In this document: piece after piece, positions 1 to 42,047 of the stretch
How the letters are laid out: each line of letters opens with the position of its first letter
Numbering within the stretch: position 1 is the stretch's first letter
Source: Candidatus Omnitrophota bacterium
Lineage (GTDB): Bacteria; Omnitrophota; Gorgyraeia; Gygaellales; Profunditerraquicolaceae
Assembly: GCA_003598025.1 (NCBI GenBank)
Contig: QZKH01000003.1
Coordinates: 1 to 42,047, forward strand
Reading direction: 5' to 3'
Length of the DNA stretch: 42,047 bases
Program-made: the position numbers and the translations under genes
Notes under the pieces: generated by a model
Told to the model about the DNA's origin: nothing
Seen by the model: only the letters and a program-made list of their open reading frames with translations
Databases searched by the model: none

Positions 1-103
1 ATAGCTCAGCGGTAGAGCAGCTCCGACGCTCACTTCCGGTTCGGTCGGAGCCCCGACTTCTGACGTTCACTAAGATTCTGTCGGAACGTCGGGGGTGACT
101 CAT
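1..103 (+). pseudogene. Interrupted tRNA(CAT) fragment with twin-hairpin insert
   Basis: Bases 1-20 match the D-arm part of the intact tRNA at 174-245. Bases 95-103 resume that tRNA exactly, running to the CAT anticodon. Between them, 21-94 is a 74-bp insert made of two adjacent stem-loops. The first has arms CTCCGAC (21-27) and GTCGGAG (44-50); the second has CCCCGAC (51-57) and GTCGGGG (88-94). After the anticodon the similarity stops, so the 3' half is missing. The 5' acceptor strand lies outside the window. I read it as a tRNA pseudogene disrupted by a small palindromic element. Confidence 0.7.
21..94. repeat. Twin-hairpin insert in tRNA, copy 1
   Basis: A 74-bp palindromic element inserted between the D stem and anticodon stem of a tRNA(CAT) copy. 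Two tandem stem-loops each have 7-bp outer stems of the form (C/T)NCCGAC...GTCGGN(G/A). There is no target-site duplication and no coding capacity. It shares its architecture with 343-404. REP-like or MITE-like origin is inferred. Confidence 0.6.
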
Positions 104-173
104 TAAAAGGGTATTTATGGGCAGGCATGCCGTCAAATTAAGATTACAATAACGTCAAAAATAATTCAGATTC

Positions 174-245
174 GGGCCCATAGCTCAGCGGTAGAGCAGG
201 TGACTCATAATCACTTGGTCGGAGGTTCGATCCCTTCTGGGCCCA
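174..245 (+). tRNA. tRNA with CAT anticodon, probably tRNA-Ile2
   Basis: A full cloverleaf is present: acceptor GGGCCCA (174-180) pairs with TGGGCCC (238-244), with discriminator A245. The D stem is GCTC/GAGC, the anticodon loop CTCATAA gives CAT, and the T loop is TTCGATC. CCA is not encoded. The stretch after the anticodon (CTTGGTCG) resembles bacterial tRNA-Ile2, whose C34 becomes lysidine, more than elongator Met. A clear elongator Met lies at 39264-39337, and tilS, the lysidine synthase, is at 40910. The Ile2 identity is inferred; the CAT anticodon is seen. Confidence 0.93.
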
Positions 246-253
246 GCGTTAGA

Positions 254-327
254 GGGCATTTAGCTCAGTTGGTTAGAGCGCTACATTCACATTGTAGAGG
301 CCAGAGGTTCAAGTCCTCTAATGCCCA
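254..327 (+). tRNA. tRNA-Val(CAC)
   Basis: Acceptor GGGCATT (254-260) pairs with AATGCCC (320-326), with discriminator A327. The D arm reads GCTCAGTTGGTTAGAGC. Anticodon stem CTACA/TGTAG encloses loop TTCACAT, so the anticodon is CAC. T stem AGAGG/CCTCT closes loop TTCAAGT. CCA is not encoded. It lies 8 bp after the CAT tRNA and is probably co-transcribed with it. A broken paralogue follows directly. Confidence 0.96.
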
Positions 328-335
328 TTGATAAA

Positions 336-463
336 AGCTCAGCCCCGACGCACTCATTACATTCGTAGTCGGGGTCCCGACCGAGCTAAAAGCGAGCGTC
401 GGGATTGGTTAGAGCGCTACATTCACATTGTAGAGGTCATAGGTTCGAGCCCTATTACGCCCA
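336..463 (+). pseudogene. tRNA-Val(CAC) copy interrupted in the D loop
   Basis: AGCTCAG (336-342) and TTGGTTAGAGCG (405-416) are contiguous in the intact tRNA-Val but here are split by a 62-bp insert at 343-404. The insert is two abutting hairpins: CCCCGAC/GTCGGGG (343-374) and TCCCGAC/GTCGGGA (375-404). The 3' half is intact: anticodon loop TTCACAT, T stem ATAGG/CCTAT, end TTACGCCCA. The T stem differs from the neighbour yet still pairs, so the copy derives from a once-functional tRNA. The 5' acceptor strand no longer matches the 3' strand, so it is probably a pseudogene even without the insert. Confidence 0.75.
343..404. repeat. Twin-hairpin insert in tRNA, copy 2
   Basis: A 62-bp element placed precisely in the D loop of a tRNA-Val copy. 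Hairpin A is 343-349 with 368-374; hairpin B is 375-381 with 398-404. The stem signature CCCGAC/GTCGGG is shared with the insert at 21-94. The tRNA sequence resumes without lost or duplicated bases. Confidence 0.6.
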
Positions 464-508
464 GGTAGAGTTTTTATATTAAATAGATTTTCAATAAAAG
501 GATAGTAA

Positions 509-1228
509 TTGGAAAGTGTAGACTTAAAAACCCAGATAGAAGGATTAGTAAAACTTCAAGAAATAGACTCTGAAATACATGCTTTGATGCTGGAAAAAGA
601 GCTTAAGCCTGCAAAGATAAGGGAGTTGGAGGCGGATTTTGAAGCAAAAAAGCAAGCCCTGGCTGTTTTAGATAAGAAAGTGCTGGATTTACAAAAGCAG
701 AGAAAAGATTTTGAGCTTGAGCTCGGCTCGAAAGAGGAATCAGCAAAAAAACTGCAGACACAGATATTTTCCCTTAAGACCAATAAAGAATATCAGGCGA
801 TGCTTCAGCAGATACAGGATATTAAAGCAGATTCGTCTGTTGTTGAAGATAAAATTTTACAGACCCTAGAGCAGCAGGATAAAGTCTCTCAGGAAATATC
901 CGCTGAAAAAATAAAGGTCAAAGAACAGGAAAATATATTCAACCAGGAGAAAAATAAGGTTGAGGCCCGTATCAAAGAAATTGATGGCAGCCTGGACCAG
1001 TTAAATAGCCGTCGTAAACAGGCAAGCGAGATCATTAAGCCTAAAATTTTAGCACAGTATGAAAAGATACTATCGAGCCGTGACGGATTGGCTATTGTAA
1101 GCGTAGAAAATAATTCCTGTAAAGGCTGCAATATGCATGTGCCTCCACAGGTAATAAATCTTATCAGAATGTACGAACGTATAATTACTTGCGAAGTCTG
1201 CAATAGAATACTTTATATTAAAGAGTAG
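509..1228 (+). CDS. C4 zinc-ribbon, coiled-coil protein (COG1579-like)
   Basis: A 239-residue cytoplasmic protein. Residues 10-190 are highly charged and heptad-like, predicting a long antiparallel coiled coil. The C-terminus carries a four-cysteine zinc ribbon: C204, C207, C228, C231. This matches the COG1579 / zf-RING_7 family, often called a putative nucleic-acid-binding protein of unknown exact role. The start is TTG at 509 with AAAGGAT just upstream; the first internal Met is far inside the coiled coil. RNase HI follows 3 bp after the stop, suggesting co-transcription. Confidence 0.85.
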   Translation: MESVDLKTQIEGLVKLQEIDSEIHALMLEKELKPAKIRELEADFEAKKQALAVLDKKVLDLQKQRKDFELELGSKEESAKKLQTQIFSLKTNKEYQAMLQQIQDIKADSSVVEDKILQTLEQQDKVSQEISAEKIKVKEQENIFNQEKNKVEARIKEIDGSLDQLNSRRKQASEIIKPKILAQYEKILSSRDGLAIVSVENNSCKGCNMHVPPQVINLIRMYERIITCEVCNRILYIKE

Positions 1229-1231
1229 CCA

Positions 1232-1663
1232 TTGGTTACCGTGAAGAAGCTGGAAATATTTATAGATGGGGCATCAAAGGGCAATCCCGGTCCGAGCGGT
1301 ATAGGCATTGTTGTCTGTGATGGTAGCAATGTTATAAGGAATATTTCTGTTTTTATAGGCGATTCCACTAATAATATTGCGGAATATACTGCTTTAATCT
1401 ATGGCCTGCAGGAATGTTTGATAATCAGGGCCGATAGCGTTAAGATAAATTCCGACAGCCAGTTGCTTTGCCGGCAATTAAATGGCCAGTACAAAGTTAA
1501 GGATCCTGGTATAAAGAGGCTCTATGATCAGGCTATGCATTTATTCACCGGGTTTAAGGAAGTTGTCATTGTAAATATTCCGCGCACGGAAAACAAAGGT
1601 GCCGATAAATTGGCTAATGAGGCAGTGAAAAGCCAAGACAAAGTTGATCTTTTTAACTTATAG
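1232..1663 (+). CDS. rnhA: Ribonuclease HI
   Basis: A 143-residue RNase HI-type endonuclease that would cleave the RNA strand of RNA-DNA hybrids. The expected carboxylates are all visible: D12 (in IDGASKGNPGPSG), E51 (IAEYTAL), D75 (NSDSQ) and D125 (KGADKLANEA). The length is close to bacterial RNase HI without extra domains. The start is TTG at 1232; a GTG at 1241 is an alternative. It is tightly linked to the zinc-ribbon gene. The RNase P RNA begins about 5 bp after its stop, an unusually close pairing of two RNase genes. Confidence 0.9.
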   Translation: MVTVKKLEIFIDGASKGNPGPSGIGIVVCDGSNVIRNISVFIGDSTNNIAEYTALIYGLQECLIIRADSVKINSDSQLLCRQLNGQYKVKDPGIKRLYDQAMHLFTGFKEVVIVNIPRTENKGADKLANEAVKSQDKVDLFNL

Positions 1664-1667
1664 ATAT

Positions 1668-2049
1668 GCAGGCAGATAGGACGTGGCTGCTCCCACTGCT
1701 TCGTTTTACGAAGCAAAACAATGGGGGAGGAAAGTCCGGGCTCCTGAAGGTAGCGTAGTGGGTAATGCCCACCCTCTGGTTTATGCCGGAGAGGATCAGA
1801 GCTACAGAGACGAGTAGCCGTGCGGAGCACGGCAAGGTGCAACGAAGCAATCTCTACGCGGAGCAAGGCCAAATAGGAGACGAGGGAAACCTTCTCCCGT
1901 CATCAGTCTCGGGTAGGCTGCAAGATTCTGCTGGTAACAGCAGAACTTAGAGGAATTGCCACAGGCAAGCGCCTAGATTCTTTACCTGTTAATGACAGTT
2001 AAATTCCTAAGCGCTTACATACAGAACTCGGCTTATTCTATCTGCCTGC
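1668..2049 (+). ncRNA. rnpB: RNase P RNA (class A)
   Basis: Catalytic RNA that matures the 5' ends of tRNAs. The closing helix pairs GCAGGCAGATAG (1668-1679) with CTATCTGCCTGC (2038-2049). Conserved blocks are present in order: GGGGGAGGAAAGTCCGGGC (1723-1741), the AAATAGGAGACGAGGGAAAC region (1870-1889), and ACAGAACTCGGCTTAT near the 3' end (2021-2036). The length of about 382 nt suits a bacterial A-type molecule. Short open frames inside this interval are incidental. Confidence 0.95.
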
Positions 2050-2113
2050 TTTAATCAAGTTTATTGGAGTTTAATTATTGAAACTTTATTAATAATGAAT
2101 AGGGAGGATAATC

Positions 2114-2863
2114 ATGTCAGGTCACTCAAAATGGAAGACTAACAAAGGCAAGAAAATGGCAGCTGATGCCAAAAAGGGGGCGGTGTACACAAAAGTAATA
2201 AAAGAGATCACTGTCGCTGCCCGTGAAGGCGGAGGAAATCCGGATACGAATACGCGTTTGCGTGCGGCTATGGCTAAGGCAAAAGAGGCAAATATGCCCT
2301 CTGATAACGTTAAGATGGCGATAAAGCGCGGCACCGGAGAGCTCCCGGGTGTAATCTATGAGAATGCAATATATGAGGCTTACGGCCCCGGTGGCGTAGC
2401 TATCCTGATAGATGCGCTTACTGATAATAAAAACCGTACCAGCGCGGAATTGCGTAATATTTTTTCCAAAAAAGGCGGGAGTTTTGCAGGTGCAGGTTCA
2501 GTTAGCTGGATGTTTTCAAAAAAAGGCTATTTTTTGATTGATAAATCCCAGGTAAAGGAAGATGAATTAATGAATATAGTCTTGGAATCAGGCGCAGAAG
2601 ATATGAAATCTGACGATAAGAACTTTGAAATTACCACTGATCCTTCGAATTTTGAAAAGGTAAAAGAGGCTATTCAGGCAAAAGGTATAACTCCGCTTGA
2701 TGCTGAAGTAACGATGGTACCTTCTTCCAGTGTAAAATTATCAGGTAACGAAGCTAAGCAAGTGTTGTCTTTAGTTGAGGCCCTTGAGGAACATGATGAT
2801 GTGCAGCAGGTGTATGCAAATTTTGATATACCTGATGAGATATTAGAAGAAGCTTCTTCTTAA
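2114..2863 (+). CDS. yebC: YebC/PmpR family protein (TACO1-like)
   Basis: A 249-residue cytoplasmic protein. It opens with the family signature MSGHSKWKTNKGKK and retains FSKKGGSFAGAGSVSWMF in the middle domain, and it has the normal three-domain length. Members have been described as transcriptional regulators and, more recently, as translation factors that relieve ribosome stalling. A strong AGGGAGG (2100-2106) precedes ATG 2114. A weak promoter-like pair (TTGGAG 2064, TATTAA 2087, 17-bp spacer) lies upstream. ruvC follows 4 bp later, the common yebC-ruvC arrangement. Confidence 0.95.
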   Translation: MSGHSKWKTNKGKKMAADAKKGAVYTKVIKEITVAAREGGGNPDTNTRLRAAMAKAKEANMPSDNVKMAIKRGTGELPGVIYENAIYEAYGPGGVAILIDALTDNKNRTSAELRNIFSKKGGSFAGAGSVSWMFSKKGYFLIDKSQVKEDELMNIVLESGAEDMKSDDKNFEITTDPSNFEKVKEAIQAKGITPLDAEVTMVPSSSVKLSGNEAKQVLSLVEALEEHDDVQQVYANFDIPDEILEEASS

Positions 2864-2867
2864 ATAA

Positions 2868-3350
2868 ATGGTAATACTTGGGATTGACCCGGCTTTGACA
2901 ATAACAGGTTATGGTGCAGTCGATTACAGAAGAAATGGTTTATTATTAATTGAAGCCGGGATTATTAAGACTTCTTCCAAAGACAGTCTGGCATACAGGT
3001 TGTCTCGTTTGTATAAAGCGGTTTCCGGATTAATATCCGATATTAAACCGCAGGTCGTCGTTCTTGAGAAATTATACGTGCATTACCGGCATCCTGCTAC
3101 TGCATATATTCTGGGGCAAGCAAGGGGTGTAATATGTCTTGCTTGCGCAGTGAAGAATGTAACCTTGGTTGAGTATGCTGCTACAAGAGTAAAAAAGGCA
3201 ATAGTAGGTAAAGGCCTTGCTTCAAAGCAGCAGATACAAAAGATGATCATCAGCACGCTTAGGCTGTCAAAAGTCCCGAAGTATATGGATGTTACTGACG
3301 CCCTGGCTTTGGCTATTGCACACGGAAATATAATCAGGACTAAATTATGA
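2868..3350 (+). CDS. ruvC: Holliday junction resolvase RuvC
   Basis: A 160-residue endonuclease that resolves Holliday junctions in recombination repair. All four catalytic acidic residues are visible: D7 (LGIDPAL), E67 (VVLEKLY), D141 and D144 (MDVTDALALA). The GKGLASKQQIQKM stretch fits the conserved DNA-contact region. Length is standard. Its TGA stop overlaps the ATG of ruvA by 4 bases (ATGA), so translation is probably coupled. No strong ribosome site is seen; coupling to yebC 4 bp upstream may help. Confidence 0.95.
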   Translation: MVILGIDPALTITGYGAVDYRRNGLLLIEAGIIKTSSKDSLAYRLSRLYKAVSGLISDIKPQVVVLEKLYVHYRHPATAYILGQARGVICLACAVKNVTLVEYAATRVKKAIVGKGLASKQQIQKMIISTLRLSKVPKYMDVTDALALAIAHGNIIRTKL

Positions 3351-3982
3351 TCGTAAGCATAACCGGAAAGCTTATTGAAAAAGGCAGGAACCATGTAGTC
3401 GTGCAAGCCGAGAACAGCTTGTCTTATGAGGTGCTTCTGCCTGCTACAGTTATTGAGAGGCTTGATGAGCACGCTAAAGAAGGTGAATGCATTACTTTTA
3501 TTACTTACCATTATCTCCAGGTGGAGCCTTCCAGAAGTTTGCCTGTGCTAATAGGTTTTCTTAATGAAATAGAAAAAGAGTTCTTTGAGGTTTTTATAAC
3601 TGTTTCTGGCATAGGCCCAAGGGCAGCGTTGAGGGCATTGAATCAGCCAATTTCTTTGATAGCCAGGGCAATCGATGAAGGGGATATTGATTTCTTAAAG
3701 TCTCTGCCCGGCATAGGCCAGCAGAGGGCAAGGGAGATCATAGCTAAGCTTCAGAATAAAGTCGGTAAATTTGGTTTAATCCAGGATAAAACATCGAAAG
3801 ATTCCGGTCCCCGGGGGGCAGTAGCTTCTAATATTGAAGATGACGCTTTAGCAGTTTTAATGCAGCTGCAATACAGGAGGCAGGAAGCTGTACAGATGAT
3901 AAAAAGAGCCCTGCAGAATAACCCGGATATAAATAGTGCAGAAGGATTATTGAACGAGGTTTATCGCCAAACAAAGGGTTAG
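3347..3982 (+). CDS. ruvA: Holliday junction DNA helicase subunit RuvA
   Basis: A 211-residue protein that binds the four-way junction and loads the RuvB motor. It starts with the OB-fold domain (MIVSITGKLIEKG), followed by two helix-hairpin-helix segments (VSGIGPRAALRAL and LPGIGQQRAREII). A linker leads to the C-terminal RuvB-contact domain (about residues 160-211). ruvB, often next in this operon, is absent here and scpB follows instead. Confidence 0.95.
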   Translation: MIVSITGKLIEKGRNHVVVQAENSLSYEVLLPATVIERLDEHAKEGECITFITYHYLQVEPSRSLPVLIGFLNEIEKEFFEVFITVSGIGPRAALRALNQPISLIARAIDEGDIDFLKSLPGIGQQRAREIIAKLQNKVGKFGLIQDKTSKDSGPRGAVASNIEDDALAVLMQLQYRRQEAVQMIKRALQNNPDINSAEGLLNEVYRQTKG

Positions 3983-3987
3983 TTGTT

Positions 3988-4605
3988 ATGACAGAGGATA
4001 ATGCTAAATCGGTATTAGAGGCTTTGATTTTTTCAAGTGACAGGCCAGTGACTTTGGAGCAAATGAAAAAATGCCTGGAACACTTAAGTATTGAAGACAT
4101 TCGTGCCAAGCTCAAAGACCTTGCCGCAGAATATGAGGCTTTGAGCAGGGGAATAAGGTTGGTTGAAGTTGCAGGCGGTTACCAGATGGTTACAGCTACT
4201 TCTTTTTCGCCTTTCCTGAAGAAATTATATAAAGAAAGAAGAGTGGAAAGATTATCTAAACCTGCTTTAGAGACTTTAGCCATAATCGCCTATAAACAGC
4301 CTTTGACTAAGCTCGAGATAGAATCTTTACGCAGCGTCAACGTTGACGGAGTTATGAAGAGCCTGCTGGATAAAGATTTGATTCGAATTTCGGGAAGAAA
4401 ACAGGCTCCGGGAAGGCCGTTTGTTTTTGGCACTACTAAGCAGTTTTTGATTTATTTCGGTTTAAATTCATTAAATGATCTTCCTAAGATGGAAGATTTT
4501 TCTTCCATGGCTAAGGCCAAGGAAGATGAGCTGATTGCCGCAGGCGCTCAGCAGATAGTAACGGAGGAGAAAAATGGATCTGAAGGCCCTACGCAGACAA
4601 ATTGA
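3988..4605 (+). CDS. scpB: Segregation and condensation protein B
   Basis: A 205-residue winged-helix kleisin partner of the SMC-ScpAB condensin complex, acting in chromosome segregation. Family features are the N-terminal AKSVLEALIFSS start, LVEVAGGYQMVT, KPALETLAIIAYKQPLTK and GRPFVFGTTKQFL. The last 32 bases overlap the start of pheA in another frame. scpA is not adjacent and must be elsewhere. The start at ATG 3988 lies 5 bp after ruvA. Confidence 0.93.
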   Translation: MTEDNAKSVLEALIFSSDRPVTLEQMKKCLEHLSIEDIRAKLKDLAAEYEALSRGIRLVEVAGGYQMVTATSFSPFLKKLYKERRVERLSKPALETLAIIAYKQPLTKLEIESLRSVNVDGVMKSLLDKDLIRISGRKQAPGRPFVFGTTKQFLIYFGLNSLNDLPKMEDFSSMAKAKEDELIAAGAQQIVTEEKNGSEGPTQTN

Positions 4606-5635
4606 TAAGATAGATTCAAGGATAGTCAGCTTATTGAATGAGCGGGCAAAAATGGCTTTGGGTATAGCAGATGTAAAGAAAAAGAATGGGTTGGGTATTT
4701 ATTCCCCCCAAAGAGAAATCGAAGTATTCAGGAAAATATCCGGTTTAAATAAAGGGCCCCTGAAGACAGAATCACTTGAATCTATTTACAGGGAGATAAT
4801 GTCATCGGGGCTGGCAATTGAAAAATCATTAAAGATAGCATATCTTGGCCCTGAAGCAAGTTTTTCTCATCTTGCTGCTTTGAAAAGATTCGGCTCTCAG
4901 GTATCTTTTACTCCTTGTAACAGTATCGGAGATGCATTTTTAGAAGTAGAGAGAGGCAATGCGGATTACGGAGTTATCCCCGTCGAGAACTCTATTGAAG
5001 GTGCTGTAAGCCACAGCCTGGATATGTTTGTTGATTCGGATTTGAAAATCTGCGCCCAGGTTATGCTTGATGTCTCCCATAACCTGCTGGCGAATTGCCC
5101 TAAAAATAAAATAAAGAGGATATATTCTAATCCTCAGGTCTTTGGCCAGTGCAGGCTATGGCTTAAGGAAAATCTTCCCGGAGCTGAAACTATTGAAGTC
5201 TCAAGTACAACCCGCGCAGCACAGATAGCGCGCAGGGAGATTGGCAGCGCCTGTATTGCTTCGCTTTTGGCATCCAAACTGTATAGGTTAAAGGTCCTGG
5301 CCAGAGATATAGAAGATTCTCCACATAATGTGACCAGGTTCTTAGTCATTGGTAAGGATGAAGTCCCGCCTACGGGTAACGACAGGACTTCAATTGTTTT
5401 TTCCATCAAAGATAAGGTAGGTGCGTTATATGAAATGTTGCTGCCTTTTAAGAAATACAATATAAATCTTACAAAAATAGAATCTCGTCCGTCTAAGAAA
5501 AAGGCGTGGGACTATTATTTCTTTGTTGATTTAAACGGGCATTGTAATACTCCCAAAGTAAAGAAAGCCCTTGGCGAACTAGAACGTAAATGCAGGTTCT
5601 TAAAGGTGCTTGGTTCTTACCCTGTAGGAAGATAA
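4574..5635 (+). CDS. pheA: Bifunctional chorismate mutase / prephenate dehydratase
   Basis: A 353-residue P-protein converting chorismate to prephenate and then phenylpyruvate for phenylalanine synthesis. An AroQ-type chorismate mutase lies at about residues 1-85 (LRRQIDKIDSRIVSLLNER). Prephenate dehydratase follows (AYLGPEASFSH, VIPVENSIEGAV, HNVTRFLVIG). A C-terminal ACT domain from about residue 275 probably senses phenylalanine. GGAGG (4564-4568) precedes ATG 4574, inside the scpB end. It heads an aromatic amino-acid gene run. Confidence 0.96.
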   Translation: MDLKALRRQIDKIDSRIVSLLNERAKMALGIADVKKKNGLGIYSPQREIEVFRKISGLNKGPLKTESLESIYREIMSSGLAIEKSLKIAYLGPEASFSHLAALKRFGSQVSFTPCNSIGDAFLEVERGNADYGVIPVENSIEGAVSHSLDMFVDSDLKICAQVMLDVSHNLLANCPKNKIKRIYSNPQVFGQCRLWLKENLPGAETIEVSSTTRAAQIARREIGSACIASLLASKLYRLKVLARDIEDSPHNVTRFLVIGKDEVPPTGNDRTSIVFSIKDKVGALYEMLLPFKKYNINLTKIESRPSKKKAWDYYFFVDLNGHCNTPKVKKALGELERKCRFLKVLGSYPVGR

Positions 5636-5640
5636 GCCAA

Positions 5641-6720
5641 ATGAATTTAGCTAGGAAAAATATATTAAAAATTGAACCATATGAAGCTGGCAGGCCTATT
5701 GAAGAAGTAAAGAGGCAGTTAGGCTTAAAGAACATTATTAAACTTGCCTCTAACGAAAATCCTTTTGGCCCTTCCCCTAAAGCTGTTTCGGCGATCAAAG
5801 CCAGCCTTAATAAGCTTAATCGTTACCCCGACAGCGGATCGTTTTACTTAAAGAGAAAGCTGGCAAAGTCTTATAATCTTGATTCTGCCTGTTTTGCCGT
5901 CGGTAACGGTTCCGATGAGCTTATAGACATAATTATAAAGTCTTTTGTTGAGGACGACGAAAATATAATTACTGCGGATTTTACCTTTCTTGAATATAAG
6001 ATTGTATCAGGTGTCAACGGAAGGATTGTTAAGACCGTTCCTCTGAAATATTTTAAATATGATCTCAATGCGATAAAGAAGAGGATCGACGCTAAGACTA
6101 AAGTAGTATTTGTCGCTAATCCCAACAATCCAACAGGTACTTATGTCAGCAGGCTGGAGATCGAGGAATTCTTAGGGGATTTACCTGACAACGTGATTCT
6201 GGTCCTGGATGAGGCTTACGATGCCTTTATTGACGTCGATGATTTCCCAAACAGCCTTAAATATATCCGTAATAAAAACGTTATAGTCTTAAAGACTCTG
6301 TCTAAAGCCTATGGATTGGCGGGTATAAGGATTGGTTATGCTATCGCTCAACCGGATATCATTAAGTACATGGAAACAGCCAGGCAGCCTTTTAATGTTA
6401 ATTCTTTAGCCCAGGCAGCAGCCTTGGCTGCGCTTGATGATGAGGGTTTTATACGCAAGACCAGAAAAGCGATATTGGAAGGGAAAAACTATATTTACGA
6501 TTCATTAAAGAAGCAGGGCGTGCCTTATGTTTCAAGCGTGGCAAATTTTATCCTTATAGATGTCGGCAGGGATGGAGTAGGAGTATTTAAAGAGATGCTG
6601 AAATTTGGGGTTATCGTCAGGGATATGAAGCAATACGGATTAAGAAATTTTATCAGGGTTACTATCGGTACAAAAAAAGAAAACGAAAGATTTATAAAAG
6701 TCTTAAAGAAAATATTATAA
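5641..6720 (+). CDS. hisC: HisC-type aminotransferase (histidinol-phosphate / aromatic)
   Basis: A 359-residue fold-type I PLP enzyme. Family blocks are ASNENPFGPSPKAV near the N-terminus, ANPNNPTGT, VLDEAYDAF, and the PLP lysine in TLSKAYGLAGIRIGY. HisC enzymes transaminate imidazole-acetol phosphate, but many also act on aromatic keto acids. Placement between pheA and aroF/tyrA suggests a role in Phe/Tyr synthesis. The frame opens upstream at 5590 inside pheA. ATG 5641, 5 bp after the pheA stop with AGGAAG ahead of it, fits the family start better. Confidence 0.9.
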   Translation: MNLARKNILKIEPYEAGRPIEEVKRQLGLKNIIKLASNENPFGPSPKAVSAIKASLNKLNRYPDSGSFYLKRKLAKSYNLDSACFAVGNGSDELIDIIIKSFVEDDENIITADFTFLEYKIVSGVNGRIVKTVPLKYFKYDLNAIKKRIDAKTKVVFVANPNNPTGTYVSRLEIEEFLGDLPDNVILVLDEAYDAFIDVDDFPNSLKYIRNKNVIVLKTLSKAYGLAGIRIGYAIAQPDIIKYMETARQPFNVNSLAQAAALAALDDEGFIRKTRKAILEGKNYIYDSLKKQGVPYVSSVANFILIDVGRDGVGVFKEMLKFGVIVRDMKQYGLRNFIRVTIGTKKENERFIKVLKKIL

Positions 6721-6732
6721 GAGGGGGATTAG

Positions 6733-7749
6733 ATGATAATAGTGCTGAAACCAGAAGCAACACAGGCGCAGATTGACCATATTGTTGAAAAAGTGAAGAA
6801 ATTAGGCTTGAGCCCGCATATTTCAAAAGGGACCGAAAGATCCATAATCGGAGTTATAGGCCCAGAGGATATTCTGCGCGTCACTCCTCTGGAAGCCTTC
6901 CCCGGAGTTGAGAAGGTTATGTCCGTGCTTGCCCCCTATAAATTGGTTTCGCGGGAATTTAAAAAAGAAGATTCAGTTATAGAGCTTGGTAAGGGCGTAA
7001 AGATCGGCGGTAAAAAGATTATTGTTATGGCAGGGCCGTGCGCCATAGAGAATTTTGAAGTATTGCATGATGTGGCCGTTGAAATAAAAAAATGCGGTGT
7101 ATCTGTGCTTAGAGGCGGTGCTTTTAAGCCAAGGACATCCCCTTACAGTTTTCAGGGGCTAGGGGAGGAGGGTTTAAGGTTCTTAAAGCAAGTCGGTGAT
7201 GAGCTGGGATTAGTTACCGTAAGCGAAGTAATGGATACCCGCGATGTTGAACTTGTTGCCAGGTACGTTGATGTTTTGCAAATCGGCGCAAGGAACATGC
7301 AGAATTTTAATTTATTAAAGGAAATCGGTCAGACAAAAAAACCTGTTTTGCTGAAGAGAGGCCTGTCTTCCACCGTTAAAGAGATGTTAATGTCTGCAGA
7401 ATACATACTTTCAGGCGGAAATTTTAATGTCGTACTTTGCGAAAGAGGGATACGTACTTTTGAAGAGTCTACGCGTAATACCCTTGATATAAGCGCAGTG
7501 CCGGTATCAAAGCAACTTTCGCATCTACCGATCATTGTTGATCCTAGCCATGCTTCTGGAAAATGGGGTTTAGTAGCTCCGTTATCTAAGGCGGCTGTCG
7601 CCGCCGGTACGGACGGCCTGATTATAGAGGTTCACACTAAACCGGAAGAGGCTCTTTCGGATGGAGTGCAATCATTGCTGCCTGTTAACTTCAAACAGCT
7701 TATGGCAGAGCTCAAGAATATAAGCAAGGCAGTAGGAAGAGAAATTTAA
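6733..7749 (+). CDS. aroF: DAHP synthase (3-deoxy-7-phosphoheptulonate synthase)
   Basis: A 338-residue first enzyme of the shikimate pathway, condensing PEP and erythrose-4-phosphate. An N-terminal ferredoxin-like domain (residues 1-70) marks the class I-beta type found in Thermotoga and others. The barrel shows MAGPCAIEN, RGGAFKPRTSPYSFQGLG, and the metal histidine in VDPSHASGKWG. The N-terminal domain probably mediates feedback control; which amino acid inhibits cannot be read here. GAGGGGG (6721-6727) precedes the ATG. Confidence 0.95.
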   Translation: MIIVLKPEATQAQIDHIVEKVKKLGLSPHISKGTERSIIGVIGPEDILRVTPLEAFPGVEKVMSVLAPYKLVSREFKKEDSVIELGKGVKIGGKKIIVMAGPCAIENFEVLHDVAVEIKKCGVSVLRGGAFKPRTSPYSFQGLGEEGLRFLKQVGDELGLVTVSEVMDTRDVELVARYVDVLQIGARNMQNFNLLKEIGQTKKPVLLKRGLSSTVKEMLMSAEYILSGGNFNVVLCERGIRTFEESTRNTLDISAVPVSKQLSHLPIIVDPSHASGKWGLVAPLSKAAVAAGTDGLIIEVHTKPEEALSDGVQSLLPVNFKQLMAELKNISKAVGREI

Positions 7750-7750
7750 C

Positions 7751-8593
7751 ATGCCGGCTAATAAAATTATGTTTGATAAAGTAGGGGTGATAGGCGTAGG
7801 TTTGATTGGCGGCTCGATTGCGCTGGCTATAAAGAAGCGTAGATTAGCCAGGGAGATCATTGGACTAAGCCGTCATAAAAACAGTGCTTTTGTTGCAAGA
7901 AGGCTAAAAATAATCGATTCTATAGCTAAAAATCTCGATGATTTTTCTGATTGCGATTTAGTAATATTAGCCACCCCGGTTGATTCTATTATAGATACCT
8001 CAATGTTATTATCTAAAAAAATAAAAGGGGATACGATAGTAATTGATGTAGGCAGCACAAAAGAAAAAATAGTAACCAGGCTTTCCGGTCTTTTCGCAAA
8101 TTTTGTTGGGTGCCATCCTTTGGCCGGTTCTGAGGCCAGAGGCGCGGTGAATGCAAGGCCGGATATATTTTCTGATTCTATCTGTATATTGACGCCGGTT
8201 AAAAGCACCAGGCCTGCAGTATATAATAAGATAAAGAAGCTTTGGGAATGTGTAGGGGCCAGGGTTATAATTATGCCACCTGATAAGCATGATCAGATCC
8301 TGTCATTTATCAGCCATCTGCCGCATGTAGTTGCTTTTTCTTTGATAAGATGTGTCCCGGATGATTTCTTGAAGTTTGCGCCTACCAGCCTTAAAGATGT
8401 CACCAGGATCGCTGCTTCAGATCCGAAATTATGGCAGGAGATATTTCTCAGCAATAAGAGAAATATAAGAATTGCTATAAGCGGATTCAAGAAAGCAGTA
8501 CTCGCCTTAGAGTCTGCAATAACCAATTCTGAGAGTAAAAAGATATTTGATTTCCTCAACAAAGCAAAAACAAAAAGAGAAAAAATGAAATGA
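7751..8593 (+). CDS. tyrA: Prephenate dehydrogenase
   Basis: A 280-residue NAD(P)-dependent enzyme oxidising prephenate to 4-hydroxyphenylpyruvate for tyrosine. The Rossmann motif GVIGVGLIGGSIALA is near the N-terminus. The catalytic region GCHPLAGSEARG and HDQILSFISHLPHV are present. There is no chorismate mutase or ACT domain, so this is the short form. It starts 1 bp after aroF and overlaps cmk by 4 bases, giving tight coupling. No aroA lies between tyrA and cmk, unlike many genomes. Confidence 0.94.
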   Translation: MPANKIMFDKVGVIGVGLIGGSIALAIKKRRLAREIIGLSRHKNSAFVARRLKIIDSIAKNLDDFSDCDLVILATPVDSIIDTSMLLSKKIKGDTIVIDVGSTKEKIVTRLSGLFANFVGCHPLAGSEARGAVNARPDIFSDSICILTPVKSTRPAVYNKIKKLWECVGARVIIMPPDKHDQILSFISHLPHVVAFSLIRCVPDDFLKFAPTSLKDVTRIAASDPKLWQEIFLSNKRNIRIAISGFKKAVLALESAITNSESKKIFDFLNKAKTKREKMK

Positions 8594-9255
8594 TTATAGC
8601 TATTGACGGTCCAGCTGGTGCAGGCAAGAGTACTGTTGCCAAGCTGTTGGCTAAGAAGCTCAACTTCGTCTATATAGATACGGGTGCGATGTACAGGGCG
8701 CTCACTCTGAAAGTTATTGATAATGGGATCGATGTAGGCGACACAGGTTCTATCATAGGCATTGCCCAGAATACGACGATTGACCTGGTAAACATGCATG
8801 ATGGTTCGCTTAAGGTGTTACTTGATTCTAAAGATGTAAGCGTTCAAATAAGGCAGCCGCGAATAACTAAATTTGTTTCCGATATTGCTAAAATTAAGTC
8901 AGTAAGGCAGATAATGGTTTCCTTGCAAAGAAAGTTGGGCAAAGCCAAAGATTCAGTCCTTGATGGCAGAGATATAGGGACGGTCGTTTTCCCGGAAGCA
9001 GATAATAAATTTTATGTGGATGCTGATTTTAATGAAAGGGTAATGAGGAGGTTTAAGGAATTAAAGGCTGCCGGGACAGACGTAACCATTGGGCAGGTAG
9101 AAGATGATCTGCGCAACCGTGATAATATTGATTCTAGCAGGGAATTTGCGCCTTTGAAGAAGGCAGATGATGCCGTTTATATAGATACGACCAAATTAAG
9201 CATAGAAGAAGTAGTAGATAAATTATTTAGTTTTATTAAAAGTAAAAATGAATAA
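8590..9255 (+). CDS. cmk: Cytidylate kinase
   Basis: A 221-residue (d)CMP kinase. The P-loop is IDGPAGAGKST at residues 4-14. Substrate-binding IDTGAMYRALT, LDGRDIGTVVFPEA and a C-terminal SREFAPLKKADDAVYIDTT segment are typical. Length is normal. It overlaps both tyrA (4 bases) and lepA (8 bases), so it sits in a polycistronic unit with coupled translation. Confidence 0.96.
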   Translation: MIIAIDGPAGAGKSTVAKLLAKKLNFVYIDTGAMYRALTLKVIDNGIDVGDTGSIIGIAQNTTIDLVNMHDGSLKVLLDSKDVSVQIRQPRITKFVSDIAKIKSVRQIMVSLQRKLGKAKDSVLDGRDIGTVVFPEADNKFYVDADFNERVMRRFKELKAAGTDVTIGQVEDDLRNRDNIDSSREFAPLKKADDAVYIDTTKLSIEEVVDKLFSFIKSKNE

Positions 9256-11044
9256 ATCGTTAATCAGGAATTTCTCTATAATTGCCCATATTGACCATGG
9301 CAAATCCACTCTTTCTGACAGGATATTGGAATTAACCGGAGCCGTAGACAGGAAACATGCCGGCCAGCAGCTTCTTGATGATATGGACCTGGAAAAAGAA
9401 AGAGGCATTACTATAAAGGCTTCCATGGTTAGGCTCTCTTATAAGGCCAAAGATAATAAAGAATATGTTTTAAATTTGATCGATACCCCGGGCCATGTAG
9501 ATTTTACTTATGAGGTTTCAAAATCTTTGGCTGCTTGCGAGGGGGCAGTTTTACTTATTGATGCCGGACAGGGGATAGAGGCCCAGACAGTAGCAAATTA
9601 TTACTTGGCAAAAGATAATAAACTTGCGGTTATCCCGGTAATAAATAAGATCGACCTTAATACCGTTGATATCCCACGTGTAAAAAGACAGATAGTAGAT
9701 ATATTGGGTTTTAAGGAAGATGAAATAATATTGGCCTCTGCCAAAGAAGGTATCGGAATTAATGATATTTTAGAAAGGGTTGTATCTGTCGTACCTTATC
9801 CATCCGGCGATGTCCATCATCCCTTGAAGGCTCTTGTTTTTGATTGCAGGTTCGATTCTTTTAAAGGGGTCGTAGTTTACGTAAGGGTGGTAGACGGTAA
9901 AATCACAAAAGACACGCAATTAAGACTTATGCATTCAGGTAAAACATATAAAATAGAAGAATTGGGCACCCTCAAGAACCTGAAATACGAGAAAGTCGAT
10001 ACTCTCTCCTGCGGAGAAGTAGGTTATTTGATGGCTAATATACGCAACCCGAAAGAGATAATAATCGGGGATACTATAACTGATGAACGCAATCCTTGCG
10101 CTATGCCCTTGCCTGGATACAAGACAATAAAACCTTTGGTTTTTTGCGGTATCTATCCGGTTAATCCAGCGGATTTTCCTTATTTGCGTGACGCAATGGA
10201 CAAGCTGAAGCTCTCTGATGCCTCTTTTGTTTTCGAACCGGAGACCTCACAGTCGTTTGGCTCCGGGTTTCGTTGCGGATTTTTAGGGCTGCTTCATATG
10301 GAGATAGTGCAGGAGCGCCTTGAAAGAGAATACAACCTGAATTTAATTCTGACCGTGCCTAATGTTGTTTATAGGATCAGGACTAAAGAGGGCGCACTTA
10401 TCGAAGTGGATACGCCTCTTAAGTTGCCTGAACCGCAGGATATACAGGAGATGTTCGAGCCGTATGCGCTTCTTCTGATGATAGTACCGGTTGATGCAAT
10501 TGATTCTGTCTGTGAACTTGCTAAGTCAAGGCGCGGAATTTTTCAGGCAACTGATTATCTGGGAGAAGACAGGGTAAAAATTATTTTTGAGATGCCTCTT
10601 TCTGAGATTATTGTCGATTTTTATGATAAAATAAAGTCATTAACGAAAGGTTACGGCTCACTCGATTATGAGTTTAGCACTTATAAACCCACTAAAATTG
10701 TTAAACTTGAGATAATGCTTAATGGGGTTATATGTGATGCATTTTCTTCTTTAGTCTATAAAGATAAGGCAATATTTAAGGCAAGGGCTTTGGTTTCAAA
10801 GCTTAAAGAACTGATACCCAGGCATCTGTTTGAGGTGAGCATACAGGCTAGTATCGGAAGCCAGATAATCGCTTCTGAGAAAATAAAGTCCGTGGGTAAG
10901 AATGTGACCAGTAAATGTTATGGCGGTGATATTACGCGCAAGCGTAAATTATGGGAGGGCCAGAAAAAAGGCAAAAAACGGCTTAAGCAATTCGGGAAGG
11001 TTGAAATCCCTCAGGAGGCTTTTTTGCAGGCATTAAAGATATGA
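9248..11044 (+). CDS. lepA: Elongation factor 4 (LepA GTPase)
   Basis: A 598-residue translational GTPase that acts on stalled or mistranslocated ribosomes. The G1 motif AHIDHGKST is at the N-terminus, and DTPGHVDF and NKIDL follow. The LepA-specific C-terminal domain ends with CYGGDITRKRKLWEGQKKGK. Length is standard. The start ATG lies within the cmk end; the stop overlaps lepB by 4 bases. Confidence 0.97.
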   Translation: MNKSLIRNFSIIAHIDHGKSTLSDRILELTGAVDRKHAGQQLLDDMDLEKERGITIKASMVRLSYKAKDNKEYVLNLIDTPGHVDFTYEVSKSLAACEGAVLLIDAGQGIEAQTVANYYLAKDNKLAVIPVINKIDLNTVDIPRVKRQIVDILGFKEDEIILASAKEGIGINDILERVVSVVPYPSGDVHHPLKALVFDCRFDSFKGVVVYVRVVDGKITKDTQLRLMHSGKTYKIEELGTLKNLKYEKVDTLSCGEVGYLMANIRNPKEIIIGDTITDERNPCAMPLPGYKTIKPLVFCGIYPVNPADFPYLRDAMDKLKLSDASFVFEPETSQSFGSGFRCGFLGLLHMEIVQERLEREYNLNLILTVPNVVYRIRTKEGALIEVDTPLKLPEPQDIQEMFEPYALLLMIVPVDAIDSVCELAKSRRGIFQATDYLGEDRVKIIFEMPLSEIIVDFYDKIKSLTKGYGSLDYEFSTYKPTKIVKLEIMLNGVICDAFSSLVYKDKAIFKARALVSKLKELIPRHLFEVSIQASIGSQIIASEKIKSVGKNVTSKCYGGDITRKRKLWEGQKKGKKRLKQFGKVEIPQEAFLQALKI

Positions 11045-11637
11045 AAAAAGAAAGTAAATCCCAGCTTAGGGAATGGACAGAAGCGTTGGTGTTCGCGGCT
11101 ATTATTGCCTTTGCTCTAATAAGGCCTTTTATAATACAGGCTTTTAAGATACCTACGGGTTCGATGCGCCCAACTCTTGTTGAAGGGGATATTATTCTTG
11201 TAAATAAGTTTATTTACGGGGCGAAGGTCCCTTTTACAAAGCTTAATTTACCAAAGTTAACCGATCCTAAGAGGGGCGATATAATTGTTTTTATTTATCC
11301 TGAAAATCCTAAAAAGGATTTCATAAAAAGGCTCATAGCTTTTGAAGGAGAGACAGTTGAAATAAAAGACGGTACGATATATATTGATGGTAAGCCTCTG
11401 CTTGATAAACTGTTTACCAGAAATATCGACGGCACTATTAGGTATTATTACAACCGCGGTGATTTTGAAGAAGATGGTTTTAAAATCATTGTGCCTAAAG
11501 GAAGTTATTTTGTGCTCGGGGATAACTCTGCAGCATCTCTTGACAGCCGGTTCTGGGGTTTTGTCCCCCGGTCCAATCTTTTAGGCAAAGCCATGCTTAT
11601 TTATTGGCCTTTTAACCGCACAAGAATGTTGAAATGA
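11041..11637 (+). CDS. lepB: Signal peptidase I
   Basis: A 198-residue inner-membrane peptidase that removes signal peptides from exported proteins. One N-terminal membrane segment (about residues 14-34) precedes the catalytic Ser41 in IPTGSMRPTL. The general base is Lys96 in DFIKRLIA. The C-terminal box GDNSAASLDSRFWGFVP is present. It overlaps lepA and pgsA by 4 bases each. The lepA-lepB pairing is common. Confidence 0.96.
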   Translation: MKKESKSQLREWTEALVFAAIIAFALIRPFIIQAFKIPTGSMRPTLVEGDIILVNKFIYGAKVPFTKLNLPKLTDPKRGDIIVFIYPENPKKDFIKRLIAFEGETVEIKDGTIYIDGKPLLDKLFTRNIDGTIRYYYNRGDFEEDGFKIIVPKGSYFVLGDNSAASLDSRFWGFVPRSNLLGKAMLIYWPFNRTRMLK

Positions 11638-12203
11638 ATTTTGCCAACAAGATTTCTACTTTCAGGATACTTACCGTACCATTTTTCATCGCCAGCCTAA
11701 TCTATTATACTCCTAGCCGGGACTATCTAAGATTAATAGCTTTATTTATTTTTATTCTGGCAGTGGTTTCTGATGCAGTAGACGGTTATATTGCCCGTAA
11801 AGCAAAACAACAATCGAAGGCAGGTTTGGTTTTAGACCCCTTAGGTGATAAGATACTTTTAATCAGTTCGTTTGTCTGTTTACACATGATCGACAGCTTC
11901 CCCGGGGGCATCAATTTCCCTTTATGGGTTACTCTAATTGTGATAAGCAGGGATGTATTGATCTTATTGGGAGCAGTTGTTATTTATATGGTCAAGCAGG
12001 GTATTTATGTTTACCCAACCAGATGGGGAAAGTTGACAACCACATTTCAAATGGCAGCAGTAATTTCTGTGATATTACAATTTTGGTTTTCTTTCATGAT
12101 ATGGTGGCTTGCTGTCGTATTTACAATTATTTCGGGAGCAGATTATATAAAGAGAGGATTTAAGGTATTGTATGTTTTGGATAATAACAGGAATAACGGT
12201 TAG
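11634..12203 (+). CDS. pgsA: CDP-diacylglycerol-glycerol-3-phosphate phosphatidyltransferase
   Basis: A 189-residue integral membrane enzyme of the CDP-alcohol phosphatidyltransferase family, probably making phosphatidylglycerophosphate. The signature D-x2-D-G-x2-A-R-x8-G-x3-D-x3-D is complete (D47, D50, G51, A54, R55, G64, D68, D72). Several hydrophobic segments follow. Substrate identity is inferred from family and size. Its end overlaps plsY by 32 bases, placing two phospholipid genes together. Confidence 0.9.
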   Translation: MNFANKISTFRILTVPFFIASLIYYTPSRDYLRLIALFIFILAVVSDAVDGYIARKAKQQSKAGLVLDPLGDKILLISSFVCLHMIDSFPGGINFPLWVTLIVISRDVLILLGAVVIYMVKQGIYVYPTRWGKLTTTFQMAAVISVILQFWFSFMIWWLAVVFTIISGADYIKRGFKVLYVLDNNRNNG

Positions 12204-12804
12204 TTATTTAATCGGCTGTATCCCTACAGCTTTTATTTTTGGTAAGATCAAAGGCATAGATATCAGAAGGTCAGGGTCCGGGAATATCGGGGCAACCAAT
12301 GCATTAAGGGTATTAGGCAAGGGGGCCGGGATTTCCGTGTTGGTTATAGATATCCTTAAAGGGTTCATCGCGGTCGCTTTTATCGGGGATATTTTTATAA
12401 CTAGATCCGGCTTCGCGCCAGGTTTTATAAGAATTATATTTGCTTTGGCAGTTATAGCCGGGCACAATTGGACTGTTTTTCTTAATTTTAAAGGCGGTAA
12501 AGGAGTGGCTACAACTTTAGGAGCTTTGTTTGGGCTGGCCAGTGGTTTGCCGGGCTTAAATCTTGTATTAATTCTTGCAATAGCTACATGGGTTATCGTA
12601 TTTTTGATTTCCAGAATTGTGTCATTAGCTTCGATTATATCTGGTCTAAGCCTGCCTGTTTATATGGCAATATTTATTCAGGATAAAGCCATTATTATTT
12701 TGGGCGGGGTATTATCCTTCCTTGTTATTAGTAGGCATAAATCGAATATTAAGAGGATTTTCCAAGGTACAGAAAAACGCATCAATTTCCGCAAGCATTC
12801 CTAA
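12172..12804 (+). CDS. plsY: Acyl-phosphate:glycerol-3-phosphate acyltransferase
   Basis: A 210-residue multi-pass inner-membrane enzyme catalysing the first acylation in phospholipid synthesis. It has the PlsY start (YLIGCIPTAFIFGK) and the conserved loops SGNIGATNALRVLGK and FKGGKGVATTLGALFG. The start ATG 12172 lies inside pgsA with GAGAGGA upstream. It is the last gene of the run; no clear intrinsic terminator follows. Confidence 0.95.
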   Translation: MFWIITGITVSYLIGCIPTAFIFGKIKGIDIRRSGSGNIGATNALRVLGKGAGISVLVIDILKGFIAVAFIGDIFITRSGFAPGFIRIIFALAVIAGHNWTVFLNFKGGKGVATTLGALFGLASGLPGLNLVLILAIATWVIVFLISRIVSLASIISGLSLPVYMAIFIQDKAIIILGGVLSFLVISRHKSNIKRIFQGTEKRINFRKHS

Positions 12805-12882
12805 CTTTCTAGGGTATATTCTTTCACCAAAAAATAAGTATCTATAATTTGAAAGCGCTTTCCTGATAACAGCTTTATCATA

Positions 12883-12912
12883 TTGATTCTTCAGGAGTTA
12901 TGATGTTATACT
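12883..12912 (+). promoter_or_regulatory. Sigma-70-type promoter for the 13044 gene
   Basis: TTGATT (12883-12888) and TATACT (12907-12912) are separated by 18 bp. Transcription would start near 12919, giving a leader of about 125 nt before ATG 13044. The intergenic position after plsY supports an independent transcript. Confidence 0.6.
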
Positions 12913-12945
12913 TTCTTTGCAAAAGTATTTATCAGGTTTGTGGGT

Positions 12946-13033
12946 GTTTAAGGAATCCCCACCAGCCACGAAATTATTTTTGTGGGGATAACCGCCGGGT
13001 TGCTCAAATATTGTGCAGCCCGGCAACCTAAAC
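12946..13033 (+). ncRNA. Structured leader RNA with three-way junction (unassigned)
   Basis: Three helices nest around one junction. P1 pairs GTTTAAGG (12946-12953) with CCTAAAC (13027-13033), with one bulged A. P2 pairs ATCCCCAC (12955-12962) with GTGGGGAT (12982-12989). P3 pairs GCCGGGTTGC (12994-13003) with GCAGCCCGGC (13015-13024). The 3' strand of P1 abuts the ribosome site AGAGGG at 13034-13039, so folding could gate translation of the next gene. It matches no riboswitch class I can name. A riboswitch or protein-bound leader is inferred. Confidence 0.5.
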
Positions 13034-13043
13034 AGAGGGATAG

Positions 13044-13394
13044 ATGAGAGATCTTCTTTATAAAAATCTGACTTCAAACGACAGAAAAAGAAGGATAATA
13101 GCAAGTTCAGAAATTGTTGATAAACAAGGTGTGCATAGCGTTATCCGCAGGCATTTTATTTGCCTTTTAAGGGAAGTAGAAGGAAGCCCAGTTGATAGAC
13201 CGAAGCCGTATTTATATGTATTAAAGGAGAGGAATACTAACAATAGAAGAGAGAAATTTTTTTGCAAGATCAAGGGGAGCATATATGCTGTTTCTGGCGG
13301 CAAGCTATATCTGATCCTTTTTATGCATACTCTTTGTATCAGCCTTAATTCAATAAGCAAGACGGCAGTTATGGGAGATAGCGATAAGTGTTGA
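13044..13394 (+). CDS. Small uncharacterised protein, 116 residues
   Basis: Not recognised by a named domain. ATG 13044 has a good AGAGGG site 5 bp upstream and its own promoter and structured leader, which supports a real gene. The protein is basic at the N-terminus (LTSNDRKRRIIASSEIVD) and has an alternating hydrophobic, probably beta-rich centre. A hydrophobic stretch (KLYLILFMHTLCISL) near residues 92-106 could be a buried strand or a weak membrane segment. There is no signal peptide. Confidence 0.6.
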   Translation: MRDLLYKNLTSNDRKRRIIASSEIVDKQGVHSVIRRHFICLLREVEGSPVDRPKPYLYVLKERNTNNRREKFFCKIKGSIYAVSGGKLYLILFMHTLCISLNSISKTAVMGDSDKC

Positions 13395-13412
13395 TTAATG
13401 AACGATAAAAGC

Positions 13413-13441
13413 TTGACTTTGGAATAGAAGTAGTGTATACT
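13413..13441 (+). promoter_or_regulatory. Sigma-70-type promoter for small RNA
   Basis: TTGACT (13413-13418) and TATACT (13436-13441) are 17 bp apart, near consensus in both hexamers and spacing. The predicted start is about 13448. An intrinsic terminator ends the transcript at about 13560. Confidence 0.75.
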
Positions 13442-13447
13442 TATTAA

Positions 13448-13560
13448 AAAGTTTATAAAAGTAGTTATTATCCGGTTCTTCTCGATTACTGGAGATAATT
13501 GAGAAAGCCACGGAATAGATTCAAGCCGGATTGACTAAGGGTCAATCCGGCTTTTTCTTT
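13448..13560 (+). ncRNA. Orphan small RNA, about 110 nt
   Basis: Bounded by a near-consensus promoter and a strong terminator, with no open frame. The first hairpin runs from about 13474 to 13509: GGTT/AGCC plus TTCTCGATTA/TAATTGAGAA, with a 7-nt loop. ATCCGG at 13470-13475 could alternatively pair with CCGGAT in the terminator arm, so a switching leader is possible. The next gene has its own promoter downstream of the terminator, favouring a free-standing sRNA. No known family was recognised. Confidence 0.55.
13523..13560 (+). terminator. Intrinsic terminator
   Basis: A perfect 13-bp stem (13523-13535 with 13541-13553, arm AAGCCGGATTGAC) has loop TAAGG and is followed by a T-rich tract to 13560. 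It ends the small RNA and insulates the surface-protein promoter downstream. Confidence 0.9.
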
Positions 13561-13584
13561 TATATGGTCATGGCCATATTTCGA

Positions 13585-13613
13585 TTGACATTTGCTATTA
13601 TCAGCGATATACT
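13585..13613 (+). promoter_or_regulatory. Sigma-70-type promoter for the surface-fibre cassette
   Basis: TTGACA (13585-13590) and TATACT (13608-13613) are 17 bp apart. Transcription would start near 13620, directly before the G-rich ribosome site GGGGGG (13625-13631) of the TTG-started gene. This is one of the strongest promoters in the window. Confidence 0.8.
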
Positions 13614-13637
13614 ACCCTAAAAAAGGGGGGGTGTGAT

Positions 13638-15038
13638 TTGGAAAACACGGTAAGCAAAAAAGCATTATCCATATTTATTCTGTGTATTCTTTTATCCATA
13701 TTTACCCTGCCGGTTTTTTTATTAGCTGATACTTTTGATTTAAGCCTTTCGTTGGTTGAAGGCGGCACAAGATTAGAGCTTAATCAGGCAAATCAGTATA
13801 AAGGTGTTAAGCTCCAGGTAAATTCCGATGTCTCTACCAGGTATGAAATAATCCAGAGGATACAACAGCAATTTGTCAATAGGGATAACCCCGGTGTTAT
13901 TTTACGCGATAATCTGGTAGTCAGAGGATTACGCGGAACAAACAGGTTCGGCACGTTTCGTATTCCTACCAATGATATAGCAGTCAGGGATAATGAATTA
14001 ATATATACCTCCAGTTCTAGCGGCCAGGCAGATACCTTGACGCTGGTATATGGCTTAAAGGACTTAGACAGTATACAGCCCGGTTTTTACCAGGGGCAGA
14101 TCAGTTTTACTTTAAGGCCAATCGGGTCAACCCGGCAGGAAGTCACAAAATATTTGTATATTTACATAAGTATTAGTGAAACAGGCACCGTTAGCCAGAA
14201 AATAGAGATAATTACACCTACCGGTTCAAAAAGAATAAATCTGAATCCTTCCAAAGACCAGATGATAGCGGTAGATATTTTGGTTAAAATTGACAGCGAT
14301 TTTAACGAACCTTTCAGCATTGTCCAGTATTTAGCGCGGCCTTTAGAATCTAAAACCGGTGATAGAATAGACAGCAATATCATAAATTTCAGGGTGGCTG
14401 AAGCTAAAAAAGGCGTCGGAGCCGCAAAGACCGATCTTTCAAATAATCCTCAGATAATTTATACGTCTTCGCCTACAGGGCAAGCTGACAGGGAATTTAT
14501 AATCAGTTATTATATAAAGGATTTATCTGACGAGAAATCTGGGACCTATAATTCAAGGCTGCAGTTTTATTTAAGAAAAAAGGGCATTGATAAGAAAATA
14601 GATGATTTGGACCTGGCAGTAGAGAATGAAAAGATATTTGAGCTTAGCCTTGAACCTCAGGATCCAAAAGGGAGGATTGAATTTTCAAATTTGAAGCCAA
14701 AATCTTTGCCGCAACAGAGCGAGGTAATTGTTGACATCAAAAGTAATACCGGAAAGAAATACCAGGTAAGCCAGAAGGTCTTTTCTGACTTGACCAATAA
14801 GGAGGGTAATGTTATCAGCCCTGAGTATTTTACTTTAAAGACGGAGAATATTGATCTTGAAGGAGACCTGAAGTTTCTCAGTAAGGCAAATGTGCAGAAA
14901 GGCGAAACGGTGCTTTACGTATCAGATGCTAAAGGCTCTGCCGGAAGTTTTAAGGTAATATATGAACTTACCTGCCCTGCGGATATCGTTGCCGGTGATT
15001 ATTCTACGCGGATTACTTATTCTTTAGTCGAACTTTGA
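13638..15038 (+). CDS. Exported protein with three tandem beta-domains
   Basis: A 466-residue secreted protein. The signal peptide is residues 1-30, with probable cleavage after FLLA. Three related domains follow (about 32-176, 183-316, 331-466). Each ends in a shared pattern: (I/L)Y(T/V)S..G.A, then a Y..KDL-like turn, G.Y, and a closing beta strand. A second shared motif (I/V)xQ near QRIQQQF, QYLARPL and QKVFSDL starts the middle of each unit. An Ig-like beta-sandwich is inferred. It has its own strong promoter and a TTG start, and heads the cassette. It may be a fibre tip, adhesin or stalk subunit. Confidence 0.75.
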   Translation: MENTVSKKALSIFILCILLSIFTLPVFLLADTFDLSLSLVEGGTRLELNQANQYKGVKLQVNSDVSTRYEIIQRIQQQFVNRDNPGVILRDNLVVRGLRGTNRFGTFRIPTNDIAVRDNELIYTSSSSGQADTLTLVYGLKDLDSIQPGFYQGQISFTLRPIGSTRQEVTKYLYIYISISETGTVSQKIEIITPTGSKRINLNPSKDQMIAVDILVKIDSDFNEPFSIVQYLARPLESKTGDRIDSNIINFRVAEAKKGVGAAKTDLSNNPQIIYTSSPTGQADREFIISYYIKDLSDEKSGTYNSRLQFYLRKKGIDKKIDDLDLAVENEKIFELSLEPQDPKGRIEFSNLKPKSLPQQSEVIVDIKSNTGKKYQVSQKVFSDLTNKEGNVISPEYFTLKTENIDLEGDLKFLSKANVQKGETVLYVSDAKGSAGSFKVIYELTCPADIVAGDYSTRITYSLVEL

Positions 15039-15100
15039 AAAGGAGGATTCTTATGGTAATTGATTTGAATAAAAATAAATTTAAGAAAGGAGGTGTTAAA

Positions 15101-15796
15101 ATGAGAAAAACGATTGGTATTTTGTTAATTCTGGCGATAGCAATAGTTCTTCCTCAACTTGCTTATGCTGATATATCTTTGACTGCCAGCGCAACTGTAA
15201 CCAGCGGTACTGCTTTAGGCGCGCATGCTTTGTTAAGATGTGTTGGTTATAGCTACAACCCTTCGGGGGATCCGTTTGCCCAGTGCACTAGCTTAGGTAC
15301 CAGCACCAGCTTGAATTTCGGGACATTGAGCACTAGGTTACGTAATTCCAGCGGCCAAGATATCGGCGGTGCGGGTTGCTTCTACGGTGAGAATTTCTAT
15401 ATTGTTTACCTGTATCCTGATGCTTGGGGTGGAAAAGGTTATGAGCTTAAGCAGAGCGCAGCCACATTCTCTCCTGCTATTCAGAATTCAGTTGTCCGCA
15501 CTCCGGTCTATTCTGAAAGTGATATGTATTCTGGACAAACAACCGGACAGGGTGCTTTGACTGCAACTGAAGAAAGCAATAATCCGCAGCTTACTCCCAG
15601 CGTTTCAGCATTGGCAAAGAATGCGGGTTTGATCCTGAAGGCTAAGAGAGCAAGGATAATACGCGCTGAATATGGGATACCGCCTTTCCCGGGAACTGGT
15701 GATTCGCGTCCAACTGGATGGGAAGCTGTATCTTTAGAGACTGCTGCAGGAACGTATTCAGGCACTGTAACTCTTACTATGACTGAGTGGCTATAA
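15101..15796 (+). CDS. Pilin-like exported protein (spore coat U-like candidate)
   Basis: A 231-residue secreted protein. The signal peptide ends LAYA-D. The mature part opens ISLTASATVTSGTAL, contains LNFGTL and YPDAWGGKGYEL, and ends with a GTYSGTVTLTMTEW strand, reminiscent of spore coat U / chaperone-usher pilins. Similarity is by eye only. AAAGGAGGT (15085-15093) sits 7 bp before ATG 15101. An in-frame ATG at 15053 also has AAAGGAGGA (15039-15047) and would add 16 charged residues before the signal peptide. It is probably the abundant subunit of the cassette. Confidence 0.7.
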   Translation: MRKTIGILLILAIAIVLPQLAYADISLTASATVTSGTALGAHALLRCVGYSYNPSGDPFAQCTSLGTSTSLNFGTLSTRLRNSSGQDIGGAGCFYGENFYIVYLYPDAWGGKGYELKQSAATFSPAIQNSVVRTPVYSESDMYSGQTTGQGALTATEESNNPQLTPSVSALAKNAGLILKAKRARIIRAEYGIPPFPGTGDSRPTGWEAVSLETAAGTYSGTVTLTMTEWL

Positions 15797-15932
15797 TAAG
15801 CACTCTACGTTTTTTTAGTTGAGTAGGAAGTATTGTTAAGGTTCTATAGGTTACATATTTGGGGTGGTAAGGGGAAGGGTCTACCATTGTCATCCCAAAG
15901 GCTTTATCTTATAAATTAGGAAGGAGTTTTTA

Positions 15933-16820
15933 TTGCCTAGATTCTTAATATTCGTTGTATCTATATCTTTACTGTTATGTAGTAATATAAATGTATCTTT
16001 GGCAGCAGACCTGTCTTTCAGGTTGGAACAGTCCAAGATCAAATTAAGTATTCCCGATGGCGCATCAAAATCCGGAGAGATAAAGATCTATAGCCAGTCA
16101 GGCAGCCCGATAAGCCTTAAAGTTTATTTGGAAGATTGGGTATATACCGATATTAATGACGGCTCAAAAGATTTCTATCCTCCCGGAAGCACCCCTTTTT
16201 CTTGCGCGAAATGGATCAATTACAGCCCATCAGAGCTGTTAATCCCTCCTTACGGTATAGGTAAGGTGAATTACACCGTAAATGTCCCTAAGGATGCTGA
16301 GGGCGGCCATTATGCAGTCATGTTTTTTGAGAGCGCTCCCATTCCTCCTGAATTCGGAGGCCCGGAGCAGGGCATTAAATCCGGGGTCGGCCTTGCAATA
16401 AGATTAGGTTCCCTGATCTATATCGAGGTAAAAGATAAATTCAAACGGTCTGTTGAATTTAATAATTTCCAAGTTTCTAATGATATCAAGAATAATTACC
16501 TTTTGATTTCTGCTGATTTAAAAAACACCGGGAACACCGATATCACCACCGCTTCTTCTTACCATATAATTGATTTTAAAGGGGTAGTGCATGCCAGAGG
16601 AGAATTTAATAATGTTTTTATGTTCCCCGGTGATACCGGTATGATAGAAGCTTCCTGGAAGAAGCCTCTTAGTGAAGGTAAATATGATTTAGTCATCACT
16701 ACCGATTTAGGTAAATCTCAGGAAGAGGGCGGGGTAAGCAGGGGGCCTGTTATAGTTAAGGAGACCGAGCTTTATTTAGGACAGGGAGGAGAGGTATTAA
16801 AAGTTGGCCAGCTGCGATAA
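15933..16820 (+). CDS. Exported Ig-like protein, candidate periplasmic chaperone
   Basis: A 295-residue protein with signal peptide (cleavage near SLAA-D). Two beta-rich halves are visible. The first (about 27-150) has features of PapD-like or DUF916-like domains: a G-E-I strand, VYLEDW, a P-rich W-containing loop, then PPYGIGKVNYTVNVP and GGHYAVMFFE. The second (about 165-280) resembles another Ig-like domain (SADLKNTGNTDITT). A fibre-subunit chaperone role is inferred from this and the neighbours. TTG start at 15933 with AGGAAGGAG upstream. A C-terminal tail rather than a membrane anchor is seen. Confidence 0.65.
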   Translation: MPRFLIFVVSISLLLCSNINVSLAADLSFRLEQSKIKLSIPDGASKSGEIKIYSQSGSPISLKVYLEDWVYTDINDGSKDFYPPGSTPFSCAKWINYSPSELLIPPYGIGKVNYTVNVPKDAEGGHYAVMFFESAPIPPEFGGPEQGIKSGVGLAIRLGSLIYIEVKDKFKRSVEFNNFQVSNDIKNNYLLISADLKNTGNTDITTASSYHIIDFKGVVHARGEFNNVFMFPGDTGMIEASWKKPLSEGKYDLVITTDLGKSQEEGGVSRGPVIVKETELYLGQGGEVLKVGQLR

Positions 16821-16859
16821 TATTCTTTCGCTGTCATCTTTCTAGGATTAAATAAACAT

Positions 16860-16886
16860 AAAAGGGATTGAAGGCTGATCCCTTTT
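16860..16886 (+). terminator. Hairpin between chaperone and barrel genes
   Basis: AAAAGGGAT (16860-16868) pairs with ATCCCTTTT (16878-16886) around a 9-nt loop. The downstream tract is only ATTGTTAT, so termination may be partial. It could lower expression of the barrel gene relative to the subunits upstream, as is common in fibre operons. Confidence 0.45.
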
Positions 16887-16904
16887 ATTGTTATATAAGG
16901 TATT

Positions 16905-19700
16905 ATGAAAAATCACCTGACTAAGAAAATAATTATATTTTACATTATTCTTTTCTCGGCATTCTTAATGCCCGTAGCCTCTTTTGCATATTCGCAGATG
17001 CCTGAGTTTCTTTGCGAATTAGGAGTTAATTTTTATAACCAGGGAAGGTATTCCGAGGCTATGCATGAATTCAAGAAGGCCCTGATCATCGACCCTACTT
17101 ATGAGCCCGCCTTAAGATATATCCAGATGATCGAGCAGATGAATATCAAGGATGTAGAATATATCCCGCCAAGCTATGAAAGCCTTGCTACTTCTCATTC
17201 CGGTTCTATAAGAGAGATCCTTGATTTGGTAGAGCTGCAGAGAGATATGATAGAATCTATTGAGTCGGTCAGCAAAAAGACAGAGCCGCTAAGTCCTCAA
17301 ACCTTAGATAGCGTTTTAGAGGAAAGGGTGCTTCCTCCTAAAGTAATTTATCTTGATAATGATTTCAGCAATATCCGCCAGCCTGTTGAGATTATACAGG
17401 GCAATAAAGTTATTATATACGGAAATAATATACAAAGGTTCCTGGTTACCGAACCTGAAATAATTGATGTAGAAAGGGTCAATGCTGACCAGATCATTGT
17501 GACAGGAAAAGGTATCGGGCATACTTATCTGCATATTTGGGATAGTAATGGCAGGTGGACCACGGAGTTCATCGGAGGTTTTCCTCAGCCAAAAGGCGCT
17601 TCTTATGAAGAGATGTTACGCAAAGAAGAAGAAAGCGCAAGAAATTTTAAGCTGCGTTATACTTTAGACTGGTCATCATTTGAATCAGGCAGAAGATTAG
17701 ATAATTTAAACCGTGGTTCTTATTCTTGGGTACATGGCCTTGGTTTTTACGGACCCACGCCATATGGTGATTTTGATTCTTCTGCGGATGTTCGCAGCCT
17801 TAAAAAGAATAGCGATTTAAGCTATGCCACAATCGGTTTAACTAATGGGCAATTCGGCCAATTTAAGGGCTTTAGCATCAGGTTGCTTGATTATATGCCA
17901 TATTTTTCTAATTTAGCGTTTTCAGGGTCTACCCTCAGAGGAGGCTTCTTCAGCTCTCCTGCATTTAACAATAAGTTGAGTTATAGTATTTTCTGGGGCA
18001 GGGAAGGCGGAGGCAGGTACGGTAATCTCTCTCCCTCTTTAACCAAGACAAAGCACTCGTTTATAGACGGCGTTTATGTTGATTATTCTCCGAGCAAAAG
18101 GCAGAATTATAAAGTTACTGCCGTGCACGGCTGGGGTAGGGACAGGGAAGATTATCTTAACAGATATAATTATGATTTATCCAGCACCTGGAATTTTGAT
18201 AAGTGGAATCTTAACTATGAAATAGCCAATGATACAGAAAGATTTGCGCATTTATTAAAATGGAGATTCAGCCAGCAGAAGATAAGCGTTTCGGCAGAAG
18301 CAAGGAATGTCGATGAACGGTATAATAGCATAACCGAAACCGGATGGCACCAGGGTGAGATCGGAGGCCTATTAAATTTAAGCTATTCGCCGACCGATAA
18401 GCTTTCAATGTCATCTTCCCTTGATGTTTACCGGGACAGGCTTTTCCCCTCAGAGGACAATAACAACAGATGGAATGAAGACTTCAGCTGGGGCGCAAAC
18501 TATCAGCTTGATGACGATTCTGCGCTTAATTTAAATTATGATTTGCAAAATCAGCTTGGCCGGCTTTCGCAATACCGCTATCAAAGTTCGGGAGTGGGCT
18601 ATACTAACAAAATCCATTTTATAAAAGATATATCTACATATATGAATTATTATCATCAGGATAATAAGAATTATTCTGCGCCCAGCTCGGATTATATCAA
18701 CGACAGGTTCTTCGCAGGCATGAGATTCAATGTGGTTGGTGAGCTTTATTATTATTTGAATAAGGAAATAAATTTATTACAGGAAAAGTATTATGGTACC
18801 GAAGCCCATCCTCATGCGCTTGAAATGGGGCTGGACTGGTCTAAGCAGATAGGAGCCACTCCTTTTTATGGAATTTTCCGTTTTACTTATAGGGATGAAG
18901 AGGATACTGTATCGAACTTAGGGTTTTTATCAGGAGAGGATTATATAGAAGGCTATAGCGAGTTGAGTTTCAGGCCCGGTGACGGCGGTAAGGAGCTTTA
19001 TGGTTCATGCCGCGTACGTAACGTTTGGGCTGATAAGGATGGTATCGAGAAACGTATAGAAGCTGATTTTAATGCCGGCATGCGTTATTTGTGGGATACT
19101 GGCAGGCGCTGGGATTCTGTGGGCAGTGTCGATGGCTATGTGTTCAAGGATTATAATTCCGATGGCCTGAGGCAGAGGGATGAGCCTCCTGTTGAGGGGG
19201 TAAAAGTATGGGTGGGTAAAGACCGTACGGAAACAACGGATATATTCGGTTATTTTAAGTTTACCGGCGTCAAAGGCAGAAAAGTATTCATCAATTTGGA
19301 TACGACTACAATACAGCCGGGTTTTGTAATAACTGTTCCCGTTACTCAGGACGTCCCGGTAATCCATCATGGAGTAAGCCGTGTGTATTTCGGGATAGTT
19401 TCCAGGTCAGAAATCAGCGGGATTGTATTTGAAGATTCTAATGGCAATGGCCTTTTTGATGTAAAAGAGAAAGGAGTAGAAGGGGTTGTCATAACGCTGG
19501 AAGATGGCAAGAAATCTGTTACCGATAATATCGGAAGGTATTCTTTCCCTAATGCTTCAGCAGGAGAGCATATAGTGGAACTCCATTTGGATAGCCTTCC
19601 GGTCCAATATTTGCCTAAAACATCATTATCTCAGAAGCTATACCTTTTTGAAGGGGTAACTTATCATTATGATATACCGCTGGATAGAATAGAAGGATAG
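16905..19700 (+). CDS. Outer-membrane barrel protein with TPR, secretin-N and SdrD-like domains; usher candidate
   Basis: A 931-residue exported protein. Signal peptide residues 1-28; one TPR-like repeat (about 32-75, GRYSEAMHEFKKALIIDP); a T2SS/T3SS pil_N-like domain (about 145-225, with VEIIQGNKVIIYG and DQIIVTGKGIGHTYLHIWD). Residues 240-730 alternate polar and aromatic residues with repeated tyrosines, as in an outer-membrane beta-barrel. Two C-terminal SdrD-like Ig domains follow at about 739-830 and 835-931, each opening with a DxNxDG/DxNGNG calcium-type loop. A single polypeptide combining these parts is unusual. By position it may export the upstream subunits. Function is inferred. 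Confidence 0.65.
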   Translation: MKNHLTKKIIIFYIILFSAFLMPVASFAYSQMPEFLCELGVNFYNQGRYSEAMHEFKKALIIDPTYEPALRYIQMIEQMNIKDVEYIPPSYESLATSHSGSIREILDLVELQRDMIESIESVSKKTEPLSPQTLDSVLEERVLPPKVIYLDNDFSNIRQPVEIIQGNKVIIYGNNIQRFLVTEPEIIDVERVNADQIIVTGKGIGHTYLHIWDSNGRWTTEFIGGFPQPKGASYEEMLRKEEESARNFKLRYTLDWSSFESGRRLDNLNRGSYSWVHGLGFYGPTPYGDFDSSADVRSLKKNSDLSYATIGLTNGQFGQFKGFSIRLLDYMPYFSNLAFSGSTLRGGFFSSPAFNNKLSYSIFWGREGGGRYGNLSPSLTKTKHSFIDGVYVDYSPSKRQNYKVTAVHGWGRDREDYLNRYNYDLSSTWNFDKWNLNYEIANDTERFAHLLKWRFSQQKISVSAEARNVDERYNSITETGWHQGEIGGLLNLSYSPTDKLSMSSSLDVYRDRLFPSEDNNNRWNEDFSWGANYQLDDDSALNLNYDLQNQLGRLSQYRYQSSGVGYTNKIHFIKDISTYMNYYHQDNKNYSAPSSDYINDRFFAGMRFNVVGELYYYLNKEINLLQEKYYGTEAHPHALEMGLDWSKQIGATPFYGIFRFTYRDEEDTVSNLGFLSGEDYIEGYSELSFRPGDGGKELYGSCRVRNVWADKDGIEKRIEADFNAGMRYLWDTGRRWDSVGSVDGYVFKDYNSDGLRQRDEPPVEGVKVWVGKDRTETTDIFGYFKFTGVKGRKVFINLDTTTIQPGFVITVPVTQDVPVIHHGVSRVYFGIVSRSEISGIVFEDSNGNGLFDVKEKGVEGVVITLEDGKKSVTDNIGRYSFPNASAGEHIVELHLDSLPVQYLPKTSLSQKLYLFEGVTYHYDIPLDRIEG

Positions 19701-19708
19701 CCGAATGT

Positions 19709-20008
19709 TTATCTGTTGTATACTGTTTTTAAGCTCACCATAGCAGCATTATCTGCCATAATAAGCCTCTCGGATACTTGTTGTATAATCTCAGGCTTCA
19801 ATTCAGCTTTAACTTCTTTTACATCCGTTTTTACATCCGCATGCTGACTGGGTGTTTGGTTGTTTGTTGAGGTGTTGTCAGCCGGCGCATTAACGCCCGG
19901 GATTGCCGGTATGGTGCAAGAAACTGAAAATGATATTGCCTCGGCAGATGCTTGAGCAATAAAAAAAGCAAGTAATAATATGGCAGTTAAGAGTGTTATT
20001 TTTTTCAT
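19709..20008 (-). CDS. Small exported protein, 99 residues
   Basis: Not recognised. A clear signal peptide (MKKITLLTAILLLAFF...ASA-E) is followed by a short hydrophobic strand (ISFSVSCTIPAIPGV). A Thr/Asn/Gln-rich linker (residues 44-56) and a charged helical C-terminus come next. AAGGAGG lies 6 bp before ATG 20008. Its start overlaps the stop of the gene upstream (ATGA). It is the second gene of the c-di-GMP riboswitch operon and converges on the barrel gene with 8 bp between stops. A surface or periplasmic role is inferred. Confidence 0.75.
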   Translation of the reverse strand: MKKITLLTAILLLAFFIAQASAEAISFSVSCTIPAIPGVNAPADNTSTNNQTPSQHADVKTDVKEVKAELKPEIIQQVSERLIMADNAAMVSLKTVYNR

Positions 20009-20298
20009 TTCGCGCCTCCTTGATTTGTTCTCCCGTGGCAGGTGAGGACTGACCCCTCTTGCTTCTTGAAAGCATTCAAAATTCTATTTTCAAAATCTTT
20101 TTCAGATTTTATCCCCTGGCCGCTTATGTCCAGATGCTCTACTAAGTCTACCAGCCAGGAAATAAGCCTGGCCCTGGACAGCTTAGCACCCGTAGAGAAG
20201 AGAGCATCTTTGCCGACTTTATCAAGGAAATCTACTTCCTGACGGTTCAAGAATGTTACGACTCTCTGAATTTTTTCTTCCTGGCTCATCGTTTTCAT
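20005..20298 (-). CDS. Small cytoplasmic protein, possible ribbon-helix-helix regulator
   Basis: A 97-residue protein with no signal peptide. Residues about 17-52 read as a short strand, then a helix, then LSRARLISWLVDLVE, reminiscent of ribbon-helix-helix DNA-binding folds. This is a by-eye suggestion only. GAGGTGG precedes ATG 20298; an open frame continues upstream into the terminator but lacks a ribosome site. It is the first gene after the c-di-GMP riboswitch and is translationally coupled to the exported protein. Confidence 0.65.
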   Translation of the reverse strand: MKTMSQEEKIQRVVTFLNRQEVDFLDKVGKDALFSTGAKLSRARLISWLVDLVEHLDISGQGIKSEKDFENRILNAFKKQEGSVLTCHGRTNQGGAK

Positions 20299-20308
20299 TA
20301 TCCACCTC

Positions 20309-20349
20309 AAAAAAATAACCCTGGTTTCTGTTACAGGCAAACCAGGGTT
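20309..20349 (-). terminator. Second tandem intrinsic terminator of the riboswitch leader
   Basis: On the - strand an 11-bp stem (20339-20349 with 20317-20327, arm AACCCTGGTTT) is followed by ATTTTTTT. It lies between the first terminator and the gene at 20298, so a polymerase that passes the first meets another. Confidence 0.85.
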
Positions 20350-20380
20350 AAAAAAAAGCCCTAAAGGCCATCTTTAGGGT
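20350..20380 (-). terminator. First intrinsic terminator, riboswitch expression platform
   Basis: On the - strand, CCCTAAAG (20379-20372) pairs with CTTTAGGG (20366-20359), followed by eight T. It starts just after the aptamer, as expected for a transcriptional riboswitch. Confidence 0.85.
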
Positions 20381-20384
20381 TTCT

Positions 20385-20482
20385 ACGCCTTTTGGTAACC
20401 CCGCTATCCCGAGTTATATCAGGACCGGAAGCTTTGCGTCCCAGCATTACTGCTAGTTTGCCTTTATCACTAGGTACTCCTA
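20385..20482 (-). promoter_or_regulatory. Cyclic di-GMP-I riboswitch (GEMM-I)
   Basis: Read on the - strand, the aptamer shows AAAGGCAAAC, a hairpin AGCA-GTAA-TGCT with a GNRA tetraloop, GGGACGCAAAGC, TCCGG, and AGCGGGGTTACC. These are the conserved blocks of the GEMM-I class in correct order. Ligand binding in such switches changes the fate of a downstream terminator; two lie directly after it. Whether c-di-GMP turns the operon on or off cannot be decided by eye. Confidence 0.92.
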
Positions 20483-20494
20483 ATTGTCAATTAA

Positions 20495-20522
20495 AGTATA
20501 ACATAAAATTAGCAAATTTCAA
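20495..20522 (-). promoter_or_regulatory. Promoter for the c-di-GMP riboswitch operon
   Basis: On the - strand TTGAAA (20522-20517) and TATACT (20500-20495) are 16 bp apart. The predicted start is about 20488, immediately before the aptamer. Confidence 0.7.
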
Positions 20523-20573
20523 GGGGGTAAATTTACATTTTTATAAATTTACCATTTTGTGAAATGGGGATAT

Positions 20574-23500
20574 TTATGTTAAAAATGCTTCTATTTTGTC
20601 AATTTTATTGGAGCGGATTTGAGAAGCAAAAGGAGAGGTTATAATATTCGAGCGGATTTCAACGATTTTTTTCCCGTTAGAGTAAAGGATGATACTTTTT
20701 ACTTGCGCGCCTCCTTTACCAAAAGTATCTTTTTTATTTTTATTATAGTAAGTGATATTTGTTTTGCTTAGGAAATTGAAAACATAATAACCGTTCTTAT
20801 CAAAAAGCCAGCCAGGTAGTATGGGCTCAAGGCGCAGGTTTAAATTCTTATTATTGTCTAAGAAGAAAGGCTCCTTACCGATACTCATTATTAACCAAAT
20901 ATTGATAAGCTCAACTGTGGAACCTGAAAGCCTGGCGACAAAGCCATTCCCATGCAATCTTTTATCCGGAAAGGCGCTGCTTACGATGAATGAAGAGTTT
21001 TCCAGTACGCTTCTGCCATATCGTTCCGGGTCCTGAAAGGGTATAAATACATTCTTAAAATCCCGGTAGAATTCATCATAAAAACCATTTTTCATCATTT
21101 CAAGCAGATATTTATATTCCATATGCAGCCAAATAGACTCATTTTCAAGCCAACCGGGATTAAAAACCCTGCATCTGCCGATTTCTTCAGGCATAGATTC
21201 AAGGGATGCAGTTACTTTATACATCTTTAGTTTTTTGTCAAACAACCCGCTTTTTTTAACTGACTCGATAAGAGCTAAAGCATCGTTTCTATTCTCGGCT
21301 AATCTTAGTGCGTGCATCTGGCCTTCAAGAAACAAAGGTAACGGCTTCTGTGTGAATTTTATTGGTTTAAAGCCGTTATCTTTTAAAGGGGTAAAATTAA
21401 CAACTTCGTTTATAAAGTAGGAATTTATTAATTTTGATTTCTTATCTTTTGCTTTTAAACAAGCATCATTGATTTTCTTCAGGAAGTTTTCGATTATCTC
21501 CAGGATCTTTTGTCTCTCGATCTCCACTTCTTTCCCGCTGAATCCGAGCTTAGTAAGCTCTCTGTAACTTTCTTTGGCAGTAGTTGCCATATCCCAATAG
21601 CTATAATCCTTGTCAGCTGAGTTATCTTGGAAGTAAGCAGATATGAGGCCGTTTATCGTTGAAATAAATTCCCAGATTTCTTGAGTCAGGGCCAGTCTGT
21701 CTACAGAGCTCTTATTAAGTACGGTTATTATAAATAAAGCCAATCTTTTTACTTCAAAAGTTTCGCATGAAGATGAGCCAAACAGCGCAGGCAGGCCGTT
21801 CAGCGAGTCGAACCAATTCGGTTTATCAGCTTCCATTTCGATGCCTACGCCGAAAGGATCAAGAGAGGATGTTTTGTTCACTAAGAGGCATAATAATTTA
21901 TTTATGAGTGTAGTCTTGTGGATCTCTCCTTTACCATAGTTGTTTCTTGCTAGATTCGGAAATTCGCCCCTTTTACGTATGAGTTCCTTTTTGTATGTAT
22001 CTGCAGCTATAGAATGCAGCTGTTTGCAAAGCCCGTTTCTTAATATGTATTTTTCGGACCTGGGCTTGACGACTTCAGTATTATCAAAATATGTAAATAT
22101 TCTTTTCTTAAAAATCAACTCTTCGAGGTTTTCAGGGAACACGCCGAGATAGTTTTCTAAAAGGTCAAGATTATAATGCCAATGGTCTATCCAGAAACCT
22201 TCTCCGTGTTCGGCTTCCTGGAGTTTAGTACAGTAAGATAATAAATTAGCCAAGAATTCGTCGTAAGAGACTCTTAATTTGATATTATTCTCATGTAAAT
22301 ACAAAATTATATCTCCGGGAGAAAAATTTGAGCTTAATAATTGAAGTATCTGGCTGGTTTTATTGCTTTCGGTTATGTTTTGTAAATAAGATTTTAATCC
22401 GTCTTTAGAGTCAAGGCAGAAAACAGAGCCTTTTACTACCAGGGGATTGAAGCCGTCTGTTTGGATCAAATTCAAGAAAGTAGTAATATTTTCTTCTCCG
22501 ATACCCGGATAAAGCCAGCTGTCACACCTGCGGTTTTGATTTACATCTCTGTAATTACCGTTTCCTTGGGAAAAATATGTAGGATGCAAATGAAACCTGT
22601 TATAGTCCCTTTCAAGGTCGCCGTGCTTTCTTGAGTAGATATAAAAAAGCGAGTCAGTTTTCTTGGATTTAAATAACGCAGGGTACCCGCCGCGGAGGAT
22701 ATTATCAAGATATGTTTGTTTCACGTAGAGATTAAATTCCCTGGATGAACTTTTAGTGTTAACGTTGTCTTGCAGTTCATTTATTATCTTCTGGTTTTCT
22801 TCCTTTTTTGCCTCGAGATATCCGGGTTTTGTCATTCTGGATATGTTTGCGTTTAGGATATCCTTGCTGCGCATGTATCCAAAGACGCTATAGAAAGATT
22901 TTTCCTTGCCCCCGGCTAATTCGATTTTGGCCGTAAATAATGCTGAAGGAGTTTTACTGTATACTTCGTTATTATTTATTTTTTCTGGCTTATCATTTTT
23001 CAGGAATCCGGCAGGATAAGAAAAGTCGGTATTATCGTTGAAAATAACAGCCGGGTCTACGATTGTGTCTAAAAGAGTTGCTTTAGTTTTACTATTTTCA
23101 TAATGGAATGAAACGCAGAAATTACCTTCTTTTATATGAATTACCTCAGGCCTGTCTGTCGGATCTACTGTCAGCCTGTAAAAAGGAGCTTTGTTTTCAG
23201 TGTTTTCAGCCCTCATCCAGGCTTCAATCGTGCGGCCCAGCTTTTTCAGGAAAAAATTGTTCGTGCCATAAGGTATGATTTGGGGAAGGCCGTCTGCGAT
23301 GTGTAGCGATTGTTTTTTTCCGGTGGTGTTTCTGACTGTAATAATCCTGGCCAGTCCTGCAAAGCTATCTTGCGGAATGGTAAAATAATCGATCATTATA
23401 TGCAACCCAAGTGTTTTGTTGACTTCTTCGAGCCTTAAGCCGGAGCTTGATATAAGCATTTTATTTGAAAGATCAAAGCCTATATTTGCCGCACCGTTAT

Positions 23501-23813
23501 GGAAAGGTTCATAGAATACTGTTTTGCCGGACTTGCTGGTTTTTAAAAAAGTGCGAAACCCGCAGGATGAGACAAACTGCCAGCTTTTGTTGGCAGGGAA
23601 GAATTCAAGGATTGCGTTATCTTTGTCTTTAGTGCCGAAACTGCTTATGCATTGGCCCCTGTTTACATAAAAAACCCACATCGGGATGCCATACTTTCCG
23701 GCAATTCCGGGGAAGAAATTGGCAAAAGGACGCGAAAAGTTATAGTTCTCTATGACGAATTCGCCATTTTCGGTAAGTTGGTATTTTGGTTTTCTTGCGG
23801 TGTTTTTCTTCAT
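20574..23813 (-). CDS. Large GH94-like / cellobiose-phosphorylase-like enzyme
   Basis: A 1079-residue cytoplasmic protein without signal peptide. The N-terminal 330 residues look beta-rich. The centre has LERDYNRFHLHPTYFSQG, NYRDVNQNRRCDSW and GEGFWIDHWHYNLDLLENYL, and the C-terminal third resembles an alpha-helical toroid with a beta cap. These features fit large proteins usually annotated as cellobiose phosphorylase-related. The substrate cannot be named. GGAG lies 6 bp before ATG 23813. It is the only large gene on the - strand. Its 3' end leaves about 80 bp to the riboswitch promoter. Confidence 0.55.
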   Translation of the reverse strand: MKKNTARKPKYQLTENGEFVIENYNFSRPFANFFPGIAGKYGIPMWVFYVNRGQCISSFGTKDKDNAILEFFPANKSWQFVSSCGFRTFLKTSKSGKTVFYEPFHNGAANIGFDLSNKMLISSSGLRLEEVNKTLGLHIMIDYFTIPQDSFAGLARIITVRNTTGKKQSLHIADGLPQIIPYGTNNFFLKKLGRTIEAWMRAENTENKAPFYRLTVDPTDRPEVIHIKEGNFCVSFHYENSKTKATLLDTIVDPAVIFNDNTDFSYPAGFLKNDKPEKINNNEVYSKTPSALFTAKIELAGGKEKSFYSVFGYMRSKDILNANISRMTKPGYLEAKKEENQKIINELQDNVNTKSSSREFNLYVKQTYLDNILRGGYPALFKSKKTDSLFYIYSRKHGDLERDYNRFHLHPTYFSQGNGNYRDVNQNRRCDSWLYPGIGEENITTFLNLIQTDGFNPLVVKGSVFCLDSKDGLKSYLQNITESNKTSQILQLLSSNFSPGDIILYLHENNIKLRVSYDEFLANLLSYCTKLQEAEHGEGFWIDHWHYNLDLLENYLGVFPENLEELIFKKRIFTYFDNTEVVKPRSEKYILRNGLCKQLHSIAADTYKKELIRKRGEFPNLARNNYGKGEIHKTTLINKLLCLLVNKTSSLDPFGVGIEMEADKPNWFDSLNGLPALFGSSSCETFEVKRLALFIITVLNKSSVDRLALTQEIWEFISTINGLISAYFQDNSADKDYSYWDMATTAKESYRELTKLGFSGKEVEIERQKILEIIENFLKKINDACLKAKDKKSKLINSYFINEVVNFTPLKDNGFKPIKFTQKPLPLFLEGQMHALRLAENRNDALALIESVKKSGLFDKKLKMYKVTASLESMPEEIGRCRVFNPGWLENESIWLHMEYKYLLEMMKNGFYDEFYRDFKNVFIPFQDPERYGRSVLENSSFIVSSAFPDKRLHGNGFVARLSGSTVELINIWLIMSIGKEPFFLDNNKNLNLRLEPILPGWLFDKNGYYVFNFLSKTNITYYNKNKKDTFGKGGAQVKSIILYSNGKKIVEIRSNIITSPFASQIRSNKIDKIEAFLT

Positions 23814-23839
23814 TTCCGGCTCCGGGATACTGTTTTATT

Positions 23840-23867
23840 ATTTTACAGTTTTTTGCCGAATTGTCCA
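23840..23867 (-). promoter_or_regulatory. Promoter for the large GH94-like gene
   Basis: On the - strand TGGACA (23867-23862) and TAAAAT (23845-23840) are 16 bp apart, each one mismatch from consensus. It lies about 27 bp ahead of ATG 23813. Confidence 0.5.
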
Positions 23868-23878
23868 TAGAAAAATAT

Positions 23879-23958
23879 ATTGGTTCATGGTTCATAGTTC
23901 ATAGTTCATAGAAGTATTCATATGTCTCTGAACCGTCAACCATGAACAATGAACCAAT
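23879..23958. repeat. Inverted repeat with TTCATAG tandem units
   Basis: The left arm (23879-23900) and right arm (23938-23958) are near-complementary, ATTGGTTCAT against ATGAACCAAT and beyond. Within the left side a 7-bp unit repeats four times: TTCATGG then TTCATAG three times (23884-23911). It lies between divergent genes. A long hairpin could form; there is no coding capacity. Confidence 0.8.
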
Positions 23959-23970
23959 GCCCCTTTTTGT

Positions 23971-23999
23971 TTGACTTTTCCGATAAAGGATGTTATTAT
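23971..23999 (+). promoter_or_regulatory. Promoter for the gatCAB operon
   Basis: TTGACT (23971-23976) and TATTAT (23994-23999) are 17 bp apart. The predicted start is near 24006, only a few bases before ATG 24012. No ribosome site is visible, so the gatC message may be nearly leaderless. Confidence 0.6.
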
Positions 24000-24011
24000 T
24001 AATCTCTATTT

Positions 24012-24311
24012 ATGGCAAAATCAAACCAGATTACAAAAGATACAGTCGCTTATTTAGCCCATCTTGCCCGAATCGAGCTGAAAAATGATGAATTAGATAA
24101 GCTGTCCGGACAGTTGGAAGATATCCTTGAATTTATCAATAAGCTGAAGAATTTAAATACAAGGGATGTCAGCCCGACCAGCCATATCTTGCCTATCAGC
24201 AATGTATTACGCAAAGATACAGTAGTTCCTTCTTTGCCGGCCAAAAAAGCATTAACAAATGCTCCGGCAGAGCAAGAGGGTTTCTTCTCTGTTCCTAAAA
24301 TTATCGAATAA
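24012..24311 (+). CDS. gatC: Asp/Glu-tRNA amidotransferase subunit C
   Basis: A 99-residue subunit of GatCAB, which amidates Glu-tRNA(Gln) and Asp-tRNA(Asn). Family features are [15 protein letters not shown] at the N-terminus, [11 protein letters not shown], and [11 protein letters not shown] toward the C-terminus. The full gatC-gatA-gatB set is contiguous. No ribosome site precedes the ATG. Confidence 0.95.
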
Positions 24312-24319
24312 ATCTATAT

Positions 24320-25774
24320 ATGGGATTAAGCCAGCATACCGCAAATTCATTATTAAATCAGATAAAAAGCAGTAAAATTAGCTCTGAGGATATTATCTCA
24401 GATCTAATTAATAAGATTGCAGATACCGATGGCAAGGTCAAAGCTTATGTCAGGACGCATGATTTAAAGGCAGTTGATTTAGCTGGTTGTGTTAGTGAAA
24501 CTGTAATTAAGGGAGTCCCTGTTTCTATCAAGGATAATATTTGTACCGAAGGCCAGCTTACTGAATGTTGTTCAGCAATACTAAAAAATTTCAAGCCTCC
24601 GTATGATGCCACGGTAGTTAAGAAACTGAAAGCCGCAGGTGTCCCTGTATTGAACTTTAAGACAAACATGGATGAATTTGCTTTTGGTTCCTCTACAGAG
24701 AATTCGTGTTTCGGCCCAACATCAAACCCGTGGGATTTGAAGTCTGTTCCTGGAGGTTCCTCCGGGGGGTCAGCTGCTGCTGTAGCCGCTGATGAGGCTA
24801 TATGGGCTTTAGGGTCTGATACAGGAGGTTCTATCAGACAGCCGGCTTCTTTCTGCGGAGTAGTAGGCCTTAAACCTACCTATGGGAGGGTTTCTCGATA
24901 CGGCCTGATTGCTTTTGCTTCCAGCCTTGACCAGATCGGGCCGATTACCAAGGATGTTACTGACTCGGCTATCCTGGCCAATATAATATCCGGTTATGAT
25001 CCCAATGATTCAACTTCTGTTGATGCCCCTGTGCCTGATTTTACCAAAGCACTTGTAAAAGACGTAAAAGGCATGAAGGTAGGGATACCTAAAGAATATT
25101 TTGTCGAGGGCCTTGATATTGAAGTCAAGAAAGCAGTTGAAGAAGCAATTAAAAAGCTGGATTCTCTTGGAGTGGAATGCAGCCAGGTCTCCTTACCGCA
25201 CACAGAATATGCTGTTCCCGTATATTATATAATTGCTACCGCAGAGGCCAGTTCAAATTTAGCGCGTTTTGACGGAGTGCAGTATGGGCTTCGGGCAAGG
25301 GCCGAAGATATCAAAGAATCAGGCATTATCAGCATGTATAAGAATACCAGGGGTCTTGGATTTGGACAGGAGGCTAAACGCAGGGTTATCCTCGGGACAT
25401 TTGTTTTATCTCACGGTTACTATGATGCTTATTATCTCGGGGCATTAAAAGTAAGGACGCTTATAAAACTTGACTTTGACAAGGTTTTCAAAGATTTTGA
25501 TTGTATAGTTACTCCGACATCGCCGACAACAGCTTTTAAAATAGGAGAAAAAATAGAGGATCCTTTAAAAATGTATCTTAGCGATATATATACAATATCG
25601 GCTAACCTGGCCGGCATACCCGCCATATCAGTTCCTTGTGGTTTTAGTAAAAGCGGTATGCCTATTGGCATGCAAATATTGAGCAGGCATTTTAACGAAG
25701 AAGCTTTATTCAGGCTGGCATTTGCTTATGAACAGAGCAGTCAATGGCACACGATGAAGCCAAAAATAAAATAA
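24320..25774 (+). CDS. gatA: Asp/Glu-tRNA amidotransferase subunit A
   Basis: A 484-residue amidase-signature enzyme releasing ammonia from glutamine. The catalytic lysine is in [13 protein letters not shown], the glycine/serine-rich motif in [14 protein letters not shown], and the nucleophile region in [18 protein letters not shown]. Length is standard. It lies 8 bp after gatC and 1 bp before gatB. Confidence 0.97.
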
Positions 25775-25775
25775 T

Positions 25776-27215
25776 ATGGAATATGAAACAGTAATAGGGT
25801 TAGAAGTTCACCTGCATTTAAACACCAGGACAAAGGCTTTTTGCGGGTGCAGCACAGAGTTTGGTAAAGAGCCGAATTCTCAGACATGTCCTGTATGTTT
25901 GGGGCTGCCCGGTTCCTTGCCCGTATTTAATGAAACAGTCCTGGATTATGCTATCAAGGTGGCTTTAGCTTTGAATTGCAGTATACAGGAGTATACCAAG
26001 TTCGACCGTAAAAACTATTTTTATCCCGATCTGCCTAAGAATTACCAGATTTCACAATATGATTTGCCTTTAGCAAAAGAGGGGTATTTGGAAGTTGACG
26101 TAGATGGGAAGGTAAAGAAAATACGGATAATAAGGGTGCATATGGAAGAGGATGCCGGTAAACTTGTCCATCGCCAAGAAACAAGCCTTGTTGATTATAA
26201 CAGGGGCGGAGTCCCTTTGCTTGAGATTGTAAGCTATCCGGATATCTCAAGCCCTGACGAAGCTTATGAATATTTGAGTTCGCTAAAAAGCACGATAGAA
26301 TATTTGAATGTTTCTGATTGCGATATGGAGAAAGGTTCTCTGCGTTGCGATGCCAATATTTCCATCAGGAAAAAAGGCCAGGAGAAATTAGGGGTTAAGG
26401 CAGAATTAAAAAACATGAATTCTTTTAAAGCGGTAAGAGAAGCTCTCGCATATGAAATTCAGCGGCAGGCAGGCTGCCTCGATAGCGGCAAATCCGTAAT
26501 ACAAGAAACAAGGCTTTGGGATGCCAAGTTATCAAAAACCATATCTATGAGGACTAAGGAGGAAGCCCAGGATTACAGGTATTTTCCTGAGCCTGATTTA
26601 CCTCCTTTTATAATATCTTCATCCAAAATAAAAGAGGTTGCAAAATCAATACCCGAACTTCCGCCTCAGAGGATGGTTAGGATGATGCATGAGTATGGTT
26701 TATCTGAATATGATGCCAGGATAATCGTTTCTTCAAAAGAATTCGCTGACCTGTCCGAGGATATGATTAAGGAATATCCCGGCAAAGATAAAAAACCTAT
26801 TGTCAACTGGATAACAGGGCCTATTCTGGCTGGAGCAAATAGTTTGGGTATCCAGCCGCATAGATTGGATATCCCCGGAGGTATCCCGGAATTAATAGGT
26901 CTTGTTAAATCGGTGGAAGAAGCCAAAATATCAAATCTTACCGCAAAAGCAGTTTTCAACGAATCTTTAAGCAATGGAAAGGCTTGTTCTAGGATAATCG
27001 CTGAAAAGAATTTATTCCAGATCTCTGATTCTTCTGTTCTTGATAAGGCAATTGATGAAGTCATTGTTTCAAATGAGAAATCCGTTAGTGATTATAAAAA
27101 CGGTAAATCTAATGCTGTAATGTTCCTGGTCGGGCAAGTCATGAGAAAGACCCAGGGTAAAGCTAATCCTAAAGTCGTTCAGGAGATGCTTAAGCGGAGG
27201 TTAGAAAATGCATAA
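25776..27215 (+). CDS. gatB: Asp/Glu-tRNA amidotransferase subunit B
   Basis: A 479-residue kinase/transferase subunit that activates the misacylated tRNA. It starts YETVIGLEVHLHLNT. A CGCSTEFG...CPVCLG zinc-type cluster and FDRKNYFYPDLPKNYQISQ are present, and a GatB/YqeY-like C-terminal helical domain closes it. Its end overlaps ctpA by 8 bases. Confidence 0.97.
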   Translation: MEYETVIGLEVHLHLNTRTKAFCGCSTEFGKEPNSQTCPVCLGLPGSLPVFNETVLDYAIKVALALNCSIQEYTKFDRKNYFYPDLPKNYQISQYDLPLAKEGYLEVDVDGKVKKIRIIRVHMEEDAGKLVHRQETSLVDYNRGGVPLLEIVSYPDISSPDEAYEYLSSLKSTIEYLNVSDCDMEKGSLRCDANISIRKKGQEKLGVKAELKNMNSFKAVREALAYEIQRQAGCLDSGKSVIQETRLWDAKLSKTISMRTKEEAQDYRYFPEPDLPPFIISSSKIKEVAKSIPELPPQRMVRMMHEYGLSEYDARIIVSSKEFADLSEDMIKEYPGKDKKPIVNWITGPILAGANSLGIQPHRLDIPGGIPELIGLVKSVEEAKISNLTAKAVFNESLSNGKACSRIIAEKNLFQISDSSVLDKAIDEVIVSNEKSVSDYKNGKSNAVMFLVGQVMRKTQGKANPKVVQEMLKRRLENA

Positions 27216-28479
27216 AAAGATAGTTGTATTTATATTCCTGGTGGCCGCAGTCCTTACGGCTGTAAGTTTGGTTTGCTCCGGGACCGTTAGAAATAAGAAA
27301 CCGGATTTATTTAAACAGGTTCAGCTTTTTTCGGATGCACTGGTGCTAGTCCAGACCGATTATGTGGATGAAACAAACCCCAAGGACATTATTTACGGAG
27401 CAATTTCAGGGATGATCTCTTCTCTTGATACGCACAGCCAATTTCTCGACCCGGATACTTATAATGAACTGAAAGTTGAAACAGAGGGGAAGTTCGGCGG
27501 CCTTGGCATTGAGCTGACTATAAAAGACGGATTACTGACAATAGTAACCCCCATTGAAGATACTCCTGCCTGGAAAGCGGGGATTAAGCCTCAGGATAAA
27601 ATAGTCAAGATTAACGATGAAATAACCAGGGATATGAATTTGACAGATGCCGTTAAGAAATTACGGGGCAACCCGGGAGAAGCGGTTAAAATATCAGTAT
27701 TGAGGGAATCAGAGAAAAAGATATTAGATTTCAATATCGTAAGGGGGATAATAAAAATCAAGGATATAAAGGATGCCAAAATAATAGATAACGGTATCGG
27801 CTATATCAGGGTGGTAGAATTCAGGGAAAATACTGCCAGGGATTTTAAATCGGCGCTGGACAAGTTATCTAAAGAGGGGATGAATGCGCTTATACTTGAT
27901 TTAAGAAACAATCCCGGCGGGCTTTTGGACGTGGCCGTAGACGTAGCTGATAATTTTCTAGAGAAGGGCAAGATGATTGTATATACTAAAGGCCGTAAGC
28001 CTTCCCAAAATCTTGAATTTACTTCCCAGAATGCAAATGCGTTAAAAGATCTTCCGATTGTGGTCATAATAAATGAAGGCTCTGCCTCCGGAAGCGAAAT
28101 AGTTGCTGCGGCGTTTCAGGATAATAAAAGAGCAATAATTCTGGGTACTAAGTCTTTCGGGAAAGGCTCGGTCCAGACTGTCATACCTTTAGGCGAAAAC
28201 TGCGCCTTAAGGTTAACCACCAGCCGTTATTTTACGCCTTCAGGCAAACAGATACACGGTGAAGGTGTAATACCGGATATTATAGTAGAGAACGGCCGTA
28301 AGGTGGATGTGCAAGAGCCCGGAGTAGAAGGCGTAAAAGCCGAGGAAATATTTGAGAAGATAGAAAAGAAAGAAGGCGTTAAAAAAGATCCCGCAGGAGA
28401 ATATAAAGACGATACTCAACTTATGCGTGCCATAGATATTCTTAAGGCACTTAAAATTTATGAGAAGAAGCAGCTCTAG
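27208..28479 (+). CDS. ctpA: C-terminal processing protease (S41)
   Basis: A 423-residue serine protease of the S41 family. A signal/anchor segment (about 4-24) sends it to the periplasm. A PDZ domain covers about 95-170. The Ser-Lys dyad is S294 (GSASGSEI) and K319 (GTKSFGKGS), 25 residues apart as in known CtpA enzymes. It probably trims envelope or peptidoglycan-associated proteins. It overlaps the downstream deacetylase gene by 20 bases, a pairing often seen. Confidence 0.94.
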   Translation: MHKKIVVFIFLVAAVLTAVSLVCSGTVRNKKPDLFKQVQLFSDALVLVQTDYVDETNPKDIIYGAISGMISSLDTHSQFLDPDTYNELKVETEGKFGGLGIELTIKDGLLTIVTPIEDTPAWKAGIKPQDKIVKINDEITRDMNLTDAVKKLRGNPGEAVKISVLRESEKKILDFNIVRGIIKIKDIKDAKIIDNGIGYIRVVEFRENTARDFKSALDKLSKEGMNALILDLRNNPGGLLDVAVDVADNFLEKGKMIVYTKGRKPSQNLEFTSQNANALKDLPIVVIINEGSASGSEIVAAAFQDNKRAIILGTKSFGKGSVQTVIPLGENCALRLTTSRYFTPSGKQIHGEGVIPDIIVENGRKVDVQEPGVEGVKAEEIFEKIEKKEGVKKDPAGEYKDDTQLMRAIDILKALKIYEKKQL

Positions 28480-29275
28480 AGCCGATTCAAGATACAGAGT
28501 TATAATAATTATTTTGGTTTTGATTATTTTAGGCCAGTTTTTCGCCTTCTGGATATTGCCAAAGGCTAAGAAGGAGAAACCCAAAGTAAAATTAGCCAAA
28601 AAAGGCGAGATTGCCATTGTGCTGGATGATTGGGGTTATAATACCAGCAACCTTGAATTACTCCGCTCGATAGATATGCCGATTACTCTGGCTGTGCTGC
28701 CAAACCTTCCTTATTCAAAGCAAGTTGCAAGTTTCGCTAATGAGCATGGTCTTGAAGTCATACTGCACCTGCCTTTAGAACCTAAGGAAAAATTCAGGTT
28801 GGAGGATAATACACTGATGGTTTCTATGAGCCAGAAGCAGGCTATTGATATATTGGATTCCGGCCTTAAAGATCTTGTTTATGCTAAAGGTGTTTCAAAT
28901 CATATGGGTTCCAGGGCTACTGAAGATAGGAGATTGGTAAAAATAATATTCAGCCATTTAAAAGAAAATAATCTTTATTTCTTTGACAGTTTTGTTTCCT
29001 CTGAATCTGTTTGTGCAGAGTTAGCCGGCCAGCTTAATTTGCGTTTTGCAAAAAGGGATATATTCCTTGATAATTCAAGCAATCCGGCATATATAAGAGG
29101 CCAGATAAACAAGCTTAAGGCAATAGCAAATAAAAGAGGCTATGCAATAGGTATTGGCCATGATAGGAAAAATACTTTGATGGTACTGAAGGAGATCATG
29201 CCTGTTATCGAAAAAGAAGGCTTTAAATTTGTTTTACTTTCACAACTGATAAGAAATGAACGTTCTCGGTATTGA
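28460..29275 (+). CDS. Divergent polysaccharide deacetylase family protein
   Basis: A 271-residue envelope protein (PF04748, YibQ-like). One membrane segment (about 13-34) anchors it. The fold motifs are IAIVLDDWGYN, PITLAVLPNLPYS, EVILHLPLEP and KGVSNHMGSRAT. The family resembles NodB deacetylases but its substrate is unproven. Overlaps with ctpA (20 bases) and tsaD (20 bases) imply co-translation with envelope maintenance genes. Confidence 0.9.
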   Translation: MRRSSSRADSRYRVIIIILVLIILGQFFAFWILPKAKKEKPKVKLAKKGEIAIVLDDWGYNTSNLELLRSIDMPITLAVLPNLPYSKQVASFANEHGLEVILHLPLEPKEKFRLEDNTLMVSMSQKQAIDILDSGLKDLVYAKGVSNHMGSRATEDRRLVKIIFSHLKENNLYFFDSFVSSESVCAELAGQLNLRFAKRDIFLDNSSNPAYIRGQINKLKAIANKRGYAIGIGHDRKNTLMVLKEIMPVIEKEGFKFVLLSQLIRNERSRY

Positions 29276-30233
29276 AACTTCTTGTGATGAAACCGCTGCT
29301 TCTGTAGTCAGGGATGGCGCTAAGATATTATCTAATGTAGTCAGTTCGAGCTTAGAGTTCCATAAGAAATACGGCGGGATAATCCCTGAAATAGCTTTTC
29401 GTAAACAGCTTGAGACGATCCAACAGGTCTCTGATACCGCTGTTAATAAAGCAAAGATGAAGCTGCGGGATATTGGACTAATAAGCGTTACTTCCTGCCC
29501 TGGCTTATTCGGATCTTTGATAGTCGGGAACATGTTTGCTAAAACATTAAGCTATAGTTTAAATATTCCGTTGATAGAGGTCGATCATTTATATGGCCAT
29601 GTTTATGCAAGTTTTTTGAATGAACCTGCGCCTAAATTCCCATTAGTCGCCCTGGTGGTTTCGGGAGGGCATACAAGCCTGTTCTTAGCCAAAGATTTCG
29701 ATAATTTTAAACTTTTAGGTGCGACTTTAGATGATGCTTCAGGGGAAGCTTTTGACAAAGTAGCCAAGATACTTGGCTTGGGATATCCGGGCGGGCCGGT
29801 CATTGAAAAAATTGCTCACGGGGGTAATGGTTCAAAGATAAGGTTCAAATGTTGTGATACAAAGCGTCCATTAGATTTTAGTTTCAGCGGGATAAAAACA
29901 GCTGTTTTGTATTATGTCAGGAAAAATAAAAAATTAAGCCGTAATGACGTAAAAGACATCGCTGCTTCTTTTCAGGAATCGGTTGTTAATGCGCTGGCTC
30001 AAAAAGCTTTTTTATGCTGTAATATAAACAGGGTAAAGAACCTTGTAGTGGCTGGCGGGGTCGCTGCTAATGGTAAACTCAGGGAAACTTTTTTACGTTC
30101 AGCCAAAGTAAATAATATTAATATTTATTTTCCTCCTAAGTCGCTTTGTACCGATAATGCTTCCATGATTGCAGGTTTAGGCTATCAGCTTTACAGAAAA
30201 AGAAAGAATAGAAAGAAAGGGGATGTTTTATGA
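29256..30233 (+). CDS. tsaD: tRNA N6-adenosine threonylcarbamoyltransferase
   Basis: A 325-residue ASKHA-fold enzyme that installs t6A37 on ANN-decoding tRNAs. It starts VLGIETSCDETAAS. The metal-binding histidines H111 and H115 (DHLYGHVYA) are at the same numbers as in E. coli. LDFSFSGIKTAVL, VVAGGVAANGKLR and the C-terminal DNASMIAGLG follow. It overlaps mgtC by 4 bases. Confidence 0.96.
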   Translation: MNVLGIETSCDETAASVVRDGAKILSNVVSSSLEFHKKYGGIIPEIAFRKQLETIQQVSDTAVNKAKMKLRDIGLISVTSCPGLFGSLIVGNMFAKTLSYSLNIPLIEVDHLYGHVYASFLNEPAPKFPLVALVVSGGHTSLFLAKDFDNFKLLGATLDDASGEAFDKVAKILGLGYPGGPVIEKIAHGGNGSKIRFKCCDTKRPLDFSFSGIKTAVLYYVRKNKKLSRNDVKDIAASFQESVVNALAQKAFLCCNINRVKNLVVAGGVAANGKLRETFLRSAKVNNINIYFPPKSLCTDNASMIAGLGYQLYRKRKNRKKGDVL

Positions 30234-30658
30234 TCTCGGATAATGAAGTCATGGTCCGTTTGTTTTTATCTATGCTTTTAGGCGGCCTCATAGGGTTAGA
30301 GCGGCAGGCGCATCGCCGTTCAGCAGGGTTACGTACTCATATAATGGTCTCCCTGGGGTCATGCCTTATAATGTTGACATCTATCTATGTTTTTGATATA
30401 TATATGACTAAAGCAAATGTTGACCCCGGCCGGATTGCCGCGGGAGTAATCACCGGTATAGGATTCTTAGGCGCAGGAGCTATTTTACGGGAAAGAGAAG
30501 GAGTAAAGGGGCTTACTACTGCTGCCAGCCTTTGGGTGGTTGCGGCCATAGGCTTGGCCACGGGATGCGGATTTTTGGTTGCCAGCCTTTTCACAACGGC
30601 GTTAAGTTTGATAGTTTTGCTGATTCTGAGATATTTAGAACAAAAGATAATCGATTAA
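30230..30658 (+). CDS. MgtC/SapB family membrane protein
   Basis: A 142-residue protein with about four membrane segments. The MgtC signature is present: GGLIGLERQAHRRSAGLRTH, followed by GAGAILREREGVKGLTTAASLWV. Family members are linked to magnesium stress or ATP synthase control in some pathogens; the role here is unknown. It lacks the C-terminal soluble domain of longer MgtC proteins. Confidence 0.9.
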   Translation: MISDNEVMVRLFLSMLLGGLIGLERQAHRRSAGLRTHIMVSLGSCLIMLTSIYVFDIYMTKANVDPGRIAAGVITGIGFLGAGAILREREGVKGLTTAASLWVVAAIGLATGCGFLVASLFTTALSLIVLLILRYLEQKIID

Positions 30659-30670
30659 AAGGAGGTACAA

Positions 30671-31180
30671 ATGGCATTTAGTAATAAGAAGAAAATTGAA
30701 GAAAAAATATTAGATGTCGATGCCTCTATGCAAGGCAGCCTCACTTTTAAGGACCCGGTTAATTTGCGTATCAATGGCAGGTTTGAGGGCAACCTCGATG
30801 TAAGGGGAAGCTTAACTATCGGTCAGACAGCCGGCATAATCGGCGATATAATCGGGGATAATATTATCGTCGGAGGCAAAATTAAAGGCAGGATTACCGC
30901 CAGGGAAAGGCTTACGCTTTTGCCGACTGCAATGGTTGAAGGCGATGTTTTTCCGGCAAAATTAAATATTGCTGAAGGTGCGATACTTGAAGGCCGGTGC
31001 GCGATGCTGCATGATTTTCTTAATGCCGAAGAGCTGGCTAGGTATCTTGAGGTGGATTTAAACTCTATTATGGAATGGGCAAATTCCGGCAAGGTCCCGG
31101 CGCTTAAAGAAGGCGAAGGGTGGAAGTTTGAAAGAAAAGAAATTGATTCCTGGATAGCTTCCGGTAAGGTTGGCAGGTAA
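30671..31180 (+). CDS. Bactofilin fused to an excisionase-type HTH domain
   Basis: A 169-residue protein. Residues about 18-110 form a bactofilin repeat (SLTFKDPVNLRINGRFEGNL, then regular beta-helix turns with alternating G and I/V). Residues 113-166 form a helix-turn-helix of the HTH_17/excisionase type (FLNAEELARYLEV ... GWKFERKEIDSWIASGK). AAAGGAGGT sits 6 bp before ATG. Bactofilins polymerise at the membrane; fusion to a DNA-binding module is unusual and might link filament and DNA. Confidence 0.85.
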   Translation: MAFSNKKKIEEKILDVDASMQGSLTFKDPVNLRINGRFEGNLDVRGSLTIGQTAGIIGDIIGDNIIVGGKIKGRITARERLTLLPTAMVEGDVFPAKLNIAEGAILEGRCAMLHDFLNAEELARYLEVDLNSIMEWANSGKVPALKEGEGWKFERKEIDSWIASGKVGR

Positions 31181-31215
31181 CCGCATTTTTAATAGAAAGG
31201 TATTCTAATAAATCA

Positions 31216-31527
31216 ATGGCTCAGGAAAAACTATTAACAGTCAGGGATGTTTCGCAGCTTCTAGGCATATCAGAAAAAGAGGTTATTGATTTGGCAGAAT
31301 CAGGCAGTATCCCTGCCTATAAAGTGGCCGGCGTGTACCTGCGTTTTAAAAAAGAGCAGGTAGACGATTTTAGGAAAAATTTTAAATATAGCAACACGAT
31401 TAAAAAGAGCGAGGAAGCCAGGTATTCTTTAAAAGACAGGCTGGCTGATTTCTTTTATTTCAATGATTTTTATATATTTTCCTTCTTGGCGATTGTCTTG
31501 ATTCTATTCTTTATTTTCTCGACATAG
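31216..31527 (+). CDS. Membrane-tethered HTH protein
   Basis: A 103-residue protein. Residues 5-55 are an excisionase-like HTH (LLTVRDVSQLLGISEKEV ... VYLRFKKEQVDDF). A basic linker follows, then one C-terminal membrane helix (about 84-102). It would hold a DNA-binding domain on the cytoplasmic face. Its HTH is of the same type as the one fused to the bactofilin directly upstream, so the two probably act together. GAAAGG lies about 15 bp upstream of the ATG, a loose fit. Confidence 0.8.
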   Translation: MAQEKLLTVRDVSQLLGISEKEVIDLAESGSIPAYKVAGVYLRFKKEQVDDFRKNFKYSNTIKKSEEARYSLKDRLADFFYFNDFYIFSFLAIVLILFFIFST

Positions 31528-31557
31528 GCCAGATGAGTTACTCCCAGTTAACCCTGA

Positions 31558-32220
31558 ATGAGATCAAAAGGTTTTTGCGAATTAGGCTTTGCCAAAATTG
31601 ATTTAGACAGAGAATGCAGGAGAGGTTTCTCTGAAGCAGTTTACTGCGCCGGCAAAACAAAAGAACAGATCCTCCAGATATCTAGAAAGCTCCTCCAAAA
31701 CAAACAAGACGTAATTCTCACAAAATTAGGAAAGAATAAATTTGATTATCTGAAGAAAAGGCTGCCGCGTTTAAAATATAATGCTGATGCCGGGTTGGCT
31801 TTTTTTGTAAGTAAACCCAAGGCTTTAAAAGGATACGTAGCTGTTCTTACTGCCGGCACTTCCGATATCCCTGTAGCTGAAGAAGCTGTTGCCGTTCTTG
31901 AGGCGATGGGCAATGCCGTAGATAAGATTTATGATGTTGGCGTCGCCGGGGTGCACAGGTTATCAAGTTTTATTTCCCGCATCAGAAAGGCCAATGTTAT
32001 TGTGGTAGTTGCCGGCATGGAAGGGGCTTTAGCCAGCTTAGTAAGCGGATTAGTAAACAGGCCTGTTATAGCTGTGCCTACAAGCTGCGGTTACGGTGCA
32101 AGTTTTAAAGGTTTGGCTGCGCTTTTAGGGATGCTCAATAGCTGTTCTGCGGGAGTAGTAGTAGTAAATATTGATAACGGGTTTGGCGCAGGATATTTTG
32201 CCAGCTTAATTAACAGGTAA
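31558..32220 (+). CDS. larB: Nickel pincer cofactor biosynthesis protein LarB
   Basis: A 220-residue protein of the AIR-carboxylase-like family that carboxylates nicotinic acid adenine dinucleotide for the nickel pincer cofactor. Motifs are LGFAKIDLDRE, TAGTSDIPVAEEA, GVAGVHRL, AGMEGALASLVSG and VPTSCGYGASFKG. It is about 30 residues shorter at the N-terminus than usual. A stop codon directly precedes ATG 31558, and the missing-looking N-terminus (LTLNEIKRFL) appears in another frame at 31533. larC and larE are not in the window. Its place beside nickel-dependent acetyl-CoA pathway genes is notable. Confidence 0.85.
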   Translation: MRSKGFCELGFAKIDLDRECRRGFSEAVYCAGKTKEQILQISRKLLQNKQDVILTKLGKNKFDYLKKRLPRLKYNADAGLAFFVSKPKALKGYVAVLTAGTSDIPVAEEAVAVLEAMGNAVDKIYDVGVAGVHRLSSFISRIRKANVIVVVAGMEGALASLVSGLVNRPVIAVPTSCGYGASFKGLAALLGMLNSCSAGVVVVNIDNGFGAGYFASLINR

Positions 32221-32223
32221 TCA

Positions 32224-32634
32224 ATGGATAAAAAAGAGCTGTTAAAAGCAGGAATAAGATTTCACGGCCATCTCGGGCCTTATTTGGTATTGGGGCTTTT
32301 AGCAGGCGGTATTGCACTTAAGAAATTAAACTGCAAGAAGCATTTCGGGGTAAAGGTAAAAGTATATGGGGCTACTGAGAAACCGAAATCCTGCCTGATA
32401 GACGGCTTACAATTATCTACGGGCGCGACTTTCGGCAAAGGCAATATTCTAAAAGTACCTGCAAAAAAGATAAAGATAGCAGTTTCAAATACCATGAATA
32501 ATAAGAAATTAGAAGTAAGTTTGAAGGCCGGCCTTGTAGAAAGGTTATCTGCGGCTAAAACCCATAGAGATTCGGAAGAGCTCGCTTTGGATTTATATAA
32601 AAGCGAACCTTCTGTATTGTTTAAATTAACATAA
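32224..32634 (+). CDS. FmdE-like protein (formylmethanofuran dehydrogenase E family)
   Basis: A 136-residue protein with the FmdE-type core: FHGHLGPYLVLGLLAGG near the N-terminus and CLIDGLQLSTGATFGKGN in the middle. Many FmdE proteins have HGH.CPG; here the cysteine position is glycine, so the metal site may differ. It has no zinc-finger tail. It starts 3 bp after larB and is followed by acsC. Its role in the acs cluster is not established. Confidence 0.75.
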   Translation: MDKKELLKAGIRFHGHLGPYLVLGLLAGGIALKKLNCKKHFGVKVKVYGATEKPKSCLIDGLQLSTGATFGKGNILKVPAKKIKIAVSNTMNNKKLEVSLKAGLVERLSAAKTHRDSEELALDLYKSEPSVLFKLT

Positions 32635-32655
32635 ACCCAACATAGGAGTTTTGCG

Positions 32656-33984
32656 ATGGCTCTTTCAGGACTGGATATATACAAATTATTACCGAAGACT
32701 AACTGCAAAGAATGCGGTTTTGCAACTTGCCTGGCTTTTGCTATGCAGCTTGCTAAAAAAGCCGTCACTATTGATAAATGCCCTTTTATCAGCAGTGAAT
32801 CGAAAAAGATACTTGAAGAATCAGGCCAGCCGCCGATTAAGCTCGTATCTATAGGATCCGGAGAAAATAAGCTGGATATAGGCAATGAAACGGTGTTATT
32901 CCGCCATGAGGAGAAATTCCATCATCCGGCCGGATTAGGTTTTATAATTGAAGACAGCCTTAAGAATGAAGAGATACTTAAAAAACTAAAAAAAGTCAAC
33001 TCGTTGACTTTTGAACGTGTAGGCCAGGTTTTATGCCCTAATCTGGTAGCGATAAAACAAAAAGGTGATGCAGCCAGATTTTCTGATGTTGTTAAACTGG
33101 TTTCAGGTAATACGAAGCTTGCTTTGGTATTGATATGCAACGATCTCGGATCGCTTAAATCTGCTTTAGAAGTTTCTTCCGGAAATAAGCCTTTGGTCTA
33201 TTACACCGGTAGCACAGGATTAGATGAGGTATGTCCTTTAATTAAGAATTCTGATGCATCTATTGTCGCCAGCGCGCCGGATCTGGAAAGGTTGTCTGAT
33301 CTTACAAAAAAAATAAGCTCTTACGACATCCAGCAAATTGTTTTGGATACCGGTAAGAAAGATATAAACGATAAGATCTGGGATTTAACGCAGATACGAA
33401 GGCTCGCGCTTAAAAAATCAGACAGGAGCCTGGGTTATCCTGTTTTATGCGTTGTTGATGAGGCTGACCCGTATGAGGAAATCCAGCAGGCATCCACATT
33501 TATTGCTAAATATGCAGCTATAGTTTTGATTAAAGGCATAGAGCAGTGGCAGGCGCTGGCTATGCTGACTTTAAGGCAGAATATATATACCGACCCTCAA
33601 AAACCTTTACAGATAGAGCCAAAGGTTTATCCGATAGGAAATGTAAATAATAAATCGCCGGTTTTGCTTACCACCAATTTTTCCCTCTCTTATTATACTG
33701 TGCTTGGCGAAGTTGAAGCAAGTAAGGTCCCTTCTTACATAGTAAGCATAGATACAGAAGGCATGTCCGTATTGACTGCATGGGCTGCGGAAAAATTCAC
33801 CCCCGATAAGATAACGGATTCTATTTCCAAGCTCGGGGTTAAGGGTTTAGTCTCGCATAATAATCTTGTCATCCCAGGTTATGTTGCAGTAATGAGCGGG
33901 GAACTGGAAGATAAATCAGGCTGGAAGGTCATTGTCGGGCCCAAAGAGGCAGCCGGGATTCCGTCTTTCCTGAAGAACATATAA
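32656..33984 (+). CDS. acsC: Corrinoid/iron-sulfur protein large subunit (acetyl-CoA pathway)
   Basis: A 442-residue gamma subunit that carries the corrinoid-bound methyl group in the Wood-Ljungdahl pathway. The 4Fe-4S domain at the N-terminus has C17, C20, C25 and C42 (CX2CX4CX16C). A TIM-barrel and C-terminal corrinoid-binding domain follow (ending AAGIPSFLKNI). GGAG precedes the ATG. It starts a tight run acsC-acsV-cooC-acsD-acsE. Confidence 0.95.
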   Translation: MALSGLDIYKLLPKTNCKECGFATCLAFAMQLAKKAVTIDKCPFISSESKKILEESGQPPIKLVSIGSGENKLDIGNETVLFRHEEKFHHPAGLGFIIEDSLKNEEILKKLKKVNSLTFERVGQVLCPNLVAIKQKGDAARFSDVVKLVSGNTKLALVLICNDLGSLKSALEVSSGNKPLVYYTGSTGLDEVCPLIKNSDASIVASAPDLERLSDLTKKISSYDIQQIVLDTGKKDINDKIWDLTQIRRLALKKSDRSLGYPVLCVVDEADPYEEIQQASTFIAKYAAIVLIKGIEQWQALAMLTLRQNIYTDPQKPLQIEPKVYPIGNVNNKSPVLLTTNFSLSYYTVLGEVEASKVPSYIVSIDTEGMSVLTAWAAEKFTPDKITDSISKLGVKGLVSHNNLVIPGYVAVMSGELEDKSGWKVIVGPKEAAGIPSFLKNI

Positions 33985-33990
33985 TCATTA

Positions 33991-35934
33991 ATGGAAAAAT
34001 TTAAAATAAAATTTTATCCTGCTGGCAAAGCAATTGAAGTACCCAAGGATGCTAATTTGCTTTCTTCGGCTATATCCGCAGGCGTTTATATTAATGCCAG
34101 TTGTGGAGGCGACGGGGTATGCGGGAAATGCAGGGTTATTGTCAGAAAGGGGAAAGTCAATACACAGCCGACAGGAATGATAAGCTCAGAGGAGATGAAT
34201 AAAAATATATATCTGGCTTGTTTGACTACCGTGCAAAGCGACCTGGAGGTTGAGGTTCCCAGAGAATCAACTATAGGCCTGGAAGGATTGACTCCCGAAG
34301 ATATACATAGCAGGTTCAAAGGATTCTACTCAGCTTCGGAGAAAATAGACTCTTCATTATCTGAGTTGGCCAAAAGAAAATTTGTTTTTAAGCCGCAGGT
34401 GATCAAGAAATATCTGGAGCTTGAGGAGCCTACAATCACAAACCCATCCAGCGATTTGGAAAGATTAACTAAGCACCTAAGGTCAATTCCGGATTTTTAC
34501 CCGGATAAGAAGGGGCCGATAATACCTTCGGGGCTGGTTAACATCAGGCAGTTAAGCGGCTTATTGCGTTCTTCTGGCTGGAAGATAACAGTAGTTATCG
34601 GAGAAAAGGATGATACATGGGAATTACTTTTTGTTGAGCCCGGAGATACAGCCATAAAAAACTATGGTTTTTGTTTTGATATCGGGACAACCACTATCAG
34701 TGGGCAGCTGGTTGACCTTAACAGCGAAAAGATCCTTGGTACCAAGATAACCTATAATAAACAGGTTGTTTTTGGCAGCGATGTCATTACCAGGATAATA
34801 TATGCCGGCAAGAAGGAAGGGTTGGAAAAATTGCATCTTGCTGTGATAGATTGCATTGACCAGATTATTAAGGAGCTTTGCCAGGAGCATAATATAAGCA
34901 TTAATGATGTCACCTGTATTACTTGCGCCGGCAATACGACAATGATCCATTTATTGTTGTGCATAGACCCGACTTTTATAAGGAAAGAGCCGTATGTTGC
35001 CACTTCTAATTTTATGCCTGCTATCCGCGCATCAGAAGTTGGCATTAGGATAAACCACAGGGGATATTTAAATTGCATCCCCGGTGTCTCTTCTTATGTC
35101 GGCGGGGATATTACGGCGGGAGTCTTAGCCTGCGGCTTAAATTTACTTGAAAAACCGTCTCTGCTTATTGATATTGGCACAAACGGAGAAATTGTTTTGG
35201 GTAATAGAGAATTCCTTATTTCATGTTCTGCTTCCGCAGGCCCGGCTTTTGAAGGCAGCGGCCTAAAATGCGGGATGCGGGCAAGCAGAGGCGCTATACA
35301 GAAAGTAGGCATCAGCAAAGACGGTATAGTTTCGTTTGAAACGATAGATTCTGACGCTCCAAGAGGTATATGTGGTTCAGGGTATATTGACGCTATCGCC
35401 CAGATGCTTAAAGCTGGTTTGCTTGACAAAGACGGCAAAATCAAAGACGCCAAGTATGAGCGTGTACGTAATTCAGAATTCGGCAAGGAATTTGTGCTTG
35501 TTTTTAAGGAGGATTCAGGGATAAAGAAAGATATAGTTATTACCGAAGTAGACATAGATAATATTAAACGCTCAAAGGCAGCTATTTATTCTGCGGCGGA
35601 AACTTTACTCAAGCATGTGGATCTTAGTTTTGATCAAATTTCAAGGATATTTATTGCCGGGGGTTTTGGCACAAACATCAATATCGAAAGCGCTATAAGA
35701 ATAGGATTATTACCCGATCTTGAAACCAAAAAATTTATTTTCGTCGGTAATACGTCGCTGGCCGGTGCGCGTTACGCTATTTTTTCTAGAGAGGCAAGGG
35801 ATGAAGCAGGAGAGATAGCAAGGAAAATGGCATATTTTGAATTATCCGTCGACCCAAAATACATGGATGAATATATGGCTGCTCTGTTTTTCCCTCACAC
35901 CGATCTTAATAAATTCCCGAGCGCAAAGGATTAA
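33991..35934 (+). CDS. acsV: Reductive activator of corrinoid protein (RACo-type)
   Basis: A 647-residue ATP-dependent activator that re-reduces inactive Co(II) corrinoid protein. An N-terminal 2Fe-2S ferredoxin domain carries C38, C44, C47 and C77. A middle region leads to the ASKHA ATPase part (FDIGTTTISGQLVD, TCAGNTTMIHLL, LLIDIGTNGEIVLG, IFIAGGFGTNINIESA). It is placed next to its expected substrate acsC. Confidence 0.94.
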   Translation: MEKFKIKFYPAGKAIEVPKDANLLSSAISAGVYINASCGGDGVCGKCRVIVRKGKVNTQPTGMISSEEMNKNIYLACLTTVQSDLEVEVPRESTIGLEGLTPEDIHSRFKGFYSASEKIDSSLSELAKRKFVFKPQVIKKYLELEEPTITNPSSDLERLTKHLRSIPDFYPDKKGPIIPSGLVNIRQLSGLLRSSGWKITVVIGEKDDTWELLFVEPGDTAIKNYGFCFDIGTTTISGQLVDLNSEKILGTKITYNKQVVFGSDVITRIIYAGKKEGLEKLHLAVIDCIDQIIKELCQEHNISINDVTCITCAGNTTMIHLLLCIDPTFIRKEPYVATSNFMPAIRASEVGIRINHRGYLNCIPGVSSYVGGDITAGVLACGLNLLEKPSLLIDIGTNGEIVLGNREFLISCSASAGPAFEGSGLKCGMRASRGAIQKVGISKDGIVSFETIDSDAPRGICGSGYIDAIAQMLKAGLLDKDGKIKDAKYERVRNSEFGKEFVLVFKEDSGIKKDIVITEVDIDNIKRSKAAIYSAAETLLKHVDLSFDQISRIFIAGGFGTNINIESAIRIGLLPDLETKKFIFVGNTSLAGARYAIFSREARDEAGEIARKMAYFELSVDPKYMDEYMAALFFPHTDLNKFPSAKD

Positions 35935-35936
35935 AT

Positions 35937-36686
35937 ATGTCTTATGTAATTGCTGTTGCAGGGAAGGGTGGTACAGGAAAAACTACTTTAGCCGGGTTAA
36001 TTATAAGGATTTTATCTGAGAAGAAATCCGGATCTATACTGGCTGTGGATGCTGACCCTAATAACAATTTAGGTGAGGCTCTCGGAGTAAGCATTGATGA
36101 GACCATTGGTTCGATTTTAGATGAAATAGCAGCGCATCCCGAGAAGATACCGGCAGGTTTTACAAAAGACAGGTATGTAGAATATAGGGTAGAACAGGCG
36201 ATAAAAGAGGATGACCGTTTTGACATAATATCCATGGGAAGGCCTGAGGGGCCCGGCTGCTACTGTTTTGTTAATAATGTATTAAGGAACGTTATAAGCA
36301 AGCTGATCTCAAGCTATGATTTTGTAGTTATTGATAATGAGGCCGGCCTAGAACACTTTTCAAGGCGCACGACCCGTAAAGCAGATTGCCTGCTTGTAGT
36401 TTCTGACCCGACAAGAGTAGGATTGCTTTCTGCAAAAAGGATAAGAGCGCTTTCAGAAGAATTAGGCATAAAGCTTGAAAAGAAATTATTGGTGGTAAAC
36501 CGTTCCAGGGGAGAAATCAGCGATGCTGTTAATGATGCAGGGTTAGATTTTATTGGCAGCCTTCCTTATGATAATGAAATTGAAAAGGCGGCTGTAAAAG
36601 GAGATTCGCTTTTTAATATTGACAAAAACTCGAATATTCTTGATAATTTAGGTAAAATTGGAGACAAGATATGGCAAAGGAAATGA
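35937..36686 (+). CDS. cooC: CooC-type nickel-insertion ATPase
   Basis: A 249-residue MinD/ParA-like ATPase assisting nickel insertion into CODH or ACS. The deviant Walker A is GKGGTGKTT (about residues 10-18). VDADPNNNLGEALG and DNEAGLEHFSRRTTRKAD are characteristic of CooC. It starts 2 bp after acsV and overlaps acsD by 16 bases. Its client enzymes are not in the window. Confidence 0.93.
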   Translation: MSYVIAVAGKGGTGKTTLAGLIIRILSEKKSGSILAVDADPNNNLGEALGVSIDETIGSILDEIAAHPEKIPAGFTKDRYVEYRVEQAIKEDDRFDIISMGRPEGPGCYCFVNNVLRNVISKLISSYDFVVIDNEAGLEHFSRRTTRKADCLLVVSDPTRVGLLSAKRIRALSEELGIKLEKKLLVVNRSRGEISDAVNDAGLDFIGSLPYDNEIEKAAVKGDSLFNIDKNSNILDNLGKIGDKIWQRK

Positions 36687-37639
36687 TGATTGAAAAATGG
36701 CAGGGCCAGGTTTGTACCGTTTCTATAGGAGCAACTAAACAAGATGGCGGAAGCCGTTCACATGTTATAAAAGTCGGGGGACAGAACACATTGCCTTTTT
36801 TGTTTAAAGAAGGCGATAACCCGAATAAGCCTGTAGTAGCTATGGAAGTATGGGATACTGCCCCCTCTGATTGGCCGGAAGAATTGCTAAAATATTATAA
36901 GGATGTTGCAGGAGATCCGGTTAGCTGGGCGCAGAAATGCATAAAAGAATACCACGCCAATTTATTATGCTTAAAACTGCAGGGAGCGCATCCCGATTTT
37001 GGCAATAAATCTCCTGATCAGGAAGCTAAGCTTGTAGGCAAGCTCCTTAGGGAAGTGCCTGTTCCGTTGATAATTCTAGGATGCGGGGATGATGCTAAAG
37101 ATAATATTATGCTTCCTTTATGTTGTGAGGCATCAAAGGGAGAGCGATGTTTAATCGGCGATGCGGTGCAGGATAATTATAAGACCCTTGCTGCAGCTGT
37201 TTTGGCCGACGGCCATAATATAATAGCCGAGTCTCCTATTGACATTAATATAGCAAAACAGCTTAACATACTGATTTCAGATATGGGTTTGCCTTTAGAT
37301 AGGATAGTGATAAATCCTACTATAGGGGCTTTGGGCTATGGCCTGGAATACGCTTATTCTATTATGGAAAGGTCAAGGCTTGCAGCTTTGGCCGGGGATA
37401 AAACAGTTGCTTCTCCTTTTATCTGCCTGGTTGGCCAGGAGTCCTGGAAAGCCAAGGAGGTAAAAGCGCAAGAAGCTGAATTCCCGAATTGGGGAGGGGC
37501 TTCTGAAAGAGGCATAGCCTGGGAGATGGTTACGGCTACTGCATTGTTGCAGGCCGGAGCTGATATACTGGTCATGCGCCATCCCAAGGCAGTTGAGAAA
37601 ATAGAAAAATACATAAGTAAATTGGTCAAAACAGCGTAA
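36671..37639 (+). CDS. acsD: Corrinoid/iron-sulfur protein small subunit
   Basis: A 322-residue delta subunit (CdhD family), TIM-barrel partner of AcsC. Features are VKVGGQNTLPFLF near the N-terminus, MEVWDTAPSDWPEEL, and NPTIGALGYGLEYAYSIMER. GAASERGIAWEMVTATALL comes near the end. The start ATG 36671 lies inside the cooC end, so translation is probably coupled. Confidence 0.95.
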   Translation: MAKEMMIEKWQGQVCTVSIGATKQDGGSRSHVIKVGGQNTLPFLFKEGDNPNKPVVAMEVWDTAPSDWPEELLKYYKDVAGDPVSWAQKCIKEYHANLLCLKLQGAHPDFGNKSPDQEAKLVGKLLREVPVPLIILGCGDDAKDNIMLPLCCEASKGERCLIGDAVQDNYKTLAAAVLADGHNIIAESPIDINIAKQLNILISDMGLPLDRIVINPTIGALGYGLEYAYSIMERSRLAALAGDKTVASPFICLVGQESWKAKEVKAQEAEFPNWGGASERGIAWEMVTATALLQAGADILVMRHPKAVEKIEKYISKLVKTA

Positions 37640-37651
37640 AAGAGGTAGATA

Positions 37652-38440
37652 ATGTTTATTATAGGCGAATTAATAAATGGAATGTATAAAAATGTAGCTA
37701 ATGCTATACGGCAAAGGGATGAAAAGGCTATTATAGAAATTGCGCTGCGCCAGATTGATTCCGGAGCAGATGCTTTGGACGTAAATTGCGGCCCGGCATC
37801 TAAAGAGCCTGTTTCTGATATACAATGGCTGGTTAAAACAATACAGGGGGTCACTGATAAGCCTCTTTGCCTGGATTCTAGCAAGCCTAAAGTCATAGAG
37901 TCAGGGTTGAAAATATTAAAAAATAAGGCTATAATTAATTCTACTACCGCTGATAATGATAAGCTGGAAGCATTGATCCCGCTTGCCATCAATTATGATG
38001 CAAAATTAATCGGTTTGACTATAAGCTCAAAAGGAATACCGCAAAACAAGGATCAGCGCCTTGAATTAGCGGCAATAATTGTCTCAACTTGCGTTGAAAA
38101 AGGCTTTAATGTAGAGAATTTATATCTTGATCCGATTGTTATGCCGGTCAACGTTGCGCAGTCACAAATGTGTGATATCCTTGAGTCCTTAAAAGAATTC
38201 AAAATAATCTCAGAGCCTGCGCCTAAGACAATAGTTGGTTTAAGCAATGTTTCGCAGGGAGCTTCAGGTAGGAGCCTGATAAACAGGACATTTCTTGTAA
38301 TGGCTGCGGCAAACGGCCTGGATGCCGCCATACTGGATCCTTGCGATACCGAATTAATGGACGCTGCTATAACTTCGGACCTTATACTTAGCAAGCAGAT
38401 ATATTGCGATTCGTACCTTCAGGCTTACAGAAAGAAATAA
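37652..38440 (+). CDS. acsE: Methyltetrahydrofolate:corrinoid protein methyltransferase
   Basis: A 262-residue TIM-barrel methyltransferase moving the methyl group from methyl-tetrahydrofolate to the AcsCD corrinoid. Pterin-binding features are IIGELINGMYKNV, GADALDVNCGPAS, PLCLDSSKPKVIE and GLSNVSQGASGR. AGAGG precedes the ATG. It completes the methyl-transfer part of the acetyl-CoA pathway found here. Confidence 0.95.
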   Translation: MFIIGELINGMYKNVANAIRQRDEKAIIEIALRQIDSGADALDVNCGPASKEPVSDIQWLVKTIQGVTDKPLCLDSSKPKVIESGLKILKNKAIINSTTADNDKLEALIPLAINYDAKLIGLTISSKGIPQNKDQRLELAAIIVSTCVEKGFNVENLYLDPIVMPVNVAQSQMCDILESLKEFKIISEPAPKTIVGLSNVSQGASGRSLINRTFLVMAAANGLDAAILDPCDTELMDAAITSDLILSKQIYCDSYLQAYRKK

Positions 38441-38443
38441 GAA

Positions 38444-38830
38444 ATGAGCCCAAGAAAGATGTTGAGGCATATATTCAGGTTTCATGGCTTCAGGGAGAGC
38501 ATGTTCCTTGCTTCTAAGGGCGTAGTTTACCTGTTCCTGTACCATAGGAACATGCGTATTATTTTTTTGCTGGGCATATTTGGTTTTTGCATGGGTATAT
38601 TATTCCGGCTGCGGGGTATTGAGCTTGCCATACTTTGCCTGACAATCACTTTTGTTTTTGTTGCCGAGATATTCAACACCGCTGTCGAGATGATGATGGA
38701 TATATTTACAAGCAGGTACCATACATTGGTAAAATTAATAAAGGACATTGCAGCTGCCGTGGTTTTAATTGCTTCTTTGAATGCCATAGCAATAGGATAT
38801 ATCCTATTCGCTAGAAAATTAATGAGGTGA
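38444..38830 (+). CDS. dgkA: Diacylglycerol/undecaprenol kinase
   Basis: A 128-residue membrane kinase of the DgkA family, with three membrane segments. Active-site motifs are EIFNTAVEMMMD and HTLVKLIKDIAAAVVLI. It would phosphorylate diacylglycerol or undecaprenol; the Gram-positive-like sequence favours neither clearly. It starts 3 bp after acsE. Confidence 0.9.
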   Translation: MSPRKMLRHIFRFHGFRESMFLASKGVVYLFLYHRNMRIIFLLGIFGFCMGILFRLRGIELAILCLTITFVFVAEIFNTAVEMMMDIFTSRYHTLVKLIKDIAAAVVLIASLNAIAIGYILFARKLMR

Positions 38831-38834
38831 GGTT

Positions 38835-39200
38835 ATGAAGACTATTTTGGTTGTAGATGACGAGAAGGAAATCAGGGAATTAATAACAAGAAAACTTTCT
38901 AAGGATTTTACGGTTCTTTCTACAGGGTCATCGGAAGAGGCTCTAAGGATCTGCAGGATGAACGCCCCGGACCTTGTGCTTCTGGATATTGCTATGCCCG
39001 TAATTGATGGTTATGCTATGGGGGAAAAATTAAGGTCTGATAAAAATACGGAGAATACTCCTATTGTGTTTCTTACCGGCAAAGGCCTGGACATTGAACA
39101 CATCGAACAGCATTGTAAGGATCTCGGGTTCTGTGATTACATACTTAAATCAGCTTCTTTAAGCGAACTTGTTGCCAAGATAAAAGAATTTCTTGCCTGA
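38835..39200 (+). CDS. Stand-alone response-regulator receiver protein
   Basis: A 121-residue CheY-like protein with no output domain. The acidic pocket is D8-D9 in LVVDDEKE. The phospho-acceptor aspartate is in LVLLDIAMPVIDG. The switch Thr is in FLTGK and the lysine in ILKSAS. It starts 4 bp after dgkA with GAGGT ahead. No histidine kinase is nearby, so its partner is unknown. Confidence 0.93.
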   Translation: MKTILVVDDEKEIRELITRKLSKDFTVLSTGSSEEALRICRMNAPDLVLLDIAMPVIDGYAMGEKLRSDKNTENTPIVFLTGKGLDIEHIEQHCKDLGFCDYILKSASLSELVAKIKEFLA

Positions 39201-39220
39201 TTTTTGAGCTCGGAATAATA

Positions 39221-39249
39221 TAGACAGATTAGCCTTGGCATGTTATATT
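39221..39249 (+). promoter_or_regulatory. Promoter for tRNA-Met
   Basis: TAGACA (39221-39226) and TATATT (39244-39249) are 17 bp apart. The predicted start near 39256 is a few bases before the tRNA at 39264. Confidence 0.6.
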
Positions 39250-39263
39250 GAATTCCTTCTTTC

Positions 39264-39337
39264 GGCGGCGTAACTCAGCCTGATAGAGTAGTCGGCTCAT
39301 ACCCGATTTGTCACTGGTTTAAATCCAGTCGCCGCCA
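39264..39337 (+). tRNA. tRNA-Met(CAT), elongator type
   Basis: Acceptor GGCGGCG (39264-39270) pairs with CGCCGCC (39330-39336), with discriminator A39337. Anticodon stem GTCGG/CCGAT holds loop CTCATAC, giving CAT. The variable and T regions (TTGTCACTGGTTTAAATCCAG) resemble elongator Met. The D stem has a G-T wobble. CCA is not encoded. Its 3' end is repeated three more times downstream. Confidence 0.95.
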
Positions 39338-39671
39338 TTAATTTTGCCATAGTTAAACGAAGCAGGCAAAATTACAGTTGCGACGCAGTCCTGCCGAGCC
39401 TCTCAATATTAGGCCATATCAGGTGAGGCACGGGCCAGTCGCCGCCACTTATTTACTAAATGCGGCTCAAAAATACAGAGTAACTGGTTTCCCCGAATCC
39501 GCCTTTGGCGGATCCGGGACTGCGCTGCAAATGTGAAAAAACTGCAGCTTGAAATCCAGTCGCCGCCATTAATTTTGCCTGTATTTTGGCTATTGCAAAA
39601 TTGTATATGCGACGCAGTCCTGCGGAGCTCAATGATAATCAGAAAGCGACGCACGGGCCAGTCGCCGCCAC
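39338..39671 (+). repeat. Tandem tRNA-Met 3'-end repeats with hairpin inserts
   Basis: The tRNA 3' end CCAGTCGCCGCCA recurs at 39325-39337 (in the gene), 39435-39447, 39556-39568 and 39658-39670, a spacing of about 102-121 bp. A 28-bp direct repeat covers 39321-39348 and 39552-39579. GCGACGCAGTCCTGC recurs at 39380 and 39609. The 21-bp stretch at 39428-39448 recurs at 39651-39671. Inverted repeats are TAATTTTGCC/GGCAAAATTA (39339-39374) and a hairpin at 39492-39518. It has no credible coding capacity. Confidence 0.85.
39457..39568 (+). pseudogene. tRNA-Met fragment interrupted in the T loop
   Basis: CGGCTCA and a degenerate stretch, then AACTGGTTT (to 39490), match the anticodon and T arm of the intact tRNA-Met. 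AAATCCAGTCGCCGCCA (39552-39568) completes the T arm and acceptor 3' strand. Between them 39491-39551 is a 61-bp insert of two hairpins: CCCGAATCCGCC with GGCGGATCCGGG (39492-39518), then GCTGCA with TGCAGC. The 5' half is missing. Confidence 0.6.
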
Positions 39672-39764
39672 AAGATTTACACTATTAACCAAAGAATGTA
39701 AATCGTATCCCGAGCAACACAATTCCAAATTATGTTGCGAGGGATAAAACTTCATTTCATCAAA

Positions 39765-40550
39765 ATGTCCACAACCATATTCTATTTCACAGGAACAGGT
39801 AATTGCCTTTATGTTGCCCGTAACCTTGCCAATGAGCTTGGGGATGCAAGATTAGTAAATATCGCATCAGTAATCGATAAAAATATAGATTTATCTGGCC
39901 AGCGCATTGGCTTAGTTTATCCTGTTTATATGTTCGGTATGCCTTTAATCGTTAGCAAGTTTATTAAAAAACTTAAGGCAGGTAAAGATAAATACTTTTT
40001 TGCAGTTGCTACCTATGGCGGTAAGGCATGTAATACTTTAAAACAGAATGCGCGTGAATTTGCTGCTTTTGGGCTGAAGCTTTCTGCGGGTTTTTTGATA
40101 AAGATGCCCGGTAACTATACCCCTCTATACGGGGCTATAAACGAAAAAAGCCAAAACAGGCTTTTTGAAGAGTCTCACGATAAAATTAAAAATATTGCCA
40201 GAATTGTGAGTTCCGAGCAAACCGCCAGAATTGAAACAGATTCTTTTCTTGTTGCGGGGCTATTTTCACTTATTTATAAATTAGGCTCAGGGAAAATACC
40301 TGCAATGGATAAGGGCTTCTGGCCGGATGAGAAATGTAATAGTTGCGGCATTTGTGTTAAAGTCTGCCCTGTGAATAATGTGGAATTGGCCAGCGGCAAG
40401 CCAAAGTGGCTTGGTAGGTGCCAGCAATGCATGGCCTGCCTTCAGTGGTGCCCTCAGGAAGCTATACAATATGGGAAAAATACTGCGTATAGGAAACGGT
40501 ATCATCACCCGGAAATAAAATTAGAAGATTTAATGCATAACAACATATAA
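39765..40550 (+). CDS. EFR1-family flavodoxin/ferredoxin protein
   Basis: A 261-residue protein. The N-terminal half is flavodoxin-like (FYFTGTGNCLYVARNLA). The C-terminal part carries two 4Fe-4S motifs: CNSCGICVKVCP and CQQCMACLQWCP. It probably relays low-potential electrons in anaerobic metabolism; partners are unknown. An in-frame ATG at 39732 would add 11 residues. ATG 39765 matches the family N-terminus, though neither has a strong ribosome site. It follows the tRNA-repeat region. Confidence 0.87.
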   Translation: MSTTIFYFTGTGNCLYVARNLANELGDARLVNIASVIDKNIDLSGQRIGLVYPVYMFGMPLIVSKFIKKLKAGKDKYFFAVATYGGKACNTLKQNAREFAAFGLKLSAGFLIKMPGNYTPLYGAINEKSQNRLFEESHDKIKNIARIVSSEQTARIETDSFLVAGLFSLIYKLGSGKIPAMDKGFWPDEKCNSCGICVKVCPVNNVELASGKPKWLGRCQQCMACLQWCPQEAIQYGKNTAYRKRYHHPEIKLEDLMHNNI

Positions 40551-40564
40551 AAAGGGGTCAAGAT

Positions 40565-40843
40565 ATGGACGGAGAGAAGAAATTAACTAGTGAATTTGCT
40601 ATCGCAAGCCTTGTGCTGGGCATAGTCTCATTCTTTACGTTAATGGGGTTAGAGAAGGCGATCCTTGCGATTGTTTTTGGAATATTGGGTTTTAGAAGAA
40701 TAAGCAGGAATGCCGCATTTAAAGGGAAAATGCTGGTAGCTATCGGAACCGTCCTTGCTGTTATTTATATTATCCTGGCTGTTTTTTATTTGATCAAGTA
40801 TTTTCCGCAAATCCAGCAGCAATTAATGCAACAGCCTAAATAG
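40565..40843 (+). CDS. DUF4190-like small membrane protein
   Basis: A 92-residue protein with two membrane helices. SEFAIASLVLGIVSFFTLMG, then GILGFRRISRN, and a second hydrophobic helix (LVAIGTVLAVIYIILAVFYL) match the DUF4190 pattern. The C-terminus is Gln-rich. AAAAGGGG precedes the ATG. Function is unknown. Confidence 0.75.
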   Translation: MDGEKKLTSEFAIASLVLGIVSFFTLMGLEKAILAIVFGILGFRRISRNAAFKGKMLVAIGTVLAVIYIILAVFYLIKYFPQIQQQLMQQPK

Positions 40844-40909
40844 TCACCTTTATTTGACAGGATTTAGTTATAATCAAGATGGCCGTTTAGCTTTTTTACA
40901 ATATTACGA

Positions 40910-41878
40910 ATGTTACAAGATAAAGTCATAAGCACTATAAATAAATATAAGCTGATTAAAAAAGGGGATTATATCCTGCTTGGTGTATCGGGCGGCCCTG
41001 ATTCTGTCGCCCTCGCTTATATTTTAAATAGCCTTAAGAAGAGATTGGGCATTAAGCTGTGTATCGGGCATCTTGACCACGCGATGAGAGAATATTCGCA
41101 TAAAGATGCTTATTTTGTAAGGTCTCTTGCACAAAAACTTGGTATCCCATTTTTTTTCTCCAGGGTCAGGGTTAACCAGGCCTACAAAGAGGCCTCTGAA
41201 GAACAAAATGCCCGCAGCGCAAGATTCAGCTTCTTCCTATCGGTTGCCAAAAAAGAAAATATTAATAAGATTGCGCTTGGACATAATTTTGACGATCAGG
41301 CCGAAACCGTATTAATGAGGATTTTAAGGGGTGCCGGGCTTTATGGCATGCTTGGGATAATGCCCAAAAGAGAAATCTCCGGCCATGTGTTTATAAGGCC
41401 GCTTATTGATTTAAAACGTAAAGAGATCATTGCTTATTTGAAGAAAAAAAAGATAAGGTTTTGTATCGACCCTTCTAACGCTAAAAACATATATTTCAGG
41501 AATTCAGTCAGGAACGAATTGTTGCCTCTGTTGGAATCAAAATATAATAAGAATATAAAGGAGCGGCTTAATGATATGGCTGATAGCATTGCTTATGATT
41601 ACGATTATCTTATGCGGTCTGCCAGCAGGTTCCTTAAGAGGCAGGGCCAATCATTGCAGGTAGGATCACTTATCAGGCTGCATCCATCCATCAGGAGGCT
41701 CGCCTTAAGGTTAAGCATCCATGCAAAACAAGGGGATATAAGAAGGATTACTTTTAACCACATTCAAGAACTTGATGACTTGATCATAAACCGCCCGGAT
41801 AATTCAATCGTAGACCTGCCTAAAGGTTTATATGCCTTAAAGAAGAGGGGAAAACTCTACTTCCGCAACAAATATTAA
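40910..41878 (+). CDS. tilS: tRNA(Ile)-lysidine synthase
   Basis: A 322-residue N-type ATP pyrophosphatase that converts C34 of the CAT anticodon of tRNA-Ile2 to lysidine. The PP-loop is LLGVSGGPDSVALAY (about residues 24-38). HLDHAMRE, LGHNFDDQAETVLMRILRGAG and RPLIDLKRKEI are family features. It lacks the long C-terminal extension of E. coli TilS, like many other bacteria. Its likely substrate is the tRNA at 174-245. ftsH follows, a common order. Confidence 0.95.
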   Translation: MLQDKVISTINKYKLIKKGDYILLGVSGGPDSVALAYILNSLKKRLGIKLCIGHLDHAMREYSHKDAYFVRSLAQKLGIPFFFSRVRVNQAYKEASEEQNARSARFSFFLSVAKKENINKIALGHNFDDQAETVLMRILRGAGLYGMLGIMPKREISGHVFIRPLIDLKRKEIIAYLKKKKIRFCIDPSNAKNIYFRNSVRNELLPLLESKYNKNIKERLNDMADSIAYDYDYLMRSASRFLKRQGQSLQVGSLIRLHPSIRRLALRLSIHAKQGDIRRITFNHIQELDDLIINRPDNSIVDLPKGLYALKKRGKLYFRNKY

Positions 41879-41885
41879 CAAATAC

Positions 41886-41914
41886 TTGATTAAAAGAATA
41901 TTTACAGATATAAT
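41886..41914 (+). promoter_or_regulatory. Promoter for ftsH
   Basis: TTGATT (41886-41891) and TATAAT (41909-41914) are 17 bp apart; the -10 is perfect. The start near 41921 leaves room for AAAAAGG (41924-41930) and ATG 41938. Confidence 0.7.
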
Positions 41915-41937
41915 AATAACTCTAAAAAGGCAGAATT

Positions 41938-42047
41938 ATGAAAAAAGAAAATCTACGTAACTCTAAGAAAAACAAGGCATTTCGTCGTTTCCCGTTTGGC
42001 TGGATATTCGCTATAATTGTTTTTTATTTGTTCATAAGCTCAATAAA
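41938..42047 (+). CDS. ftsH: Start of FtsH-like membrane protease (cut by window end)
   Basis: Only 36 residues are visible: a basic N-terminus (MKKENLRNSKKNKAFRRF) followed by a hydrophobic helix (FGWIFAIIVFYLFIS). AAAAAGG precedes the ATG by 7 bp and a strong promoter lies upstream. The tilS-ftsH order is common, which is the main reason for the name. No AAA or protease motif can be checked. Confidence 0.5.
   Translation, partial: MKKENLRNSKKNKAFRRFPFGWIFAIIVFYLFISSI

Follow-up and report, generated by a model that had tools for sequence, protein, structure and literature searches.

The gene cassette described here is likely (probability about 0.83) to specify a divergent fibre assembly machinery of the chaperone-usher type in Omnitrophota, a reading for which there is computational evidence only and in which export is inferred. 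The cassette lies in a 42,047-nt stretch of contig QZKH01000003.1 (the window, that is, the whole stretch of DNA analysed), from a genome of 1.69 Mb that is 96.6 % complete. Its gene order, the homologies of its products, the fold match of the large outer-membrane protein P4, and the similarity and cognate tracking between the small protein P5 and the pilin-like protein P2 are computed results.

The original prediction of four consecutive exported proteins held: P1 to P4 are exported-protein ORFs, all on the + strand and spanning 13638-19700, each with a signal-peptide-like N-terminal segment (by eye). A fifth gene, P5 (19709-20008), convergent with P4, had been missed. The features, in window coordinates, are as follows.

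13523..13553, + strand: terminator-like hairpin, 14 pairs, T-rich tail
13585..13613, + strand: promoter-like site TTGACA-17-TATACT, 11/12 consensus matches; consensus match only
13638..15038, + strand: P1, 466 aa, exported
15101..15796, + strand: P2, 231 aa, exported, pilin-like
15170..15220, + strand: P2 mature N-terminal extension, residues 24-40; candidate donor strand
15933..16820, + strand: P3, 295 aa, exported, chaperone candidate
16858..16888, + strand: hairpin between P3 and P4, 13 pairs
16905..19700, + strand: P4, 931 aa, usher-like outer-membrane protein
17001..17102, + strand: TPR repeat of P4, residues 33-66; TPR_2, 2.6e-6
17400..17555, + strand: pil_N domain of P4, residues 166-217; T2SS-T3SS_pil_N, 8.4e-10
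17649..19097, + strand: P4 barrel, residues 249-731, about 26 strands in the model
19134..19394, + strand: first SdrD_B-like domain of P4, residues ~744-830; usher CTD1 position
19413..19622, + strand: second SdrD_B-like domain of P4, residues ~837-906; usher CTD2 position
19709..20008, - strand: P5, 99 aa, exported; convergent with P4
19877..19942, - strand: donor-strand-like segment of P5, mature N-terminus, EAISFSVSCTIPAIPGVNAPAD
20005..20340, - strand: P6, 111 aa, cytoplasmic; overlaps the P5 start

The hairpin at 13523-13553 marks the boundary between the upstream gene and the cassette. Directly 3' of it is the top-ranked promoter-like site of the region, and the P1-P4 ORFs start 25 bases past this site. 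The claim that one strong promoter is shared held only in part: the site is present, but our scan gave 25 promoter-like sites where shuffled sequence leads one to expect 20.6, which does not exceed chance, so that a single strong promoter is plausible and not shown. Terminator-like sites were likewise not above chance in the scan (8 against 7.4). The hairpin between P3 and P4 could possibly be an attenuator or an mRNA-stability element.

For the comparison of gene order, about 80 loci were fetched. The order P1-P2-P3-P4 is found in 17 of the 21 near loci, the remaining four being truncated by contig ends, and relatives in the same order are spread over the phylum, including distant families and another class, which argues that the arrangement is not due to chance. 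In the window, the cassette sits between a plsY-like gene and a gene for a 1079-aa protein, while at other genome sites (e.g. L061-L066) its neighbours are quite different, and it thus behaves as a unit. Other families of the same class keep the order, some with two P2 genes. In the other class (L112-L116), P1 is replaced ahead of P3-P4 by a series of one-domain pilin-like genes encoding ~160-200 aa; the P1 profile matches two of them. Additional P2-like proteins of ~490-510 aa occur at L110, L111 and L137; those at L110:10566-12095 and L111:10924-12390 are located 3' of P4, and the latter has a weak match to glycosyl hydrolase family 26 (3.2e-8). A tip adhesin with a carbohydrate-related domain is one possibility for these two proteins. 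By analogy, the arrangement at the distant loci resembles fimbrial operons. Of 128 genomes in the order, 44 gave strong P4 matches (cut-off >200 bits), as did 90 of the 384 genomes in the phylum sample (cut-off >300 bits); these related genomes are not independent of one another. The profile searches took in Omnitrophota genomes only, and confinement of the system to this phylum is not shown. A plasmid search returned staphylococcal SdrD_B domains only.

Weak P4 matches in many genomes proved to belong to a separate family (family B), which has only the TPR N-terminus in common with P4 and was excluded. Its members are large outer-membrane barrel proteins of ~930 aa, often at the same locus (L035:7498-10281, L045:13423-16206, L069:5665-8358 and many others), and where a genome lacks the cassette, they mostly occupy the site flanked by plsY and the 1079-aa gene. 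P6, with the pattern RVVTFLNRxEVDFLDKxGKDALFSxGxKxSRAK and no significant Pfam match, was seen at 15 loci with the cassette, but never at those having only family B; judged by eye, it may be a ribbon-helix-helix-like regulator.

Several neighbouring genes were also recorded. At 13044-13394 (+) lies a gene for a highly conserved 116-aa protein (MRDLLxKNLTSxDxxRRIIASSE...) without a Pfam match, which belongs with the locus and not with the cassette, being present with or without it. Most relatives conserve the 1079-aa protein (20574-23813, -) at this locus, and it has no Pfam match at 1e-5. Further away, at 30671-31180 (+), a Bactofilin domain is followed by a C-terminal helix-turn-helix (HTH_17); the two in one protein are an apparently unusual combination.

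By Pfam, P4 carries a TPR repeat, a pil_N domain and an SdrD_B match in two stretches (9.6e-18), and it has no Usher or TcfC match. An AlphaFold2 monomer model built from 21 aligned sequences (pLDDT 79.7, pTM 0.53) shows 26 long strands between residues 249 and 731. When this model was compared with the PDB using Foldseek, which returned 296 matches at E <= 0.001, ranks 1-13 were all FimD or PapC (E 5.7e-18 to 2.8e-9, the best with probability 1.00), and most of the usher alignments covered 750-850 columns (up to 847), extending past the barrel. Non-usher barrels (AlgE, porins and TonB receptors) follow after the ushers, from 1e-8. The TM-scores were low (0.26-0.31 by query), so we trust the ranking above the geometry, and, together with the pTM, they leave barrel closure and strand number uncertain. 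No insertion of ~80 residues between barrel strands that could represent a plug was seen, a provisional result given the pTM of 0.53. Sequence comparison of P4 with FimD and EcpC detected no similarity, and Pfam Usher (PF00577) matched none of the 127 genomes searched from the order, with a positive E. coli control. Distant relatives retain pil_N or SdrD_B, although the TPR is undetected in some, and at L113 and L118 pil_N lies directly at the N-terminus. The pil_N domain (plus TPR) takes the position of the usher N-domain and the two SdrD_B domains take the C-terminal positions; the usher layout of N-domain, barrel and two C-terminal domains would thus be filled in P4 by other modules.

P3, like P1 and P2, has no Pfam or NCBIfam match by itself, while among its 21 relatives Fn3_5 is weakly matched by 15 and WxLIP_PGBD (DUF916) by 4. 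The top PDB match of the P3 profile is the fimbrial chaperone EcpB (5dfk) with both versions of the alignment (2.1e-4 and 2.3e-4), and hhalign gives 92.4 % (5.2e-7) against EcpB, 29 % against EcpE and 1 %, that is, no similarity, against FimC. Arg157 of P3 is invariant (48/48) and aligns with EcpB Arg116. Pro99, kept in 43 of 48 sequences, aligns with EcpB Pro60, the superfamily-invariant proline (PMC4654587), and Lys35, at the position of PapD Arg8 (by eye), is K or R in 42 of 48. Arg89 in strand F1, common to archaic and alternative chaperones, binds the subunit C-terminus (PMC4654587); it is absent from P3, where HYA is aligned with YYR of EcpB. The P3 profile also matches the Enterococcus faecium WxL-interacting protein EfmWxLIP1 (3.4e-4) over most of its length, a possible relationship that cannot be dismissed. 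With the PapD_N model, no match was obtained in the 127 genomes searched from the order. We infer that P3 is related to chaperones but falls outside the branches described so far, an inference from sequence alone, its fold not having been modelled.

The two pilin-like proteins are related to each other. The three domains of P1 (residues ~31-172, 173-322 and 323-466) are mutually homologous (hhalign 98.7-99.5 %); the third reaches 87.5 % against P2, and the whole P1 profile 95.4 % (E 1.8e-8) against the P2 profile. P2 has 231 aa when read from an ATG with a strong Shine-Dalgarno sequence (an upstream TTG would make 253 aa), and in its AF2 monomer model (pLDDT 82.2) a disordered stretch precedes a beta-sandwich. 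To this stretch, residues 24-40, the model assigns no secondary structure and only low confidence, and in many homologues the extension shows the alternating hydrophobic pattern TxNVxATVP. P1 has no counterpart of it, as would be expected of a tip subunit, although that role is inferred. The P2 fold search gave no PDB match below E 0.01 (CfaB was 16th at 0.12), sequence comparison with EcpA and FimA found no similarity, and PDB searches with the P1 and P2 profiles gave signal-peptide or chance matches only.

These results bear out most of what had been proposed for the individual proteins: the modular composition of P4 (by Pfam and model) and its lack of classical usher domains, the three-domain P1, the pilin-like nature of P2 (by homology to P1, sandwich model and disordered extension) and the conserved gene order all held. 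The description of P3 as PapD/DUF916-like held in part, with EcpB as the best match, DUF916 in a few relatives and PapD_N in none of the 127 genomes. Of the 24-strand barrel with plug that had been envisaged, the usher fold was matched, but with 26 strands and, provisionally, without a plug. For the incomplete Ig fold suggested for P2, we have the sandwich model and no supporting PDB match at the threshold given above. The idea of a fibre-export system built from different modules is supported, with export still an inference.

P5 is a previously overlooked exported protein of the cassette whose N-terminus mirrors the P2 extension. It consists of a donor-strand-like N-terminus, an acidic linker and a conserved C-terminus (...VKTxYxR). 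An HMM detects P5 in 43 of the 56 loci with sequence past P4, several further cases being clear by eye. Of 127 genomes in the order, 39 encode P5, and every one of these belongs to the 44 in which P4 is strongly matched; in nearly all of the 39, it is intact and adjoins P4. P5 thus belongs to the cassette unit. At L123, a full-length 189-aa pilin-like gene (47-613 from the P4 end) occupies its place. Codon analysis of six close relatives gave a dN/dS of 0.21 over the mature protein, with ~0.08 in the strand segment, 0.33 in the linker and 0.18 in the C-terminus, showing that the N-terminal segment is under purifying selection.

The likeness between P5 and P2 is specific to the locus. At L064, the mature N-terminus of P5, GDSVTISMSCTIPSIPGVNAP, resembles the P2 extension of the same locus, AASQTVSVNATVPTMAGGLSV, and at L136 both have changed together (P2 SGAASATVPQVLEF, P5 SGTASCIMPQLLEI); lineages in which the two changed jointly are the clearest cases of cognate likeness. 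Some P5 proteins are found by the P2 profile (1e-3 to 1e-6), and in distant lineages the likeness runs on into the next VPxxxxL stretch of the pilin. Across 44 loci, the mean local alignment score between P2 and P5 (P5 cores delimited by hand for some loci) was 27.0 for cognates, 22.3 for all pairs and 17.2 (sd 0.55) for shuffled P5. This cognate excess was equalled in 0 of 20,000 permutations, in 1 of 20,000 when permuting inside near and far groups only, and in 0 of 20,000 for the 14 far loci alone, while the N-termini of P1, P3 and P4, treated in the same way, scored 13-16 with no cognate excess. The permutations only partly account for the tree. However, descent alone would not keep two genes that separated long ago, as P2 and P5 did, specific to their cognates, so that co-evolution or gene conversion is needed.

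In known chaperone-usher fibres, each new subunit inserts its N-terminal extension into the groove of the subunit before it, until addition of a special whole pilin, PapH or FimI, ends the fibre (PMC12122975). In the mechanism we propose, P3 would be the periplasmic chaperone and P4 the outer-membrane assembly platform, with the barrel as pore, TPR and pil_N recruiting subunits, and the two SdrD_B domains working like usher C-terminal domains. P2 would be the shaft subunit, joining via its N-terminal extension, and P1, with three pilin-like domains and no extension, the tip. P5, exported separately and bearing the extension only, would enter the groove still free on the last P2 and, leaving none unfilled, end the fibre, while its acidic linker and conserved C-terminus may hold it to P4 or to the cell. 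The set of parts would then comprise an acceptor only (P1, tip), a donor and acceptor (P2, shaft) and a donor only (P5, end). Donor-strand exchange, the surface fibre and its export, the tip, shaft and base roles and the P5 mechanism are all inferred, without experimental data, and that P5 is a stand-alone donor strand terminating or anchoring the fibre remains a tentative proposal, with the odds slightly against it.

The alternative chaperone-usher pathway (EcpA-E; CFA/I CfaA-E) shares with the cassette the neighbouring pilin, chaperone and usher genes, a chaperone to which P3 is closest (EcpB), and an usher, EcpC, whose C-terminal domain also shows CarboxypepD_reg similarity. In contrast, neither the TcfC plug domain nor CooC_C nor a MatB pilin occurs in the cassette, the Arg89 that archaic and alternative chaperones have in common (PMC4654587) is missing from P3, P4 contains the TPR, pil_N and two SdrD_B modules, and there is the additional protein P5. 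The classical pathway (type 1 and P pili) offers the best fold matches of P4 (FimD and PapC), a layout of N-domain, barrel and two C-terminal beta domains whose positions P4 fills with pil_N (plus TPR) and SdrD_B, and a basic pair, Lys35/Arg157 in P3 at PapD Arg8/Lys112 (by alignment, partly by eye). It differs in that Usher and PapD_N are absent from all 127 genomes, no plug is seen in the P4 model, FimC is not similar to P3, and the base subunit FimI/PapH comprises a complete pilin (PMC12122975), in contrast to P5, which corresponds to a strand only. WxL-interacting proteins (DUF916/DUF3324) resemble P3 through the EfmWxLIP1 match, but they form a Gram-positive, peptidoglycan-bound complex (PMC10599100) and have no outer-membrane barrel or pilin-like partner genes.

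Among the rival explanations, the one that survives best concerns P5 alone. It is possible that P5 belongs to the unit without being a donor strand, acting instead as a gate or plug of the P4 barrel or as a periplasmic assembly factor, with its likeness to P2 reflecting a common binding site on P3 or P4. The lack of a visible plug domain in P4, the adjacency of P5 to P4 and the conservation of its C-terminus are all compatible with this, and recognition of a common N-terminus by P3 or P4 would likewise yield cognate tracking. Against it, the likeness falls on the segment that is the donor strand in known pilins and, in distant lineages, extends into the VPxxxxL stretch. A second rival, which we consider unlikely, is that P4, instead of an usher, is an exporter of the TPR-barrel type or a large porin (in the manner of AlgE, PgaA or BcsC) and P1-P3 form some other periplasmic or surface scaffold, similar to a WxL cluster. 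Polysaccharide exporters also combine TPR and barrel, AlgE, porins and TonB receptors come next after ushers in the fold search, no plug is visible, and P3 has its EfmWxLIP1 (3.4e-4) and DUF916 (4/21) matches. However, the top usher is about nine orders of magnitude ahead of the top non-usher, with an alignment that passes beyond the barrel, the top match of P3 is a chaperone, pilin-like genes adjoin P3-P4 in both sampled classes, and the P2 extension is mirrored by P5. That P5 is a decaying pilin fragment, as its retention of only the pilin N-terminus and the full pilin-like gene in its place at L123 might suggest, is very unlikely given its intact state beside P4 in nearly all of the 39 genomes, the conservation of both its ends and the low dN/dS (0.21 overall, 0.08 in the strand).

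Under the chaperone-usher reading, a bolder interpretation is that the cassette represents a fourth chaperone-usher branch, with an usher in which a barrel without plug is combined with TPR, pil_N and SdrD_B domains, and a fibre base tethered and ended by P5 as a donor strand encoded on its own, without a pilin domain. We regard this as conceivable, though not yet the more probable view.

Standard models miss this system wholly, and surface fibres of an entire candidate phylum may therefore be unannotated. The main survey of Omnitrophota (PMC10066038) treats type-4a and Tad pili and large adhesins, and the word 'usher' is absent from its main text. The findings suggest that the usher plan may be achievable with other modules. 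As the ending of type 1 pili is still debated (PMC12122975), P5 would offer a simple and directly testable way to end a donor-strand polymer.
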